DNA from: Bacillota bacterium
GTDB lineage: Bacteria > Bacillota > UBA994
DNA: 47,852 nt
Direction: 5' to 3'
NCBI GenBank assembly: GCA_009773495.1
Contig: WSXW01000014.1
Location: 1,983-49,834 of the forward strand
Shown: positions 1 through 47,852 of the stretch, one piece after another
Layout: every line of letters starts with the position of its first letter
How positions within the stretch are numbered: position 1 is the first letter of the stretch
Made by a program: the position numbers and the translations under genes
Notes under the pieces: generated by a model
The model's database searches: none
What the model was told of the DNA's origin: nothing
Seen by the model: only the letters and a program-made list of their open reading frames with translations

Positions 1-82
1 TTTTCGATAATTTCTCTTCCAAAGTCATGCCAAACTATATAGCTCCCTCTACTGTGTAATCTAACTTTGAACATCGTTTTCG

Positions 83-177
83 CCACTTTTTTCGCCAAAC
101 TCTAGAACTTAAAATCTCCTTCTACTAGTCCTACGCAAATGAGAACACTGTTTTTTACCACCTTTTTTCGCAAAACT
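83..177. repeat. Pair of about 20-bp direct repeats near tRNA scar
   Basis: Two copies of a near-identical motif lie at 83-102 and 158-177. Both have the form CCAC followed by a T6 run and then TTCGCCAAACT or TTCGCAAAACT, in the same orientation and 75 bp apart. They sit 190-290 bp from the truncated tRNA-Leu. Closely spaced direct repeats beside an att core are the usual form of integrase arm-binding sites. That role is an inference from position; no integrase gene is visible in the window. Confidence 0.45.
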
Positions 178-369
178 ATTATCACCCTCGTATACGGCAT
201 ATTTGACACACATGACCAAGGATATCGCTCAATGCGTACCATTCTAAATAACACTTGACTGAGGGATACGGCTACTGTATTATCAAGATAATGGGAACTG
301 AATATCAAGTGGAGTTGTTTGAGGGATGTTGATGGTGCTGAACCTTGATATATCAATGGTTTTGCATTA

Positions 370-422
370 CTTAGGATCTAGCGCCTTACGGCGTGGGGGT
401 TCGACTCCCCCTTCTCGCACCA
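370..422 (+). tRNA. Truncated tRNA-Leu(UAG) 3' half; probable att site
   Basis: The sequence reads as the 3' part of a class II tRNA: anticodon loop CTTAGGA with TAG at 372-374, 3' anticodon stem TCTAG, variable-arm stem CGCC/GGCG, T arm GGGGG-TTCGACT-CCCCC, acceptor strand TTCTCGC, discriminator A419 and encoded CCA (420-422). The matching 5' half (acceptor GCGAGAA, D arm, CTAGA stem) is absent from positions 1-369, so this cannot be a functional tRNA by itself. The match begins at the anticodon loop. Many tyrosine integrases recombine there and leave a 3' fragment at the distal end of the element. A terminator follows at 443-490. Confidence 0.8.
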
Positions 423-442
423 TTTTAACATCACTAATGCCA

Positions 443-490
443 AAATAAAGCAGAAGAGTTTGCCCTTGGGCAAGCTCTTCTGCTTTATTT
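443..490. terminator. Bidirectional intrinsic terminator
   Basis: A very long stem runs from 443-465 to 468-490 (AAATAAAGCAGAAGAG paired with CTCTTCTGCTTTATTT, plus a GC-rich tip). It has A-rich and T-rich flanks on the two sides, so it can work in both directions. It would end the original tRNA-Leu transcript on the plus strand and the lipoprotein transcript on the minus strand. Confidence 0.8.
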
Positions 491-495
491 GTTCG

Positions 496-1356
496 CTACT
501 TTCCTTTTTTCCACTGTTCTTTTTGTTCTGCAAAAATTATGTCAAACTCCTCAAGCTTAACCCGACCACCAAATGTCCTGATCAATATGTCCATAGCATA
601 GTCATCTCTTTCAATGTACCAACTGCCGTCTGGGCTCTTTCGCAGGGTTAAGTCGTGAGGTTCGTGATCGTTGTAATAATCTGGCTTCTCGTTGGTACCG
701 ATCAGTAGGACTAGCCCCGAGTAAAGCCCGCGCACTTGTACTGCCTCACTGTCCTCATGTAGGAGAGAAACCTCTATATCGGGCGAGTACCAAGACATAC
801 CCCCAGCCCCTGAGGTAAAATGCACGATCAGATACTTTATCCTCAGAGTCTCATAAGCATGCGTGTAGGCTGATACAGGGCAGTCGGCGTTAAAGTACGG
901 CTCGATCAGTTCAGACCTTTCCTGCACAATGGCTTCCATCTGCGCCATCAAGTAGCTCTTGGCAAATAGCATAGGGTTGTGCAGAGCTTCGTCAGGTACT
1001 ACCGGAGTTGTCTTCGCAAAAATCGCTCTGATTGTTAACGGCTCTGACACAACGGCACTTGTTGTGGTGGAGTTTCCCGCCACAGACCCGTCCCATCGTT
1101 CAAATCTGTACCCTAGCGTTGGCTGAACTGTGAAGTTAACCTTGGTGCCTTTGATATATTCGGTCTCTATGGGATCCACGGTGACAGTTCCCCTGCCCTC
1201 GACCTCGAGCTTCACGGTAAATTTGGGCGCAGGATTATTACACCCCAGGAGCCCTAAAGTTACTGCTGCCAACATCAACAAGGTCACAGCTATCTTATTA
1301 GAAAACGCTACGTGGATTATATATACTCCTCCTGCCTCTTTGCTCATATAATGCAT
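496..1356 (-). CDS. Lipoprotein with divergent InlB-like beta-repeat
   Basis: This is a predicted exported lipoprotein of up to 286 residues. A hydrophobic segment ending in the lipobox LGLLGC puts the lipidated cysteine near residue 39. The next 70 residues (VEGRGTVTVDP ... GYRFERWDG ... IRAIFA) have the form of the divergent InlB/Listeria-Bacteroides beta repeat. The remaining 150 residues are an unrecognised domain. The start is unclear. A perfect AGGAGGAG lies inside the frame at 1326-1333 with only ATA or ATC codons 5-9 bases downstream, while the two upstream ATG codons (1356, 1347) have no ribosome site. A decayed copy of the C-terminal domain lies just upstream, at 1531-1795. The function is unknown; surface binding is a guess. 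Confidence 0.75.
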   Translation of the reverse strand: MHYMSKEAGGVYIIHVAFSNKIAVTLLMLAAVTLGLLGCNNPAPKFTVKLEVEGRGTVTVDPIETEYIKGTKVNFTVQPTLGYRFERWDGSVAGNSTTTSAVVSEPLTIRAIFAKTTPVVPDEALHNPMLFAKSYLMAQMEAIVQERSELIEPYFNADCPVSAYTHAYETLRIKYLIVHFTSGAGGMSWYSPDIEVSLLHEDSEAVQVRGLYSGLVLLIGTNEKPDYYNDHEPHDLTLRKSPDGSWYIERDDYAMDILIRTFGGRVKLEEFDIIFAEQKEQWKKGK

Positions 1357-1382
1357 ACAGTATCCATAGCTACAGTAATTTC

Positions 1383-1429
1383 AGGAAGTAAGTAAGAATG
1401 GCGGGATGCGCCATTCTTACTTACTTCCT
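1383..1429. repeat. Perfect 21-bp stem hairpin, 5-base loop
   Basis: Positions 1383-1403 pair without mismatch with 1409-1429 around a GGATG loop. Neither side is followed by a T run (TTGGATAC on plus, GAAATTAC on minus), so it is not a standard intrinsic terminator. It sits between the lipoprotein gene and its decayed copy. It could be a REP-like or miniature mobile element, or the scar of a small inverted duplication. Further copies would have to be sought in the rest of the genome. Confidence 0.85.
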
Positions 1430-1530
1430 TGGATACTAACTATGGCTTTCGGTGATAAGTTATATAAATATATACTAATGCGTTTTCGTTCATGTACAAG
1501 CTGGCCAGATGTTTGTGAAGCTGATTTTCG

Positions 1531-1795
1531 TTATGAGCACTGATGTAAAGGTCTGTCCAAGTACGAACGCCTACAGGGGCATTGTCGACTATTTTGGTAA
1601 TTATCATCGCGTGACCCCTCGTTATTATACAATTCTGGTTCTTCCTTGCTACCTTTCCATTGCACTAGCCCCGAGTAAAGCCCGCGCACTTGTACTGCCT
1701 TTCTGTCCTCATGTATAAGCGTAACCTCAATATCGGGCGAGTACCAAGTACCCCCAGCCTCTGAGGTAAAATGCACGATCAGATACTCTACCCTT
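1531..1795 (-). pseudogene. Decayed partial copy of the adjacent lipoprotein gene
   Basis: The minus-strand frame from 1776 carries TSEAGGTWYSPDIEV, HEDRKAVQVRGLYSGLVQW and ELYNNEG. These match TSGAGGMSWYSPDIEV, HEDSEAVQVRGLYSGLV and DYYNDHE in the C-terminal domain of the lipoprotein encoded at 496-1356. Nucleotide similarity starts abruptly near 1795, a few bases from the stop codon of the next gene. It fades into an out-of-frame tail below about 1600. There is no start codon, signal peptide or beta-repeat domain, so this is a 5'-truncated and frameshifted duplicate. The intact copy lies downstream of it on the same strand. Confidence 0.75.
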
Positions 1796-1798
1796 GCG

Positions 1799-2911
1799 TT
1801 AAATTAACACTAGGTTAGCTAATGGTAGCGCAATCTGCTCTCCATCATCAAGCTCTAGCAGAGCTACCTTGTACATCAGCTCACTAGGCGCAAGATGTAG
1901 ATCGTCAGGGAGCGCTACAATGCGGCCTGCCTTCCCAAAGTGCGGATTTCTTATAATACGAACGTTCGCTCCAACCTGTAACGCCGTTGTTCCTGCCTGG
2001 CTTTCGTCTGGCGTATCAAGGTCGCTAGGAACGATGATCTCCGGGTGGATTACTCCAGAGCGAATATGAGTGGTGCCGTTAATAGAGGCGGTGTTGCCCT
2101 GCAGCGAGCTTAGGAGTGAGAATGTTTTGTCGGACATGGCAATCTGACCTATGCCTTCAGTGATAATTACGCTCAGGCTAATATTCTCCTGCCCAGTTAT
2201 AGTTAAGCCAATATCGAACCCCAGGAAATCTCCCAGTTCTATATCATTAATTCCACCAGTTATGATCCCGACTACTCCGAGGCGCTGAGCTTTCTGTAAG
2301 GCACCCAGAGTCACTAAGGAGCCGCCTACGATGATTTTGCCTGTCATATCAGCGGTGATCCTATCGCTGTCTAATACCTCTGCTGGGGAGCCCACAGCAA
2401 CGTGCAACAGGCCATGGCGTTCACCACCTACACCCATGATACCTTGCACGAAGGCTGCGGTGGTTTCTATGACAGCCCCTTCATGAGGAATTAGTTCAGC
2501 TACCCGCCCATGGATATGGGCGTAGGTCCAAAATGGGGCCGGATGGCTACGCAAAACGACTACACCGGTGTGGGGGGAGAGAGATTCAATAGTGCCGTCA
2601 ATAGGCGAAGGCACAATCTGTTGCCCTAGGCCAAAAAAGGTTTTAATTGAGGCTAGTGCTTCACCTTTTTTAACTGTGTCCCCTACTCGTTTGATAATGA
2701 CCGGTTCGACTTGGTGGGCCTCCAAAGCTAATTTGTTGGCAATATTCACAGGAACAGAATACCCAGGGACCTCCCCGTAAGCAATTTGTGTCTCAGGAGA
2801 GACAGTGTCACCCACTTTAACAAGTACGTCACCAGGCAGGGGCAATCTTCGTACCTTCCGGACAAGACAGTTAGGTGTGATACTTAAGCCTAACATATTG
2901 GTATTGTTCAT
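1799..2911 (-). CDS. Barrel-sandwich/KOW-containing protein, partner of MutL-like ATPase
   Basis: This 370-residue soluble protein has no assigned function. The N-terminal third has two stretches typical of lipoyl/RnfC-type barrel-sandwich folds: PGDVLVKVGDTV near residue 27 and VGDTVKKGEALASI near 76, the second followed by SPIDGTIESLS. The middle contains glycine-rich segments (GVVGIITGGINDIELGDFLG). Near residue 315 a KOW-like motif, GANVRIIRNPHFGKAGRIVAL, is followed by a short beta-rich tail. Its start overlaps the upstream MutL-like gene by four bases (ATGA), so the two are probably made together. No lipoylation-type DKA/DKV lysine motif is obvious, so it may act as a scaffold rather than a carrier. 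Confidence 0.75.
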   Translation of the reverse strand: MNNTNMLGLSITPNCLVRKVRRLPLPGDVLVKVGDTVSPETQIAYGEVPGYSVPVNIANKLALEAHQVEPVIIKRVGDTVKKGEALASIKTFFGLGQQIVPSPIDGTIESLSPHTGVVVLRSHPAPFWTYAHIHGRVAELIPHEGAVIETTAAFVQGIMGVGGERHGLLHVAVGSPAEVLDSDRITADMTGKIIVGGSLVTLGALQKAQRLGVVGIITGGINDIELGDFLGFDIGLTITGQENISLSVIITEGIGQIAMSDKTFSLLSSLQGNTASINGTTHIRSGVIHPEIIVPSDLDTPDESQAGTTALQVGANVRIIRNPHFGKAGRIVALPDDLHLAPSELMYKVALLELDDGEQIALPLANLVLI

Positions 2912-4659
2912 TGTCTGTCGCTCTCTTTGGAGAGTGGGTAGGCATTTAGCGCCTCATACCAAGTATGAACGTCGTTATGGTTTAGGTTCCCACGGGTGTC
3001 GACTACTATGCCACACAGGCCGCTGACCAGTTCTGTGGTTAAACTTCGACCGGGGCCTTTGCCGACATTAAAGTGTTTGCTAGGTTTGATTGTGGCTCGG
3101 TAAATCCCCTGAGGTATGTCAAGACGAGTAAGGGAACCCACCGAGATGGCAAACTGCTCAGTACCTTTCTCCGTGTGTAGTGCTATTTCTACACATGGTT
3201 CGCCGCTCTCGCCATCTCCAACCGGTGCAATGGCGCTGCCTAGGTAAGCCAGGCACTCGTTGTAGAATACTTCGCCGGCTGCCTCCCTGTTAAGCGTTGA
3301 TAACATGCCTAGGTGGGAAGCGGTAGAGTACTGATCAATGGCCAGAGTTGTCACGCCTTCGGGCCTGATGGCATCGAGTAGTATTAGCAGGGCCTGGTCA
3401 TAACGTGGCGCCTGCGCAAATATAGCACCTAACCCGATGAGCAAGTCTAAATCCATAAGACTAGCTAGCGAGTCGCTAGATAGAGACTGATCGAATATAT
3501 GACCAACATCCCTAGCTCTTCGCACACCACGCAAGCCCACGACAGAACCTTTATGCTGTTCAAATGCTAGGCGTACAACCTCTTTGGCCACTGCGTGTTC
3601 GAGCAGCAGTTCATTAAGCTCATACGCCACTGTGGTTTGGCGAAGCATCTTGTTGCGCAGTCTGTTGCGCATCTCCCCCTCTTCCATAGAAAAAGGCAAC
3701 CACCTTGCTATTTTCTTATATCCTGCTTCTTTCAAGGAGTTGCTGATTGATGTTCCCAAGCCGAGATCCCCGCTTACTGTGCGAATAAGCTTACTCTTAA
3801 AGACCGAGTAAACATCGGTCGTAGCATCTCCTATGTTAATACCTAACACTGTCTGTTTAAACCGTTCGGCGATGTCTTCAATTACATATCCGATAGCACC
3901 CTGTGTTGGCAGTATGGGTGCGGAGGTTAAGGCGGCAAGTTTTTCATAGCCCGGCGCATGGGCCACTACATGCTCCAAAAAACGCCTGTGGATTTCGCGC
4001 CCAGCAGGCTCCAACACCTCTACTTCTAGCACAGGTCGTACATTGTCCACGAAGAAAAGGCAAGCCCTATTTTCAAGAATCTTACTAACCTGTTCTCTGG
4101 CTGCGATATTACCGGCGAAAATCACCGGAAGGTCAGGACGTAGCTTTGCAGATGCTATCTGTTCGGTGAGTTCTAGTACATTGTCTATATTGCCGTCGTC
4201 GATGCCACCCGAAAGCAGTACTGCGTCGGGGCGTAGCTCTCGCATGCGTTGCACCTTTTGTGGGGCAATACGCCCGTCGTCGATAGCGATTACATCCATA
4301 ACCATGGCGCCAGCTCCTAGCGCGGCGCGTTCGGCACTCTCAGCAGTCATAATGCGGACTAACCCGGCAACCATCATTTGCAGACCACCGCCGACTGAGC
4401 TCGTGCACAGAAACGCATCTACTCCCTGAAGTCCACCCTGCTTATCTATAAAGGTTTTACCGGTAGACTCTTCGATGTGCCGGATGGCGTTAAATAAGCC
4501 AACAGTAACGTCTTCGTAGGGAGGCTCGGTAGTGGTCGGCGCTTCTCCACGTCCCATAAGGCTATAGGTATCGGCATGCTCTTCGATAAGAATTACGCTG
4601 GTACCAGTGGTACCGCAGTCCGCAATTAAAAACGACTGGTATAGGTTGGAACTTTGCAT
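2908..4659 (-). CDS. MutL/GlmL family ASKHA ATPase
   Basis: This 583-residue protein belongs to the MutL (GlmL) family, named for the reading frame between the glutamate mutase subunit genes; it is not the mismatch-repair MutL. ATPase motifs are visible: phosphate-1 loop IADCGTTGTSVIL at residues 12-24 and phosphate-2 loop GINIGDATTDVYS near 273-285. The family-typical SSVGGGLQMMVAGLV, TAESAERAALGAGA and DAVLLSGGIDDGN segments lie in between. Relatives are usually linked with adenosylcobalamin-dependent glutamate mutase, but no mutase S or E subunit gene is in this window. At 583 residues it is longer than the usual roughly 450-480 and carries a C-terminal extension of 100 or more residues. 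It is translationally coupled to the downstream KOW-type gene. Confidence 0.85.
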   Translation of the reverse strand: MQSSNLYQSFLIADCGTTGTSVILIEEHADTYSLMGRGEAPTTTEPPYEDVTVGLFNAIRHIEESTGKTFIDKQGGLQGVDAFLCTSSVGGGLQMMVAGLVRIMTAESAERAALGAGAMVMDVIAIDDGRIAPQKVQRMRELRPDAVLLSGGIDDGNIDNVLELTEQIASAKLRPDLPVIFAGNIAAREQVSKILENRACLFFVDNVRPVLEVEVLEPAGREIHRRFLEHVVAHAPGYEKLAALTSAPILPTQGAIGYVIEDIAERFKQTVLGINIGDATTDVYSVFKSKLIRTVSGDLGLGTSISNSLKEAGYKKIARWLPFSMEEGEMRNRLRNKMLRQTTVAYELNELLLEHAVAKEVVRLAFEQHKGSVVGLRGVRRARDVGHIFDQSLSSDSLASLMDLDLLIGLGAIFAQAPRYDQALLILLDAIRPEGVTTLAIDQYSTASHLGMLSTLNREAAGEVFYNECLAYLGSAIAPVGDGESGEPCVEIALHTEKGTEQFAISVGSLTRLDIPQGIYRATIKPSKHFNVGKGPGRSLTTELVSGLCGIVVDTRGNLNHNDVHTWYEALNAYPLSKESDRQ

Positions 4660-4756
4660 CTCCTACTCCCCCTCTAAGCATTTATTTCCATGCCTACAAT
4701 AAGGATTCCTTCTAGTGTGGGAATAAGTACCCTAAATCGGGATTAAGGGATTAAAA

Positions 4757-5482
4757 TTAGATAAAGAGCAGCGTGCTAAGCAGTACGGAGGCTAGGTTGC
4801 CTACGCCATGCGCGATAATGCAGGGTGCCAGTGAGCCAGTTTTTTCGTAGAGTAGAGCAAAACCTACGCCAGCTAATGTTGCGAAAACTGTTAGGAATCC
4901 AAAGCCGTGCAGGATTCCAAAGAAAAGGCTTGAATAGATAATTGCGGGCTTCGCTCCGTAGCGTTTGCGCAATAAGGCATGTATGAGGCCACGGTAGATA
5001 ATCTCTTCAACAATAGGTGCGATAATCCCGATTTGCAAAGCGACAATGGCCCACTCTAGGTTGATGTGACCTATATCTGGTAAGGGATTGTTACCAGATA
5101 TATCTTCGAGGGGCATAAACATAGTGATGATAATCGTAACAACGATAGTTAAAACTGTGGGCAAAACTTTTATCGCTACTCCCCACACTACTCCAGTTTT
5201 AAAGTGGGCCTTAAAATCGCTCCATCTAAGTCCAAAGTACTCATAGCTAGGCCAGAAACAGAAGTGCCGATATGCCAACAGCACAATCAACATGGCCCCC
5301 CAGTCGGCTATCCTTAAACGTATGGGACTGTTCATTTTGTGGGGTACCGGCAGAAGGAGGAATACCAAAATATACAGGCCAAATAGCTTCAGAATATCTC
5401 TCAAGCCCCAATGGACCTCTCGTTGGTCTAGAGGGGAGCTACCCGTTAGGGAGAAATGCTGTAAAATGGCAGGCTTGATCAT
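4757..5482 (-). CDS. CPBP (CAAX/Abi) family intramembrane metalloprotease
   Basis: This 241-residue polytopic membrane protein has the signature motifs of the CPBP glutamic-type intramembrane protease family. EEIIYRGLIHALLRKR is near residue 157 (EExxxR), FFGILHGFGF near 187 (FxxxH), and a third motif, IIAHGVGN, near the C terminus. About six hydrophobic segments are visible. Bacterial members include bacteriocin-immunity and regulated-proteolysis proteins, and the substrate here cannot be inferred. It lies 15 bases after ndk and may be cotranscribed with it. An AAGGATTGGAGA sequence serves as ribosome site before the ATG. Confidence 0.9.
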   Translation of the reverse strand: MIKPAILQHFSLTGSSPLDQREVHWGLRDILKLFGLYILVFLLLPVPHKMNSPIRLRIADWGAMLIVLLAYRHFCFWPSYEYFGLRWSDFKAHFKTGVVWGVAIKVLPTVLTIVVTIIITMFMPLEDISGNNPLPDIGHINLEWAIVALQIGIIAPIVEEIIYRGLIHALLRKRYGAKPAIIYSSLFFGILHGFGFLTVFATLAGVGFALLYEKTGSLAPCIIAHGVGNLASVLLSTLLFI

Positions 5483-5497
5483 TCTCCAATCCTTCTC

Positions 5498-5953
5498 CTA
5501 ATCTTCTCTAAATATCCAGTCTAGGAGCGCAAGTTTGCTCGATATGAGCTCAGAATTGTTGAAATAGAGTCGTATTTCTTTCTCCGCAGCCTCAACAGAG
5601 TCGCTGGCGTGGACAATATTGCGCCCCTTAGTCAACCCTAAGTCCCCTCTGATGGTACCTGGCGCAGCCTCTGCAGGGTCGGTCTTGCCAAGAATACTCC
5701 GTAGTACTGTCACAGAGCGGTGCCCTTGCACACATAAGGCCACAATGGGTCCACTAGTTATGTACTCGACTAGTTTTGAGTAGAAGGGTTTGCTAACATG
5801 TTCGGCGTAATGCTGTGCAGCTAGCTCCGGGGATAATACAAGCATTTTTAGGCCCACAATTTGCAGGCCTTTGCGTTCTATACGGTTTATCACTTCACCA
5901 ATGAGATATCGTTGCACACCATCAGGCTTAATTAAGCATAGGGTTCTTTCCAT
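5498..5953 (-). CDS. ndk: Nucleoside diphosphate kinase
   Basis: NDK transfers the gamma phosphate of ATP to NDPs through a phosphohistidine. The protein begins [15 protein letters not shown] and carries the catalytic histidine in [12 protein letters not shown] near residue 115, with the expected GTIRGDLG before it. The 151-residue length is normal. The ATG at 5953 is chosen because AAAGGAGG lies 8 bases upstream; an in-frame extension to 5980 would have no ribosome site and would precede the conserved N terminus. It is followed closely by the CPBP protease gene. Confidence 0.96.
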
Positions 5954-6001
5954 GGGGCGACCTCCTTTTAGAGTAATCACTAACGCAAAGAGCGGTCACG
6001 A

Positions 6002-6025
6002 GGAACAAGGAACTAAGAACTAGCA
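6002..6025. repeat. Degenerate GGAACTAA-type short tandem units
   Basis: Three imperfect units of about 8 bases (GGAACAA, GGAACTAA, GAACTAG) lie between ndk and the M42 peptidase terminator. A closely similar array (GAACTAG, GAACTGG, GAACTAA) occurs at 34860-34882, also intergenic. The function is unknown. Confidence 0.5.
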
Positions 6026-6057
6026 ACGCACACGATGTGCTATGAGCAATGTGCGCG

Positions 6058-6095
6058 AAGAGAAGCCCTCTGCACAGTAGCAGAAGGCTTCTCTT
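6058..6095 (-). terminator. Hairpin after the M42 peptidase gene
   Basis: AAGAGAAGCC at 6058-6067 pairs with GGCTTCTCTT at 6086-6095, and TCTGC/GCAGA extends the stem inside around an ACAGTA loop. It begins five bases past the minus-strand stop codon. The T tract that follows on the minus strand is poor, so termination is likely but not certain. Confidence 0.6.
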
Positions 6096-6099
6096 GGCG

Positions 6100-7170
6100 T
6101 TAGTCGTTGTTTAGCTCACGCACTGTCTTTTCGTCGAGGCGCTTGATGAGTTCAAGGACGAGCTTAACAGCATTATCATAATCATCGCGGTGAATGATGC
6201 CCGCGTGGCTATGGATATAGCGAGTGGGCACAGCAATACACAGGCTCGGCACACCGCGACCATGGACATGAATGCGGCCCGCGTCGGTGCCGCCTCCAGC
6301 CATATGGTCAAACTGCAAGGGTATACCTGCATCTTTGGCGGTATCTACTACAAAGTCTCTCAACTTAACGTGAGGAATCATCGACGCATCATAAAGGAGT
6401 ACGACTGGGCCCTTGCCAAGCTTTTCGTTGGCCTTCTCGGCACCTGGTGTATCACCAGCGATCCCAACCTCGAGTGCAAACCCGATATCGGGGTCTACGA
6501 CATGAGAGCTAGTTGTAGCGCCACGCAGGCCGACTTCTTCCTGTACGGTACCTACGCCATATACGGTGTTGGGATGATCAACGCCTTGTAGAGCTTTAAT
6601 GACTTCAATAAATAGGGCACAACCAAGACGATCGTCCCAAGCCTTGGCCATGAGGAACTTCTCATTCTTCAGGACTGTGAAGGGACTATCGGGGATTATC
6701 GGGTCTCCCGGGCGAATACCGAATACATCGGTAGCCTCAGTTTCATCAGCGGCACCAACGTCGATGAACATGGTGTCTTTTTCCACGACCTTGTTGCGTT
6801 CCTCGGGGGTGAGAATATGGGGTGGTTTACTGCCGATGATGCCGGTTACGTCACCCTTAGTGGTCTTAATAATCACGCGTTGGGCTAACATGACCTGACT
6901 CCACCAGCCACCTAGAGTTTGGAATTTAATAAAACCCTCTTTGGTTACCTTAGTGACCATAAAGCCAATCTCGTCCATATGGCCGGCGATCATAATGCGG
7001 GGCCTGTCAGATGTGCCAGACTTTTTGCAAATGATGCTACCGATGCGATCGGTGGTCATTTCTGCGTAGCCTTCCATGTAAGAACGGATCACCTTGCGCA
7101 CCTCGCTCTCGTAACCCGAGACCCCGGGTGCATCGGTTATCTCTTTGAGCAGTTTTGATGTTGCATCCAT
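6100..7170 (-). CDS. M42 family metallo-aminopeptidase
   Basis: This cytoplasmic di-metal aminopeptidase of the M42 (glutamyl aminopeptidase/FrvX/YsdC) family has 356 residues, the normal length. Metal ligands and catalytic positions are visible: [11 protein letters not shown] near 63-73, [13 protein letters not shown] near 175, the catalytic pair in [11 protein letters not shown] near 211, and a late histidine in HSHAGIIH. The family forms large tetrahedral dodecamers that trim peptides released by other proteases. The ATG has a clean AGGAGG eight bases upstream. It appears to be monocistronic, with a terminator behind it (6058-6095) and another (7300-7325) separating it from the upstream operon. 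Confidence 0.93.
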
Positions 7171-7299
7171 ACGTTGACCTCCTTAGTTGGGAAATTTTTT
7201 AGACAGTCGCTGAGGAGAAGAGGTGTGTCCCCTTTCCTTTATATTATTCCTTTACAGCCTATCTCCTGCCTAAGTTTATCTAAAACTACTCAGACGAAG

Positions 7300-7325
7300 A
7301 AAAAACCTTCCGGTTTAAGGAAGGC
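7300..7325 (-). terminator. Intrinsic terminator of SRPBCC-aminotransferase operon
   Basis: Read on the minus strand, CCTTCC and GGAAGG pair around TTAAACC and are followed by TTTTTT. It lies about 35 bases past the stop codon of the SRPBCC gene. Confidence 0.85.
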
Positions 7326-7359
7326 TTCGTAGAGGAGCTTGTCAGCCCCTCACAAATAT

Positions 7360-7803
7360 TTAGTATACGCTAGACTCACAAATCTTCTTAATGTCGGCCA
7401 GCATGCCTTCGCAGTTTTCGCGGAGTTTTTTTCTCAGGAGTGGGTTTAACAGCGGCGCAATCATCGGGATACCGAACTCAAATTCCGCCGTGAGCAGAAT
7501 ATGTACTCCGTCTGGTGTCTCGCTCAGCTGCCATTTGCCCTCAAACTTTTTTAGATCACCGCTCAATTGAGTATACTCGATGCGATATTGTTCAGGATAG
7601 AAAACATCGCGTTCACGCCAGGCGATCACCCGGCCATCAATATTAGTGACCCACTTGCTTATGGTAGTATTCTCGTGAAGCTCCTCTATCTCCACGCTGG
7701 TCAGATTTGGCATGAATTTTGGGTAGCTGGCCATGTCTGATACTATGTCCCAAATCCTCTTGATATCGCTCTTAACCAGTGTTGTTGCTTCAACGTGTGG
7801 CAT
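7360..7803 (-). CDS. SRPBCC (START-like, COQ10/aromatase type) protein
   Basis: This 147-residue protein has the pattern of the polyketide cyclase/COQ10 branch of the SRPBCC superfamily. It opens with a strand leading into DIKRIWDIVSDMASYPKFMPNL, followed by alternating beta strands (EYTQLSGDLKKFEGKW) and a long C-terminal helix. Such proteins bind small hydrophobic ligands in a deep cavity, and the ligand cannot be read from sequence. The ATG is preceded by GAGGAGG. It lies 14 bases after the class III aminotransferase gene, so the pair probably forms one transcript. Confidence 0.85.
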   Translation of the reverse strand: MPHVEATTLVKSDIKRIWDIVSDMASYPKFMPNLTSVEIEELHENTTISKWVTNIDGRVIAWRERDVFYPEQYRIEYTQLSGDLKKFEGKWQLSETPDGVHILLTAEFEFGIPMIAPLLNPLLRKKLRENCEGMLADIKKICESSVY

Positions 7804-7817
7804 TATATCTACCTCCT

Positions 7818-9080
7818 CTATAGATCTGTTTTGAGTTCTTGGGCAGCATTGAAGATCTTCTCAAAAGCCGCTAGGGCTCTACTTACTTCTTCCTCTGTGA
7901 TGACAAGCGGTGGTTCAATGCGGATTACCTTGGGATTATTAAGCGTATAAGCGGCGAGAATCTTGTTGTTCACCATTTCGGAAATGGTAAAACCTGCATA
8001 TCCGTCGTCTGTGAATTCAATGCCAATGATTAAGCCCATGCCTCTAACTTCGGCAATGAAGTCTGGGTACTGTGCCTGCCACTTGTGTAAGGCCTTGAGA
8101 AATTGGTCGCCGCGCTCTACTGCCTTTTGTGGTAAGTTCTCTTCAAGCATGACTTTGATAGCGGCTATTGCAGCAGCGCAAGCGAGAGGATTTCCTCCAA
8201 ATGTGGAAGTATGTAAGAATGGTGCGTCAGCGAAGCCTTCCCACAAATGCTGGCGGGCTACAATTGCGCCTATGGGCATGATACCGCCACCCAGAGCTTT
8301 AGCTAAACACATAATGTCAGGTACAACTCCCTCATGATCGACACCAAAAACCTTACCTGTTCTACCCATGCCGGTCTGCACTTCATCTACAATGAGCAGA
8401 ATATCCTTGCGGTCGCAAATCTCGCGCAAAGCTTTAAGATAGCCCTTAGGTGGTACGATAACTCCGCCCTCACCCTGGATAGGCTCTACAATGACTGCAG
8501 CTGTATCCTCATTGATAGCGCGTTCGATAGCTTCCGCATCGCCGTAAGGAACATGAGTAAAACCTGGAATAAGTGGTAAAAACGGTGTGCGAAAAATCTC
8601 CCGCCCGGTAGCGCTAAGCGCACCTAGGGACTTCCCATGAAAAGCACCCATGGTAGAAATGATGCCAGTTTTCTTCTGGGAGAGCCGGGCCAACTTAAGA
8701 GCCGCTTCGACTGCTTCGGTGCCGCTGTTGCATAGGAACGAATACTGTAGGTCGCCGGGGGTTATTTGGGCCAATAGCTCAGATAAATCGGCCATGGGCT
8801 TATTCAGTAGGAGTTTCGTTGGCATTGCCATGCGGTCTAACTGTTCCTTTACCGCGGCAATAATTTTTGGGTGAGAATGGCCTGCGCCGTACATGCCATA
8901 CCCACCGAGAAGATCAAGGTACTGGTCCCCCTTGAGGTCGGTTACAATGGAACCTTTGGACTCCCACTCTATGGTGGATAATCCCATGTAGCGGAAGAGC
9001 CTCGCCATACCCGGGTTCACGTACTTTTCGTACTTCTCCATAGTTTGTTCAACGATTAGTTGAACGTCTTGCTCTAGCAT
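7818..9080 (-). CDS. Class III PLP aminotransferase (putrescine/ornithine type)
   Basis: This 420-residue fold-type I aminotransferase has the expected features. FLCNSGTEAVEAALKLAR is the phosphate-binding region, GAFHGKSLGALSATG follows it, IVEPIQGEGGVI and LLIVDEVQTGMGRTGK hold the cofactor aspartate, and the Schiff-base lysine is in CLAKALGGG near residue 260. The overall shape is that of bacterial putrescine and acetylornithine/4-aminobutyrate aminotransferases. No arginine or polyamine pathway genes are nearby to decide between these substrates. The ATG follows GGAGGGGAAAGT. It is transcribed together with the SRPBCC gene downstream. Confidence 0.88.
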   Translation of the reverse strand: MLEQDVQLIVEQTMEKYEKYVNPGMARLFRYMGLSTIEWESKGSIVTDLKGDQYLDLLGGYGMYGAGHSHPKIIAAVKEQLDRMAMPTKLLLNKPMADLSELLAQITPGDLQYSFLCNSGTEAVEAALKLARLSQKKTGIISTMGAFHGKSLGALSATGREIFRTPFLPLIPGFTHVPYGDAEAIERAINEDTAAVIVEPIQGEGGVIVPPKGYLKALREICDRKDILLIVDEVQTGMGRTGKVFGVDHEGVVPDIMCLAKALGGGIMPIGAIVARQHLWEGFADAPFLHTSTFGGNPLACAAAIAAIKVMLEENLPQKAVERGDQFLKALHKWQAQYPDFIAEVRGMGLIIGIEFTDDGYAGFTISEMVNNKILAAYTLNNPKVIRIEPPLVITEEEVSRALAAFEKIFNAAQELKTDL

Positions 9081-9233
9081 ACTTTCCCCTCCCTATGTAG
9101 TCTATACAGGTAAAATTGTACACCAAAAGGTGCACAAAGAAAAGCAGAGCAGCATAGTGGAGTCTGCTAAGGAGAACGGGCCTCCCCTACGCATACCTAT
9201 AGTGTGTCCGAAGTGGGAATATGATGTAATAAA

Positions 9234-9265
9234 ACAAAAAACCAACTTTACAAGTTGGTTTTCGT
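9234..9265 (-). terminator. Terminator after tRNA-Pro
   Basis: AAAACCAACTT and AAGTTGGTTTT pair around TTACA, with a T run on the minus side. It lies 16 bases beyond the tRNA-Pro 3' end. Confidence 0.85.
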
Positions 9266-9279
9266 TAGAGTCTGAGAAA

Positions 9280-9357
9280 TGGTCGGGCTGACAGGACTTG
9301 AACCTGCGGCCTCCTGCACCCCAAGCAGGCGCGCTAGCCAAACTGCGCTACAGCCCG
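9280..9357 (-). tRNA. tRNA-Pro(GGG)
   Basis: The minus strand gives a complete cloverleaf. The acceptor pair is CGGGCTG/CAGCCCG, the D arm GCGCAGTTTGGCTAGCGC, and the anticodon stem CCTGC/GCAGG closes loop TTGGGGT (anticodon GGG). The T arm is GCAGG-TTCAAGT-CCTGT, followed by discriminator A and encoded CCA. Total length with CCA is 78 bases. The extra first-loop sequence and encoded CCA are normal for Bacillota. A consensus promoter lies directly upstream and a terminator directly downstream. Confidence 0.97.
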
Positions 9358-9367
9358 TCGCTTGACT

Positions 9368-9397
9368 ATTATAGCGTAGAATGAAGGCTTAATGCAA
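9368..9397 (-). promoter_or_regulatory. Sigma-A promoter of tRNA-Pro
   Basis: Read on the minus strand, TTGCAT (9397-9392) is followed by an 18-base spacer and a perfect TATAAT (9373-9368). The spacing puts the start of transcription close to the tRNA 5' end at 9357. Confidence 0.85.
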
Positions 9398-9495
9398 GCT
9401 TAAATGCTCGAATCTGAGAGACACGCCAGAATTGCCACGTCTACAAGAGCTGGCGATGTGACTTCTGCGGGTCGTTCCAACGCTCCTCCCCACAA

Positions 9496-9530
9496 CCAGA
9501 AATGCAGCCGTGCGGCTGCATTTCTTTTTG
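9496..9530. terminator. Terminator after spoIVA
   Basis: AGAAATGCAGCC pairs with GGCTGCATTTCT around GTGC. A TTTTT run follows on the plus strand and a shorter TTTCT end exists on the minus strand. It lies about 10 bases past the spoIVA stop. The 130 bases between it and the tRNA-Pro promoter hold no gene that can be seen. Confidence 0.7.
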
Positions 9531-9539
9531 ACCAAGCTG

Positions 9540-11018
9540 CTATAGGATGATGGCGATGAGGCCACCGCTCCCCTCGTTTACGATGCGCTGCAGGCACTCA
9601 CGCAGTTTTTCTTGCGCGTTGTCCGGCATGGTCATGAGTTTATTCTGAATGCCTTCCTGTACCAAGTGGTGCAGCGACTTGCCAAAGATATTGGCTTTCC
9701 AGAGCTTTTCGGGACTGGCCTCGAACTCATCAACTAAGTACTTAATGAGCTCTTCGCTTTGTTTTTCCGTACCGACAATGGGTGCAACTTCAGATTCCAC
9801 ATCTACACGAATGATATGGTACGATGGGGCGCTAGCCCGCAGGCGCACGCCAAAGCGATTCCCTTGGCGAATGATCTCAGGCTGGTCGAGCAACATCTCC
9901 TCGATGCTAGGTGGAGCAATACCGTAGCCCGAACTGCGAGAGTCCTTAAAGGCGTCGCGAATACGGTCGTATTCACGTTTGGCCTGAGCAAATACCCTCA
10001 TGAGCTTAAGTACGGTTTCTTGCCCGCGTACCTCTTCACCAGCCGCTTCTGATAGAGCATCATAGAATAAATGCTCAGGGGCTGTAACTTCAACCCGAGC
10101 TACTCCATTGGCTAGGTCCATGTTTTGCAGGATGACCTCTTGCACGGCATCGCACAGGCTGAGTTCTTCGATGAGATGGTCGATGTCTCGCAGTCGAGTT
10201 ACCAGCTTGACCCCATCTGACACAGCCTCTTCGAATTTAACCCGCAACCAATGTTTCTTGTCGAGCACCTCAACCCAAGCCGGAAGAACTACATTGACCT
10301 CTTTTACAGGGAACTCATAGAGAGACTCTTTTAGTATAGTGCCAATGTCATCTTCGGTCAGCTTCGCGCAGTTGAGAGGTAGAACCGCAACGCCATACTT
10401 GCGCTCCAATTCATCACGCAGTTCTAGGGTCTCTGCATCAGCCGGACGCGATGAGTTGAGAACTATTAGGAATGGCTTGCCAATTTCCTTGAGCTCATTG
10501 ACGACTCGTTCCTCGGCAGGCAAATAATCTTCACGGGTCAGGTCAGAAAATGAACCATCTGTAGTAATGACGATGCCGATGGTTGAATGATCTGCAATGA
10601 CCTTTTGCGTGCCGATCTCGGCTGCCTCCTCAAACGTAATGGGCTCATCATTCCAAGGGGTCTGGACCATACGGGGGCCATTTTCATCCATGTAACCCCT
10701 AGCACCCCTTACTGTGTAACCCACGCAATCAACAAGGCGTATTCTGGCCGCTAGCCCCGGGGAGAGGCTGAGCTCAACTGCCTCGTCAGGGATGAACTTA
10801 GGCTCCACTGTCATTATGGTGCGACCAGCGCCACTCTGAGGCAGTTCATCGCGGGTTCGTTCCCTAACATTGTCGTCATCTATGTTAGGTAGCACCACAA
10901 GCTCCATGAAGCGTTTGATAAAGGTGGACTTACCGCTACGTACTGGACCGACAATGCCGAGATATATATCCCCACCTGTTCTCTCGGCAAGGTCCTTGAG
11001 TAAATCAAACCGTTCCAT
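9540..11018 (-). CDS. spoIVA: Stage IV sporulation protein A, spore coat ATPase
   Basis: SpoIVA is the ATPase that polymerises on the outer forespore membrane as the base layer of the spore coat. The Walker A loop GPVRSGKST is at residues 24-32, with DCVGYTVRGARGY and ITTDGSFSDL following, as in the TRAFAC-like N-terminal domain. The C terminus INEGSGGLIAIIL is the conserved family ending. Length is 492 residues from ATG 11018, equal to Bacillus SpoIVA, and MERFDLLKDLAERTGG aligns with its N terminus. A TTG at 11024 is better spaced from the GGAGG (7 bases, versus 13 for the ATG), so a two-residue longer form is possible. It would be expected to be under sigma E; no clear promoter was read. 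Confidence 0.96.
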   Translation of the reverse strand: MERFDLLKDLAERTGGDIYLGIVGPVRSGKSTFIKRFMELVVLPNIDDDNVRERTRDELPQSGAGRTIMTVEPKFIPDEAVELSLSPGLAARIRLVDCVGYTVRGARGYMDENGPRMVQTPWNDEPITFEEAAEIGTQKVIADHSTIGIVITTDGSFSDLTREDYLPAEERVVNELKEIGKPFLIVLNSSRPADAETLELRDELERKYGVAVLPLNCAKLTEDDIGTILKESLYEFPVKEVNVVLPAWVEVLDKKHWLRVKFEEAVSDGVKLVTRLRDIDHLIEELSLCDAVQEVILQNMDLANGVARVEVTAPEHLFYDALSEAAGEEVRGQETVLKLMRVFAQAKREYDRIRDAFKDSRSSGYGIAPPSIEEMLLDQPEIIRQGNRFGVRLRASAPSYHIIRVDVESEVAPIVGTEKQSEELIKYLVDEFEASPEKLWKANIFGKSLHHLVQEGIQNKLMTMPDNAQEKLRECLQRIVNEGSGGLIAIIL

Positions 11019-11123
11019 GAGCAACCACTTCCCTCCTTTTCTCCAAACTTTGCAAGGCGAGTGAAATGCAAGGCTTGGTCAGTAAAGTATATTCGAAGGC
11101 TTGGGTGTTATAACTTCAAACAA

Positions 11124-11150
11124 CAAAAAACGTGGGTTGTCCCCACGTTA
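11124..11150 (-). terminator. Terminator overlapping gpsA stop
   Basis: On the minus strand AACGTGGG and CCCACGTT pair around GACAA and are followed by TTTTTTG. The stem includes the gpsA stop codon at 11148-11150. Confidence 0.85.
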
Positions 11151-12164
11151 ATTATCGCCAAATGGCCATTGTTCTTCAGTTTCGTGTTTGCGCATTCTCG
11201 TCATCAAATGCATAACCGCCTCTCTCGGATTGCGATCTCTGAACAAGACTTCGTAGAGAGCTTCGGTAATCGGCATTTCTACATTGTGTGCCTTCGCTAA
11301 ATTATATGCTGCCTTGGTCGCATTTACGCCTTCTACAACCATACTGGTAGAGCCAAGTATCTCACTTAGTTTCTTCCCTTGCCCTAGAGCAAGGCCCGCT
11401 CTCCTATTACGACTGTGGGGGCTAGTACAAGTAACTATAAGATCTCCCATGCCTGAGAGCCCAGCAAAGGTCGAGGTGTGAGCACCTAATGCTCTCCCTA
11501 GGCGAACGATCTCAGTCATGCCTCTGGTCATAAGGGCGGCTTTTGTATTGTCACCATAACTTAATCCGTCTATAGCACCAGTAGCTAAGGCGATGATGTT
11601 CTTAAGAGCCCCACCTAATTCCACCCCGATAACGTCGTTATTAGTATAGATGCGAAACATGTTAGTCATCATAGCATCTTGCACCATCTCCGCTACGGCA
11701 TGATTCTCGGCGGCGGCCACTGTAGCCGAGGGTAACCCCCTGCCTACTTCTTCGGCATGATTTGGGCCGGAGAGTACGGCAACGGGATTATTAGGCCCCA
11801 AAACTGCGGACAAAGTAACAGACAGTCGGTTACCGGTAGCTATATCAAAGCCTTTAGCTGCATTGGCGACAGGCGTTCCTAGAGTTAGATGAGGTCTCAA
11901 CATTTCCGCAGTGGCTCTAACGAATGATGAGGGAACAACCATTAACACTACGTTGCACTTCTTGAAGGCCTCAAAACTACCTACAGGTTCAATATTGCTG
12001 GCCAATTCAACTCCTGGCAGGAAGATGGAATTAGTGCGCTTCTCTTTTATCTCTTGTCGCACCTCATCCTCACGAACCCATAGGGTTACTTTCTCTGCAT
12101 TTTGCGCAGCAACTGTGGCTAGAGCTGTGCCCCATCCACCTGCGCCGACTATACCAATATTCAT
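11148..12164 (-). CDS. gpsA: NAD(P)H-dependent glycerol-3-phosphate dehydrogenase
   Basis: GpsA reduces dihydroxyacetone phosphate to sn-glycerol 3-phosphate for phospholipid synthesis. The Rossmann motif GAGGWGTALA is at residues 7-16. VANAAKGFD, LSGPNHAEEVGRGLPSA, the catalytic lysine region GGALKNIIALATG near 182-194 and GLSGMGDLIVTCTSP follow in the family order. Its 338 residues are normal. The start ATG follows GGAGGAACACTT. Der is upstream on the same strand, an arrangement common in Bacillota. The plsY gene often found between or near them is absent here. Confidence 0.96.
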   Translation of the reverse strand: MNIGIVGAGGWGTALATVAAQNAEKVTLWVREDEVRQEIKEKRTNSIFLPGVELASNIEPVGSFEAFKKCNVVLMVVPSSFVRATAEMLRPHLTLGTPVANAAKGFDIATGNRLSVTLSAVLGPNNPVAVLSGPNHAEEVGRGLPSATVAAAENHAVAEMVQDAMMTNMFRIYTNNDVIGVELGGALKNIIALATGAIDGLSYGDNTKAALMTRGMTEIVRLGRALGAHTSTFAGLSGMGDLIVTCTSPHSRNRRAGLALGQGKKLSEILGSTSMVVEGVNATKAAYNLAKAHNVEMPITEALYEVLFRDRNPREAVMHLMTRMRKHETEEQWPFGDN

Positions 12165-12299
12165 AAGTGTTCCTCCGTTTCCCTAAGCGCTTTCCGCCTT
12201 CTAGTACCCGACAGCGTTACAAAGTAATGCGATAGGGCGCTCGCCGCGTACACATGAATCGTGAATCACAAACTAGGCGAATCATTAATAATCACTCAC

Positions 12300-12322
12300 T
12301 AATCACTAGGGGCAGGGAGTAG
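12300..12322 (-). repeat. Dispersed CTACTCCC...CCTAGTGATTA motif, copy 1
   Basis: The minus strand carries a 23-base sequence that matches the plus strand at 17999-18022 except for one missing C and one C-to-T change. Both copies are intergenic. Next to it, 12255-12310 holds degenerate AATCACT/AATCATT units. The 216-base gap between der and gpsA holds no gene that can be seen. Confidence 0.6.
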
Positions 12323-12381
12323 GTGTAAGCAAAAATCCAATGGAAACTGGGATCGGCACCACATCTGTGCCATGTGCTATT

Positions 12382-13692
12382 CTACTCCTTCTGTCTCACC
12401 ACAAGTTTCAGCGGTGTTCCCGTAAAAGTGTAGACTTGGCGAATGCGGTTTTCAAGAAAGCGCAAATAGCTAAAATGCATCAACTCGGGATCATTGACGA
12501 AGAAGATAAGGGTAGGAGGCTTAACATCGGCTTGTGCCACATATCGTATCTTAAGTTTCTTTCCCCTGCTTTGCGGGGGGGGTGTTACTAGGGTAGCCTC
12601 ATTGATCAATTCCATCAGGGCCGAGGTAGCTATGCGTTTGTTCTGCTCCTTGCTAACCAAGTTAACCAGCTCAAATATTTTCTGCACCCGCTGCCCTGTT
12701 TTAGCCGATACAAAAATTACCGGGGCATAATCTGCAAACAGCATTTCTTGGAGCAGTGTTTTCTTGAAAAGGTCTGCCGTTTTATCGTCCTTCTTCTCGA
12801 TGAGGTCCCACTTGTTGACAACGTATATCAAGCCTTTGCCGCGCTCATGCGCATAGCCGATTATCTTTTTGTCTTGTTCGAGGATGCCTTCTGTGGCATC
12901 GATGACCATCAGGCAGATATCAGACCTGTCCACAGCTCTTAGGCTACGCACGACGCTAAAGCGTTCAATGTCTTCGGTTATTTTTGATTTCTTACGGAGC
13001 CCAGCGGTATCGATAATGACATAACGATGTCCGTCTTTCTCGAAAAGAGAGTCGATAGCGTCCCGCGTTGTTCCGGGGATGTCACTCACGATCACACGGT
13101 TTTCCCCTAGAATGGTGTTCACCAGTGACGACTTACCGACATTAGGTCTCCCCATTACCGCGATCTTAATCACGTCTTCGGCGTAAGGCTCTTCTTGCTC
13201 CTTTGGCAGGGCCTCTACTATGAGGTCTAGCAAGTCGCCTAAGTTAATCCTGTTACCACCGGACATAGGTATCGGTTCGCCTAAGCCGAGCTTATAGAAC
13301 TCGGCGGCATGCGGAAATAATGCCGGAACATCAAGTTTATTTACCCCGAGAATAATAGGCTTCTTGGTATTACGTAGAATTCGGGCTACCTCTTGGTCGG
13401 CACTGGTCACACCACTGCGACCATCAACTAGGAAGAGGACAAGGTCGGCCTCTTCAATGGCAATTTCTGCTTGATGGCGCATCTGCTTAAGGAGCACGTC
13501 TTCTGACACCGTGTCAATACCGCCGGTGTCCACCATAGTGAATGTATGGCCAGTCCATTCTACATCCGCATAGATGCGGTCACGCGTTACCCCCGGTGTG
13601 TCTTCAACAATAGAAATGCGTTGGCCGACAAGATAGTTAAACAAAGTAGACTTACCTACGTTAGGCCGTCCAACAATTGCTACATAGGGCAT
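12382..13692 (-). CDS. der: Ribosome assembly GTPase Der (EngA)
   Basis: Der is the essential double GTPase that matures the 50S subunit. Two G domains are evident: GRPNVGKSTLFN at 8-19 with DTGG and NKLD, and a second GRPNVGKSSLVN near 180 with DTAGLRKKSK and NKWD. They are followed by the C-terminal KH-like domain (APVIFVSAKTGQRV through the basic end). The 436 residues equal the Bacillus protein length. The gene starts within the last codons of the upstream DUF512 gene (13-base overlap), suggesting coupling. Confidence 0.97.
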   Translation of the reverse strand: MPYVAIVGRPNVGKSTLFNYLVGQRISIVEDTPGVTRDRIYADVEWTGHTFTMVDTGGIDTVSEDVLLKQMRHQAEIAIEEADLVLFLVDGRSGVTSADQEVARILRNTKKPIILGVNKLDVPALFPHAAEFYKLGLGEPIPMSGGNRINLGDLLDLIVEALPKEQEEPYAEDVIKIAVMGRPNVGKSSLVNTILGENRVIVSDIPGTTRDAIDSLFEKDGHRYVIIDTAGLRKKSKITEDIERFSVVRSLRAVDRSDICLMVIDATEGILEQDKKIIGYAHERGKGLIYVVNKWDLIEKKDDKTADLFKKTLLQEMLFADYAPVIFVSAKTGQRVQKIFELVNLVSKEQNKRIATSALMELINEATLVTPPPQSRGKKLKIRYVAQADVKPPTLIFFVNDPELMHFSYLRFLENRIRQVYTFTGTPLKLVVRQKE

Positions 13693-15002
13693 TGATGCTC
13701 ATTCCTCTCCGCGAGCGTTTTACGTACGAGGTCTGCTCCTGTTGTGGGGCAGACATCAATGTGAAGATCTGCGAATTGGTCACGAATTTGATCGACCGAA
13801 ATGTTATCTAGAAACAAGTTATCACGTAGTGTTATATCTGGGATTAGCACTCGCGTACGGGGACTTATCCTAGCATTTCCAATAGCTGAGATAATTTCAG
13901 CTCCACCTAGGAGACCAGTCACTGTTACTTTTCCGCCAAATAGAGCGTTCTTAACTACTAAGACGTCCACCCATGTTCTGGCGTGCATGTTTAGCTCATG
14001 CTGCAATCGGCGCAACAGAAAGGCTGACGATTCTCCCGTCACCCATATAACTGGGCCCGCTAGTGCGGGCTTTCTATGTAAAGTTAACTCTTTCCTAAAA
14101 CCATCAATAAACAGTCGGCTGATGCCGATGCCGTTTTCCAGTTGAGGGTAGTCGTCATAGTAACTCCCCCGAGGGAAACCTGCCTCCGCTAAGATATAGA
14201 ACTCATCTGCTGCGTAAACCACAGAGACTCCATGTTTGCGTTTTAGTCGGGTGCTAAAGCGGGTGGTTATGTTCAGCACCTCTCGCGCAGTCTCCTTGCT
14301 GAAGCCACAGATATCAGCTTGATTCTCTCTAAAACCCGTGAGCCCTACGGGTACCAAGGCCACTGATTCCACCCCTGGGTAAAGTGAAGTCAGGGTAGTG
14401 AGACTTCTCAGCAGTTCGTCACCATCATTGACACCTGGAACCAGCACCAATTGCGCATGTACACTAACACCAGCCGCAATTAGCCTGTGGAGTTGATCCA
14501 TGATCTTAGCAGCTGCAGGGTTGCGCATAATTGTAGCACGTAGTCTAGGGTTTGTTGTATGTACGGACACATAAATAGGCGAAATTTTCTCTTGCTCTAT
14601 GCGCAAGAAATCCTCCTCGATTAGATTAGTGAGGGTAACAAAACTTCCGTATACCAGTGAGAGGCGGAAGTCGTCGTCCTTAATATAGAGGCTTTCTCGC
14701 TGATGTGGTGGCATCTGTTTTACAAAGCAAAAAAGACAGTTATTCTTGCATATTTTGAGCTTGTCCAACGTGGGGGACACGAAACTAATCCCAATATCTT
14801 CACCAGAATCATGTCGCACCCGGGACAATAGCTGTTGTTCTCCGTCTAGAGCATCGATGCGCATCACTGGATTCACCAGAGCATATTTCCAGTCAATGAT
14901 ATCACGTATCTCTCTGCCGTTGACTCTTAGTACGGTCATTCCCGCGCGGAGTCCTGCTCTATAAGCTTCAGACCTAGGGTGTACGTCTGCAATTACACTC
15001 AC
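13680..15002 (-). CDS. DUF512 radical SAM protein with PDZ-like N terminus
   Basis: This is a conserved clostridial Fe-S oxidoreductase of unknown substrate. Residues 1-60 form a PDZ-like domain (PRSEAYRAGLRAGMTVLRVNG). The CKNNCLFCF cluster motif (CX3CX2C) is near residue 85, followed by KDDDFRLSLVYGSFVTLTNL. The C-terminal half, with GITRLFIDG-like and GKVTVTGLLGG segments, is DUF512. The start is taken as GTG 15002 because ACGGAGG lies 7 bases upstream. This gives 440 residues and removes an N-terminal stretch that would contain the ribosome site itself. The gene family typically sits immediately before der, as here, which hints at a ribosome- or tRNA-related role. Confidence 0.85.
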   Translation of the reverse strand: MSVIADVHPRSEAYRAGLRAGMTVLRVNGREIRDIIDWKYALVNPVMRIDALDGEQQLLSRVRHDSGEDIGISFVSPTLDKLKICKNNCLFCFVKQMPPHQRESLYIKDDDFRLSLVYGSFVTLTNLIEEDFLRIEQEKISPIYVSVHTTNPRLRATIMRNPAAAKIMDQLHRLIAAGVSVHAQLVLVPGVNDGDELLRSLTTLTSLYPGVESVALVPVGLTGFRENQADICGFSKETAREVLNITTRFSTRLKRKHGVSVVYAADEFYILAEAGFPRGSYYDDYPQLENGIGISRLFIDGFRKELTLHRKPALAGPVIWVTGESSAFLLRRLQHELNMHARTWVDVLVVKNALFGGKVTVTGLLGGAEIISAIGNARISPRTRVLIPDITLRDNLFLDNISVDQIRDQFADLHIDVCPTTGADLVRKTLAERNEHQCPM

Positions 15003-15060
15003 TTTACATCCTCCGTGTTGGTTCTTCACACCACATTATCCCCCACATCAATGAACATCG

Positions 15061-15525
15061 TCAAGGATTGTTGTGGCAAGCCCGTCTAGCCTCTGCAACC
15101 AGCCTCTCGAAACATCTAAAGTGACGGATTATACCTTTTGCGCACATGGGCCTACCGATGCTCACTAGTCCTAATCGCCGCGACAGAAATCCACCTATTC
15201 TAACTTCTAAGCTGATGCAAGACAGCGCATTTACGATGAGGGCGTTTTGCATACTCACGCTACTTTCTTGAAGCATCAGTTTTAGGGCCGCGAGGGTCGC
15301 CTGTCGTCTCGGGCCTAGGGAAGCGACGTAAACATTGGTGCCTAGTTCATCTACACCGAACTTAAAAACGCGTCCCACTTGACCTTGTAAAGTAGCATCG
15401 AAGTAAGGCAAGGCGAGTATATCCGACATAGTCGGATTGCGCTTAGAGGCAAGCAAACCAACATGCAATGCAGCAGCGGTAATCGAGGTGTGCGCTCCAG
15501 CATAACAGCAATATATTACATCCAC
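15061..15525 (-). CDS. DUF3189 family protein
   Basis: This 154-residue cytoplasmic protein has the family-typical opening IYCCYAGAHTSITAAALHVGLL, then LPYFD and a GTNVYVASLG segment. The function is unknown and the family is found in spore-forming clostridia. The GTG start overlaps the end of the preceding DUF3189-like gene by 10 bases, with AGGTGA as ribosome site. It lies between spoIIP and the DUF512-der pair. Confidence 0.75.
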   Translation of the reverse strand: MDVIYCCYAGAHTSITAAALHVGLLASKRNPTMSDILALPYFDATLQGQVGRVFKFGVDELGTNVYVASLGPRRQATLAALKLMLQESSVSMQNALIVNALSCISLEVRIGGFLSRRLGLVSIGRPMCAKGIIRHFRCFERLVAEARRACHNNP

Positions 15526-15905
15526 TCACCTACATCCTTCCCCCACCTTAATTCAGGGGCAATCAGCCACGTATAGGCTGGCGCGGCGCAGAAGAGCCTC
15601 GCTCTAGCCTGAGAGAGAACTCCCTCAGGAACATATCGAGAGGTTATATGTCGACCATTCCAGAGAGCTGCAGAAGTCAGCACAAGCTGCTCAACGTACT
15701 TGCCTGCTGTTCCACTGTTAAAACAGATCACTCTGCGATTCACACACTCAAAGGCAAGGAACTGCCCCGGCTCCTTGAGTTGACTCCACAGCCGGGGCAG
15801 AGAATCCTTTCTTTCGCTAAAGCTGCCGTCGCTCAAACTGAGTCCAGCAATAAGCGCCGACAACCCGGTTCTGCTATGAAAGAGGATCGTGGGTTTCTTG
15901 ATCAT
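15516..15905 (-). CDS. Small DUF3189-like protein
   Basis: This 129-residue protein opens with a beta strand and the segment FHSRTGLSALIAGLSLSDG. That resembles in layout (strand, small/His loop, helix, GLSL) the neighbouring DUF3189 protein's YAGAHTSITAAALHVGLL. A middle FNSGTAGKYVEQLVLTSA segment also parallels GTNVYVASLGPRRQ. The similarity is weak and may only reflect a shared fold. It overlaps the spoIIP 3' end by 32 bases and the following gene by 10, so the three are probably translated from one message. The function is unknown. Confidence 0.6.
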   Translation of the reverse strand: MIKKPTILFHSRTGLSALIAGLSLSDGSFSERKDSLPRLWSQLKEPGQFLAFECVNRRVICFNSGTAGKYVEQLVLTSAALWNGRHITSRYVPEGVLSQARARLFCAAPAYTWLIAPELRWGKDVGEWM

Positions 15906-17160
15906 CGTCGACCTGAGACTTCACCTCTTGCTCGCTATTTCCGCGCTTTTTGCTAGGCACTTCTGTCGAATCCGTAGATTTCTCGTCGTCTGCACCAATA
16001 GAACTAGAGAACTCGGCGCTGACAAACTGTCGCAGCTTCTTTCCCATTTCTTCTATGCTACCGGTGCTGAGGAAGAGATAGCCTAATCCACCTATGACTA
16101 GGAGTGCCAGCAAAAAGAAGAGGCTGCTACGAGCTGCAGTACCTTCACGTGCAAAGCCCGCAGCACTATTAGGAGCAGATGCACCTAGGTAAGCGGCGAC
16201 AACCTTAGCAAACTCCTTAGCCCCGTCTTTGGCCTCTGCTCGTGTGTTTTTGTGTGTACCTACCTCTAGTAAGAGGGCACGGGGGCTTAAATCTTGGTTG
16301 TAGCTCCCTCTCCCGTAGAAGATGCCCTTAAGCAGCCCAGGTTGGGCTTTGTCGGCAGCGGCCTTAAGTTCTTGGGCAAACTGCTTATTGGTGCGCATGT
16401 TGGGGTTTTGGCGACCTACAACCAACTGAATTTGGGCAATATCTTTTCCATCGATTTGAGTTGTGTAGAAGCGTCTTTCCAAAGCATCACGGTGGATGTC
16501 CAAGATTGCGTTAGGATTCTGCTGCCGTAGCTGTTGTTGCGCAGTTCTCCGCGAGCGTGCATAGGCTTTCTTGTCATGAGGGTCATGGCTTTTCTTGCTC
16601 TGCTCGATTTGAACTCCATTGTTTTGCAATGCTTCAGCAAAGGATTCGCCCACCCGATAGATACCACCGTTATCTCTGATACTTGAGGCACCATCTGTCG
16701 GCAGGTATGATTCGTCACTATGGGTGTGATACAGAGAGATTTTTACGTCGTTAGCTCCTTGCGCCTGGGCGTGAGGGAAGAGAGGCATGAACCCAGCGCT
16801 TCCCCAGGCTTCTAGAAAAGCGGGGAACCAAGCTGACGGCTCCTCAATGTCTTCTATCCCTAGGAAATTGGCCTTACCGGTAAATCCGTCTATGGAAATC
16901 ACTTCATACATGCGATTATCCATCGTCTGATACATGTCACCTACATGGACCAAGCGAGCGGTATGGAAGACTTCCTCCCCACTCTCTTCATCGACAACAG
17001 TAAAATACTCACCCTCGGGACAATCTTCGTCAAATTCATCGAAAACAGCGTCATCGATAATAGAGGTTCTAGACCATAAAGGCTCTGCTGCTAGGGCGAG
17101 TATGACTCCAACTAGCACCAGACAGTAGATTTTGAAGCCTCTATTTCTCATCTTCTTCAT
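15874..17160 (-). CDS. spoIIP: Stage II sporulation protein P, cell-wall amidase/endopeptidase
   Basis: SpoIIP degrades septal peptidoglycan together with SpoIID during engulfment. An N-terminal signal/anchor (FKIYCLVLVGVILALAAEPL) is followed by a 100-residue linker. The amidase domain has YHTHSDESYLPTDG near 143, AILDIHRDA near 210 and LLLEVGTHKNT near 298, supplying the zinc-binding His/Glu residues. After it comes a second hydrophobic segment (LFFLLALLVIGGLGYLFL) and a charged tail, so the protein may span the membrane twice. That C-terminal anchor is less common in the family. It overlaps DUF1614 upstream by 20 bases. The true start may be the fourth codon, better spaced from AAAGGA. Confidence 0.93.
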   Translation of the reverse strand: MKKMRNRGFKIYCLVLVGVILALAAEPLWSRTSIIDDAVFDEFDEDCPEGEYFTVVDEESGEEVFHTARLVHVGDMYQTMDNRMYEVISIDGFTGKANFLGIEDIEEPSAWFPAFLEAWGSAGFMPLFPHAQAQGANDVKISLYHTHSDESYLPTDGASSIRDNGGIYRVGESFAEALQNNGVQIEQSKKSHDPHDKKAYARSRRTAQQQLRQQNPNAILDIHRDALERRFYTTQIDGKDIAQIQLVVGRQNPNMRTNKQFAQELKAAADKAQPGLLKGIFYGRGSYNQDLSPRALLLEVGTHKNTRAEAKDGAKEFAKVVAAYLGASAPNSAAGFAREGTAARSSLFFLLALLVIGGLGYLFLSTGSIEEMGKKLRQFVSAEFSSSIGADDEKSTDSTEVPSKKRGNSEQEVKSQVDDDQETHDPLS

Positions 17161-17821
17161 TCCTTTCGGGTGGTTTTAACTCTTGCGGTCGATCCTTAGT
17201 TATTTTGGCAGGGCCCCCTTGAAGCTTCTCACGGGTCTCACCCACCAGTTCAGCAAGCAGTACGGCAATCAATCCCGCGAGTACGACAGTGTCAAAGATA
17301 CCTGCGCCACCAATGGTGGTCTGACCCTCAAAACCAGCCCGCAGTAACTGAATACCATAAATCAGGTCATTAAACACTACGCCCAGTACGCCGGCAATGA
17401 ACGAGCCCCGACGAGACCTGCCAAATAGATAGGCAGTAATACCGGCAATCAGCGCAAAGGTGTACACTGGATCAAGAGCCATGTTTTCGGGCTCTGTAGG
17501 TAAGTATGCCGCAACGAAATAGACTACTCCTGTAGTAATCACAGTGGCGAAGAGGGTACGCCAACGTTCCTTGCTAGTGCCGGCTGACAGCAGCAGATAA
17601 ATGCTGATGCCAATCGGAATTAACCCGCCCCCCACGTTGATGGCTAATGAACGAGTCATGGGTAGATCAGGCAGGAGACCTCCAACTAACATACCTAGTA
17701 CTAAAATTAGGGCGGTGCGATCGTTCATTTTCATTCGGTCGAGCACTCGTTGTGCAATGCCCGATAAAATCAGAATTGTTACAATAACCAGAGCTATCAG
17801 GCCAACTGGTAATCCTAGCAT
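17141..17821 (-). CDS. DUF1614 multi-span membrane protein
   Basis: This 226-residue protein has about six hydrophobic segments and the DUF1614 hallmarks LPMTRSLAINVGGGLIPIGI and GGAGIFDTVVLAGLIAVLLAE, then a charged cytoplasmic tail. The function is unknown; in clostridial genomes the family lies beside spoIIP, as here. The start region is tandemly duplicated: the ATG at 17821 has no ribosome site of its own, while an ATG at 17853 in the upstream copy follows GGAAGGAG. That upstream ATG is out of frame and gives only a 12-codon peptide whose TAG overlaps the real start. Confidence 0.85.
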   Translation of the reverse strand: MLGLPVGLIALVIVTILILSGIAQRVLDRMKMNDRTALILVLGMLVGGLLPDLPMTRSLAINVGGGLIPIGISIYLLLSAGTSKERWRTLFATVITTGVVYFVAAYLPTEPENMALDPVYTFALIAGITAYLFGRSRRGSFIAGVLGVVFNDLIYGIQLLRAGFEGQTTIGGAGIFDTVVLAGLIAVLLAELVGETREKLQGGPAKITKDRPQELKPPERNEEDEK

Positions 17822-17853
17822 AAACCCATCAGGCCAACTGGTAGTCCTAGCAT
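17796..17853 (-). repeat. 32-bp tandem duplication of the DUF1614 start region
   Basis: Positions 17796-17821 and 17828-17853 are 26-base copies with one difference (TAATC versus TAGTC), separated by AAACCC. Each contains an ATG on the minus strand, followed by codons for MLGLPVGL. The 32-base period shifts the frame between them. Confidence 0.95.
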
Positions 17854-17940
17854 GAATCTGCTCCTTCCCTTGCTTAAAGTGCGTGTGGAAAGACCAATTC
17901 TTGATGCTTTCCTATGGTTATCTTGCCCGATTTAGCTGGC

Positions 17941-17969
17941 AAAAAACAAAAACACGCGCGAGGCGTGTT
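17941..17969 (-). terminator. Intrinsic terminator downstream of ispH-S1
   Basis: On the minus strand AACACGC and CGCGTGTT pair around CTCG, followed by TTTGTTTTTT. It lies about 200 bases past the ispH-S1 stop and separates it from the DUF1614-spoIIP operon. Confidence 0.8.
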
Positions 17970-17998
17970 GGTTCCATTGGCTTTTTGATTTTTATGTA

Positions 17999-18022
17999 CT
18001 ACTCCCCCGCCCCTAGTGATTA
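17999..18022 (+). repeat. Dispersed CTACTCCC...CCTAGTGATTA motif, copy 2
   Basis: This 24-base copy matches the inverted copy at 12300-12322. It directly abuts, and by three bases overlaps, the hairpin at 18020-18053. Both copies lie in gaps between operons. Confidence 0.6.
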
Positions 18023-18053
18023 AAGAGGTTAACCCGTAGGTCAACCTCTTTAA
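18020..18053. terminator. Hairpin downstream of ispH-S1
   Basis: TTAAAGAGGTT (18020-18030) pairs with AACCTCTTTAA (18043-18053). There is one mismatch before an inner AC/GT pair and a CCGTAG loop. No long T run follows, so it may be an mRNA 3'-end stabiliser in front of the stronger terminator at 17941-17969. The rest of the 352-base gap 17822-18173 shows nothing gene-like. Confidence 0.6.
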
Positions 18054-18173
18054 GCGATAATTCCGGTATGCACCGATGTATTAGCTGAAAATCACCAAAA
18101 GGCGATACAGAAGGTTTCTGAGACAGAGCAGCATTTACATGGTCTCTTTTTCTCTGCTCAGAACTACTCATGC

Positions 18174-20330
18174 TTATTTTTTGTCCTTTAGGAGATCGCC
18201 AAACTTGTCGCCGAGGGTAACCTTGCTTTCCTCGCGATAGCTATGGTTGCGGTCATCGCGTTGACGGCGATCACCTCTGTCTCCCCTGTCACGCTCTCCT
18301 CTTTCAGGCCGGTCTGTACGCTCACGTTGAGGAGGCCTTTCGCTGGCATCCTTAATGGAAAGGCTGACACGGTGATCTTCCGGAACGATGGACAGAATCT
18401 TGACGGTTACTTCTTCCCCAGGATTAACGGCATCCTCGGTTTTTTCTACGCGATCGTAAGAGAGCTGAGAAATATGCACGAGGCCTTCAATACCTGGGGC
18501 AATCTCGACAAAAGCGCCGAAGCTGGCGGTACGAACTACCTTACCGGGTACTACTTGACCAGGTACGAACATGTTCCCAACCTTAGACCAAGGATCACCT
18601 TCGCCCTGCTTAATACTGAGCGAAACGCGACCTTTTTCACGGTCAACTCCAAGTATTTTAACTTTTACGTTTTGCCCTTCAGTTAGAGCCTCGGAAGGAT
18701 GGGCTACACGCTGCCAAGAGATCTCCGAGACATGAACCAAACCGTCAACCCCACCGAGGTCAACAAAGGCACCAAAGTCCGTCAGACGTTGGACTACGCC
18801 ATCGCGCAATTCACCTGGAACAAGGCCATCCCATGTCTGTTGCTTAATCTCTTCGCTCTTTCTTTCGATTGCTTCCTTGCGGGAAACAACCACGCGGCGG
18901 CGTGCCTCTTCGATTTCCTTGACTATCACTGAAACAGTTTGACCTACGAACGCGGTTAAGTCTGGCACATAACGGAGATCAACGTGTGAAGCAGGCATAA
19001 ATGCTTTAACCCCTAGTACGTCAACCATGACGCCACCCTTTACAGCCTCGACAATCTTACCTTGCAGAATCCTGCCTTCATCGCGGGCAACAGCAAGGTT
19101 CTTCATTCCCTCTTCCTCTTGAGCACGACGTTTTGAGAGGAATATCTTTTCCTCTTTATTGTCAATGCGCAAGACAACGGCGTTGAGCACATCGCCTACC
19201 TGGCAGATTTCGGCCGGGGCAACGCTAGGGTCGTTGGTGAGTTCAGCCTTGGAGATGTAGCCTTCAGACTTCTGTCCGATGTCTACATTAACACCCTCAG
19301 CGTCTATGCTCACTACTTTACCTTCTACCACCTGTCCGCGCTTTAAGTTCGTGAAGTGGGTGGATTCGGTTGCAGCTGTCGTTTCTTCAACTGCAGTGAT
19401 TGTTTTTTCAACTGCGGCTAGAGTTTCTTCACCTTCAGTTGTCTTTTCTTCAACTGGAGCTGTAGTATTCTCAACTGCAGCATCCTGTTCCTTGGGTACT
19501 TTGTTTTCCATGTTCTCCATAGCGACGACGACCTCCTTAATGATCCATTCAGGGGTGGAAGCACCTGCTACAACTCCGGCAACCTGCACATTGGTGAACC
19601 ATGCTGGTGCCAGTTCGTCAGGTGTTTCGACCTGGTACGTGGGAGTGCCTAAACTTTCGCTTACTGCGGTCAGGTTTCTGGTGTTAGCACTATTATTCCC
19701 ACCCACAATTACCATTATATCTACTTGTTTGGCTAATTCATAGGTTACAGACTGTCTTTCCTGCGTAGCCGTGCAAATAGTTTCGATGGGGGTGACTTCC
19801 TTACCCTGTGTCTGTAGATATTCTACCACTGTTTGCCACGCAGGGCGAGGGGTAGTTGTTTGTGCCAACACCACTATTTGATCTTTGAGTACAATCTCAT
19901 ACAATTCTCCCGGCTGTTTGACGACAATGGCTTGACCCTCAGTGTGTCTGACAACTGCATCAATCTCGGGATGGGACCTACTACCTACTATTACAACTTG
20001 CTTTCCTTCGGCTACTGCTTCCACTGCCGCACGTTGCAGTCTCAATACGTGTGGGCATGTAGCGTCTATAATGGCGCAGTCTTTCTGCTGTAGCTCTTTA
20101 TATACCTCAGGTCCGGCACCATGAGAGCGGATGAGTACAGAGCTCTGAGGTGGGACATCACTGAGCGCCGCTTGCTTTAAGCCAGTATGGGCTAAGCGCG
20201 CTACGACTTGGGGGTTATGTACAACCGGTCCCAGCGAGTATCCCTTGCATCCAGCCACCATTTCAGCCATATCTAGTGCTCTCTTTACACCGGCACACAT
20301 TCCTGTGGGCTCTGCGACTATCACCCTCAT
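18174..20330 (-). CDS. ispH: Fused IspH (HMBPP reductase) - ribosomal protein S1
   Basis: This 718-residue fusion is typical of clostridia. Residues 1-275 are IspH, the [4Fe-4S] enzyme that makes IPP and DMAPP in the MEP pathway. The cluster cysteines are in GMCAGVKRA (C12), DATCPHV (about 95) and ICTATQER (about 187). A glutamate/threonine-rich linker with repeated AVEKT/AVEET units (about 280-330) leads to four S1 RNA-binding domains: [22 protein letters not shown], then repeats starting near 415, 505 and 590, such as [22 protein letters not shown]. The tail is Arg/Asp-rich and disordered. It overlaps plsC by four bases. The fusion is known, but its functional meaning is not. Confidence 0.97.
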
Positions 20331-20923
20331 GCTACAGATTCCTTAAGTGCTTGGATAATTTGCATCAGGTTAATAGTGGCGAGAGTCCGATCAAATTTCT
20401 CCCCAGGGCAGAGATCTTTAAGTGCAACTGTAGACCCAAATACTATGGTCACCCGCCGACGAAATTTATACTCCCCCACTATAGCCGCAGGTAAAATGAC
20501 TGCCCCAGTTCTCTCTGCCAGCATAACCACACCTTGGTTTAGCTCTTTCATCTCTCCTGTCTTGCTGCGTGTGCCTTCCGGGAAAATGCCCAATACTTCA
20601 TCAGCTTTTAATATCTGGATTGCCTGCTTAATAGCCTGGATGTCCGCACCCCCCCGTTTAACTGGAAAAGCACGACCCTGTTTGGCAAGATAACCGAGCA
20701 CCGGCCAGGAAAACATCTCTGCTTTGGCCATAAATCTTATTTCTCGTTTTACCCCCATGGCTACAACCACTGGATCAAAGTTATGAATATGGTTGGAACA
20801 GATAATAAGAGGACCGGTCTCGGGAATAGGACCAGTATGCTTAATATCTATTCTATATAATGTGCGCAATAGCGCCGAACCTAAAGCCTTTATAGTCTTA
20901 TAGTTTAGCATTGTGCGCATCAT
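20327..20923 (-). CDS. plsC: 1-acyl-sn-glycerol-3-phosphate acyltransferase
   Basis: PlsC makes phosphatidic acid by acylating lysophosphatidate at the membrane. The catalytic HX4D motif is NHIHNFDP (H45, D50), and the substrate-binding motif is [12 protein letters not shown] near 116. Its 198 residues are normal for the short clostridial form. Start choice is open: ATG at 20923 directly abuts AAGGTGG, and the ATG at 20911 is spaced 12 bases from it. It overlaps cmk by about 26 bases and ispH by 4, making a tight cmk-plsC-ispH order common in clostridia. Confidence 0.93.
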
Positions 20924-21581
20924 CCACCTTACTCCGTACTATCTCTAAGATTTTATCTATTACTTCATGGGGTAATAGCTCAGTTGTATCTATGATGACG
21001 GCGTCATCTGCCGGGCGCAACGGAGAGGTAGCACGCGTGCTATCTAAGTAATCGCGTTGTTGCATTTGCTGAGTAAGGTCTGCTAACTCCGTCATGTGGC
21101 CTAGTGCCCGCAGTTCTAACTGGCGACGCTTGGCTCGCTCGTCGAGGTCTGCGATCAGGTAGATTTTAACCGGTGCGTCTATCATGACCGTGGTTCCGAT
21201 ATCGCGTCCGTCCATAACTATCCCCCCTGCTAGGGCAATGGTTCTTTGTTTAGCTACGATCACGTGACGCACAAGCGGGTAGCTTGAGACCAAAGATACG
21301 AACTGGCTCACCCTGGGCGTGCGAACTTCTTCGCTAATAGCCTGTCCGCCTAGGGTTAAACGCGAAGCTTCATCTAGGCCGAACTCTAGCGTCTCCGCTA
21401 ATACGGTCAGCGCTGCTTCATTTTCTAAGTCAATCTGCAGTTCGAGGGCTAGACTGGTTAATGCTCGATACATGGCCCCAGTGTCAAGGTAGCGAAGGTT
21501 TAGCTGTTGAGCTAGTTGCTTAGCTACGGTACTCTTGCCAGCTCCAGCGGGACCGTCAATAGCAACATTAATCCTGTTCAA
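20898..21581 (-). CDS. cmk: Cytidylate kinase
   Basis: Cmk phosphorylates CMP and dCMP. The P-loop GPAGAGKSTVAKQLA is at residues 10-24. LRYLDTGAMYRALTSLA and VMDGRDIGTTVM follow, and the lid helix contains ERAKRRQLEL. The 227 residues are the expected size. The start is TTG at 21581, preceded by AGAAGGAAG with good spacing. It overlaps aroH upstream by 14 bases. Confidence 0.96.
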   Translation of the reverse strand: MNRINVAIDGPAGAGKSTVAKQLAQQLNLRYLDTGAMYRALTSLALELQIDLENEAALTVLAETLEFGLDEASRLTLGGQAISEEVRTPRVSQFVSLVSSYPLVRHVIVAKQRTIALAGGIVMDGRDIGTTVMIDAPVKIYLIADLDERAKRRQLELRALGHMTELADLTQQMQQRDYLDSTRATSPLRPADDAVIIDTTELLPHEVIDKILEIVRSKVDDAHNAKL

Positions 21582-21957
21582 AGCGAGCTTCCTTCTGCAC
21601 TAGGTCTGGACGCAAGACCCTAGTGCCGTTCAGATATACATGGCGGACCTCACTCCGCTCTTTGGATTGCGTAGTGTGAAGCATAACGCGAATACACAGT
21701 TTTGGCGCTCCCTCCACTGCTAATTCTTGCGCCCCCATAAGCGGGATATCGGTTAACCCTATCATGCGGGCAGCTTGAGCCGGAAATGCTGCAGTGATAT
21801 CAGGCGTAGCAGTAAAGAGCATGCTGACTATCTCGGTATTTTCTACCTCGTTTAGCGTAATTATGGCACGAAGTAGCTCCGTGGTAGCTTCTAAGATGCT
21901 CCCTTTACTATTGGCACTACAGGTAGTTGCCCCTCTAATAGCTATTATCACAATCAC
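21568..21957 (-). CDS. aroH: Chorismate mutase, AroH type
   Basis: The monofunctional AroH fold converts chorismate to prephenate for Phe and Tyr synthesis. The 129 residues, near the usual 120-127, contain IRGATTCSANSKGSI at the N terminus with the active-site arginine, TATPDITAAFPAQAAR, and CIRVMLH. The GTG start overlaps the preceding gene by four bases. Its place before cmk is a common clostridial order. Confidence 0.93.
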   Translation of the reverse strand: MIVIIAIRGATTCSANSKGSILEATTELLRAIITLNEVENTEIVSMLFTATPDITAAFPAQAARMIGLTDIPLMGAQELAVEGAPKLCIRVMLHTTQSKERSEVRHVYLNGTRVLRPDLVQKEARFEQD

Positions 21958-22370
21958 CCATTTCGTCTTCTAATTACGACTCGTCCTAACGTCTCTACAG
22001 TATTCTGGACTTGTATATAGTCTCCTGCTTGCGGCAGGATAATTTCTGACGCCGATTCGCGTACTATAACGCGAATCCTATGAGACAAATCGGAATCAAT
22101 TTCTATCTTATCTTGGTTCCTTACCAGCAACGTAATGGAACCTGAGGCAAACGTGGCCACGGCTTTGCCGTTCACGACGACGCTTACTTTACCACCTTCT
22201 GCCCCCACCCCTTCGGCATCTAGCACTAGCCTCAGATTCAGGGTAAAAGTAACGGGTACAGCTGATGTAGTCATACTTAGGGGCCAGAGAGAAATAAATC
22301 CTTCGCGTGCTAGGGAGACACCTAACATGAGAACAGCGACAAGGAACAGAATAGCAGAGTGTCTTTTCAC
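21954..22370 (-). CDS. Small exported protein of unknown function
   Basis: I do not recognise this 138-residue protein. A start at GTG 22370 is supported by GAGGGAGG 6 bases upstream and gives an immediate signal peptide, KRHSAILFLVAVLMLGVSLA. The mature part is beta-rich, with alternating hydrophobic residues (VTFTLNLRLVLDA, KVSVVVNGKAVATF, RIRVIVRES). This suggests a small beta-sandwich outside the membrane. It overlaps aroH by four bases, so it is coexpressed with housekeeping enzymes. Confidence 0.7.
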   Translation of the reverse strand: MKRHSAILFLVAVLMLGVSLAREGFISLWPLSMTTSAVPVTFTLNLRLVLDAEGVGAEGGKVSVVVNGKAVATFASGSITLLVRNQDKIEIDSDLSHRIRVIVRESASEIILPQAGDYIQVQNTVETLGRVVIRRRNG

Positions 22371-22421
22371 GGTTATCCCTCCCTCTACAAACATATGGAT
22401 GAACCCGTGAATATAAGACAA

Positions 22422-23651
22422 TTATGTAGTTGAAGCTGATTGTCCCGCTAAAGCTCCCGTACTCCAGGCGATCTGTAGGTTAAACCCACCTGTGTATCCG
22501 TTTACGTCTATTACTTCTCCGGCAAAGAACAAGCCACTCCGCAATTTGGAGGCCATTGTCTTCGGATTGATTTCCTTAGTGTTAACTCCACCCGCTGTCA
22601 CAATGGCTTCATCAATGGAGCGTGCTTTAGTCACCGTAAGCGGTAGTCCCTTGAGTAGGCTGACCAAAGTCTCACGCTCAGTCTTGGTTATTTGGTTCAC
22701 AGGTTTATCCGTTGGGATACCGGTGAGCATAACCACGACTGGCACCAAAGACGCTGGTAGTAACCCACCTAAGCTATTTACAAAGTGCTTGCGCGACAGA
22801 TCAGCGAAATCACGCAATATCCTAGCGTCTAGCTGTTCGAAGCTAAGGGCTGGTTTTAGATTAATTGAGAGCGGGACGGGGCCTTTGCTGAGAGCAGGTA
22901 CTATGTGGCTGCTCAGCGAAAGTATAATGGGGCCAGTAATGCCAAAATGCGTAAATAGCATTTCTCCAAACTCCCTGCCCTGGGGGGAAATAACTTCGAC
23001 ATTTTTGAGCTGAAGGCCTTGTAGGTCCCGCACCCATGGTTCCTCCGTCTCTAGGGGAACCAACGCGGGCTCAGGGGCGATGATCGTGTGACCAAGCTCG
23101 CGTGCCAGGCTGTAACCATCGCCGGTTGACCCGGTCTGGGGGTACGACACTCCGCCTGTGGCAATAACAACCCGCGATGCTTCAAACACACGACCATCGG
23201 TGCATAAAACTCCTGTTACAGATGCCGCACTTAAGAGCAGCTTAGCTACCCGGGCGTTGTACTCCACTTTCACATTTGCATCCCGCAGAGCTGACCTAAG
23301 GACATGAATCACGTCCTTGGCATAATCACTAATAGGAAAAACTCTATTGCCGCGCTCCACTTTTACCTCTAGACCCAGACGAGCAAAGAGGTTAATAGTG
23401 GCTTGGCTATCAAAAGAGCTAAAGGCACTGTGCAAAAATCTCCCGTTACCGGGGACATGCTCAATTAGTTCTCGCACAGTACAGTCATTGGTTATGTTAC
23501 AGCGGCCTTTGCCCGTAATTGCGAGTTTAAGGCCTAAGCGCTCATTCCGCTCTAGTAAGGTTACCTCGGCTCCGTTCCAAGCGGCATAGAGGGCACTCAT
23601 CATCCCGGCGGACCCTCCACCGACAACTATAACAGCACTAATAACTCTCAC
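22422..23651 (-). CDS. HI0933/BaiN-type NAD(P)/FAD-dependent oxidoreductase
   Basis: This 409-residue flavoprotein opens with the dinucleotide-binding GGGSAGMMSALYAA (residues 11-24). The family signature GKGRCNITND is near residue 48, and GGVSYPQTGSTGDGYSLA is near 170. The C terminus GYTGGFNLQIAWSTGALAG closes the FAD site. Members of the HI0933 family are widely conserved but biochemically vague, and some act on bile-acid or aminoketone-like substrates. The GTG start at 23651 overlaps rluB by four bases. Confidence 0.88.
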   Translation of the reverse strand: MRVISAVIVVGGGSAGMMSALYAAWNGAEVTLLERNERLGLKLAITGKGRCNITNDCTVRELIEHVPGNGRFLHSAFSSFDSQATINLFARLGLEVKVERGNRVFPISDYAKDVIHVLRSALRDANVKVEYNARVAKLLLSAASVTGVLCTDGRVFEASRVVIATGGVSYPQTGSTGDGYSLARELGHTIIAPEPALVPLETEEPWVRDLQGLQLKNVEVISPQGREFGEMLFTHFGITGPIILSLSSHIVPALSKGPVPLSINLKPALSFEQLDARILRDFADLSRKHFVNSLGGLLPASLVPVVVMLTGIPTDKPVNQITKTERETLVSLLKGLPLTVTKARSIDEAIVTAGGVNTKEINPKTMASKLRSGLFFAGEVIDVNGYTGGFNLQIAWSTGALAGQSASTT

Positions 23652-24361
23652 TCCTCCGTTGCATTGTACAATAACTTTACTTCTTGACTAGTTAAGTGGC
23701 GGTAAGAACCAAGCTTCACACCAGCTACAGACAGGGGCCCTAAGGTAAGTCGCTTGAGATACATAACATGCCGGCCTAAATAACCGCACATCCTCCTTAT
23801 CTGCCTCTTGCGCCCCTCGTGAATTGTGAGCAAAAAACGGGTGGAGTTCTGTTCAAACTCAACGTTTTTTACCTCGGCCGGTGATGTACGACCATCTAGG
23901 AGGTCAACACCAGTCTGAATCGCTGTAATGTTATCTGTAGTTAAGCGACCCTCAACTTCGACTAGGTAGGTTTTTGGAACATGACGAGAGGGGTGAAGTA
24001 ATTTATGTGTCAAAGTGCCATCATTAGTAAAAAGTAGTAAGCCCTCAGTTTCCTTGTCTAACCTGCCCACAGGAAATAGCCTGATACCCAGAGGAGGTAA
24101 CAGATCCATTACTGTTTCGCGTGCACGGGGGTCCTTAGCTGTAGTAATGAAGCCACTAGGTTTATTCAGCATGAGGTACGTGAGTTTTTCTGCGGCAATA
24201 GTTTGACCATCAACTAAGATTTGGTCCGTCGCATCTACAGACTCACCAAGCTGAGCTACCTGACCGTTCACCGTTACTCTGCCCTCCTGGATCATTTTCT
24301 CAGCTGCCCTCCGCGACGCTAAACCCGCCTGGGACAGCACTTTCTGCAATCTATCCCTCAT
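23648..24361 (-). CDS. rluB: 23S rRNA pseudouridine synthase, RluB/RsuA family
   Basis: This 237-residue enzyme isomerises uridine in rRNA. An N-terminal S4 RNA-binding domain (RLQKVLSQAGLASRRAAEKMI) is followed by the catalytic domain with GRLDKETEGLLLFTNDG near residue 100, which holds the catalytic aspartate, and by KRQIRRMCGYLGR. The length and S4 domain favour RluB over RluE/F. It overlaps dapB and the HI0933 gene by four bases on each side. In clostridia this gene typically follows spmA/spmB; here dapB and ridA have come between. Confidence 0.93.
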   Translation of the reverse strand: MRDRLQKVLSQAGLASRRAAEKMIQEGRVTVNGQVAQLGESVDATDQILVDGQTIAAEKLTYLMLNKPSGFITTAKDPRARETVMDLLPPLGIRLFPVGRLDKETEGLLLFTNDGTLTHKLLHPSRHVPKTYLVEVEGRLTTDNITAIQTGVDLLDGRTSPAEVKNVEFEQNSTRFLLTIHEGRKRQIRRMCGYLGRHVMYLKRLTLGPLSVAGVKLGSYRHLTSQEVKLLYNATEE

Positions 24362-25071
24362 AGAGCGTCTAAAACATCAAACATTGTGTAAAGTCCCGGG
24401 GTTTGCCGGCATATAAATCGAATAGCTAGTAGTGCACCTTGCGCAAATGTCTCACGGCTTTCCGCCTGATGTGTCAGCGTAATCCGCTCTCCATTACCAG
24501 CGAAGTGTACTTGGTGTTCCCCCACTATCCCACCCATACGCAAGCTATGACAGGGCACTTCTTCCCCCAGCATCTCTATAATGCGTTTGGCTGTGCCGCT
24601 AGGGGCGTCCTTTTTGTGTCGATGGTGTAGTTCGATAACTTCAATATCGTATCCGTCTAGGCGCTTAGCTAAGTCATGTACAGTGCGAAAGAACATGTTC
24701 ACACCTATAGACATATTCGGAGAAAGCAGCACAGGGATGTCCTGAGCAATTCTGTAGATTTCCGACATTTGATCAGGTGAGAACCCTGTAGTACCAACCA
24801 CGGTAGCGCATTTCTTGAGTTGTGCCTGCTGCAAGACGCTCATGGTGCAATTCGGCACGGTAAAATCTACTACAGCATCAACTGTGCCTAAATCCATCGC
24901 TAGCCCGTCTACCACAGTAGGGTTTCCGGGTAAGTCAAGAACCTTTCCTACTAAAGGCTGCCCTGCTTGTTCTGTGGCAACTTCGACCCTAAGGTCAGTA
25001 GTTTGTCCTACAAGTTTTGCTACCAGCGACCCCATCCGGCCGCCTACTCCTATGACTGCAACCCTAATCAC
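24358..25071 (-). CDS. dapB: 4-hydroxy-tetrahydrodipicolinate reductase
   Basis: DapB makes tetrahydrodipicolinate for lysine, and its pathway also supplies dipicolinate and diaminopimelate for spores. GVGGRMGSLVA at residues 8-18 binds NAD(P)H. DFTVPN, VGTTGFS and the substrate motif HHRHKKDAPSGTA near 150 are in order. The 237 residues are slightly shorter than the usual 250-270 but complete. The GTG start at 25071 is accepted because the Rossmann fold begins at once. Confidence 0.95.
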   Translation of the reverse strand: MIRVAVIGVGGRMGSLVAKLVGQTTDLRVEVATEQAGQPLVGKVLDLPGNPTVVDGLAMDLGTVDAVVDFTVPNCTMSVLQQAQLKKCATVVGTTGFSPDQMSEIYRIAQDIPVLLSPNMSIGVNMFFRTVHDLAKRLDGYDIEVIELHHRHKKDAPSGTAKRIIEMLGEEVPCHSLRMGGIVGEHQVHFAGNGERITLTHQAESRETFAQGALLAIRFICRQTPGLYTMFDVLDAL

Positions 25072-25123
25072 TAGTGCACCAGCCTTTCTATATGGACATA
25101 TGGATAAAGTGAGCGAGGTGTTT

Positions 25124-25546
25124 ATGTTTTTTTTAGAAATTAGAGCCCTTATACATCAGTGTGTCCGGTTAGGAACGTTTTTCTACCTTGAGGCCGAAGA
25201 AGCAAACGGATTAGTCAGCACAGGTAGAGATGAATATCATTTGTCAGTTGAGTTTGAACCGGGAGAGCGAATGGCAGCTTTAGGTAGGGTCTGCATAATT
25301 CAATTTGATGCAGCTTGTTTAGGTCGGACCGACCATGGCGTGTTACCACCTGTAGCTATACTAGGTCTACTCAAGTCCCTGCGACTGCGCACTAATCATG
25401 TGCAGACGCCGCATGATATAGCAAGGAGTGTGTACCTGTGGGTACATGACAACGTCAAGGGGAGGGTTATTCGATTAGACGATAAACATGTGAATCTCTT
25501 ACCCCTTGAATCAGGTCAGTTTCTCATTGAACTAGAACAAAAATAA
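25124..25546 (+). CDS. Plus-strand gene of unknown function
   Basis: I do not recognise this 140-residue protein. It is the only plausible plus-strand gene between 0.5 and 44.6 kb. ATG 25124 is used because GCGAGG precedes it. It is soluble, with no signal peptide. Segments such as YHLSVEFEPGERM, RVCIIQFDA, ARSVYLWVHDNVKGRVI and HVNLLPLESGQFLIEL suggest an alpha/beta or beta-barrel fold. It diverges from dapB with about 50 bases between starts and converges on ridA through a shared terminator. That pattern fits a small regulatory or flavour gene inserted between two operons. Confidence 0.65.
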   Translation: MFFLEIRALIHQCVRLGTFFYLEAEEANGLVSTGRDEYHLSVEFEPGERMAALGRVCIIQFDAACLGRTDHGVLPPVAILGLLKSLRLRTNHVQTPHDIARSVYLWVHDNVKGRVIRLDDKHVNLLPLESGQFLIELEQK

Positions 25547-25569
25547 GCCCCCAGTGGGGGGCTTGTTTT
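25543..25569. terminator. Bidirectional terminator between convergent genes
   Basis: AAGCCCCC and GGGGGCTT pair around AGTG, with GTTTTA on the plus side and TTATTTTTG on the minus side. It serves the plus-strand gene ending at 25546 and ridA ending at 25568. Confidence 0.9.
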
Positions 25570-26026
25570 ACTCTACCTCAACTATCATCTCTACTTCTAC
25601 AGCTGCGTTTAGAGGAAGCCCCGACATCCCAATAGCTGCTCTGGCATGAATGCCCCTGTCACCAAAAACGCTTTGCAGTAGTTCGGATGCTCCGTTTACT
25701 ACTTTAGGCTGATCACCTGATTCTGGCACACTGTTAACAAATCCAGTAACCTTGACAATCCGCTTGATGCGGTTTAAGTCTGGCTCAATAGTCTTAATGG
25801 CTGCTAGACAGTTAATAGCACAAATGCGTGCCGCTTCGTAGCCTTCTGCTACATCAACGTCGCGACCCAAAATACCTTTGAACTTTAGCTCTCCGGCGAC
25901 CATAGGCAACTGACCCGAAACAAAGATGAGATTTCCAGTACGAACCGCCGGAACGTAAGCTGCGACGGGTTTTGTAGCTTGCGGAATCGTAATCCCTAAC
26001 TCTAGTAGACGTGCTTCAATAGACAT
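25568..26026 (-). CDS. RidA family enamine/imine deaminase
   Basis: This 152-residue protein belongs to the longer RidA (YjgF/YER057c) branch. LIFVSGQLPM, AARICAINCLAAIKTIE and a late HARAAIGMSGLPLNAAVEVEMI carry the family pattern, including the arginine that binds the carboxylate of 2-aminoacrylate-type imines. It is expected to clear reactive enamines made by PLP enzymes. A clean GGGAGG precedes the ATG. It appears to be monocistronic. Confidence 0.93.
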   Translation of the reverse strand: MSIEARLLELGITIPQATKPVAAYVPAVRTGNLIFVSGQLPMVAGELKFKGILGRDVDVAEGYEAARICAINCLAAIKTIEPDLNRIKRIVKVTGFVNSVPESGDQPKVVNGASELLQSVFGDRGIHARAAIGMSGLPLNAAVEVEMIVEVE

Positions 26027-26106
26027 ATACGACCTCCCAAAACAATCTTATCTAAGGCTAATCTTGCCACAGTAGGGCGAGAAAATCAATGTTAGCTCAT
26101 CGTATC

Positions 26107-26610
26107 TTACGTAAAGAGCTTGGTACACACAAAAACAGCTGCTACGACGCCGGCTAGGTCTGCAATCAAACCAGTCATTAGACTGTGGCGTATTTTTTTT
26201 ATACCTATGGTGCCGAAATAAACGGTAATGATATAGAACGTGGTATCTGTGCTGCCTTGTATGGTTGATGCCACCAAGCCGATAAAAGAATCCGGCCCTT
26301 GTTGCTCCAGAATCTTGGCCGTGACTGCTAGCGAACCGCTACCAGTAAGGGGCCTCAAAAGGACCAAGGGTAAGACCTCTCTGGGAAATCCGAAATGCTC
26401 TAGTCCCCCGCCCACTCGGTCCATCAGCACATTCAGTAACCCCGAACCTTGCAAGGTATTAATGGCTAGAATCATAGCGAGGATAAAAGGAAATAGTCGT
26501 ATTGTAGTCATCGCCCCATGCTTAGCGCCTTCTACGAACTCATCAAAAACAGGCACCTTGCGAATTACTCCTACAACGACGATTAACATGCAAATCAAAA
26601 GTACAATCAT
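26107..26610 (-). CDS. spmB: Spore maturation protein B
   Basis: SpmB is a nucleoside-transporter-gate-like membrane protein that works with SpmA in dehydrating the spore core. The 167-residue form from ATG 26610 is chosen because GGAGG lies 8 bases upstream, and it makes a four-base ATGA overlap with spmA. The first hydrophobic segment (VLLICMLIVVVGVI) is followed by KHGAMTTIRLFPFILAM, LTGSGSLAVTAKIL, QGSTDTTFYIITVYFG and a final helix, as in the family. Confidence 0.93.
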   Translation of the reverse strand: MIVLLICMLIVVVGVIRKVPVFDEFVEGAKHGAMTTIRLFPFILAMILAINTLQGSGLLNVLMDRVGGGLEHFGFPREVLPLVLLRPLTGSGSLAVTAKILEQQGPDSFIGLVASTIQGSTDTTFYIITVYFGTIGIKKIRHSLMTGLIADLAGVVAAVFVCTKLFT

Positions 26611-27191
26611 GGGCGCCACCTCCTGCGTAACACCCTGTCTACTACCAGCCCAGTGATGGTTGCTATAATGCTCGCGAGAAGTGTGCTAGCCACTATGGCG
26701 GTGGGATTAGCGCTCTTTGCTGCTATCCGCAGACCAATCACGGTTGCTGGGAATATGGTAAGACCCGTAGTGTTGAGTGCCAGTAGTGTACACATGGCGT
26801 CAGTAGCCGTATCGGGCTGTGGGTTCCTGCTCTGCATCTGGCGCATGGCCTCTAGCCCTAAGGGGGTAGCGGCGTTTCCCAAGCCAAGCAGGGTGGCACA
26901 TACATTCATTACAACCGCAGAAAGCGCAGCATCATGTTCTTTTAAAGAGGGAAACATAAACTGGAACAGAGGGCGAAGCAAATGACCTAATGAGCGAACA
27001 AGACCTGCCTTTTCCGCAATGCGGTTTAAACCAGACCAGAAGGCTACAATGCCCACTAGGCCCATGGTCAGAGCTATAGCCTGCTCCCCACTCTTAGTAA
27101 GGGTGTTGCCTAAGGCAGTTGCCTCCTGTCCATTTAGTAGACCGTAGCCAACACCAATAATCATCAGCACAGCCCAGACAATGTTCATCAT
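26607..27191 (-). CDS. spmA: Spore maturation protein A
   Basis: SpmA is the partner of SpmB, with 194 residues and about five membrane segments. The conserved core includes GLVGIVAFWSGLNRIAEKAG, RPLFQFMFPSLK, NVCATLLGLGNAATPLGLEAM and NTTGLTIFPATVIGLR. The gene is bracketed by four-base overlaps with dacB upstream and spmB downstream, the same dacB-spmA-spmB order as in Bacillus. Confidence 0.95.
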   Translation of the reverse strand: MMNIVWAVLMIIGVGYGLLNGQEATALGNTLTKSGEQAIALTMGLVGIVAFWSGLNRIAEKAGLVRSLGHLLRPLFQFMFPSLKEHDAALSAVVMNVCATLLGLGNAATPLGLEAMRQMQSRNPQPDTATDAMCTLLALNTTGLTIFPATVIGLRIAAKSANPTAIVASTLLASIIATITGLVVDRVLRRRWRP

Positions 27192-28330
27192 ACGAGTGTT
27201 TGTAGGGAGCCGTGGACAAATCTAATATAATTTATGCCCCCTCGCAGTAGTTTGCGCAACCAAGACTTATCAGTGGAGGCTTGATCCGTCATTAAGGGGA
27301 TTCTTGCTACCTCCTTACCCCCGATGCGAACGGTCAGTTGCCCAACAAACTGGCCTTTAGATACAGGTAGTCCTAGTTCTAACGGCATAAAAAGCTCAAA
27401 ACCAACGTCGAGATTTTCGTCGTTCTTAGCCACCCATTTTAACTCTCCCGCTGTCACTGCGCCGACGCTGGACGGCTTGCCGTCCTTTACAGGGACATAC
27501 CCTTGGAATACCCCGGAAGTTACAAGGTCGACTCGGTGGAAGTTTTTAAATCCCCATTCTAAGAGCGCACGGTTTTCTCCATAGTGATCTGGCGAGTCAA
27601 GTACTATGCCCAAGAGTTGCCAGCCCCCCTTGGTAGCAGAGGAAGCTAAGCAGTGTCCAGCTGCTTGAGTCCAGCCGGTTTTTACACCGTCAGCTGCCGA
27701 CATTAGCTGCAAGAGCCGATTCTTGTTGTGCCACACTCGGGGTTGATTATGCCCTTCCCAGGGCGATTCATAACGTTTGACGGCCACTACCTGGTGCACA
27801 AAGGGGTTGAGCAGAGCAGCGCGGGTAATTAGCGCCAGATCGTATGCCGTACTAAAGTGGTTCTGGTTAGACAAGCCATGGGGGTTGCGGAACTTGGTGT
27901 TGTGGGCCCCTAGCTCTACAGCTTTAGCGTTCATCATTTCGGAAAAGCTATCTACGCTTTCCGCTAGGTAATAGGCTATGGCTAAGGCCGCATCGTTTCC
28001 GGAACGGAGCATCAGACCATAGACTAGGTCGCTCAAAGAGATTTTTTCCCCTGGTACAAACCAAATAGCAGAAGGTTCAACTTTAGTGGCGCCAGGGTGG
28101 ACTGTAACAATATCATCTAGCTTGCCACTCTCGGCAGCTAAAAGTGCTGTCATAATTTTGGTTAGACTAGCGATGGGCAGGCGTTGGTGTATGTTCTTGC
28201 CGTATAGTACCTCTCCACTGTTTACGTCCATGAGAATTCCTGCTTTCGCACTTAACCCGATGGCGGAACAAGGCACAGCGAAGAGGCTGAGGCACAGGAG
28301 AATAAGCAATAGCTTCGATAGAGCACGCAA
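27188..28330 (-). CDS. dacB: Sporulation D-alanyl-D-alanine carboxypeptidase (PBP5*-like)
   Basis: DacB trims cortex stem peptides during sporulation. The start is set at TTG 28330, where GGGAGG precedes it by about 9 bases and a signal peptide begins at once (SKLLLILLCLSLFAVPCSA). Active-site motifs are SLTK at 55-58, SGND near 112 and KTGWT near 213, giving a complete serine DD-peptidase. A C-terminal beta domain and an amphipathic end (LRGGINYIRFVHGSLQTLV) fit membrane attachment. It heads the dacB-spmA-spmB operon, probably under sigma E. Confidence 0.94.
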   Translation of the reverse strand: MRALSKLLLILLCLSLFAVPCSAIGLSAKAGILMDVNSGEVLYGKNIHQRLPIASLTKIMTALLAAESGKLDDIVTVHPGATKVEPSAIWFVPGEKISLSDLVYGLMLRSGNDAALAIAYYLAESVDSFSEMMNAKAVELGAHNTKFRNPHGLSNQNHFSTAYDLALITRAALLNPFVHQVVAVKRYESPWEGHNQPRVWHNKNRLLQLMSAADGVKTGWTQAAGHCLASSATKGGWQLLGIVLDSPDHYGENRALLEWGFKNFHRVDLVTSGVFQGYVPVKDGKPSSVGAVTAGELKWVAKNDENLDVGFELFMPLELGLPVSKGQFVGQLTVRIGGKEVARIPLMTDQASTDKSWLRKLLRGGINYIRFVHGSLQTLV

Positions 28331-28442
28331 TGGGTGGCACCTCCCCTCTATTATCTTTAGAGTATATGGTGAGGGCTCAGCATTTAGCACCGTAGAGGGG
28401 AAAACCAATGGGACGAAGAGGGCACAGTACGTCGTAAACATA

Positions 28443-28476
28443 AAAGTCTGGCCCCGTTGTAGAGCCAGACTTTATA
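28443..28476 (-). terminator. Terminator after gerW
   Basis: AAAGTCTGGC and GCCAGACTTT pair on either side of an 11-12 base loop, with TTATG on the minus side. It separates gerW from the dacB operon. Confidence 0.8.
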
Positions 28477-28513
28477 TTTAGCTGTTATATTGCATTGTAC
28501 CATGAGTCATATT

Positions 28514-28915
28514 TCAGTTGGTTAGCGTAGCAGCATTGCCGTTGGTCGATCGAACCATGTTTTGTATCTGGTTCAGTAACGTTGGTGCCACGTCCATAAG
28601 TCTGTCGACTATCGTGTTGGTGTCAACAGGCAGTAACCGGATATTGCCGCCTCCCACTACAAGGAAGCCGACTGGCTGAATACTTACGCCAGCGCCGGAT
28701 CCACCGCCAAAGGGGAATCCCTCATCACCGTGAGCCTTATTGGGTTCAAACTCACTGCCGCCGGCAGCAAAACCAAAACTAACGCGGGAGATGGGCATTA
28801 TAACGCTGCCATCTGGCGTTTCAACAGGGTCACCCACAATGGTGTTGACGTCCACCATGTCCTTGATGCTTTCCATTGCTGTTTTCATTAAGCCCTGAAT
28901 CGGATGATTTTCCAT
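28514..28915 (-). CDS. ytfJ: GerW/YtfJ family sporulation protein
   Basis: YtfJ (GerW) is a small forespore protein needed for germination with some nutrients in Bacillus. This 133-residue form has GDPVETPDGSVIMPISRVSF, the long glycine-rich GGGSGAGVSIQPVGFLVVGG and a C-terminal helix, all family features. AAGGGGTG precedes the ATG. Its first 86 bases overlap, in another frame, the end of the DUF2953 gene. It would be expected to be under sigma F. Confidence 0.94.
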   Translation of the reverse strand: MENHPIQGLMKTAMESIKDMVDVNTIVGDPVETPDGSVIMPISRVSFGFAAGGSEFEPNKAHGDEGFPFGGGSGAGVSIQPVGFLVVGGGNIRLLPVDTNTIVDRLMDVAPTLLNQIQNMVRSTNGNAATLTN

Positions 28916-29573
28916 CCTGTGTCACCCCTTTCTTGTGCCTCCGCTTTTCCCGTAACATTATGAGTTGCGCAACTATAATGTGTACTACGCGCAAGGAAAA
29001 TATGCACTGAAGAAAAGTCTGGAATCGCTTTTCTCTAAAACTCGGAAACACAGCAATAACAACGCTCTTGTCAGTCACATGTGTGCGTGATTGGATGTAA
29101 CTAAGCAGAATGCCTTTGGTACCCCACAGACTCCCGCATAGTAGTGCGGTTGCTGCTGCATCGCCTACCCCTAATGTCGTTTGCCACGCTAGGGAACGTA
29201 CTTGTACGTGGTCCAGGATGAAATTTATCATAGGTTCAAAAGTATTCTTGAGGCGCCTAAGTTTGTTAATAAACCTGTGCGTTTTTTGAACCTCATGAAC
29301 ATAAAATTCGCTTCGCGCCAAAGCCTGCGGTTTTAATCCTACTTCTTCCTTAGAGAGGGTCTCAAGCTCAAACCGCCAGCCATCCTTCGCCTCATCAAAT
29401 TCCATCACAGGGACTTCGGTCCGTTGATATACCACGCCAAAGGGACCGATAATGCGAATCGTTATCCTGTCGTCGGTACCTTTACGCTCATATTTAACTT
29501 CTATCTCTGCTTGGGCGTAGAGAATGGCGACCACTATTAAGGCAATTAGGAAGAGGATCGCAAATATGACCAT
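28830..29573 (-). CDS. DUF2953 (YtfI-like) membrane protein
   Basis: This 247-residue protein has an N-terminal membrane segment (VIFAILFLIALIVVAILYA) and a beta-strand start to the DUF2953 domain (AEIEVKYERKGTDDRITIRI). A conserved middle follows (LAWQTTLGVGDAAATALLCGSLWG). DUF2953 genes precede ytfJ in spore formers. The last 28 or so residues (from about residue 220, polar and His/Gly-rich) are encoded entirely inside the 5' end of gerW. The original stop was probably lost, and the tail is unlikely to be functional. Confidence 0.85.
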   Translation of the reverse strand: MVIFAILFLIALIVVAILYAQAEIEVKYERKGTDDRITIRIIGPFGVVYQRTEVPVMEFDEAKDGWRFELETLSKEEVGLKPQALARSEFYVHEVQKTHRFINKLRRLKNTFEPMINFILDHVQVRSLAWQTTLGVGDAAATALLCGSLWGTKGILLSYIQSRTHVTDKSVVIAVFPSFREKRFQTFLQCIFSLRVVHIIVAQLIMLREKRRHKKGVTQDGKSSDSGLNENSNGKHQGHGGRQHHCG

Positions 29574-29638
29574 ACACGCTCGTCCTTTCCCGAAACTCTC
29601 CCTAGCTTACCCCAAAAAAAGAGGCGCTATCAGCGCAT

Positions 29639-30157
29639 CTAGTGTGGTAACTCCCCCGGGGGTGGTAAATCCTTAAGCGAGCGCAGGTTAAAGTGTTCGA
29701 GAAAGGCTTCGGTAGTGCCGTATAGTATGGGGCGCCCTACTGTTTCTTTGCGGCCTACTTCGCGCAGCAGATTCTTATCCAGCAAGGTCAGAATGGCCCG
29801 TTCGCACTTTACCCCCCTTATCTCTTCCACTTCGGCTCGGGTAATGGGTTGCTTATACGCTACAATCGCTAGTACCTCTAGAGTCGGTTTAGATAGCTTG
29901 TATTGCCTGCTGGCCCTAAGCTGGACTACGAGCTGTGCTGCGGCGGGTTTCGTCACTAGCTGAAAACCTTCAGCCACTTCTCGCAACCTCACCCCTCGCG
30001 CGGGGTCTTCGAGCAGCTGCTGATACTGTGATACAAGCTGATCAATATCCTGTCCACTGACCGAGAGAACCTCCATTAGACGGGTCCTCTTTACGGGTTC
30101 GGTAGCGGCGAATAATAGTGCCTCAAATAAGCCTAATTTGCTAAGCAACTTGTCCAT
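29639..30157 (-). CDS. scpB: Segregation and condensation protein B
   Basis: ScpB is the winged-helix kite subunit of the bacterial SMC complex. YKLSKPTLEVLAIVAYKQPITRAEVEEIRG and LLREVGRKETVGRPILYGTT are the standard family core. The 172-residue form from ATG 30157 is preferred. A TTG at 30196 would add 13 residues but has a weak ribosome site, while GAGAGG abuts the ATG. It overlaps scpA by 17 bases. Terminal ELPPPGELPH is the usual proline-rich ending. Confidence 0.94.
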   Translation of the reverse strand: MDKLLSKLGLFEALLFAATEPVKRTRLMEVLSVSGQDIDQLVSQYQQLLEDPARGVRLREVAEGFQLVTKPAAAQLVVQLRASRQYKLSKPTLEVLAIVAYKQPITRAEVEEIRGVKCERAILTLLDKNLLREVGRKETVGRPILYGTTEAFLEHFNLRSLKDLPPPGELPH

Positions 30158-30872
30158 CCTCTCTGGCGTGGATGAAAATCTGTCCTGCTTCGTCAATCAA
30201 AAGTACTTCGCCTAAACGAATTAGCTCTAACAATCCCAAGAACAAAACAATAATCTCTAGACGCGAAGAACCACGCGGGAAGATACCCAGTATATGCAGG
30301 CGTCTTTTTTGCGATAACGTGGCATGTAAATGGGATATGGCCTGCGACAGGGTGTACTCCTCGGTGGGTACTTCCATAGACGGTGTTACACGAGTTTTTA
30401 AAGCCTCATCTAGGGCTGCGACTAGCGACATCAGAGAGACGTGTTCGAGAGGGGGAGCGGCTTGAAAGCTCTCGGTGGATGCCATCCCCCTAGAATAGAG
30501 CAGTGCTCCTTCTTCAGCTAGCTGGCCGAGTATCTCTGCAACGCCACGGTAATGTTGGTACTCCAGCAAATGTTCCATAGCCAGAGCTTCCTCATCGATG
30601 ATCTCTTCCTGTGCAGGGTCCGCTGACGGCTGGCGGTCTTCTGGTAATAGTCTGCGGGACTTAAGCCTTAGCAAACCAGCACAGAGCACTAAGTAAGCCC
30701 CTGCATCGTCGGCGTCTAGTGGAGAGTCGGGGCTGAGTATCGCCTCGACGACCTGTCTGGCGATCTGAGTTAAACGCACCGAAAAGACGTCAATTTCTCT
30801 CTGCATAAGCAGCTTAAAGAGAAGAGTTAAGGGGCCCGTGAAATTGTCGATGTCTACGGTAACCTGACTCAT
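30141..30872 (-). CDS. scpA: Segregation and condensation protein A
   Basis: ScpA is the kleisin that bridges SMC and ScpB. This 243-residue protein begins VDIDNFTGPLTLLFKLLMQREIDV, the classical ScpA N terminus that binds the SMC neck. It continues with AYLVLCAGLLRLKSRRLLP and a C-terminal winged helix. It overlaps the M50 protease gene by four bases at its start and scpB at its end. Confidence 0.95.
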   Translation of the reverse strand: MSQVTVDIDNFTGPLTLLFKLLMQREIDVFSVRLTQIARQVVEAILSPDSPLDADDAGAYLVLCAGLLRLKSRRLLPEDRQPSADPAQEEIIDEEALAMEHLLEYQHYRGVAEILGQLAEEGALLYSRGMASTESFQAAPPLEHVSLMSLVAALDEALKTRVTPSMEVPTEEYTLSQAISHLHATLSQKRRLHILGIFPRGSSRLEIIVLFLGLLELIRLGEVLLIDEAGQIFIHAREDGQVA

Positions 30873-31510
30873 ATAAAGAGGCCAACCACATTTGTGACGA
30901 TAAACCAGATAGTACTACTGAGGGCATTTGCCAGCGGTAGGAGTATTATGCTGGAAAGTGGCGTCGCTATAAACACCAGTAGTAGAAACATCCCCCATTG
31001 GCCAAATGTGACTTGGTACTTGTATGATAGTCGTCCAGGTAATAGACCGGCTAATATCTTGGAGCCGTCTAGAGGTGGTATGGGGATAAGGTTAAAGACA
31101 GCAAGAAAGATGTTAAACGAAAACGCCGTGGCCAGCAATTGACTAAGAAAGCTATTACGTAAAGTGTAGAAGGCTAGAACCTGTAGCCACGCTATAACAA
31201 ACGCAGTAATCATATTGGATAACGGCCCAGCGAAAGAGACAAGAATAGTCCCTTTTCTGCGGTCGCGATAGTAGGATGGGTCAATTTCAACAGGGCGCCC
31301 CCAGCCAAAACGGAACAGCCACAGCATAATGAGCCCAATGGGATCAATGTGAGCCAAAGGGTTAAGCGTTAACCTCCCCTGTCGTTTAGGAGTCGGGTCA
31401 CCTAGCCTATGAGAGACGAAGGCATGGGCAAATTCGTGTATAGTTAGAGCTAGGAGCAATGCTGGAATACGAAAGATCATGTCCGGGGACATAAGATTGG
31501 GAAAGCTCAT
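30869..31510 (-). CDS. Site-2 protease family (M50) membrane metalloprotease
   Basis: This 213-residue intramembrane zinc protease has the HEFAHAF motif (HExxH) near residue 24 and the third ligand in NLIPIPPLDGSKI near 141. About five hydrophobic segments follow the short M50 pattern seen next to scpA in many clostridia. The substrate is unknown; short members of this type are not necessarily SpoIVFB. AAAGGAGG precedes the ATG. The gene follows the poly(A)-polymerase fusion directly. Confidence 0.92.
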   Translation of the reverse strand: MSFPNLMSPDMIFRIPALLLALTIHEFAHAFVSHRLGDPTPKRQGRLTLNPLAHIDPIGLIMLWLFRFGWGRPVEIDPSYYRDRRKGTILVSFAGPLSNMITAFVIAWLQVLAFYTLRNSFLSQLLATAFSFNIFLAVFNLIPIPPLDGSKILAGLLPGRLSYKYQVTFGQWGMFLLLVFIATPLSSIILLPLANALSSTIWFIVTNVVGLFI

Positions 31511-31511
31511 G

Positions 31512-34127
31512 TTAGACTCCTCCTTTGAGGCCTTGTGCCATTAATGTGTTAAGTAATTCAAGTTCTTCCTCGCGCGTGGAGATGGTTCCGTCCAAACGGG
31601 CCTTTTTTAACTGTCTTAGGATGCGGCCCATCACTGGACCAGGGCGCACGCCGTTGGCAATGAGGTCAGTTCCGCTTAAGGATGGTGCTACTGAGCCTAA
31701 GTTCAAAAGATTAGTGAGCTTAGTAAGTCCTTCCTCTCCCACTAACGCGGCGATGAGGAATCTAGTCTCAGGGTAGAGAGGCTCTAGCATGAGCCATAAG
31801 TCTGAGGGCGTAGTAAATTCATCATGCATGCCGCGCATAATGTCTTCAGCGTGCTCCATAAATTCTTGAGAAATCTCTTTAGATTTCTTGGGGAGGCGCA
31901 GCATCTCGATTAGTTCAGGCCATGCCAAGAATGGCTGGTAAAGCAGCAAAATTACCACATAGAGTGAGAAGGTGTCTAAGCCCTCTAAATCCTGTTGTGC
32001 CACATCTCTAAGGAGATTAATCTGTCTATCCGATAGAACAAAGGCGGGCAAAAAATGCTGCCAAACCTTAAGCTCGTCCATACGCAAGATGGACTTGGGA
32101 GCCGCATCTTCACTGAGCAAGAGGCGCAGTTCATCACGCAGTTTCTCACGGGAGACTTTTTCTAAAACCCCGTTATCTAGGGCATTGCGCAGAAAACGCT
32201 CGGTTTGTTCCTCTAGCTTAAACCCATAGCGCTGTTCGAAGCGTACAGCCCTAATAATCCTAGTGGGGTCTTCGACAAAACTGAGGTTATAAAGCACCCG
32301 TACTAGTCCTTGCTTAAGGTCTTCCCTAGCCCCAAAGAAGTCCAAGAGATTGCCGAAAGAGCTGGGGTTTAGCACTACAGCTAATGTATTAATGGTGAAG
32401 TCCCGACGATAGAGGTCCTTCTTAATAGTAGCGTTCTCCACTTCCGGCATAGCCGCCGGCATGGCGTAAAACTCCGTACGCGCAGTCACAAAGTCGATGT
32501 GTTCGCCACTAGGCAAGCTCAGAGTTGCTGTACCAAATTTAGGGTACTCTACACACTCAGCATGCAGCAGTTTGGCGACGCCTCGTGCAATAGGCGCGGC
32601 TTCTGGTTCAATCACTATGTCGATATCAACGTTGTTGTACCCCATGAGGATATCGCGCACCATACCGCCTACTAGATAAGCCCGAGAGCCTTGTCGCTCG
32701 GCCTCTTGGGCGATTAGAAGTAAAATACCTATCCGTTTTGAGCCGAGGTGGCTCTCGAGTAGCTCGGTGATGTTTTCTGCGGCAATGTTATCTGGGGTAG
32801 GTTCGGCCCGATAGGTTACCTGGTACCAATGAGGATAACTCTTGCCGTGCAGCGTGCGGAGGACATCGGTTCTAGTTACTATACCCACGAGGGCCCCGTC
32901 CTGATCCATAACTGGGAGGCGTCCAATATCTTTTTGGATTAGTAAGCGCTGAATTTCATCTACAGAGGCATTGCTTTGCACACCGACTACTGCGGTAGAC
33001 ATGAAACCCTTGACCGGCGCATTTTGCAATCCGTGGTGGTTGGCTTTGTCAAGGTCGCGCCTAGAAATAATCCCTAGCAGTCTACCATCCAGCACGACGG
33101 GTAACCCACTATGCCCGCTGCGGAGCATAATGCGGCCTGCGTCTGCCATTGTTGTATCGGGGTCAACGCTCCTAACTGGCTGGCTCATAATATCTGATGC
33201 ACGTAGGGGCGGCTCGACAATATTCGGCAGTGCCTGCTGCACTTTGGTTATTACACTTTCCATAGTCTCCCCTTTGACGGTCGCTGAGGCTGCTTGGCGA
33301 TGCCCGTTCCCCCCAAAGGGTTGCATGAGCTTCTTCATGTTGATGCGGTCCTGCTTGCTTCGTCCTACAATATGAATGCGATCATCCATATTGACTATAG
33401 CCACACAGGCGTCGCAGTCATCTATTTCGGTTAGCCGCGATGTTAGCTGCGCTAGTCCATCTATGTATTCCGCAATTTCACACGTTGTTATCCGAATCTT
33501 GGCCTCGTTGACCACGATTTCTTGCGAAGCAGCCAGCAAGTCTTCGAAGAGTGTGCGTTGCCCATCAGAAAGTGGGCTCCGGGTGTAATTAGCCACTACT
33601 TCAAGATTAGCACCCTGGTCTAACAAGAATGCTACAGCCTTAACGTCGCGGCTAGTAGTATATTTTGCAGTTAGGCAACCAGTATCAGAGTAGATAGCTG
33701 TAGCTAGGATAGTGGCTATGCTCGCAGATAGTGCTAGGCCGCGTTCCATGATTTCTTCTACTAAGAGAGTCGTAGCAGCACCTATTTCGTGCACAACTAC
33801 TTCCGCCCACTCAGGCAGAGACTCTTGCCGAGGGTGATGGTCAATTATAGTTAGTTTCACCCGTGGGTTAAAGAATACTTCTTTGAATTTGCCAATACGC
33901 TGGCTGTTCTGCGTATCTACCACTATGAGGTGTTCGACTTGCTGCACATTTATGTGTTCTAAAGGAGTGAGGTTGACACTGTCTTTGTATAACGAATAAA
34001 GTTCTCGAACTTTCTTGTTGATGTGCCCCGAGAAACACGCCACGGCTTTTGGGCGTAAGACCTTAGCGGCCGTAAGGCATCCGAGAGCATCGAAATCGGC
34101 GTTAGTATGACACACGATAACCTCCAA
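31512..34127 (-). CDS. DHH-CBS-poly(A)/CCA nucleotidyltransferase fusion
   Basis: This 871-residue protein has three parts. Residues 1-300 are a DHH/DHHA1 phosphoesterase (NADFDALGC near 10, DHHPR near 97, HRQAA near 275). Residues 305-430 are two CBS domains (IMSQPVRSVDPDTTMADA, FMSTAVVGVQ). Residues 450-871 are a class II tRNA nucleotidyltransferase/poly(A) polymerase, with GGMVRDILMG, DIDIVIE and RRDFTINTLA. Such fusions add A or CCA to tRNAs in several deep lineages. The one tRNA here already encodes CCA, so repair is the likelier duty. The start is TTG, 7 bases after AAGGAGG. It heads the operon with M50, scpA and scpB. Confidence 0.93.
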   Translation of the reverse strand: MEVIVCHTNADFDALGCLTAAKVLRPKAVACFSGHINKKVRELYSLYKDSVNLTPLEHINVQQVEHLIVVDTQNSQRIGKFKEVFFNPRVKLTIIDHHPRQESLPEWAEVVVHEIGAATTLLVEEIMERGLALSASIATILATAIYSDTGCLTAKYTTSRDVKAVAFLLDQGANLEVVANYTRSPLSDGQRTLFEDLLAASQEIVVNEAKIRITTCEIAEYIDGLAQLTSRLTEIDDCDACVAIVNMDDRIHIVGRSKQDRINMKKLMQPFGGNGHRQAASATVKGETMESVITKVQQALPNIVEPPLRASDIMSQPVRSVDPDTTMADAGRIMLRSGHSGLPVVLDGRLLGIISRRDLDKANHHGLQNAPVKGFMSTAVVGVQSNASVDEIQRLLIQKDIGRLPVMDQDGALVGIVTRTDVLRTLHGKSYPHWYQVTYRAEPTPDNIAAENITELLESHLGSKRIGILLLIAQEAERQGSRAYLVGGMVRDILMGYNNVDIDIVIEPEAAPIARGVAKLLHAECVEYPKFGTATLSLPSGEHIDFVTARTEFYAMPAAMPEVENATIKKDLYRRDFTINTLAVVLNPSSFGNLLDFFGAREDLKQGLVRVLYNLSFVEDPTRIIRAVRFEQRYGFKLEEQTERFLRNALDNGVLEKVSREKLRDELRLLLSEDAAPKSILRMDELKVWQHFLPAFVLSDRQINLLRDVAQQDLEGLDTFSLYVVILLLYQPFLAWPELIEMLRLPKKSKEISQEFMEHAEDIMRGMHDEFTTPSDLWLMLEPLYPETRFLIAALVGEEGLTKLTNLLNLGSVAPSLSGTDLIANGVRPGPVMGRILRQLKKARLDGTISTREEELELLNTLMAQGLKGGV

Positions 34128-34175
34128 GTCATCACCTCCTTGACCTTAAACTACCTTATTATAGCACAAAGCAAA

Positions 34176-34228
34176 GTCCAAGAGGCTGACTCTGAGTCAG
34201 TCTCTTGGACGTGCTTGGCGTTTTTTTC
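34176..34228. terminator. Long hairpin between pseudogene and poly(A) polymerase
   Basis: GTCCAAGAG at 34176-34184 pairs with CTCTTGGAC at 34202-34210, and CTGAC/GTCAG extends the stem inward past one mismatch. A T7 run at 34221-34227 follows on the plus strand. On the minus strand it lies between the decayed gene (and spoVA operon) and the poly(A)-polymerase gene. Confidence 0.7.
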
Positions 34229-34281
34229 ACGTTTAGTTAATGTCCCCGATCTCCAAAGGACGTGAGGCACTACCTTTCGCC

Positions 34282-34760
34282 TTATTGGATCTTATACAAG
34301 CGCCACACCCTATTTTGAAACACTTCTAGCCCCTGCTTAACCCAACGATAATGCTCTACGTTCTCTATGATCTGTGACTCCTTAGTGTCTAAATCATAAA
34401 CCCCTACGCTGCCTTCCTTCCTAAATGTTGCTATATACTTCCCGTCTAGACTGCGTCGTGGGCTGTTATACAGCAGGCCAATGTCAGTAAAGGTATGATA
34501 TTCAGAAACAGTGCCATCCAAACTAACCAACTTCAATTCTAACTGGGGGCTTAACCCGACTTCGATAAACAGGATCATATCATCCATCCACCCTAGGTTT
34601 ACTACGTGCTGTTGGTCATTCAGTACCCACGTAAGCTTCTTGTGCCTCGAGCTTCACCTGTTATTCAAACTAACGTAAACCATGCACGTTTGGGGGAGGG
34701 GGGAGCTATCTCCAACGGTCAGCTTTTTACTGCCAATAGCACTTCTCTCGGCCTCGTGAT
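34282..34760 (-). pseudogene. Decayed WD40/TolB-like beta-propeller protein
   Basis: An intact 101-codon minus-strand stretch ending at 34282 carries YNSPRRSLDGKYIATF and VGVYDLDTKESQII, a PD40/WD40-like repeat. Coding-like sequence continues in frame upstream (LTWVLNDQQHVVNLGW) but meets a TGA near 34640 without a start. Above that, fragments in shifting frames read KKLTVGDSSP and then PSPKRAWFTLV, with the change at a run of six C. A further one reads SITRPREVLLAV. Together these look like one propeller protein broken by several frameshifts. The next 120 bases up to spoVAE contain only the GGAACTAA-type array. Confidence 0.6.
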
Positions 34761-34859
34761 AGAGTTAAGAACTAATCGAAAATTCTGGGGTCCTGCTTAA
34801 CTCCTACTATTAGATGGAAAGTAAGCCTTTTCATGCAAAACTTCTAATTGAATCCTTTA

Positions 34860-34882
34860 GAACTAGGAACTGGGAACTAAAA
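34860..34882. repeat. Degenerate GAACTAGG-type tandem units, copy 2
   Basis: The three short units GAACTAG, GAACTGG and GAACTAA immediately follow the spoVAE stop on the minus strand. They resemble the array at 6002-6025. Confidence 0.5.
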
Positions 34883-34884
34883 TA

Positions 34885-35235
34885 TCAGCCTTTCGGATTA
34901 AAAATCAGGGCGGTGAAGAAACCAAAAATAATGGCGGCGGTGATGCCAGAGCTAGTGAGGTCGAAGATCCCTCCCAGCACCCCTACAATGCCGTTTGTTT
35001 CTAGCTCCCTAAGTGAGCCTTGCACGAGCTGGTGGCCGAAGCTAGTAATGGGCACGGATGCTCCGGCCCCGGACCATTTTACTAAAGGTTCGTACAAACC
35101 TATCCCAGACAGTACCCCGCCGCATACGACAAGCACTGTCAGTACGTGAGCAGGGGTTAAAGGGGTAAGGTCAATGAGTAGCTGCCCAATCGCACATATA
35201 ATACCACCTACTAAGAACGCCTTAAGAAAAATCAT
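34885..35235 (-). CDS. spoVAE: Stage V sporulation protein AE
   Basis: This is a membrane component of the SpoVA dipicolinate channel. It has 116 residues (SpoVAEb-like) and four hydrophobic segments: FLKAFLVGGIICAIGQLL, LTVLVVCGGVLSGIGLY, GIVGVLGGIFDL and ITAAIIFGFFTALIF. ATG 35235 follows AGGAGGAGG with 6-7 bases of spacing and overlaps the spoVAD stop by four bases. Upstream in-frame codons are only the antisense of regulatory and spoVAD sequence. Confidence 0.94.
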   Translation of the reverse strand: MIFLKAFLVGGIICAIGQLLIDLTPLTPAHVLTVLVVCGGVLSGIGLYEPLVKWSGAGASVPITSFGHQLVQGSLRELETNGIVGVLGGIFDLTSSGITAAIIFGFFTALIFNPKG

Positions 35236-36290
35236 AGTGTTCCTCCTCCTAAAGCACGGTCGTCGCATAACTCGATGGAGATCGCATGTGCAACACACGG
35301 AATAGTCTCGCCTTGTTGATAGGACGTGGGGCTTAGCAAAGCTCCTGTGCCGGCGAACAAAATGCGCTTGAGTTTGCCTTGTTTAAATGTCTCCATAATG
35401 TGGCCGCACATGACGCTAGCGCTGCAGCCGCATCCAGATCCTCCTGCGAAAACCTGTTGGCGTTCACGGTCAAAGATCATCAGGCCGCAGTCCCTTAGTC
35501 TGTTGCCAAGCTCTAGTCCCGACTGGTGCAGAAGCTCGCTAAGAATGCTGCTCCCCACGTATGCCAGATCACCGGTAAGCACCAAATCGTAATGGTCTGA
35601 CTGCAGGCCCAAGTCGGAGAAGTGCCTGAGAATGGTATCCGCCGCACTTGGCGCCATGGCCGAACCCATATCAAAGGGGTCCTTAATGCCAAGATCTACG
35701 ATCTTACCCACAGTAAAATGCGTAATGCGCGGTGCTAGGCCTGGAATGTTTTGCCCGTTGGTCAGCAACATGGCACCAGCACCTGTTACAGTGTATTGGC
35801 AATAGGGTGGTTTTTGTCCGCCATATTCAGTAGGGAAGCGGTATTGCCGCTCAGAAGAGGCATAATGGCTAGAGACTGCGGCTACAATGTACTGGGCAAA
35901 ACCGCCATCTATAAGAGCGGAACCGAGACCAATAGACTCTGCCATGGTCGAGCAAGCCCCATATAGGCCAAGCATGGGGATCCCAAGGTCTCTTGCTGCA
36001 AAGTTGGCCGAGATGCACTGATTGAGTAGATCCCCTGCTAGGAGAAAGTCGACGCTTTGTGCCGAGTGCTTACCCTTGCCAAGTGCGGTTTGAACGGCAT
36101 CCTTGAACATGCCAACTTCAGCCTTTTCCCAACTACCAGCACCATTAAGCATGTCGGGATATACGACGTCAAAGCTTCCCCTCAGTGGACCTTCTCCCTC
36201 CAAGGGCCCAACGCAAGAGGCTGAACTGACAATTGCTACAGGCCTGGAAAATGCTACAGTCTGTAAACCTAATTTTTTTGTTGCTTTCAT
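35232..36290 (-). CDS. spoVAD: Stage V sporulation protein AD
   Basis: SpoVAD is the thiolase-like soluble component that binds dipicolinic acid in the SpoVA complex. Its 352 residues include SSASCVGPLEGEGPLRGSFD, LAGDLLNQCISANFAARDLGIP, GLYGACSTMAESI and GGSGCGCSASVMCGH. All match the family, including the conserved cysteines in the last. It lies two bases after spoVAC and overlaps spoVAE by four. Confidence 0.96.
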   Translation of the reverse strand: MKATKKLGLQTVAFSRPVAIVSSASCVGPLEGEGPLRGSFDVVYPDMLNGAGSWEKAEVGMFKDAVQTALGKGKHSAQSVDFLLAGDLLNQCISANFAARDLGIPMLGLYGACSTMAESIGLGSALIDGGFAQYIVAAVSSHYASSERQYRFPTEYGGQKPPYCQYTVTGAGAMLLTNGQNIPGLAPRITHFTVGKIVDLGIKDPFDMGSAMAPSAADTILRHFSDLGLQSDHYDLVLTGDLAYVGSSILSELLHQSGLELGNRLRDCGLMIFDRERQQVFAGGSGCGCSASVMCGHIMETFKQGKLKRILFAGTGALLSPTSYQQGETIPCVAHAISIELCDDRALGGGTL

Positions 36291-36292
36291 TG

Positions 36293-36760
36293 TTACCTCA
36301 ACACGGCGTGAATTAGGCCTACTACAAATGCTGTTACCGCCCCATAAACGATTACAGGCCCCGCAAGTGAAAACATGTGGCCTCCTATGCCGAGTATTAA
36401 GCCCTCTCTCTTAAACTCTAGGGCAGACGAGACTATGGAGTTGGCAAACCCTGTTACTGGTACCCCAGCACCAGCGCCAGCAAATTGACCAAACACATCC
36501 CATACCCCTAAACCTGTGAGTAGAGCTGCAATCAGAATTAACGCTGCCACGGTAGGGTTCCCGGCCTGCTCTTGGGCGAACCCGAGACGCATGAACAGTG
36601 TCATTAATAACTGTCCAAAGACACATATCAGTCCCCCTATCACGAACGCTACTACGACATTGCGGAAGACCGGAATCTTTAACTGCTTTTGTTTAGCAAG
36701 CTGTTGGTAGTCCTTATACTGCATCTGCTGTCTAGATTTGGCCTTGGCGCTCTTCCCCAT
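36293..36760 (-). CDS. spoVAC: Stage V sporulation protein AC
   Basis: SpoVAC is the mechanosensitive channel subunit for dipicolinate movement across the inner spore membrane. It has 155 residues and a basic cytoplasmic N terminus. Hydrophobic segments are NVVVAFVIGGLICVFGQLL, TVAALILIAALLTGLGVWD, GAGVPVTGFANS and VIVYGAVTAFVVGLIHAVL. ATG 36760 sits 8 bases after GGAGG. It opens a compact spoVAC-spoVAD-spoVAE operon; the spoVAA, AB and AF genes of Bacillus are absent here. Confidence 0.95.
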   Translation of the reverse strand: MGKSAKAKSRQQMQYKDYQQLAKQKQLKIPVFRNVVVAFVIGGLICVFGQLLMTLFMRLGFAQEQAGNPTVAALILIAALLTGLGVWDVFGQFAGAGAGVPVTGFANSIVSSALEFKREGLILGIGGHMFSLAGPVIVYGAVTAFVVGLIHAVLR

Positions 36761-36850
36761 GTTTCCCACCTCCAGTACTTAGTTTTGTCCAGTGTTCCCT
36801 CCTTCATGCACAAAGGCATGTTCTCCTTGCGGAAAAAATGCCCTTGTAAT

Positions 36851-37063
36851 TTATCTCCTGTGGTCTACTGCAAAAGCTACCTTTACGTTGGCTTTGTACT
36901 CTACAATGTGGCCATTTTCGACGTTACCAGTTAAGTTGTAGATTTCTACTCCCGTAATGTTATCGACAGTTCGTGATGCCTCTTGCACTGCACTCTCCAC
37001 AGCATCTTGCCAGCTATTAGCTGACTCTCCGACTAGCTCCAAAACTTTGACAACTTGAGACAT
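36851..37063 (-). CDS. Dodecin, flavin-binding storage protein
   Basis: This 70-residue protein is recognisable as dodecin: VVKVLELVGESANSWQDAVE, AVQEASRTVDNITGVEI and IVEYKANVKVAFAVD give the one-helix, three-strand unit that forms a hollow dodecamer. It holds flavin and related cofactors; the flavin-stacking tryptophan is in NSWQDA. GAGGAGG is 5 bases before the ATG. It lies between sigF and spoVAC, and its first 47 bases overlap the end of the small membrane-protein gene, so forespore expression is plausible. Confidence 0.93.
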   Translation of the reverse strand: MSQVVKVLELVGESANSWQDAVESAVQEASRTVDNITGVEIYNLTGNVENGHIVEYKANVKVAFAVDHRR

Positions 37064-37223
37064 GGTCTACCTCCTCAACTCCATAGATTAACTGCACGAT
37101 GGTTGCGCCGTTGGGTTGTTTCTCTTGGGAGCGAAGGGTAAGGAACAGCCAAGACCCTGCAGACACAAACAATACTAGGACCAAAGCCATAATTACCACT
37201 TGACGACGGGTTAGGCGAACCAC
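37017..37223 (-). CDS. Small single-span membrane protein
   Basis: I do not recognise this 68-residue protein. GTG 37223 is chosen because GAGGTGG lies 5 bases upstream. It has a basic N terminus (VRLTRRQ), one membrane helix (VIMALVLVLFVSAGSWLFLTL) and a short outer part. Its last 15 or so residues are read in another frame through the dodecin start, so they are unlikely to be under selection by themselves. It follows sigF by 80 bases and could be the first gene of a dodecin message. Confidence 0.55.
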   Translation of the reverse strand: MVRLTRRQVVIMALVLVLFVSAGSWLFLTLRSQEKQPNGATIVQLIYGVEEVDHVSSCQSFGASRRVS

Positions 37224-37303
37224 ATATACCACCTCGCTAAGCAGATTTCAACCGCGTGTGGTCGCTTATGAGTAGTATCACCTGCCCGGTTTTTTTAATG
37301 CAA

Positions 37304-38068
37304 TCAGAGAAGCATTTGCCTTAGGCGGGTGAGAATGGCTTTTTCGAGCCTTGATATCTGAACCTGACTTACGCTTAGTTCTTCTGCTACCTGAGTTTGG
37401 GTCTTGTTTTCAAAGTAGCGTGCCGTAATGATGCGCTGTTCCCGCGGAGTGAGAGCTTTCATAATCTGGCGGAGTGCCAGACCTTCGACTAGCCCCTCTT
37501 CACCCGAGTCTTCTTGTTTGACTCTATCGACTAAGTAGACAGGATGTCCATCATCCTGGAATACCTTTTCCTCGAGCGACGATGGTGCCCGCAAGGCTTC
37601 TATTGCTTCAATTACATCTTCTTCGCAGAGCTCCAGAAATTCTGCTATCTCGCTAATCCTTGGCTCACGGTCTAGTTTTTTTCTGAGTTCATCGTTTGCT
37701 CGACGCACTTTAACTGCAGTCTCCTTAACAGAGCGCGAAACCTTGATAGGCCCATCATCTCGTAGGAACCGACGGATTTCTCCGATTATTAAGGGCACAG
37801 CATATGTCGAAAATCGGACGTTATAGGATAAGTCGAATTTTTTAATGGCTTTAAGTAGACCTATGGAGCCGATTTGGAAAAGATCTTCTGGGTCGTGGCC
37901 TGAGTTAAGGAAACGTGCAACAATTGAATACACTAGCCGCAGATGGCCTGCCAGCAATAGGTCTTGTACCTCGATTTCTCCGGCCCTCAAACGCCGGATG
38001 AGGGCCTGCGTATCTTCTTCATTGAGCACCGGACCAGATGCTAGCTTTTTAGCACTTATGGCGTCCAT
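37304..38068 (-). CDS. sigF: RNA polymerase sigma-F factor
   Basis: Sigma F is the first forespore-specific sigma factor. Its 254 residues show region 2 (LRLVYSIVARFLNSGHDPEDLFQIGSIGLLKAIKKFD), region 3 and the region 4 helix-turn-helix (TQVAEELSVSQVQISRLEKAIL). The ATG overlaps the spoIIAB stop as TAATG, so synthesis is tied to its anti-sigma factor. It is last in spoIIAA-spoIIAB-sigF. Confidence 0.96.
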   Translation of the reverse strand: MDAISAKKLASGPVLNEEDTQALIRRLRAGEIEVQDLLLAGHLRLVYSIVARFLNSGHDPEDLFQIGSIGLLKAIKKFDLSYNVRFSTYAVPLIIGEIRRFLRDDGPIKVSRSVKETAVKVRRANDELRKKLDREPRISEIAEFLELCEEDVIEAIEALRAPSSLEEKVFQDDGHPVYLVDRVKQEDSGEEGLVEGLALRQIMKALTPREQRIITARYFENKTQTQVAEELSVSQVQISRLEKAILTRLRQMLL

Positions 38069-38502
38069 TATTGCGGGGTAGGCGAAACAAAATATTTTAC
38101 CATCTTAATTACAGTGCCTTTCCCCGGCGCAGAGGAAACGGTGAGCTCGTCCATAAAGCTCTCCATCACTGTAAAGCCTAGCCCGCTACGCTCCTGTTCG
38201 GGTTTAGTAGTGAAGAGCGGTTCGCGGGCTTGTTCAACATTTTCTATCCCTTGCCCGTGATCTTGAATGACTATTTCGAATCTGCCTTCGGACACTTGTC
38301 CACGGAGAGTAATCTCGCCTGTAGTTTGCTCGTAGCCATGGATTATTACATTCGTTACTGCCTCTGAGACGGCAGTTTTTATTTCGTTAATATCTGCTAA
38401 GGACCAATCCCCTACTTGGAGTGCGAACAATGCTGCTACAGTGCGAGCAAATTTCTCGTTTACAGACAGCGCAGGCAAGCGCATTTCAAACCAGTTTTCC
38501 AT
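38068..38502 (-). CDS. spoIIAB: Anti-sigma-F factor and protein kinase
   Basis: SpoIIAB holds sigma F inactive and phosphorylates SpoIIAA. The 144 residues carry the GHKL ATP-binding boxes: EAVTNVIIHGY (N box), VIQDHGQGIEN (G1) and GLGFTVMESF (G2). AGGAGTG precedes the ATG. Order and overlap with sigF are as in all spore formers. Confidence 0.96.
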   Translation of the reverse strand: MENWFEMRLPALSVNEKFARTVAALFALQVGDWSLADINEIKTAVSEAVTNVIIHGYEQTTGEITLRGQVSEGRFEIVIQDHGQGIENVEQAREPLFTTKPEQERSGLGFTVMESFMDELTVSSAPGKGTVIKMVKYFVSPTPQ

Positions 38503-38513
38503 CTTCTACACTC

Positions 38514-38858
38514 CTACTCTCGTCTTAGCTCAGTCAGAGCTGCATCTTCTGTCGCATACACTGGGATAATCTTAGGGAGCCCTGAGAGTTCATAAAGACG
38601 CTCGATATGAGGGTGCAAGCTACACGCCGCCATACGTCCGCCTTGTGCGCTGAGGCGGCGATAGCGTCCTAAGATTACTCCCAGTCCCGAGCTATCCATA
38701 AACTTCAGACCTGAAAGGTTGAGCAACACATGCTGTGCAATATCCTTATCTAGTTCTTTCTCCACTGTCTGGCGTAACCCGTCCGCGGTATGATGGTCGA
38801 GCTCCCCCTTGAGAGTAACTACTAAAACATTACTGCGGTAGCGCATGGTAATCTCCAT
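38514..38858 (-). CDS. spoIIAA: Anti-anti-sigma factor
   Basis: SpoIIAA is a STAS-domain protein that releases sigma F when unphosphorylated. The phospho-acceptor serine lies in FMDSSGLGVILGRY at about residues 53-66. ATG 38858 is preferred because AAGGAGG lies 9 bases upstream, and it gives 114 residues, close to the 117 of Bacillus. An earlier ATG directly abuts the ribosome site. Confidence 0.95.
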   Translation of the reverse strand: MEITMRYRSNVLVVTLKGELDHHTADGLRQTVEKELDKDIAQHVLLNLSGLKFMDSSGLGVILGRYRRLSAQGGRMAACSLHPHIERLYELSGLPKIIPVYATEDAALTELRRE

Positions 38859-38886
38859 AATTTTCATCCTCCTTTTTCCTTGACTT

Positions 38887-38915
38887 AGTTCTAGTTCTAT
38901 ATGTGAAAATCCTGC
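38887..38915 (-). promoter_or_regulatory. Possible sigma-H promoter of spoIIA operon
   Basis: Between the dacF terminator and spoIIAA the minus strand reads GCAGGATTT (rightmost base near 38915), resembling the sigma-H -35 element RnAGGAWWW. GAACT sequences follow 9 and 15 bases later, but neither gives an exact GAAT at the right distance. Sigma H controls spoIIA in known spore formers, so the location is right and the match is only partial. Confidence 0.35.
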
Positions 38916-38921
38916 CAAGAG

Positions 38922-38950
38922 AAAAGTTAAAGCCCCATCAGGGGCTTAGA
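38922..38950 (-). terminator. Terminator after dacF
   Basis: AAGCCCC (38930-38936) and GGGGCTT (38941-38947) pair around ATCA, followed by TAACTTTT on the minus strand. It begins just past the dacF stop and sets dacF apart from spoIIA. Confidence 0.8.
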
Positions 38951-38952
38951 AC

Positions 38953-40122
38953 TTAGCGGAGTAATCTTTCCCACAGCCGGGCGAAGTGAAGCCACAACGG
39001 CGCTCGCTCCACGTTTTCGGCTGCGAGTAGGTCGACGCAGCCAATATCATTGCCGTCACGCAATACGGTGAGAGTTCCTACCTTTTGGCCCACATGGAGC
39101 GGCGCAGTCAAAGGCAACCAGTCGGTCTTTTGTTCGAGCTTACCCTTAGTGCCCTTAGGCGTAAGAATGTCTAAGTCATCTTTTACTATGGCCTTTACTT
39201 TAGGGTGTTTACCCTTAGAAACCTCAGTTGTGCCAATTTCCTGACCTTCCGTAAAGATACGTCTTCCTTCGAAGTTGGCAAACCCATAATCGAGTAAACG
39301 GACGATATCGCTCCTGCGGTCAGTAGTCGTGGCAGCCCCCAGCACCACGGCGATCAGGCGGAGATCCCCGCGTTTAGCTGTAGACGATAGGCACCACATG
39401 GACTTAGTTGTTTTACCCGTCTTGAGTCCGTCGTAGCCACTGTAGCTAGCTAGCAACTCCCGATTGGGGCTAGTGAGATTTGAAGTAAGTTTGGCCCGTT
39501 CAAGGGCTGTTACCCGTATGGTAGAAAAGTCAAAAATCTTCTCGTGCCTGATGAGCTCGCGTGACATCAGGACTACGTCATAAGCGCTGGAGTAAGGATC
39601 ATCTATATCTAGCCCACAGGCGTTAGTAAACTTGGTGTTCTGCATACCGAGCTGTCCAGCCCGTTCGTTCATCATGGCGACAAAGCCTTCTTCACTACCC
39701 GCAACAAATTCTGCTAAGGCTACGGCGCAATCATTTGCGGATACGACTGCTACGGCCAAGAACAACTCTTCGACAGTAAGGGTTTCACCCTCTTCGAGCC
39801 AGATTTGTGACCCGCCATAGCTGCGCGCGTGGCTACTGGTGCGGACTTTGTCATCCCAACTAATTTTCTCATCGGCAATGGCTTCAAGGACTAAGAGCAT
39901 CGTCATTACCTTGGTTATGCTGGCAATCGCGCGAGGTTCGTGCTCATTTTTCTCTAGCAGAATCGTTCCGGTACCAGCATCCATAAGGATGACAGAGGGA
40001 GATTTAAGAGATTCTTCTAGTGCCAAAGCTGGCAGGCTAGGTTGTGAACAATAGGCGAATGTCGATGTTGTTAGCACAAAGCATAGGGCTAAAGCTACGG
40101 CCCGAAGTATAGTCTTTGGCAT
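38953..40122 (-). CDS. dacF: Sporulation D-alanyl-D-alanine carboxypeptidase DacF
   Basis: This is a second serine DD-carboxypeptidase. The start at ATG 40122, 6 bases from AAGGAGG, gives 389 residues and an immediate signal peptide (ILRAVALALCFVLTTSTFAYC). Active-site motifs are SITK at 68-71, SAND near 126 and KTGKTT near 234. Position next to spoIIA and the family resemblance identify DacF, a forespore-expressed enzyme that tunes cortex cross-linking. Confidence 0.94.
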   Translation of the reverse strand: MPKTILRAVALALCFVLTTSTFAYCSQPSLPALALEESLKSPSVILMDAGTGTILLEKNEHEPRAIASITKVMTMLLVLEAIADEKISWDDKVRTSSHARSYGGSQIWLEEGETLTVEELFLAVAVVSANDCAVALAEFVAGSEEGFVAMMNERAGQLGMQNTKFTNACGLDIDDPYSSAYDVVLMSRELIRHEKIFDFSTIRVTALERAKLTSNLTSPNRELLASYSGYDGLKTGKTTKSMWCLSSTAKRGDLRLIAVVLGAATTTDRRSDIVRLLDYGFANFEGRRIFTEGQEIGTTEVSKGKHPKVKAIVKDDLDILTPKGTKGKLEQKTDWLPLTAPLHVGQKVGTLTVLRDGNDIGCVDLLAAENVERAPLWLHFARLWERLLR

Positions 40123-40178
40123 GCGACAGTCCTCCTTGGCAAGTTTTTTGTAGCTTTCCCTGCCAGTGGGCTTTAATT

Positions 40179-40211
40179 CAAAAGGTGTCGACTCACAATG
40201 AGTCGACACCT
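40179..40211 (-). terminator. Terminator after pdp
   Basis: AGGTGTCGACTCA (40183-40195) pairs perfectly with TGAGTCGACACCT (40199-40211) around a CAA loop. TTTTGAATT follows on the minus strand. It closes the xerD-deoB-pdp transcript; the 90 bases between it and the pdp stop show nothing else. Confidence 0.85.
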
Positions 40212-40303
40212 AGAAAGGTCGAAGGAACGGGATAACGGGCAAAACCGTAGTCACTGACCAAGGACTGATTTACACTGAAACGAGGATGGGCCGGATGTGA
40301 GGG

Positions 40304-41587
40304 CTACCGGATAATTTTTAGGACGTTGGGGGGTAATTCTGGTTTTGTGAGGCTAAAGGCATATGCGTTGTGCAAAGCTTTGTGTAGAGTTTGATCAATT
40401 GGTGCATTGGAGTAAGCCGTAATTAAGGGAGCTCCTGTTTCAACATAGTCCCCTACCCGGGCCAGTAGTTTAAGACCTGCGGCATAGTCTAGCTTGTCTT
40501 CTTTGCGCACGCGACCGGCCCCTAAGGTAATGGCAATAGTGCCGAGAGCGAGAGCATCAATATAACTTATGTAGCCAGATGTCTCGGATGTAACAACTAA
40601 TGAGTGCTTGGCTTGCGGCAATTCCCTATCTAGGTTGCCACCCTGAGCCGCTACTACTTCTTTTAGCTTAGCGTAGGCTGCCCCCGAGTTTAGTGCTTCT
40701 TCTACGCGACAGATGGCTTCGCTGTCTGTTAAATCCATATAATGCATTTTTAGCATCTGTGCTGCGACCGCCAAACAGACTTCGCGTAAGTCAGCTGAGC
40801 CACCCTTACCCGTGAGTATCTGAATTGCCTCTGTAACTTCTAATGAGTTTCCTATGGCATTGCCTAGCGGTTGGTCCATGCTGGTGAGTAAAGCAACCGT
40901 GGGGCGTCCCACTCTGCGTCCGATTTCAACCATAGCTTGTGCTAGTTCCTCAGCACGCTCCACTGACGACATAAAGGCGCCTATTCCGAACTTAACATCT
41001 AAGACAATATGCGTAGCACCAGACGCAATCTTTTTGCTCATAATCGAGCTAGCAATTAGAGGAATGCTGTCGACGGTAGCTGTTACGTCGCGCAGAGCAT
41101 AGAGAATCTTATCGGCAGGAGCAATTTCTGTGGTGGCTGACATCAATGCCAGCCCAATTGTATTGACCTGATTAATAAACTGTTCCATCGACAGCTCTGT
41201 AGAAAGGCCGGGGATGCTTTCTAGCTTATCTACAGTGCCACCGGTATGCCCGAGCCCTCTGCCTGTCATTTTGGCAACCGGAATACCACATGCTGCAACA
41301 ATAGGAGCCACAACAAGGGTAGTGGTATCCCCCACCCCCCCGGTGGAGTGCTTGTCAATAGCTTTAGGCAGGTTGAGGTCAATGCGCGTCCCAGAGTTAG
41401 CAATGGCAAGAGTAAGTTCAGCGGTTTCACGCTCGTTCATACCGCAAATAAATATGGCCATGAGCAATGCTGATAGCTGATAATCCGGAATTTCTCCTTT
41501 AGTACAGGCCGTAATTACAAACTCAATTTGCTCGGTGCTAAGTTCACCGCCGTCACGCTTAGCCTTAATGATGTCATAGACTCTCAT
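40304..41587 (-). CDS. pdp: Pyrimidine-nucleoside phosphorylase
   Basis: Pdp splits uridine, deoxyuridine and thymidine into base and (deoxy)ribose-1-phosphate. The 427 residues start MRVYDIIKAKRDGGELS. They contain DKHSTGGVGDTTTLVVAPIVAACG (phosphate site), KMTGRGLGHTGGTVDKLESI (the family signature) and SSIMSKKIASGATHIVLDVK. ATG 41587 has GGAG 11 bases upstream. It overlaps deoB by 14 bases. Products feed DeoB. Confidence 0.96.
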   Translation of the reverse strand: MRVYDIIKAKRDGGELSTEQIEFVITACTKGEIPDYQLSALLMAIFICGMNERETAELTLAIANSGTRIDLNLPKAIDKHSTGGVGDTTTLVVAPIVAACGIPVAKMTGRGLGHTGGTVDKLESIPGLSTELSMEQFINQVNTIGLALMSATTEIAPADKILYALRDVTATVDSIPLIASSIMSKKIASGATHIVLDVKFGIGAFMSSVERAEELAQAMVEIGRRVGRPTVALLTSMDQPLGNAIGNSLEVTEAIQILTGKGGSADLREVCLAVAAQMLKMHYMDLTDSEAICRVEEALNSGAAYAKLKEVVAAQGGNLDRELPQAKHSLVVTSETSGYISYIDALALGTIAITLGAGRVRKEDKLDYAAGLKLLARVGDYVETGAPLITAYSNAPIDQTLHKALHNAYAFSLTKPELPPNVLKIIR

Positions 41588-42764
41588 TATGTTCAGTCTC
41601 CAAGATTTGCTTAAATGAAGTGCCGGATAGGAGGCTCGGCTGCAGGCCGAATATATCAATTATGGTTGAGCCGATATCAGACAGTGTGGTCCTATCCCCA
41701 AGGGCGGCCCCGCCTAAGTATTGAGGGGAATATGCGAGAATCGGCACGTACTCTCTGGTGTGGTCGGTACCTGGATAAGCGGGGTCGCAACCGTGGTCCG
41801 CTACAATAATTAGATAGTCCTTTGGCCTCATCGACCCCAAGAATAGCGGTAACCACTCGTCAAACTCTTTCAGGGCGTGGCCGTAGCCAACCGAGTCATT
41901 CCGATGTCCGTAAAGCATATCGTAGTCAACCAGATTGGCAAAGACCAGTCCGCCCTGTGAACCCATATACGTGTTCATTATTTGTACCATGCCATCGGCG
42001 TTGTGCTTGGTCTTAAGGCAATGTGTAGCTCCACGTCCAGAATATATATCGCATACTTTACCGATACCCGTAACGGTAAAACCTTCATCCGACAAGATGT
42101 CGAGCATAGTCTTGCTAGGCGGAAGTACAGCGTAGTCCTTGCGATTAGGCGTCCGTGTATAAGGCCACTCCCCCGTGAAGGGTCGAGCAATAATACGGGC
42201 AACATTTACATCCCCTTGCATCAGGTCCCGAGCGACCTGACAGACCGCATAGAACTCCGGCAACGGAAGAATATCCTCGTGGGCGGCTATTTGCATTACA
42301 CTGTCAGCGGAAGTATAGACAATTAGGGCACCAGAACTCACGTGTTGGGGCCCTAAGTCGCGAATTATATCTGTACCGGAGGCAACTATATTGCCTATAA
42401 ACTTTTTACCTGTACGCCGCGAGAGTTCAGCGATCACTTCTGGGGGGAAACCTGCTGGAAAGGTCTTAAATGGCGTGTTTAACATGATACCAGCCATTTC
42501 CCAGTGGCCTGTGATGGTATCCTTGCCGGGAGACCGGGTCATGCCACGCCCAAACGCGCCTATAACCCCATCAGAAGAAGAGAGCCTGGGATGAGGGGCT
42601 ATTTGCCCTAACCCAAGCCTCGTTAGGTTTGGTAACATGAGTTTCGCGTTAGCCTCAAGGACGTGCAACAGCGTATTGCTACCTGTATCACCGTATTCGG
42701 CCGCATCAGGCAGTTCGCCTATACCGACGCTGTCTAGAACGATAAGAACAACAGTTGTATTCAC
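41574..42764 (-). CDS. deoB: Phosphopentomutase
   Basis: DeoB interconverts (deoxy)ribose 1- and 5-phosphates and has an alkaline-phosphatase-like fold with two manganese ions. The 396 residues begin at GTG 42764, 6 bases after AGGAGG, and contain VLIVLDSVGIGELPDA at the metal/threonine end. GKDTITGHWEMAGI, DYDMLYGHRNDSVGY and IVADHGCDPAYPGTDHTREYVP supply the remaining metal ligands. It lies between xerD and pdp. Confidence 0.96.
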   Translation of the reverse strand: MNTTVVLIVLDSVGIGELPDAAEYGDTGSNTLLHVLEANAKLMLPNLTRLGLGQIAPHPRLSSSDGVIGAFGRGMTRSPGKDTITGHWEMAGIMLNTPFKTFPAGFPPEVIAELSRRTGKKFIGNIVASGTDIIRDLGPQHVSSGALIVYTSADSVMQIAAHEDILPLPEFYAVCQVARDLMQGDVNVARIIARPFTGEWPYTRTPNRKDYAVLPPSKTMLDILSDEGFTVTGIGKVCDIYSGRGATHCLKTKHNADGMVQIMNTYMGSQGGLVFANLVDYDMLYGHRNDSVGYGHALKEFDEWLPLFLGSMRPKDYLIIVADHGCDPAYPGTDHTREYVPILAYSPQYLGGAALGDRTTLSDIGSTIIDIFGLQPSLLSGTSFKQILETEHNESL

Positions 42765-42774
42765 ACAGTACCTC

Positions 42775-43662
42775 CTATGCTCGCGGGTGAGCTTTATCAT
42801 AGACCTCTCTTAAGCGAGATTTAGTCACGTGAGTATAGATTTGTGTGGTGCTAATATCTGCATGACCCAACATTTCCTGAACAGCACGTAAATCTGCACC
42901 GTTCTCTAAGAGATGTGTGGCAAAGGAGTGCCTTAGAGTATGCGGAGTAATGTTGGCATCGATACCTGACTCACGCGCATATTTCTTTAGTAGTTTCCAA
43001 AACCCTTGGCGAGTCAGTTGGCGCCCATGGTGGTTAACAAATAAAGAGCGCATTTCGCGCGACCGAACTAACTTTGGCCGGCCAGAGTTAAAGTATGCAA
43101 CTACAGCCTTAATAGCCACAGAACCTAGGGGTACAATCCGTTCTTTATTACCTTTCCCTAAGCAACGTATGAAACCGGCATCAAGATTAACATCGGCCAG
43201 ATTCAATGTGACAAGCTCTGTTACCCTAATGCCTGTCGCGTAAAGAACTTCAAACATGGCGCGGTCTCTAAGCCCCCCAGGGGATACAGCATCTGGGCGG
43301 TACAAGAGAGATTCAACCTGTTGCAGGCTGAGCACACTAGGCAGCTTCTTTTCGACCTTGGGAGAGTCTAGCTCTGAAGCGGGGTCTAACTCTAGCTTTC
43401 CTTCATGGTGAAGAAACCTGAAAAAAGAGCGAATGGAAGCTAAGCTACGTGAGACTGTAGCTGTGGATTTTCCCTGCTTCTTGAGACCATCCAAGTAGTT
43501 CAGTATGTGATTGCGGTCGAGCTCTGCCCAGCTAGTTACACGACGGAGTTTTATGTACACAGCAAACTGCCTTAGATCTCGGCCATAAGACTCTAAAGTG
43601 TTAGCAGCTAGCCCTCTTTCCACCCCCAGGTAATCGAGATATCCCTCAATGAGCAGATCCAT
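42775..43662 (-). CDS. xerD: Tyrosine recombinase XerD
   Basis: XerD resolves chromosome dimers at dif with XerC. ATG 43662 gives 295 residues, the standard length. The N-terminal core-binding domain starts LIEGYLDYLGVERGLA. Catalytic residues are visible: Arg in TGIRVTELV near 146, HTLRHSFATH near 242, GHADISTTQ, and the nucleophile tyrosine in IYTHVTKSRL near 275. The ribosome site AAAGGGA is weak. It precedes deoB and pdp as in most clostridia, so it is chromosomal and not tied to the tRNA-Leu scar. Confidence 0.95.
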   Translation of the reverse strand: MDLLIEGYLDYLGVERGLAANTLESYGRDLRQFAVYIKLRRVTSWAELDRNHILNYLDGLKKQGKSTATVSRSLASIRSFFRFLHHEGKLELDPASELDSPKVEKKLPSVLSLQQVESLLYRPDAVSPGGLRDRAMFEVLYATGIRVTELVTLNLADVNLDAGFIRCLGKGNKERIVPLGSVAIKAVVAYFNSGRPKLVRSREMRSLFVNHHGRQLTRQGFWKLLKKYARESGIDANITPHTLRHSFATHLLENGADLRAVQEMLGHADISTTQIYTHVTKSRLREVYDKAHPRA

Positions 43663-43770
43663 AGCAACAATCCCTTTCAGAAATCCTCTACGCCTATTAT
43701 TATTCCACGAAAGGCGGGCAATTCCTTTTACCAAAGGTTGATGACTTTGCACCAAATTCCGACAGGCCGA

Positions 43771-43800
43771 TAAAAAAATAGCCCCTACGTGTAAGGGCTA
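43771..43800 (-). terminator. Terminator after small membrane protein gene
   Basis: TAGCCCTTACACG and the GGGGCTA arm pair on the minus strand and run into TTTTTTTATC. The stem starts within the stop codon at 43798. Confidence 0.85.
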
Positions 43801-44049
43801 GAAGCCATCCTTATACCAATTTCGCAAGTGCGTAATAATTCGTTGAAAGATGCTTTGATGTGTCGCCTGCTCCCCAATGATAGTGGTGCCACTTGTAGGC
43901 TGCTCCGGCACTTGGGGTGGCTCTAGAATGGCGTCGAGTACTTGCCATGCTAGCGCGGCAAGTAAGGCTAGTAGTGCGATTAACCCAACTAGCCGGGCTG
44001 TCCTCATACGCTTACCCCGGAAGGGTCCTACAGTTAATACCCACATCTT
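43798..44049 (-). CDS. Small single-span membrane protein
   Basis: I do not recognise this 83-residue protein. ATG 44049 follows AAGGAGGGG at about 12 bases. A basic N terminus (RGKRMRTAR) precedes one hydrophobic helix (LVGLIALLALLAALAWQVL). A proline-rich outer stretch and an amphipathic end (IFQRIITHLRNWYKDGF) follow. Its place beside xerD recalls the small YqzK/DUF4227 membrane proteins of Bacillus, but no sequence match can be claimed. Confidence 0.6.
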   Translation of the reverse strand, partial: KMWVLTVGPFRGKRMRTARLVGLIALLALLAALAWQVLDAILEPPQVPEQPTSGTTIIGEQATHQSIFQRIITHLRNWYKDGF

Positions 44050-44301
44050 GTTACTTCCCCTCCTTAGACAAACATCTTCATTAACATTTATGCGTGAACG
44101 GGAGGAGTTAGAACATGTGGAGGCAGCAGATAGCACGAGGCGCATAGGGGTGCCCTGTTCGAAGTTGCCAGTTGATGTATGCGTATACAGCAGGAGTCAG
44201 AGGTATTTTGGTAGTCTCTAATCTTCACCTTTATATAAAACCATTCTACCCGTTATTGCCTTACGGTTCTTTTTGTCGTGCGGTTGTTCCGCTTCGACTA
44301 A

Positions 44302-44505
44302 TCACTTGCCCTTCAGGGCCTCGTACACTCTATGATGGGTTGTCTCCGAGTGCTCTGCGGCCTTCCTCAACGAGAGGCCTACGCATTCTACTAGTTCTCT
44401 GCATATCTCCGGAATGAGATCGGGGTGACGCTTAATCTCTCTGACGTATGCCATTTCATTTCTGTGGCAGAAGTTCTCAATACAAAACTCCCCCCTAGCT
44501 AGCAA
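44302..44505 (-). CDS. Possible small helix-turn-helix protein
   Basis: The frame gives up to 67 residues. Its end, GLSLRKAAEHSETTHHRVYEAL, looks like a helix-turn-helix, and VREIKRHPDLIPEICREL forms a preceding helix. The start is uncertain. TTG 44505 and ATG 44454 have no ribosome site, while AGGGGGGAG near 44488-44496 is followed 6 bases later by an in-frame ATT rather than a canonical start. It lies at the switch from minus- to plus-strand transcription. Confidence 0.4.
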   Translation of the reverse strand: MLARGEFCIENFCHRNEMAYVREIKRHPDLIPEICRELVECVGLSLRKAAEHSETTHHRVYEALKGK

Positions 44506-44537
44506 TCAGTTGCTCACGATATTTGTGCAAAGGATAG

Positions 44538-44565
44538 TTTGCATAAGGAAAAAAATAAGTATAAC
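44538..44565 (+). promoter_or_regulatory. Candidate promoter for secreted-protein gene
   Basis: TTTGCA at 44538-44543 and TATAAC at 44560-44565 are 16 bases apart. An inverted repeat, ATATTC/GAATAT, at 44589-44609 lies within the leader and could be an operator. The gene starts at 44655. Confidence 0.5.
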
Positions 44566-44654
44566 ATGCAGATAGAAGGTTGCCTTGCATATTCATGTTT
44601 ATAGAATATTCGCGCTAGACAGCCTTCAAAGAAGAAAAAGGAGAGGTATTTATT

Positions 44655-45452
44655 GTGAAAAAGACTCTCGCTCTCTTGCTTCTATGTGTGTTCATGATTA
44701 CTCCACTTACTTCTCTCAATGCAGAAGCTACTTCAGGAGCTGAATTGCAGGAAAGTGATAATCCATTGCTCGAATACTTGAAGAATTGTTCTGACAGAAA
44801 TCAGACTCCATCCATTGATGACTACATGATGTTTCTTGAAAGCATGAATATTGATGTTGGACATATACAAAGGCAAGAAGTAAAAACCATCCAATTAGAT
44901 GTGCCAAACATAGCGGGTAAGTCCCAGGTAGACGTACGTCCAACTCTAATTGGACCGATGCAGCAAACAGATGTTCATATTCAAACCCAACAATGGCCGT
45001 ACCTAACTCTGGCCGGTAAACTCATGCTGGCCACGGCATCAGTGTATTGGCCTATTGTTTCTTTTGTTGACGCTTTAGTTGGCTCTATCCCATTCCCAAC
45101 AACGGTATATGGAAATGTCGTTGCAACAACATATAATTCATATACACGATATGACATGTGGTATGAAATCGTGAATCAATATGGTCAATGGGAGCCATTT
45201 GTCATAACCCAGTGGCGTCAGACAAATCTCTCTTTTGCAGAAAAAGTAACTCGTTCGGTAAGCCCGTATGATGACCAGTTTGCATTTTCGTCTTTCACTG
45301 GATTTCGTTTTCAAACCTCTAATAGGTGGGGCGATCATTTAGCTAATGAGGCTGAAGCGATAGATCGATATTATAGGGGATGGGGGCTACAGGTATATAC
45401 CTATAATGGTATTGGAAGCACTGACATTCTTAATACACATATGCTTCCCTAA
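44655..45452 (+). CDS. Secreted protein of unknown function
   Basis: I do not recognise this 265-residue protein. GTG 44655 follows AAAGGAGAGG and starts a clear signal peptide (KKTLALLLLCVFMITPLTSLNAEA). The mature part has a helical stretch with an Asp/Glu-rich surface, then a short hydrophobic segment (LAGKLMLATASVYWPIVSFVDALVG) that could insert in a membrane. The end is aromatic-rich, with Trp/Tyr (YDMWYEIVNQYGQWEPFVITQW). It has no cysteine pairs or enzyme motif that I can see. A membrane-anchored gene follows after one base, so the two probably act together. Confidence 0.75.
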   Translation: MKKTLALLLLCVFMITPLTSLNAEATSGAELQESDNPLLEYLKNCSDRNQTPSIDDYMMFLESMNIDVGHIQRQEVKTIQLDVPNIAGKSQVDVRPTLIGPMQQTDVHIQTQQWPYLTLAGKLMLATASVYWPIVSFVDALVGSIPFPTTVYGNVVATTYNSYTRYDMWYEIVNQYGQWEPFVITQWRQTNLSFAEKVTRSVSPYDDQFAFSSFTGFRFQTSNRWGDHLANEAEAIDRYYRGWGLQVYTYNGIGSTDILNTHMLP

Positions 45453-45453
45453 C

Positions 45454-45912
45454 ATGGATAAACCCAATATTAAATTAATACTTATTGTATGCCTTTCGCT
45501 TCTTGTATTAATAGGAGCTGTAACCATAAGAAAAACGACCTTTAACTTTGTTTTTCGGATTGAAGATGAAGCCATACAAGGGTTACTAAGTGCTGAAGTA
45601 ATCAGTGTAGAGGGATCTGTTGTTCGGTTTCCCTTTCGTCAGTATTCGTCAAAGGGCTTAGTTCACATAGGAAGCCACATTTATAGAATTGAGAGTATTA
45701 AGCATCATACCTCCTTGCCGGACGGTCTTCAAGTGTACAGTATAAAATTTCGTGGGGCAAATGAAGATGCCCAAGATAGGGTAATGTCTATTGGGGATAT
45801 CGTGCTGTTTGGTAACATGGCTGAAAATGTCGTAAAGGAGTCCGTGGGCTATATCACCATGAATTTCGAACCTTGGGAAACGAAGGCCTTCAAATTAACC
45901 CCAGTGCCGTAA
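45454..45912 (+). CDS. Membrane-anchored protein of unknown function
   Basis: This 152-residue protein starts at ATG 45454, one base after the stop of the secreted-protein gene. An N-terminal hydrophobic segment (IKLILIVCLSLLVLIGAVTI) anchors it. The outer part is beta-rich (FNFVFRIEDEAIQGLLSAEVISVEG, SIKFRGANED), resembling a small beta-barrel. No family is recognised. Close coupling suggests a secreted factor with a membrane partner or immunity-like protein, which is an inference only. Confidence 0.7.
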   Translation: MDKPNIKLILIVCLSLLVLIGAVTIRKTTFNFVFRIEDEAIQGLLSAEVISVEGSVVRFPFRQYSSKGLVHIGSHIYRIESIKHHTSLPDGLQVYSIKFRGANEDAQDRVMSIGDIVLFGNMAENVVKESVGYITMNFEPWETKAFKLTPVP

Positions 45913-45921
45913 CGATGTGGG

Positions 45922-45952
45922 CAAAGCTGACTCGCAAAGAGTCGGCTTTTTC
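45922..45952 (+). terminator. Terminator of secreted-protein operon
   Basis: GCTGACTC and GAGTCGGC pair around GCAAA, with CTTTTT following. It lies 14 bases past the stop at 45912. Confidence 0.85.
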
Positions 45953-45974
45953 GTAAGAGTCAAATGATGCACAC

Positions 45975-46510
45975 ATGGATGTGAACAAACGTAAGTTTCG
46001 ATTGCTCCGGGCATCACAATACCTACTGCTCGCTGTTGTAGTCGTCATGGCAGTGTCACTTCTAGCGTTGTTGTTTAGTATGGGTGTCCAGATGCCGGAA
46101 GGAGTGGAGCAGTTGTGCCTAATGACGAGAAACCTATAGAGGAAAGAAAACGAAATCCGCCTCCGGTAGTGGTTACTCCATTTGTCCCTACAGAAACACC
46201 AAGAGCCCAGGTCATTACAAAAGGCTTCTTTGTAAGGCATACCACATCAGGAAAGACTACGTTCAAACGTGTACGCTCAAGTGCGTCTTGGCATGATATT
46301 CTTACGGTAGCATCATACAGGTGGCTGAGAAATCACCCAGGTCACGAAGTGGCGGGTATTGGGTTTATAGCTAGAGATGTGGGGACTAAGGAGGTTATTG
46401 CTCGGATAGTGAAGGGTGACGTAGAGATCATAGGAGAGACTGTAATGGTAAACGGTCGCCGTGTGAAGGTAGTACAAGGGCAGAGCCGTGAAGGCACGAC
46501 TACAACGTAG
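45975..46510 (+). pseudogene. Frameshifted membrane protein of unknown function
   Basis: ATG 45975 opens a short reading frame with a basic start and one membrane helix (YLLLAVVVVMAVSLLALLF) that ends at a TAG just past 46130. A second frame, open from before 46115 to 46510, begins CPDAGRSGAVVPNDEKP and continues through a proline-rich linker (PPPVVVTPFVPTETP) into a folded part (VRHTTSGKTTFKRV, HDILTVASYRWL). Joining them near 46080 by one base gives a single anchored protein of about 178 residues. Either a one-base loss (or sequencing error) broke the gene, or the 131-residue part is made alone from GTG 46115. Confidence 0.55.
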
Positions 46511-46640
46511 TTAGGAAGCAACAGTTTGGATCATTTTTCAAGGAATGTAGTATCGTGTACTAATAAAAGAAACGAAGAACATCGTAATTTCTGATAGACT
46601 TTGCCAAGAGGACGAGTAAGGTGCTACCAACTCTACGAAG

Positions 46641-46682
46641 AAGCGAGGCCTGTTCTGCAATGGAACAGGCCTCGCTTTGTTG
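46641..46682 (+). terminator. Strong hairpin terminator
   Basis: AAGCGAGGCCTGTTC (46641-46655) pairs with GAACAGGCCTCGCTT (46663-46677), followed by TGTTGT. The 400-base gap 46511-46913 contains this hairpin and no convincing gene. Confidence 0.75.
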
Positions 46683-46913
46683 TAGTTATGATTAGGTTTG
46701 ATATCATCATCGGTATTGCGCCAATAATGTCGATATGTGCCAGATACTTCAAGACATTGGAAGGTAATGTTTCTGACTGGCTCTTAAGTATCTGCAGAAT
46801 GAAGGACTTTACAGTTGTCCTAGAGAAGAAGTGAAGAAGCAGCCAGCTAGGGTGTTAGGTGTCCTAAGAGGGGATAAACTATCTGGTACTATTCAGGAAG
46901 GAGCTGGCATAAC

Positions 46914-47087
46914 GTGGTTCGTTACTATGTTGTTGCCTGTGGTCGAATGACAGGTTTTTTCGACCAATGGGAGAATGGGGCTAAGGAACAGGTAAGCCGG
47001 CAAAGTGTCGCGTGGGCGCTGCCGCGGGCTTTGGCCGCCGCTGGGGTGGTGTTGTCGCAGAAAATTTATATTATCGGAGGAGAATAA
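46914..47087 (+). CDS. Viroplasmin-like small protein, coupled to NUDIX gene
   Basis: GTG 46914 follows GGAAGGAG and opens a 57-codon gene. Its TAA (47085-47087) overlaps the ATG of the NUDIX gene as TAATG, so translation is coupled. The first half, VRYYVVACGRMTGFFDQWEN, resembles the viroplasmin/RNase H1 N-terminal RNA-DNA hybrid-binding motif (YYVV..GR..G.F..W). The second half (from about residue 30) is unrelated and encoded by GC-rich DNA, so the gene may be a truncated RNase H-type remnant. It is too short for most gene finders. Confidence 0.5.
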   Translation: MVRYYVVACGRMTGFFDQWENGAKEQVSRQSVAWALPRALAAAGVVLSQKIYIIGGE

Positions 47088-47518
47088 TGGAGTTTAAAGT
47101 GCATCCTTTTAATACATTTAAGGATTATTTTTGTGTGGATATTATGGCATTGTATAAGGGTAAGTGGATATTTTGCAAGCACAAAAACAGGGATACGTGG
47201 GAAAATCCAGGCGGGCATATTGATGAAGGCGAGACACCACTGGAAGCTGCAAAAAGGGAACTATATGAAGAAACGGGAGCAATTAAATTCGATATTGAAC
47301 CGCTTTGTGATTATTATATTAACGGGGAAATAGACGGCAGGTATTTCAAAGGAAATGTGCAGGTTTATTTTGCAATCGTTCATGCTTTGGGTGAATTACC
47401 GTCCGACAGCGAAATGGAATTGATAGATTTTTTTGATTCGTTTCCGGACGAGTTAACGTTTCCGATGTCACGCGATCTTTTTCCGATAGCCTTAGAAAAG
47501 AAACAGCGAATAGTATAA
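47087..47518 (+). CDS. NUDIX hydrolase
   Basis: This 143-residue NUDIX phosphohydrolase has the Nudix box GHIDEGETPLEAAKRELYEETGA around residues 45-67, with the Glu residues that bind magnesium. It cleaves X-linked nucleoside diphosphates; the substrate is not readable. ATG 47087 has GGAGGAG directly upstream and overlaps the stop of the preceding small gene. A low-GC codon style contrasts with the GC-rich end of its upstream partner. Confidence 0.92.
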   Translation: MEFKVHPFNTFKDYFCVDIMALYKGKWIFCKHKNRDTWENPGGHIDEGETPLEAAKRELYEETGAIKFDIEPLCDYYINGEIDGRYFKGNVQVYFAIVHALGELPSDSEMELIDFFDSFPDELTFPMSRDLFPIALEKKQRIV

Positions 47519-47574
47519 ACATTAAGCAACATCAGGCAAGCAAGAGCTGTTTGTCGATAATCCAGATTAGCCAA

Positions 47575-47617
47575 CACAGCGGGGCGGGATAGATTGAGAT
47601 ATCCCGCCCCGTTTGTG
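47575..47617 (+). terminator. Terminator after NUDIX gene
   Basis: GGGGCGGGATA (47581-47591) pairs with TATCCCGCCCC (47600-47610), extended outward by CACA/TGTG, with GTTTG following. The stretch 47620-47780 shows nothing gene-like. Confidence 0.75.
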
Positions 47618-47782
47618 CGCTCTATCGGTCTATGCCCTGCGTCCGTGTGTGTTGCGTTTTGCGTTGTTCCGTATATATGCTGGCTATTGTTTACTGAGTG
47701 ACTCTGCCATGTAACTATGTATCCGTTGGCTCTCACGAAGGAGAACCACAGGGAGTTTTGGGGGTTCAAAAGGAGACTAGGT

Positions 47783-47852
47783 GTGAAATTACTGTTTAGC
47801 AGCAATAAGGTTAGTAGAGATATCAATAGGCAGATAAACTTCTTTCTGTTAT
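47783..47852 (+). CDS. 5' end of a gene running off the window
   Basis: GTG 47783 follows AAAAGGAG with 7 bases of spacing and opens a frame that is still open at the window end. The visible residues begin KLLFSSNKVSRDINRQINFF, a basic/amphipathic start that could lead into a membrane protein. The product cannot be named. Confidence 0.5.
   Translation, partial: MKLLFSSNKVSRDINRQINFFLL

Follow-up and report, generated by a model that had tools for sequence, protein, structure and literature searches.

Islands that target tRNA genes are marked by a restored tRNA gene together with a displaced fragment of it, as described in Islander, where 3760 of 3919 candidate islands have a 3' fragment and the accompanying table gives 2083 as anticodon-centred (PMC4383910). 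The locus described here is an ordinary, well-known arrangement and a common known configuration. It lies in the window, that is, the whole stretch of 47,852 nucleotides that was analysed (G000:C59:1983-49834), to the left of which 1,982 nt of the contig C59 remain. At positions 369-422 lies, very probably, the attR core of a prophage-like element whose target was the tRNA-Leu(UAG) gene at the end of a conserved tRNA cluster. This pins down both the target gene and the precise right-hand limit of a phage-like island. The two sides of this boundary are as follows.

Positions 369 to 422, plus strand: displaced 3' half of tRNA-Leu(UAG), very probably the attR core, with 78-87% identity to intact tRNA-Leu(TAG) of relatives in the same family.
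Positions 1 to 368, unstranded: right end of the very probably integrated prophage-like element, in place of the tRNA-Leu 5' half and the upstream tRNA cluster, with no similarity to a tRNA 5' half.

The segment 369-422 (ACTTAGGATCTAGCGCC...TTCTCGCACCA) runs from the anticodon loop through CCA and comprises the loop CTTAGGA (370-376), the 3' anticodon stem, the variable arm, the T arm, the 3' strand of the acceptor and CCA (420-422). It was matched in 24 of the 41 genomes searched (23 of the 40 relatives besides the genome itself; best match 87%, E 1.6e-12), and the matched places tested in the relatives were mostly intact tRNA-Leu(TAG) genes according to ARAGORN. At 369-422 itself, neither ARAGORN nor Rfam called a whole tRNA. 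Identity with the tRNAs of the relatives starts at A 369, the last base of the 5' anticodon stem: the eight relatives listed all read GACTTAGGATCTAG, against TACTTAGGATCTAG in the window, and the preceding base is G in all eight and T in the window. Leftward of that T, a comparison of positions 1-368 with the tRNA 5' half gave no resemblance to tRNA-Leu, and the match thus ends cleanly at the 5' edge of the anticodon loop. The sequence-only reading, which had recognised a tRNA-Leu(UAG) 3' half through CCA without its 5' half, was right on this point; its start at 370 is off by one. Searches for the 5' half in the window and in 242 kb of sequence from the own genome were negative. A second 53-nt core was likewise not found in the own genome, and no exact core was found in IMG/VR. 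Thirty-five nucleotides of 369-422 occur exactly in 24 genome_contigs stretches from Staphylococcus, Mammaliicoccus, Peribacillus and Vallitalea, as expected because the tRNA is conserved. Another tRNA-Leu gene of the same genome was rejected as the source of the fragment, since the isoacceptors present are CAA, CAG, GAG and UAA only.

The relatives provide the empty site. In six genomes of the same family (G001, G002, G004, G005, G006 and G007), an intact tRNA-Leu(UAG) lies directly beside orthologues of the right flank of the window. It is the last gene of a cluster Pro(UGG)-Glu(UUC)-Thr(UGU)-Gln(UUG)-Lys(UUU)-Leu(UAG), which is complete in five of the six; in G005 the contig is cut off within the cluster, after Gln. 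The place of positions 1-368 is occupied in the relatives by tRNA-Lys and the 5' half of tRNA-Leu. As the intact tRNA-Leu of the relatives stands beside the same flank, the native chromosome starts at 369 in the window; the DNA to the left of this base took the place of the 5' half and of the cluster. The chromosomal side contains the following features.

Positions 443 to 490, plus strand: hairpin just 3' of the tRNA fragment, with 23-bp arms, 96% complementary (-35.5 kcal/mol, z -8.2).
Positions 496 to 1356, minus strand: first gene past the scar, a lipoprotein-like ORF with an InlB B-repeat domain (Pfam PF18998, E 8.3e-9).
Positions 4757 to 9357, minus strand: chromosomal flank syntenic with the empty site, with orthologues beside intact tRNA-Leu(TAG) in six genomes; it comprises a CAAX protease, NDK (5498-5980), further ORFs (6100-7170, 7360-7803 and 7818-9080) and tRNA-Pro(GGG) (9280-9357).

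The hairpin probably terminated transcription of the original tRNA operon; in several relatives, hairpin-like runs followed by T runs are seen by eye after tRNA-Leu. The CAAX protease and tRNA-Pro(GGG) are present in some of the loci of the six relatives, tRNA-Pro(GGG) being found further along in four of the loci fetched. The lipoprotein-like ORF had no match in the loci of the relatives compared, and the ORF at 1531-1776, the ORF at 1799-2911 and a MutL-type gene at 2908-4659 are not at the corresponding place there. Therefore, about 4.3 kb past the scar are lineage-specific. The ORF at 1531-1776 (minus strand) is a partial duplicate of the lipoprotein-like ORF, with 54% identity.

We then considered the nature of the element. 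It is visible over about 2.35 kb only, and its GC content is 35-37% in the bins covering C59:1001-2000, against about 45-52% past the core. The sole clear phage gene family in this segment is a holin (C59:258-704, minus strand; PF05105, E 7.6e-10; phrog_199), relatives of which were found neither in IMG/VR nor in phage records. A zinc-ribbon gene is present as two partial copies in tandem, at C59:1279-1578 and 1720-1953. Both remnants have about 70% DNA identity to the same internal part of a 339-aa gene on the IMG/VR phage contig UViG_3300009120_000006; phage records and 14 other genomes of the class yielded no relatives. In addition, a probable twister-P1 ribozyme lies at L011:868-927 (minus strand) in G000:C59, 1.06 kb left of window base 1 and 164 nt upstream of the holin gene on the same strand. 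The match to RF03160 covers the full model at 41.6 bits (E 3.9e-7), which is below the gathering score of 67.2, and by eye pseudoknot T1 is apparently GGC:GCC instead of GGG:CCC. Certain phage genes are commonly associated with twister ribozymes (PMC4604425).

The element is probably a prophage and not an island of another kind. A non-phage island (an ICE, a plasmid-derived element or a satellite) using the same integration mechanism is unlikely. It would accord with the holin being the only clear phage gene family, with the absence of a PF04860 portal protein from the assembly, and with the large VirD4/FtsK-like ATPase seen by eye on the IMG/VR contig that carries the related zinc-ribbon gene. 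However, the holin and the relatives of the zinc-ribbon gene are phage-associated, and the probable twister ribozyme is situated just upstream of the holin.

Within this prophage-like segment, the sequence-only reading had taken two direct repeats of 20 bp (83-102 and 158-177), just inside the core, for probable integrase arm-type sites. Sites of this type are short repeats, within about 200 bp of the core, to which the N-domain of the integrase binds. The repeats are real but were taken out of register, and are better placed as follows.

Positions 77 to 101, unstranded: copy of the TTTTCGCCACTTTTTTCGCCAAA repeat, the first of the supposed arm sites; in the own genome the motif is confined to C59:1175-2171.
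Positions 153 to 177, unstranded: diverged copy of the TTTTCGCCACTTTTTTCGCCAAA repeat, the second supposed arm site, with 80% identity over 25 nt to 77-101.

A weak third copy (68%) is found at 1-25. The family is more than a pair, since seven copies lie within C59:1175-2171, the majority outside the window; the 9-mer TTTTCGCCA occurs seven times in this interval, against 0.07 expected, and the repeat 20-mer occurs nowhere else in the own genome. The interpretation as arm-type sites is not supported: the motif is scattered across 1 kb, reaching a distance of about 1.2 kb from the core, alongside the decayed copies of the phage zinc-ribbon gene. The copies surround an exact 99-nt repeat and a 61-nt tandem, both belonging to the decayed gene copies, and read on the minus strand the repeat gives a K-rich peptide, AKKVAK, in one frame. 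Judging from the sequence, tandem duplication of phage coding sequence would explain the repeats better than integrase arms.

The integrase end, the intact tRNA-Leu and four of the other five tRNAs of the cluster are missing from the assembly. A 20-N scaffold gap immediately precedes window base 1, and the "window edge" at which the scar had been placed is therefore an assembly feature. An exact 99-nt repeat flanks this gap (L011:1620-1718 and 1983-2081, the latter being window 1-99), and the two sides may not be joined precisely at window base 1. Contig ends share runs of about 99 nt, which suggests an assembly k-mer of about 99. The first 99 nt of C59 are a repeat present in several copies, with which contigs C69, C26 and C18 also begin; its copy in C45 adjoins an IstA-like ORF fragment (by eye), and the repeat looks by eye like an IS21-type end. 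The orthologue of the gene that lies beyond the cluster in the relatives occupies C7:532-1281, with 531 nt of C7 before it, and the first 97 nt of C7 are another multi-copy repeat. The assembly breaks at C59 and C7 because both contigs start in multi-copy repeats.

A tRNA search of the assembly found no tRNA for Leu(UAG), Lys(UUU), Gln(UUG), Thr(UGU) or Pro(UGG). The Lys(UUU), Gln(UUG), Thr(UGU) and Leu(UAG) tRNAs are needed for A-ending codons. As several of the missing tRNAs are thus indispensable, their absence reflects an assembly gap and not a real loss. We infer that the unassembled stretch from C7 to C59 must contain the cluster along with the intact tRNA-Leu and the integrase end. The absence of five isoacceptor tRNAs from a genome that is 97.8% complete is thereby explained, the cluster at the target site being in the assembly gap.

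One must also ask whether the fragment could be a decayed remnant left by an IS-mediated deletion that took away the cluster and the 5' half, site-specific integration having played no part. Such a deletion would fit the multi-copy repeats at the starts of C59 and C7 and the IS21-type neighbour of the C45 copy, but it is most improbable: the break at 369 falls in the anticodon loop and not at an IS end, the IS-like end at C59:1-99 is 2.3 kb away, and a true loss of tRNAs needed for A-ending codons is implausible. Group I introns of tRNAs insert in the anticodon loop, and the sequence-only reading had itself raised a complete tRNA-Leu with such an intron as the contrary case; a whole tRNA-Leu(UAG) interrupted there, with the bases left of 369 as intron, would account for the position of the break and for an assembly with no other Leu(UAG) gene, but it is scarcely credible and largely refuted, since C59:1-2600 gave no group I match in Rfam at E<=1, the 5' half is absent from the 1,982 nt left of the window and from the 242 kb of own-genome loci, the other tRNAs of the cluster are missing too with phage genes in their place, and in the alignment the relatives have no intron in tRNA-Leu.

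We looked for the integrase in the rest of the genome. Matches to PF00589 were found on C5, C17, C21, C51, C57 and C72, none of them linkable to the scar, and the one match in the window (C59:44799-45314, window 42817-43332) is far from it. Neither an intact tRNA-Leu(UAG) nor an integrase gene linked to the scar was found in the assembly. Three integrases at contig ends were rejected as the missing attL end, each being without the Leu core: that of C17 flanks tRNA-Thr(CGT), that at the end of C57 runs into an aspartokinase gene, and that at the end of C21 runs into an IS91-like gene (by eye). The tyrosine integrase of C17, beside tRNA-Thr(CGT), is broken into two frames (G000:C17:223-859 and 925-999), and this locus is possibly a second tRNA-targeted element in the same genome.

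We hold with high confidence that site-specific integration took place here. What was observed comprises the 3' fragment with the precise base at which it begins, six relatives with an empty site, phage genes on the element side, and the post-cluster gene at the start of C7. The proposal that this is the attR of a tyrosine-recombinase element in tRNA-Leu(UAG), with its body to the left, is borne out by the six empty sites, by the phage genes leftward and by the loss of the 5' half exactly at the anticodon loop. In the proposed scenario, strand exchange by a tyrosine recombinase borne by the element would take place in the anticodon loop, the partners being the tRNA gene as attB and, as attP, a copy of the tRNA-Leu 3' half on the element. 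The 5' half of the host gene would be joined to the 3' half of the element, giving an intact tRNA at attL, and the original 3' half, with CCA and the terminator, would be displaced to the far end, at the scar in the window. Since that end is missing from the assembly, the chemistry of the crossover is inferred, as are the integrase and the intact tRNA at attL. It is very unlikely that the only tRNA-Leu(UAG) of the host, and perhaps the neighbouring tRNAs for A-ending codons, are now completed by or carried on the element; if the only tRNA-Leu(UAG) did depend on it, the host would rely on a prophage for decoding.

Three known systems allow a comparison. The IMG/VR contig UViG_3300009120_000006 (L135, L136 and L137) carries a full-length 339-aa zinc-ribbon gene, the centre of which has 60% protein and about 70% DNA identity to the tandem fragments of C59. 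There the full-length gene adjoins a tyrosine recombinase, whereas C59 has partial copies only. This contig gave no holin match, in a search run without a positive control, lacks the tRNA-Leu core (best 29/54) and has no TTTTCGCCA cluster, only two isolated matches on the reverse strand. It also contains two RNAs above the gathering score, a pistol ribozyme (L137:8215-8282, plus strand, 49.2 bits) and a skipping-rope RNA (L136:8657-8759, minus strand, 39.2 bits). The IntF prophages of O. oeni likewise target a tRNA-Leu and duplicate its 3' end, but their exchange region is the 13-bp 3' end and not the anticodon loop (PMC8074189). Unlike the Islander islands, the present island is seen by half, since the end with the intact tRNA and the integrase is not assembled here; like the anticodon-loop, 3'-fragment islands of that description, it carries at its far end a fragment from the anticodon loop to CCA, and its empty site is found in relatives (PMC4383910).
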